Shown here one piece after another: positions 1-9,431 of a DNA stretch of 9,431 nt. The first letter of the stretch is position 1, and the number at the start of each line of letters is the position of its first letter. Below the pieces are notes generated by a model, which saw only the letters and a list, made by a program, of their open reading frames with translations, was not told the origin of the DNA and did not search any database. The stretch comes from Bacteroidota bacterium. GTDB taxonomy: Bacteria > Bacteroidota > Bacteroidia > Bacteroidales > GCA-2748055. The translations under genes and the position numbers were made by a program. The DNA lies in NCBI GenBank assembly GCA_024244665.1, contig JAAEOI010000123.1:1-9431 (forward strand), read 5' to 3'.

Positions 1-52
1 TAGCGTTTGGTGTATTGGATTTTTGGATTGACCTAAATTAGCAAATAATTTA

Positions 53-2653
53 CTACACCGAGAACCAGAAATTCAATTTGAACATAAAAACATGATTCCC
101 CTCAACACCGAAAAGATCACCCGTGATATCGGTAATTGGATTGAATAGGCTCTCCCACCCTGACCGATCGTGGGCCCACACCAGGTAAAGGGTTGAACCC
201 AGCTTGTACTCCCAACGGAAAACCAGGTTGGATCTGAACTGCATAAAGCTGAAATCGGGATTGTCAAAATTCAGAGACTCGCCAATATGATCAAAGGAAT
301 AAGAGTTGGAGGATTCATCGTACATAACAACGAGTTCCTCAAATCTTTGAGAAAAATCCTTTGACTCCGCCATGTCGACCCGGCCAAACCAGTCATACTG
401 TCCAACCGAATAATACGGGCTCCCATAATACTGTAGTGATAATTCAGGAGAAAGGAACAATTCGCCCCTGAAGGTTAAGGAGAGTGTATTCTGATCAATG
501 TTACCCACAACATATTCATTATACCCCGTACCGGATATGGTACTCACGTAATGCTGTTGATACTGCCTGTTGTTCAGGACAGCTCGTCCGCTAAAATTTA
601 TCTTACGGCCTGGATGCCAGGTGAGACTGGCATGCAGTACCTCCTCGTGAGAATAACCATTGCCAAATGTATTATAATGAAACCCGGCATTCCCCGAAAG
701 ATCTTTTGCACTGTTCGATGAAAGGTGTATCCCTGAATGGTGCTCCCCGTCAATCCTTAGGACCGGGCCGCCCCTTAATTCGCGGATGTCAAGATGGCTA
801 AACTCATAGCTGTAAGTCGCCATATACGTCCAGTTCTTATTGCTCTTCAGTGTAAAAAATATACCGGCATTATTGAGTGTATTCTCACCGCCAAAACTCC
901 ACTGGGCTTCCTGGCTAAACTCGATCTTATAGTTCCTTACCCAATCACCCGGTTCATTCATCTCGTAGCTGAGTCCAACTCCCTGGCCAAAGAAATCTGC
1001 CTGCTTGATGAATCCCATCTCATTCAGATTCAATCCGGGACTGCGGTACTGTCCAAGAACGTCAAAATTGAAACGCCCTCCTTTCTTCCCAACTTTGATC
1101 ACACCACCGTGACCTCCCAGCTGCTCCATGCTAGTGTCAACCGACAGATAACCTGCATCGGGCCGCTGGAAACGGTGTATATGCGAAAGTTGCTTTCGAA
1201 GAATAGCCTCCTGGCTCCCGCTCAGCTGACTGGCAATGGTTTTTGCTTCAAAATAGTAATTCTTGTTGTTCCAGTAGTGCAGCAGATCCAATCCACCGCT
1301 GACAGCAGAAGAGGGCATCAGATCCAGCAGGGTGGAATCATCGGAAATCCGGTTCACCAAAGTGAAAATCCCTCCCACACTGGTGTTCCCTTCATCGAAT
1401 TCCTTTTTTACCCGGGAGGAGAGGTAATTGCTCATGGGTGCCACCTGGATCTCCTGTTCATTACCCTCCCCGTTGGTGGCAACTGCATATTCGGCCGCAG
1501 TAAGCCCGTTAACCAGTCCGACCGACAAACCTTTACTGCTTTTACCCGTCAGTTTGGCTGCTCCCAGGATGGTTGTATTCCCGGGAACATCGGAAATATC
1601 CCAGGGCCCAACACTTCCAGGATAATCGGGTGCACTTCCAATGCGCCTTGAATAGTAGGGAATATCACCATTCATTTCAAAATCGAAGATCTCGTTCCCC
1701 TCCATGAAAAAGGGCCGTTTCTCCTCGTAAAAAGTTTCAAATGCAGTGAGGTTTAATACCGATGGATCGGCCTCGACCTGACCGTAATCGGGATTGATGG
1801 ACAAATCGAGCGTGTAATCGCTGCTGATCCCCACCTTGGCATCAATCCCTGCATTGGGCCTGAAGTCCGTTCCGCCATCCCCTCCAGAGATGGTTTCCAG
1901 ACCGGCTGAAGCATAGGGTAAAAATTCCACCTGCCGTGAGCCCCTGATCTGCTCAACCCCCTGCAGCTCACCAAAAAGATAGACCATGGCCGGCGCTTCC
2001 ACGGGAATATACTGCCACTGATCCTCTTCAAAATTTCTTGATATCCACCTCCATACATGCATCCCCCATACATGCTTTTCCTTATCGGCATACCTGATCT
2101 GGCTGAATGGTATTTTCATCTCGGCTATCCAACCTGTATCACCGATGGAGGTGGCCCCGTCCCACACCCCGTTCCAGTTGAAATCCCACTGGTAATCGCC
2201 CAGGTGTTTCAGGTCCATCTTCTGTCCGGCCGCGCTCAGGTTAAATTCAAAAGCGGTTCTTTTATCCATATAGCTGTCAAGCGCTATGCCGGTCATATCA
2301 CCGTTAAATGCATCACGCCTGTCAAAAATATCCCGGATCAACTCCGGTTCTGAATCCTGGCAGATGATGGCTACGAAAAGACTGGAGCGGTCATAGAGTA
2401 TTTTGATATAGGTATTCTCGCTACCGGCCACTCCCCCAACAGGCTGCTGCTGGGTAAAATCTCCCTGCCACTCCCCCAGGGCCCAGATCTCATCATCCAG
2501 CTTCCCGTCAATTTTAGGCAGGGGAAGCTCCCCGATATTGATAGTGGTATAGACTCTTTTATTGTTCAACAGGGAATCGAGGTTCTGTCCCGACAGGGGC
2601 ACTGTGCTCAACAAATAAAAAATGAACAGGACGGGGACTAAATTTCGGGACAT
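53..2653 (-). CDS. CBM9-like / DUF5916 outer-membrane beta-barrel protein
   Basis: Predicted secreted outer-membrane protein of 866 residues. I start it at the ATG at 2651-2653; the frame also allows a TTG two codons upstream, but the ATG puts the signal peptide right at the N-terminus. Residues 1-23 are a signal peptide (basic MSRN, then a hydrophobic stretch ending near PLSGQ). Residues about 45-216 look like a family 9 carbohydrate-binding-like fold (starting at KIDGKLDDEIW). Residues 283-319 carry the DUF5916 signature, with INPDYGQVEADPS and then EEKRPFFMEG. The rest is rich in alternating aromatic/polar strands, includes the family hallmark RWEYKLGSTLYLVW near the end, and terminates in FWFSV, as expected for an outer-membrane barrel. 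Known members have no firmly established role; glycan or peptide binding and transport are guesses. It lies downstream of the glycosyltransferase gene on the same strand, 94 bases away, with its own candidate promoter. Confident in family, not in function. Confidence 0.88.
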   Translation of the reverse strand: MSRNLVPVLFIFYLLSTVPLSGQNLDSLLNNKRVYTTINIGELPLPKIDGKLDDEIWALGEWQGDFTQQQPVGGVAGSENTYIKILYDRSSLFVAIICQDSEPELIRDIFDRRDAFNGDMTGIALDSYMDKRTAFEFNLSAAGQKMDLKHLGDYQWDFNWNGVWDGATSIGDTGWIAEMKIPFSQIRYADKEKHVWGMHVWRWISRNFEEDQWQYIPVEAPAMVYLFGELQGVEQIRGSRQVEFLPYASAGLETISGGDGGTDFRPNAGIDAKVGISSDYTLDLSINPDYGQVEADPSVLNLTAFETFYEEKRPFFMEGNEIFDFEMNGDIPYYSRRIGSAPDYPGSVGPWDISDVPGNTTILGAAKLTGKSSKGLSVGLVNGLTAAEYAVATNGEGNEQEIQVAPMSNYLSSRVKKEFDEGNTSVGGIFTLVNRISDDSTLLDLMPSSAVSGGLDLLHYWNNKNYYFEAKTIASQLSGSQEAILRKQLSHIHRFQRPDAGYLSVDTSMEQLGGHGGVIKVGKKGGRFNFDVLGQYRSPGLNLNEMGFIKQADFFGQGVGLSYEMNEPGDWVRNYKIEFSQEAQWSFGGENTLNNAGIFFTLKSNKNWTYMATYSYEFSHLDIRELRGGPVLRIDGEHHSGIHLSSNSAKDLSGNAGFHYNTFGNGYSHEEVLHASLTWHPGRKINFSGRAVLNNRQYQQHYVSTISGTGYNEYVVGNIDQNTLSLTFRGELFLSPELSLQYYGSPYYSVGQYDWFGRVDMAESKDFSQRFEELVVMYDESSNSYSFDHIGESLNFDNPDFSFMQFRSNLVFRWEYKLGSTLYLVWAHDRSGWESLFNPITDITGDLFGVEGNHVFMFKLNFWFSV

Positions 2654-2677
2654 ACTCAATTCGGTTAGTTGGTAAGG

Positions 2678-2708
2678 TAAAAATAGCAGAGATTAGAATT
2701 CTTTCAAC
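2678..2708 (-). promoter_or_regulatory. Candidate Bacteroidota-type promoter for the DUF5916 gene
   Basis: On the minus strand there is GTTG at 2708-2705, a 19-base spacer, then TATTTTTA at 2685-2678. This fits the Bacteroidota pattern of a TTG-containing -33 element, 19-21 bases, and TAnnTTTG, with one mismatch at the last base. A start about 7 bases downstream would give a leader of under 20 bases before the ATG at 2653. It is a motif match only; the glycosyltransferase transcript could also read through. Confidence 0.35.
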
Positions 2709-2747
2709 CATTTATTTGCTATCCTCTCCCAGGTAACCAGGAATTCT

Positions 2748-3761
2748 TCAGGAAACCAGCAGGTAGTCAGTCCCCTCCACATATCCTCTTTCCACAAGAA
2801 AGGACTGGATCTTCTTCCGGTTGTCCATCTGCCGGATATAGGTGAGGATAAATCCCTCTCCTGCCACGGGCAGATCCTCATAGTAGATAAGCTCCCGGTC
2901 CAGCTGACGGCTCCTTTTGGTATCGATGTAGGTATCGATGCTGACCCCATGTTGTTCAAGAATCCTGGCTCTCCGGCGCGAGATCCGGCTGGCACCCCAG
3001 ACCCAGACCACGGGATGATAGGGATTATGTGCTGTAAGCCAATCAGCGAGGTAGCGGCTCTTGATCTCATAGAAGGCCCTGTCGCTGTAGATGGGATGAG
3101 TTCTGGTCAGCCTCCCCTGTGAATCGTGCCAGTCCAGCACAAGCTCGGGTACCTTGGCAATTTTAACACCCTGGTGGAGCCACCTGAGCCACATCTCGTA
3201 ATCCTCGGGGAAATCGCCCGACTTGTAAAGCCCGAACTGATCCATGGTTTCCCTTCTCCACATAGCTGTAGGGTTCACAATGGGAGCTTCAATAAACCGC
3301 CGGTGAAATATTTCGTCGTAGGTAATCACCGAGTTGCTCCAATCCACGAAACGGCTGAATCCGCCCGTAGTTTCCGGATCACCCACATGTTCCACCAAAC
3401 CGGCTACGGCTCCATAGTCAGGATGGCTGTCCAGAAACTTACTTTGCAAGCTCAGCCTGTTCGGCCGTGACACATCATCGGCATCCATCCTGGCAATGTA
3501 TGCTCCTCTGGCAGAGACGCACCCCCGGTTAGAGGCAAACATTACCCCCTGCCTCTTCTCCTCAACCAGTCTGAATCTGGAATCCATATTCACCAGTGAG
3601 TGGGCAAGATCACGGCTCCCATCGGTGGAGTTGTTGTCCACCAAAACACACTCCCAATAAGGAAAGTCCTGGCCCAAAATACTTTCAGCAGCACGCCTTA
3701 GGGTATTGACCGCATTAAAAAAAGGCAGAACCACTGTTACTTTTGGCAGGGTATTCGTCAT
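2748..3761 (-). CDS. Family 2 glycosyltransferase with C-terminal Rossmann-like domain
   Basis: Cytoplasmic or membrane-associated enzyme of 337 residues expected to transfer a sugar from a nucleotide-sugar donor to an envelope glycan acceptor. Residues 7-50 are the typical GT-A start (VTVVLPFFNA, then LVDNNSTDGS). DADD at 93-96 is the DxD-type metal and nucleotide site. PEDYEMWLR at 185-193 is the usual acceptor-side/catalytic-base region. No transmembrane segment is visible. After about residue 245 there is a second module: VVWVWGASRISRR at 251-263 resembles a beta-strand plus glycine-rich nucleotide-binding turn, followed by a YIDTK strand end at 278-282 and EDLP at 295-298, as in PglD-type N-terminal or NAD-binding-like domains. 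Donor, acceptor and linkage cannot be told from sequence. No other polysaccharide gene is in the window, so it may be a stand-alone glycosyltransferase. The start ATG sits 20 bases downstream of a good -7 element. Confidence 0.9.
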   Translation of the reverse strand: MTNTLPKVTVVLPFFNAVNTLRRAAESILGQDFPYWECVLVDNNSTDGSRDLAHSLVNMDSRFRLVEEKRQGVMFASNRGCVSARGAYIARMDADDVSRPNRLSLQSKFLDSHPDYGAVAGLVEHVGDPETTGGFSRFVDWSNSVITYDEIFHRRFIEAPIVNPTAMWRRETMDQFGLYKSGDFPEDYEMWLRWLHQGVKIAKVPELVLDWHDSQGRLTRTHPIYSDRAFYEIKSRYLADWLTAHNPYHPVVWVWGASRISRRRARILEQHGVSIDTYIDTKRSRQLDRELIYYEDLPVAGEGFILTYIRQMDNRKKIQSFLVERGYVEGTDYLLVS

Positions 3762-3780
3762 AAATCATGTTTCGTTCTGA

Positions 3781-3788
3781 CAAAGATA
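3781..3788 (-). promoter_or_regulatory. -7 promoter element (TATCTTTG) for the glycosyltransferase
   Basis: The minus strand reads TATCTTTG, a perfect match to the Bacteroidota -7 consensus TAnnTTTG, 20 bases upstream of the glycosyltransferase ATG. I see no clear TTTG or TTG at the expected -33 position, so the promoter may be weak or need an activator. A small palindrome lies directly upstream, between the -7 and -33 positions. Confidence 0.45.
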
Positions 3789-3791
3789 AAC

Positions 3792-3803
3792 ATGTAAATA
3801 CAT
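3792..3803. promoter_or_regulatory. Palindrome ATGTA-AA-TACAT, candidate operator
   Basis: Five-base inverted repeats flank a two-base centre in the 88-base region between the divergent glycosyltransferase and Rrf2 regulator genes. The right side extends to AAATACATC, whose complement GATGTATTT matches the core of the NsrR half-site AAGATGYATTT known from Proteobacteria and Firmicutes (9 of 11 positions over 3796-3806). It could be an autoregulatory site for the adjacent Rrf2 regulator. It is short and could occur by chance. Confidence 0.3.
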
Positions 3804-3849
3804 CAGCGATATGACCGGAATTATTAATTTCGCACATGAACCATGAGAA

Positions 3850-4260
3850 ATGAATTTCAGCAAAACCACATCCTACGCCATTTCAGTCCTCAGTTTCATG
3901 GCCGATCATGATAATGAGAAATACTCGGCAAAGAAACTGCATGAGCTTCTGGAGATCCCCTGGCCCTATTTACGGCAGTTGCTGACAAATCTCTCCAAAA
4001 GCGGTTTCATCTACAGTTCCCGGGGGCGAAACGGGGGCTTTCAATTGCTAAAGCCTGCCAATCAGATCATCCTTGCCGAAATTATTGACCAGGTGGAGGG
4101 CCTGCATGTGTTGAATAAATGCATCATGGGATTTACTAATTGCCCTTTTAACCACACATGTACCATGCACGAAGTGTGGGATGAGACCCGGAAAAGCATC
4201 CTTAATATCCTGAACAACACTACCTTGAATCAACTTGTAGAAGCAGGAAAGAGCAGTTAA
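3850..4260 (+). CDS. Rrf2-family transcriptional regulator with three cysteines (NsrR/IscR-like)
   Basis: DNA-binding regulator of 136 residues, close to the usual Rrf2 length. It opens with MNFSKTTSYAISVLSFMA, the standard first helix. Residues 25-60 form the winged helix-turn-helix (AKKLHELLEIPWPYLRQLL, then a wing containing RGRNGGFQL at 58-66). Cys91, Cys98 and Cys104 (spacing C-x6-C-x5-C), with His107 nearby, sit where IscR, NsrR and RsrR bind an Fe-S cluster. Those family members sense cluster status, nitric oxide or redox state. The gene is followed after 68 bases on the same strand by subunit II- and subunit I-like genes of a heme-copper reductase, so the simplest reading is a local regulator that responds to NO or Fe-S damage and controls that unit. 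Which ligand it senses is inferred. A non-cluster Rrf2 repressor remains possible, but three cysteines in place argue against it. Confidence 0.9.
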   Translation: MNFSKTTSYAISVLSFMADHDNEKYSAKKLHELLEIPWPYLRQLLTNLSKSGFIYSSRGRNGGFQLLKPANQIILAEIIDQVEGLHVLNKCIMGFTNCPFNHTCTMHEVWDETRKSILNILNNTTLNQLVEAGKSS

Positions 4261-4286
4261 TTTTTTTGTAATAATATGCTATATTG

Positions 4287-4297
4287 AGGTTGCATTT
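4287..4297 (+). promoter_or_regulatory. Candidate NsrR-like half-site upstream of the subunit II-like gene
   Basis: AGGTTGCATTT matches the NsrR half-site AAGATGYATTT at 9 of 11 positions and lies in the 68-base gap between the regulator and the subunit II-like gene. A similar 9 of 11 half-site lies in the region upstream of the regulator. The consensus comes from other phyla, so this is a weak, context-supported call. Confidence 0.22.
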
Positions 4298-4317
4298 TTT
4301 TTATCACTAAATTTAAA

Positions 4318-4325
4318 AAGGAGGT
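4318..4325 (+). promoter_or_regulatory. Strong Shine-Dalgarno sequence AAGGAGGT
   Basis: AAGGAGGT stands three bases before the ATG at 4329, an almost full complement of the 16S rRNA tail. It fixes the start of the subunit II-like gene. Bacteroidota genes rarely rely on such sites, and no comparable site is seen before the neighbouring starts. Confidence 0.65.
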
Positions 4326-4328
4326 CAT

Positions 4329-4892
4329 ATGGTTGATTCTGCCCTGGTCCTGAAAGGACAAACGATTGCTTACACCTGTTACACAATTGTCATCATGCTG
4401 GTGATGGCCTGGTTTGCACTTCGTGTAACCAAAACAGGTAAAAGTAAAGTAAAACCAGCTCTGTTTTTCACATTTGTCGGATTTCTTACCCTGCTGGGAG
4501 TCTCCCTGCACATCATCACCTACAACACCATTCCCTGGTCTGAGATGGATCTCAAACGCCATGAGATTACCGCCGACAGGTCTTTCGCCATTGAAGTGGC
4601 GAACCATGAATTCATCCTTCCATCTGACAAACTGGTGGTGGAGGTGGGTGAGATTGTGGAGTTCGATGTTACTTCGATGGATCTGACCTATGGATTCGGA
4701 CTATTCCGGGAGGATCAGTCCATGCTCTTCCAAATGCAGGTTGTTCCGGGTCACCGTAACGATATCCTATGGAAATTCCTGCAACCCGGAACCTATACCA
4801 TCCGGTCGACCGAATACTCAGGGCCAAAAGGAGTGGCCATGGTTGTTGAAAATGCAGTGGTGGTGGTTCCCTCCGGATCCGGCACTGAATAA
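4329..4892 (+). CDS. Cytochrome oxidase subunit II-like protein lacking all CuA ligand side chains
   Basis: Membrane-anchored protein of 187 residues with subunit II topology: hydrophobic helices at about 12-32 and 45-65, then a cupredoxin-like domain (about 85-180) expected on the periplasmic side. The CuA loop can be aligned without gaps. The canonical Cys-x3-Cys-x3-His-x2-Met appears here as Ser160-TEY-Ser164-GPK-Gly168-VA-Met171, and the upstream His of the DVIHSF-type strand is Tyr121 (DLTYGF). Both cysteines and both histidines are therefore gone, while the middle Glu162 and Met171 remain. Such a domain cannot hold a dinuclear CuA centre, as in quinol oxidase subunit II (CyoA), so electrons probably do not arrive from cytochrome c through this subunit. 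It lies 29 bases before the subunit I-like gene, and the two surely form one complex. It has no lipoprotein signal, unlike CyoA. Confident in homology; the structural or quinol-related role is inferred. Confidence 0.85.
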   Translation: MVDSALVLKGQTIAYTCYTIVIMLVMAWFALRVTKTGKSKVKPALFFTFVGFLTLLGVSLHIITYNTIPWSEMDLKRHEITADRSFAIEVANHEFILPSDKLVVEVGEIVEFDVTSMDLTYGFGLFREDQSMLFQMQVVPGHRNDILWKFLQPGTYTIRSTEYSGPKGVAMVVENAVVVVPSGSGTE

Positions 4893-4921
4893 CCCCATTG
4901 TTAACCAAAAAATCACACTAC

Positions 4922-6547
4922 ATGTCATTTATTTCTACACTCATGAAAGGCGAACAGGGCATTTTCAAAGCTGAATCCCTCACCGCCATGCAGAAGCTAT
5001 CCCTCAGGTTCGTCGTGGTGGGCCTGGTCTACTATCTCTTTGTACTCATTGAAGGAATGCTCATGCGAATATACGAAGTGGAGCAGATTGCCATGATTTC
5101 GAAGGATCAGTTTTTCGCCATCCTGACGGCTCACCCGCTGGTGGGCATCTTCGGATCTACCTACTCTATCGTTATGGGGGCCTTTCTTTTCCTGGTTCCC
5201 TTCCTCATGAAAAAGCCTCTCTACAGCATGAAGCTGGCCCACTGGAACTTTTTCCTGGTCACAGCCGGCACATTCATTTTCTGGCTGGCCGGATTTATCT
5301 CCCATTACGCTCCACTCTACACCCTTTACTGGCCGCTTCCTGCGGATTTCAGTCAGTTCAGCCCGGTGGGAGGAGCCATCTTTATCCTGGGGATCGCCCT
5401 GGTAATGGTGGGTTCAGTATTTTTCATCATTAACGTTTTTAAAACCATTACCTACACTCCTGAAGGCTGGGAAAAACAGCCGGCAGGTAAGTTGTTGGGA
5501 TCAGCCCTGGGAACAGCCGGAATTGCAAACCTTTTCAAGAAAAAAGAGCATAGGAAAGAGCACCTGGTATCACTACCCGTAGCTGCCATCGCACGGGGAA
5601 CTGTAGATATGGCCCTGAATGCCGGGATCATCCTCTTCACCGGAGTCCTTATCCTGGTCTATATGGTAGCAGCCATCATGGGATTTGACCTGCAGGAGAC
5701 TTCCGTCGATGCACTTCTTTATAAAAACTGGTTCTGGTGGGGACTGGACCTGATAGCCGACGGACTGGTGCTGATCTTTGTGGCTGGTACCTGGTACCTT
5801 CTGGCCACCATGATCACAGGGAAGAAGCTGTTTATGCAGAATATTGCCAGGGCAGCATTGCTCCTGGAGCTGGTGGTTTCGTGGACCGTCTGGTCACACC
5901 ACCTACTTTCGGACCAGTCCCAGCCCGGAATCCTGAAGGTTCTGTCGGGTGAGATGGTCACCGCCTTTGAACTGATTACACAGGGACTGGCTTTCTTTAT
6001 TACACTGGCCACACTCTGGGCAGCACGACCCTTAAAAATGACCAACGAGTTGAAATTCCTACTGGGTGGACTGCTTGGTTTTGCCCTGGCTGTTCCGGCA
6101 GGAATCATGCAGGCCGACGTGGGACTGAACCGTATCCTGCACAACACCCAGTGGATCGTTGGACCCCACGTGCATGTGGCTATACTGGTGGGTCTGACCA
6201 TGACCCTCTATTCGGCCATCTACCTGCTCCTGCCCATTCTCACCAACGGAGCAAAACTTTACAGCCAGAAACTGGCCAATCTCCACTTCTGGTGCCACCT
6301 TGTGGGTGGCATTGGCATGGGTGCATTTATGGGAATGGCAGGACTGAAAGGGATGCTCAGGAGAACCCTCTACTTTGAAGGAGAGTTTGACCTCTATATG
6401 ATTCTTGCCCTGGTCTGCGGGGCACTCCTGCTGGTTGCTTTCCTCGCTTTCTTCATCAACATTGTGATGAGCGTCGGGATCAGGGGAGTGATCGGTATAT
6501 TCTCCCCGGTAAAGAATAAAAACAAGGACCTGCTTCCTTCCAGCTAA
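4922..6547 (+). CDS. Heme-copper oxidoreductase subunit I-like protein, probable non-canonical nitric oxide reductase
   Basis: Integral membrane protein of 541 residues with about 12 predicted helices, the catalytic-subunit fold of the heme-copper superfamily. I start it at ATG 4922, preceded by an A-rich stretch; a TTG at 4898 would add eight residues. His71 (TAHPLVG, helix 2) and His418 are the expected low-spin heme ligands, His416 the active-site heme ligand, and His326-His327 (WSHHLL, helix 7) two ligands of the active-site metal. The third metal ligand, normally His in helix 6, is Asp276 (WFWWGLDLIADG). Asp280, four residues on, falls where NO reductases have Glu and A-type oxygen reductases have Tyr. 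With no such Tyr and an acidic residue in its place, NO reduction is more likely than O2 reduction. HNTQW at 407-411 is conserved, but GPHVH has one residue more than usual before the HxH pair. The mRNA ends at the terminator 27 bases downstream. No subunit III or cytochrome c gene is present. I recall that an Asp replacement has been noted in NO reductase-like groups such as gNOR, but cannot check membership here. Confidence 0.85.
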   Translation: MSFISTLMKGEQGIFKAESLTAMQKLSLRFVVVGLVYYLFVLIEGMLMRIYEVEQIAMISKDQFFAILTAHPLVGIFGSTYSIVMGAFLFLVPFLMKKPLYSMKLAHWNFFLVTAGTFIFWLAGFISHYAPLYTLYWPLPADFSQFSPVGGAIFILGIALVMVGSVFFIINVFKTITYTPEGWEKQPAGKLLGSALGTAGIANLFKKKEHRKEHLVSLPVAAIARGTVDMALNAGIILFTGVLILVYMVAAIMGFDLQETSVDALLYKNWFWWGLDLIADGLVLIFVAGTWYLLATMITGKKLFMQNIARAALLLELVVSWTVWSHHLLSDQSQPGILKVLSGEMVTAFELITQGLAFFITLATLWAARPLKMTNELKFLLGGLLGFALAVPAGIMQADVGLNRILHNTQWIVGPHVHVAILVGLTMTLYSAIYLLLPILTNGAKLYSQKLANLHFWCHLVGGIGMGAFMGMAGLKGMLRRTLYFEGEFDLYMILALVCGALLLVAFLAFFINIVMSVGIRGVIGIFSPVKNKNKDLLPSS

Positions 6548-6573
6548 ACAGATCAAATCACATACAGAGATCC

Positions 6574-6607
6574 AGGGGCACTGCTTTTAGAGGCAGTGCC
6601 CCTTTTT
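6574..6607 (+). terminator. Rho-independent terminator of the regulator/reductase unit
   Basis: AGGGGCACTGC (6574-6584) pairs perfectly with GCAGTGCCCCT (6593-6603); a G-U and a U-A pair can extend the stem to a TTAG tetraloop. A run of five T follows at 6603-6607. There is no T-run on the other strand, so it serves the plus-strand genes. The T-run overlaps the stop codon of the convergent release-factor gene. Confidence 0.9.
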
Positions 6608-7007
6608 ATTCGGTGGGCCGGTCACGCCGGGTCCTTTTGATATCTCCGCGTATCTTCTTTTGTTTGATCCTCCTCTCCTGGCTCGACCGTGTGGGCCGCG
6701 TAGGAGTCCTCTTTTTTGGAGGGATCAGACCCTTTGAAACAAGAGAGAGGAAGCGTACTGTCACATCCTCCTTATTCCTGTATTGTGATCGGTATTTTTC
6801 CGATGCAAGAAGCAGTTCTCCCTGGTCTGTCAGACGACGACCTAAAAAGAGCTTCAATCTCGTTTTTTGACTATCATCAAGGCATTTCGAGTTGCCGGGA
6901 TTCCAGATCAGCTCCACCCTCGATTCGGTCTTATTCACATGCTGCCCGCCCGGTCCGGATGACCTGCTGGTCCGGTAACTCACCTCACCAATTAAACAAT
7001 CGTTCAT
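6606..7007 (-). CDS. arfB: Peptidyl-tRNA hydrolase ArfB-type ribosome rescue factor
   Basis: Stand-alone class I release-factor-like protein of 133 residues (E. coli ArfB/YaeJ has 140). It frees ribosomes stalled at the ends of broken mRNAs by hydrolysing the peptidyl-tRNA without reading a stop codon. The catalytic GGQ is at residues 20-22 within SSGPGGQHVNKTES, and there is no codon-recognition domain. After about residue 96 the tail is strongly basic (RRIKQKKIRGDIKRTRR), as needed to enter the empty mRNA channel of the ribosome. The start ATG at 7005-7007 places GGQ at the usual distance from the N-terminus. It lies 159 bases downstream of the SNF2 helicase gene on the same strand; co-transcription is possible but there is no functional link. 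ArfB is preferred over the mitochondrial-type ICT1 name because of the bacterial context and size. Confidence 0.93.
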   Translation of the reverse strand: MNDCLIGEVSYRTSRSSGPGGQHVNKTESRVELIWNPGNSKCLDDSQKTRLKLFLGRRLTDQGELLLASEKYRSQYRNKEDVTVRFLSLVSKGLIPPKKRTPTRPTRSSQERRIKQKKIRGDIKRTRRDRPTE

Positions 7008-7166
7008 GAACTAAAGGTATAAAAGGATGATGAAAATTGGTTATGTGACCGCACCTTCGGGTTCTCGTTCTGACTTTCATATCAGGTGTGGTGAATGAAT
7101 GGTACGCAGGATGTTTCTGCATTCCCGACTAGAGGGAGTAGCAATGGGCATGGTTGCATACCGATT

Positions 7167-9431
7167 TTAGCTGAAAAACTCCATGATTTCATCTTCAGAG
7201 AGCTCCTTCAGGGGATTATTGGAACTTACAAAGGTATCTGCCAGCTCTCTTTTTCGAATTTGCAAGCGTTGTATCTTCTCCTCGATGGTATCACTTGATA
7301 TAAACCTGTAAACAAATACACTTTTATCCTGCCCGATCCGGTGTGCCCTGTTCAGCGCCTGCAACTCGGCTGCAGGATTCCACCATGGATCAAGAATAAA
7401 CACATAGTCTGCCGCTGTCAGGTTCAAGCCAACTCCGCCCGCCTTCATGGAGATAAGAAACAGGGAGCAACTGCTCTTTTTCTGAAAAGTCTGAACTGCC
7501 TCCTTCCGCTGCTGCTGTGTCTGGGAACCAGTGAGCCAGGCATAGTTTATCCCTTGTGAATCAAAGTGTTCCCTGAACAGATCCAGGTGCTTTACAAAGG
7601 AGGAGAACATCAGTATCTTGTGTCCTTCAGATATAACACTCTCCACGTCACGACACACCTCGGCAAATTTCCCCGAATCGATCCCTTCATGATCCTCAGT
7701 CATATCCGGGTGGTTGGCAATCTGCCGCAAGCGGGTCAATGCCTGTAGCACCATAATGGACGAGCTCTCCATCCCCGGTTCTTCCATATTTTCAAGTATG
7801 GAGTTCCGGGCAAGGGACTTCTCCTCCTCGTATATCCTCCTCTGAGATTCTGTCATGCTGCAATACCTCACCTGTTCAGAAACCGGGGGCAACTCGCTAG
7901 CCACCTCCTGCTTGGTCCGCCGTAAAATAAAAGGCCTGATAAGCTCTTTCAGCTTCTCCTCCCGCTGCTCATCGTTTTTACGTTCGATGGGGTGGACAAA
8001 GCCCCTCTTAAAAAAGCTGAGGCTCCCCAGTAAGCCGGGATTCACAAAATTTATCTGTGACCAGAGATCGGTAAGTGAGTTTTCAATGGGGGTTCCGGTT
8101 AAAACAATCCTGTGATCGGACTGGAGATCGATAATTGCCTGGTAAAGCTTGGAAGAGGGGTTTTTGATCATCTGACTTTCATCCAGGATCACATAGTGAA
8201 AATGGAAGTCAGACAGCTGTTCAATATCCTGACGTACCGTATGGTAGGTAGAGAGGATCACATCGTAATATTCAAAATTGGACAGAGCCCTGTTTCGCTG
8301 CATACCCACATGGGCACAAACCTTAAATCCCGGGGCGAAGCGATTACACTCACTCATCCAGTTGTGAAGCAGGGAGGCCGGAACAACCACAAGGGAGGTA
8401 GGTTTTCTCCCCTCCTCCGAAAAGATGGAGAGCTGTCCCTGGGTTTTTGGGGCAGAGGGAAGTGGCTGGGGCGGCCCCTCCGTCTCCTTGGATCTTACCA
8501 GGACAGCAATGGCCTGCAGGGTCTTTCCCAGTCCCATGTCATCGGCCAGACACCCGCCAAATCCGTTTTGCTGCAGGAAACAAAGCCAGGTAAAACCCTC
8601 CTCCTGGTACGAACGCATCTTTGCATTCAATCCTTTCGGGATGAGTACCGAAGGAATGGATTCCGCCTCTTTCAGTTTTTCAAGCCGCTCCAGTGTGTCC
8701 GGATGAAACTCCCTGACCGATCCGTCCATCATTGAGAAGTGCTGCTTGTGAATCAGTATTCTCTCCCCTTTCGCCTTTCCAAACTCGAACATAGAGCGGT
8801 ATCGGGCAAACCACTCATTCGGAAGAATGGCTACCTCTCCGTTGGGGAGCTCAAACTCCCTGGTCCCATTCAGAAGATGATCCTTCAATTGCAAAAAAGG
8901 GATGGTATAATCTCCGAAACGAACCACAGCCCTCACATCAAACCAGTCCTCCTTCTCCTCCGACTCCAGTTCAAGGTTGATCTCTCCCAGGTAGTACTCC
9001 CCTTTCAGACGATGCCTCAGGGAGATGCCCGATTCAAGCAGATAATGGCCATGCTCGTTTACGAATTGAATGCCTGAATATATATCACTTGCAGTGCCTC
9101 TGTTAAAGTTATCATTTAAGTAGAAATTTATATCGTCACGGGATTTCAGACCAAGCTCCTTTACCAGGTTCAACACCTGCTCCTCCCATTGCGGATCGCG
9201 CAGAAACCTTTCAAAACTGTGGGAATTCTCCCTCCCTATATAGTTAACAAACCTCCTTATCCTACTGTCTGAGCGAATCACCTGTTGGTTGTACCTGAAT
9301 TCCAGGATCCATACGGGTGCATTGTTCAATCCCACTTCCAGCACCAGTTCAGCCTGCTTCCTGGCCTCAACATCAATTACCTGAACACCTGTGATTTGCA
9401 CATTGAAATCGCGGATACTGTTTTTCACGAA
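7167..9431 (-). CDS. SNF2-family DNA helicase/translocase, 5' end beyond the window
   Basis: The C-terminal 754 codons of a cytoplasmic, ATP-driven double-stranded-DNA translocase of the SNF2 (Swi2/Snf2, helicase superfamily 2) type. A GTG at 9426-9428 could be taken as a start, but the frame stays open to the window edge and complete bacterial relatives are usually longer, so I treat the gene as partial. Counting from that GTG: a non-motor N-terminal region to about residue 265; Walker A DMGLGKT at 297-303; a proline-rich insert at 317-341 holding QLSIF; DESQ (motif II) at 416-419; TGTP (motif III) at 444-447; and in the second RecA-like lobe GGVGLNLT at 664-671 and HRIGQ (motif VI) at 696-700. 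All ATPase motifs look intact. Roles in remodelling of DNA-bound RNA polymerase or DNA repair are inferred from the family. No defence or restriction genes lie beside it in this window. Confidence 0.93.
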   Translation of the reverse strand, partial: FVKNSIRDFNVQITGVQVIDVEARKQAELVLEVGLNNAPVWILEFRYNQQVIRSDSRIRRFVNYIGRENSHSFERFLRDPQWEEQVLNLVKELGLKSRDDINFYLNDNFNRGTASDIYSGIQFVNEHGHYLLESGISLRHRLKGEYYLGEINLELESEEKEDWFDVRAVVRFGDYTIPFLQLKDHLLNGTREFELPNGEVAILPNEWFARYRSMFEFGKAKGERILIHKQHFSMMDGSVREFHPDTLERLEKLKEAESIPSVLIPKGLNAKMRSYQEEGFTWLCFLQQNGFGGCLADDMGLGKTLQAIAVLVRSKETEGPPQPLPSAPKTQGQLSIFSEEGRKPTSLVVVPASLLHNWMSECNRFAPGFKVCAHVGMQRNRALSNFEYYDVILSTYHTVRQDIEQLSDFHFHYVILDESQMIKNPSSKLYQAIIDLQSDHRIVLTGTPIENSLTDLWSQINFVNPGLLGSLSFFKRGFVHPIERKNDEQREEKLKELIRPFILRRTKQEVASELPPVSEQVRYCSMTESQRRIYEEEKSLARNSILENMEEPGMESSSIMVLQALTRLRQIANHPDMTEDHEGIDSGKFAEVCRDVESVISEGHKILMFSSFVKHLDLFREHFDSQGINYAWLTGSQTQQQRKEAVQTFQKKSSCSLFLISMKAGGVGLNLTAADYVFILDPWWNPAAELQALNRAHRIGQDKSVFVYRFISSDTIEEKIQRLQIRKRELADTFVSSNNPLKELSEDEIMEFFS

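Follow-up and report, generated by a model that had tools for sequence, protein, structure and literature searches.

The window analysed here, a 9,431-nucleotide stretch of DNA (contig JAAEOI010000123.1) from a Bacteroidota bacterium of the Bacteroidales, carries on its plus strand genes for an Rrf2-family regulator, a small membrane cupredoxin and a subunit I of the heme-copper superfamily, in that order (Table 1). Unrelated minus-strand genes border these three and encode a DUF5916/CBM9-like protein, a family 2 glycosyltransferase, ArfB and a SNF2-type helicase. The start of subunit I was taken to be the ATG at position 4922, in an open frame that begins at a TTG at 4898. The protein scores below every NCBIfam cut-off, and its closest genome relatives among the matches listed are found in Bacteroidales metagenome genomes (92% and 90% identity). 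Many of its relatives are publicly named cytochrome c oxidase subunit I or cbb3-type oxidase subunit I.

Table 1. Genes and subunit I residues of the Rrf2 - subunit II - subunit I locus, in window coordinates.
Feature	Position	Strand	Support
Rrf2-family transcriptional regulator, with Cys91, Cys98, Cys104 and His107	3850..4260	+	Pfam Rrf2, E 3e-32
Subunit II (norH-like), two membrane helices plus cupredoxin domain lacking the CuA cysteines	4329..4892	+	
Subunit I, heme-copper superfamily, probable gNOR type (norG-like), 541 aa	4922..6547	+	Pfam COX1, 181.5 bits; own clade, 100/100
His71, low-spin heme ligand	5132..5134	+	Conservation
Helix VI, residues 264-299	5711..5818	+	Secondary structure of model; low confidence over residues 261-290
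FWWGLDLIADG coding stretch	5732-5764	+	ATG at 4922 as start
Asp276 codon, helix VI metal-ligand His position	5747..5749	+	GAC
Asp280 codon, oxidase Tyr / NOR Glu position	5759..5761	+	GAC
His326 and His327, metal ligands	5897..5902	+	Conservation
Glu350 codon, aligned to Glu280 of cNOR	5969..5971	+	Alignment
His416 (high-spin heme ligand) and His418 (low-spin heme ligand)	6167..6175	+	Conservation

The original prediction held that helix VI of subunit I carries an aspartate in place of an active-site metal histidine, and a second aspartate at the position of the NOR glutamate or oxidase tyrosine. Both residues are read directly from the DNA, within the FWWGLDLIADG stretch, and alignment to ba3-type chains of T. 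thermophilus (e.g. 4n4y_A) agrees, placing Asp276 on the helix VI histidine and Asp280 on the tyrosine four residues on (presumably H233 and Y237, respectively). The Asp276 column is histidine in all 32 references from other heme-copper groups under three of four alignment settings, so that a check for a true helix VI histidine in the window protein returned aspartate on the histidine column in these three, the fourth setting (genafpair) placing Asp276 one column off the reference histidine.

Conservation was assessed on a sample of the family comprising 241 sequences: the window protein, its best 120 relatives, and the best 120 relatives of a Chloroflexota-type protein (that of locus L107, from a genome in the phylum of an Anaerolineae-titled bin, with named relatives in the Chloroflexota). 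Within this set Asp276 is kept in 240 sequences and Asp280 in all 241. In the Bacteroidota-type part, Asp276 is present in 120/121, the sole exception being P0016 with Asn, and Asp280 in 121/121, and both are kept in 120/120 relatives of the Chloroflexota-type protein; over a 54-row alignment, the window protein and the Chloroflexota-type rows share 40-43% identity. The remaining heme and metal histidines (71, 326, 327, 416 and 418), which had been predicted to be retained, occur at exactly those positions and are invariant in the 241 sequences, the His71 column being His in all 46 rows of the tree described below as well. At the DNA level, 89 of 89 loci encode Asp at both positions with varying codons (58 GAT and 31 GAC for Asp276; 52 GAT and 37 GAC for Asp280), and their 27-base stretches over this region comprise 85 distinct sequences. 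Since both codons switch between GAT and GAC without change of residue, these results, together with the conservation, mark strict selection rather than chance, decay or sequencing error. The loss of a canonical ligand is what a decaying or mis-sequenced oxidase gene might present, and the original prediction had already judged the gene intact; with 137 columns kept at 98% or above in the 241 sequences and only silent codon changes at the two sites, that explanation is refuted and retains a negligible probability.

A third acidic residue, Glu350, is invariant in the same 241 sequences. Its column contains Glu in 6/6 cNOR/qNOR-like references and no acid in any of the 26 others, under all four alignment settings. 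In the cNOR-like reference L121, the aligned Glu lies 21 residues past the second histidine of the pair (counted by eye); the same distance separates Glu280 from His259 in P. aeruginosa cNOR, as its residues are named in the portion of PMC3431322 consulted, where Glu211 and Glu280 are reported to be critical. In its residues, the family sharing Asp276 and Asp280 (Asp/Asp family) has a cNOR-like acid cluster in which Asp276 replaces one histidine. Like cNOR and qNOR, the window protein has no active-site Tyr and places Glu350 where cNOR has Glu280, whereas those enzymes have His at the helix VI ligand and Glu at +4, where it has Asp and Asp, and fall in a separate clade. With sNOR-like proteins it shares Lys-Asn ahead of helix VI and Asp331 and Gln334 behind the histidine pair, but these proteins keep the His ligand, have Asn at +4 and lack Glu350. 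The sNOR label (His, with Asn at +4) is based on Table A4 of PMC8756737, an excerpt of which gives Asn for sNOR and Gln for eNOR at +4; the window protein has Asp280 there and neither of the two. Three proteins from the Bacteroidota phylum (L111, L112 and L113) with Asn at +4 are sNOR-like by motif and have Asp331 and Gln334 as in the Asp/Asp family. One extra residue ahead of the heme-ligand histidine pair (window 6155-6175, Trp411 to His418) was observed in 14/14 members of the Asp/Asp family and in 0/32 references.

To place subunit I among heme-copper enzymes, we inferred a maximum-likelihood tree of 46 rows (14 Asp/Asp, 16 A-type, 2 B-type, 5 C-type, 6 cNOR/qNOR-like and 3 sNOR-like proteins, with no named gNOR among them). 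The first reference alignment comprised 31 proteins, L128 having been dropped as a wrong-frame ORF, and the further A-type proteins L098, L099, L100 and L103 were left out to keep the reference set small. The 14 Asp/Asp proteins group in a single clade (100/100) that excludes the A-, B- and C-type, cNOR/qNOR-like and sNOR-like rows. The tree does not resolve how the A, B, sNOR-like and Asp/Asp clades branch relative to one another, and it carries a program warning of meeting long branches; the kinship to the B family of oxygen reductases that is ascribed to gNOR hinges on this branching order. The window protein was thus not recovered among the oxygen reductases sampled, as had been anticipated.

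These comparisons bear on whether the enzyme might be a quinol-using oxygen reductase with an altered metal site. Fold and superfamily are shared with oxygen reductases, the subunits II of bo3 and other oxidases are among the structure matches of the window subunit II, and relatives are publicly named cytochrome c oxidase, but the combination of helix VI His and Tyr at +4 that marks A- and B-type enzymes is absent from the window subunit I. The B-type ba3 enzyme of T. thermophilus differs in having the His ligand and Tyr, and E. coli cytochrome bo3 (CyoB, CyoA), alike in fold and in a subunit II with an oxidase fold, differs as an A-type enzyme with His and Tyr at the site and with the channel Lys. 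The A-type channel Lys position is Ala or Thr in 14/14 aligned members of the Asp/Asp family, and Glu350 is as in the cNOR/qNOR types. Given these residues and a tree position apart from the sampled A, B and C clades, we regard oxygen reduction as quite improbable.

The best single-sequence matches of subunit I among solved structures are B-type T. thermophilus ba3 chains. In a separate fold search, cNOR and qNOR do not appear among the 50 rows listed, which is no evidence of difference. The model of subunit I has low confidence at the metal site (block means of 55-61 over residues 261-290), and Asp276 is for this reason put forward only as a candidate metal ligand. Subunit II, modelled with a pLDDT of 86.1, scores under the cut-off of the CoxB model and has structure matches to oxidase subunits II (of bo3 and others) and to CuA domains. 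The CuA cysteine positions are occupied by Ser160 and Ser164 in 30/30 sequences; the first CuA histidine position is Tyr in 30/30 and the second Gly in 29/30, while the Met is kept in 29/30. The subunit II of E. coli bo3 (CyoA) likewise has no CuA. The window subunit II, on these residues, is predicted to be a CuA-less subunit as in quinol-using enzymes, and it adjoins subunit I in 80 of 81 loci, the two forming a two-gene unit.

The gNOR site is reportedly described by Murali (2024). The combination of traits found here corresponds to gNOR, which in the sources consulted is a prediction from sequence only (PMC11388526). In the sections consulted, gNOR is listed with an active-site Asp at the Tyr/Glu position and no proton channel, in Sulfurimonas, Sulfurovum and Persephonella (PMC8756737, Table A4 for the residues); it is described as a two-gene (norGH), quinone-oxidising and non-electrogenic enzyme (PMC8906906), and a two-gene gNOR is listed in Ca. 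Methylomirabilis (PMC6094997). An excerpt of PMC6349771, contrary to PMC8756737 and PMC8906906, counts gNor among the NORs predicted to conserve energy, and NORs including gNOR have been classified over bacterial genomes (PMC12569097, in part). The consulted portion of PMC3475470 reports NORs without the active-site Tyr of the oxidase position and states that the metal His is replaced by Asp in 'certain NOR types', so that the substitution itself is already published; this statement cites the Sulfurimonas genome paper (Sievert 2008), a citation from which we infer that gNOR is meant.

The window enzyme agrees with these descriptions in having Asp280 at the Tyr/Glu position, Asp276 in place of the metal His, the other five histidines of the sextet, and two subunits with a subunit II devoid of CuA cysteines. 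No difference emerged in this comparison, which was made against the published descriptions, as far as the excerpts extend, and not against a named gNOR sequence. The original suggestions of a two-His, one-Asp metal site, of chemistry on NO and not O2, and of a protein of gNOR type or a relative are supported by its Asp/Asp residues, two-gene unit and CuA loss to the extent that these excerpts describe gNOR. A separate NO reductase family, sister to or convergent with gNOR, would also accommodate the two deep Asp/Asp clades, 40-43% identical, and, with gNOR compared by description, a named gNOR could fall outside both; the gNOR traits tested with a clear outcome (both Asp residues, the retained histidines, and a two-gene unit lacking CuA cysteines) are nevertheless all present in the window enzyme, and we consider such a family unlikely. 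Glu350 and the Rrf2 linkage go unmentioned in the portions of the gNOR descriptions compared; Glu350 as a trait common to cNOR/qNOR, and the linkage to Rrf2, may be new.

The regulator exceeds the cut-off of the Rrf2 superfamily model only and falls under those of NsrR (63.5 vs 182 bits) and IscR. It is an Rrf2-family protein, and sensing of NO would be its putative function. Of 81 loci, 50 have an Rrf2 gene alongside the two subunit genes, and the three Cys and the His are kept in 50/50 of these proteins; in 31 of 80 loci, some on short contigs, no Rrf2 gene was found. Scanning one neighbour gene in each of 10 Rrf2-less loci yielded a Crp/Fnr-type regulator once (L008), a monooxygenase domain once (L064), a short protein in L066, four unrelated families and three genes without a match. 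The L066 product (2357-2812), a membrane protein of small size, matches COX1, DUF2871 and NnrS below threshold and is encoded 76 bases upstream of subunit II, where the regulator would be expected. At the Chloroflexota-type locus L107, genes for an NDH-2-like pyridine nucleotide oxidoreductase and for a His-rich, membrane-like protein of 451 residues without a Pfam or NCBIfam match border the pair (at 1-1353 and 3782-4573, minus strand).

A site unlike any solved one, with a geometry of low confidence in the model, leaves some room for an enzyme or sensor of another small molecule (e.g. NO dismutation or hydroxylamine-type chemistry), or for an Asp276 that does not bind metal. The neighbourhood points to no other substrate, as any gene other than those for Rrf2 and the two subunits recurs in at most 9 of the 81 loci, and we assign this explanation a very low probability.

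The distribution of the gene and the gene content of its carriers were examined to gain insight into its physiological role. In a draw from the phylum of genome G001, 10 of 296 genomes carry the gene; these ten include the genome at the centre of the draw, a gene that is split and a fragment of 94 residues. For three other phyla, draws that likewise counted their centre genomes gave 1/120, 2/251 and 2/199 genomes with a match, the two matches outside the centre genomes being proteins of 45% (G650) and 76% (G851) identity. Plasmid records contain 29 matches to subunit I, all below 60% identity and, where annotated, called oxidases, and a search of viral contigs returned no match to subunit I.

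Among the 45 of 80 genome loci taken into a count of heme-copper genes, 14 carrier genomes, their completeness not being given, have this gene as their sole PF00115 match at E 1e-20, and cytochrome bd is present in all 11 of these that were tested. Cytochrome bd is commoner in carriers than in non-carriers (31/40 vs 14/40, p 0.0003), and so is NrfA (19/40 vs 6/40, p 0.003); NosZ, searched as the Sec type (TIGR04246) with the TAT type outside the search, was found in 5/40 carriers vs 11/40 other genomes of the phylum (Fisher p 0.16). The samples behind these three counts are unmatched, with 30 of the 40 carriers coming from the subunit I match list and the 40 controls and most remaining carriers from the phylum draw, so that kinship and lifestyle confound them. 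A role in full denitrification was set aside, as NosZ is not commoner in carriers. The data suggest, with a confidence kept modest because carriers and controls are unmatched, that the enzyme detoxifies NO in hosts that are mostly anaerobic and in many cases able to reduce nitrite to ammonium.

Taken together, the Rrf2 - subunit II - subunit I operon probably encodes a gNOR-type (norGH-like), quinol-dependent nitric oxide reductase. Alongside the residues, their conservation, the gene order, the loss of the CuA cysteines and the separate clade observed for the window enzyme, we infer its metal, substrate, electron donor, regulator signal and physiology as follows. Quinol would donate electrons to the low-spin heme, ligated by His71 and His418, from which they would reach a binuclear site. 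This site would combine the high-spin heme (ligand His416) with a non-heme metal whose ligands would be His326, His327, Asp276 and possibly also Asp280. Because the site is rich in oxygen ligands, iron would be favoured over copper as the metal. At this site the enzyme would couple two molecules of NO and reduce them to N2O, with Asp280 and Glu350 putatively aiding proton delivery, as the matching cNOR glutamates are thought to do. The Rrf2 protein, whose Cys3-His set would suit an Fe-S cluster, may release the operon when NO reaches the cluster. In most hosts the enzyme would serve in NO detoxification beside cytochrome bd, often with nitrite ammonification, rather than in full denitrification.

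More tentatively, and as a possibility that we hold to be well short of probable, the family may represent a NOR line outside cNOR/qNOR in which the metal site was rebuilt as a two-His, multi-carboxylate iron centre (Asp276 and Asp280, with Glu350 nearby) and the Glu280-type glutamate was gained independently of cNOR/qNOR, the enzyme being the only heme-copper enzyme of some anaerobic Bacteroidota and removing NO under an Fe-S Rrf2 switch. The conserved Asp276, Asp280 and Glu350 provide clear residues for testing a two-His/carboxylate metal site in a heme-copper enzyme. If the proposed function is correct, a capacity to form N2O in the Bacteroidota and Chloroflexota would be easily misread as oxygen respiration, because many relatives of subunit I are publicly named cytochrome c oxidase.
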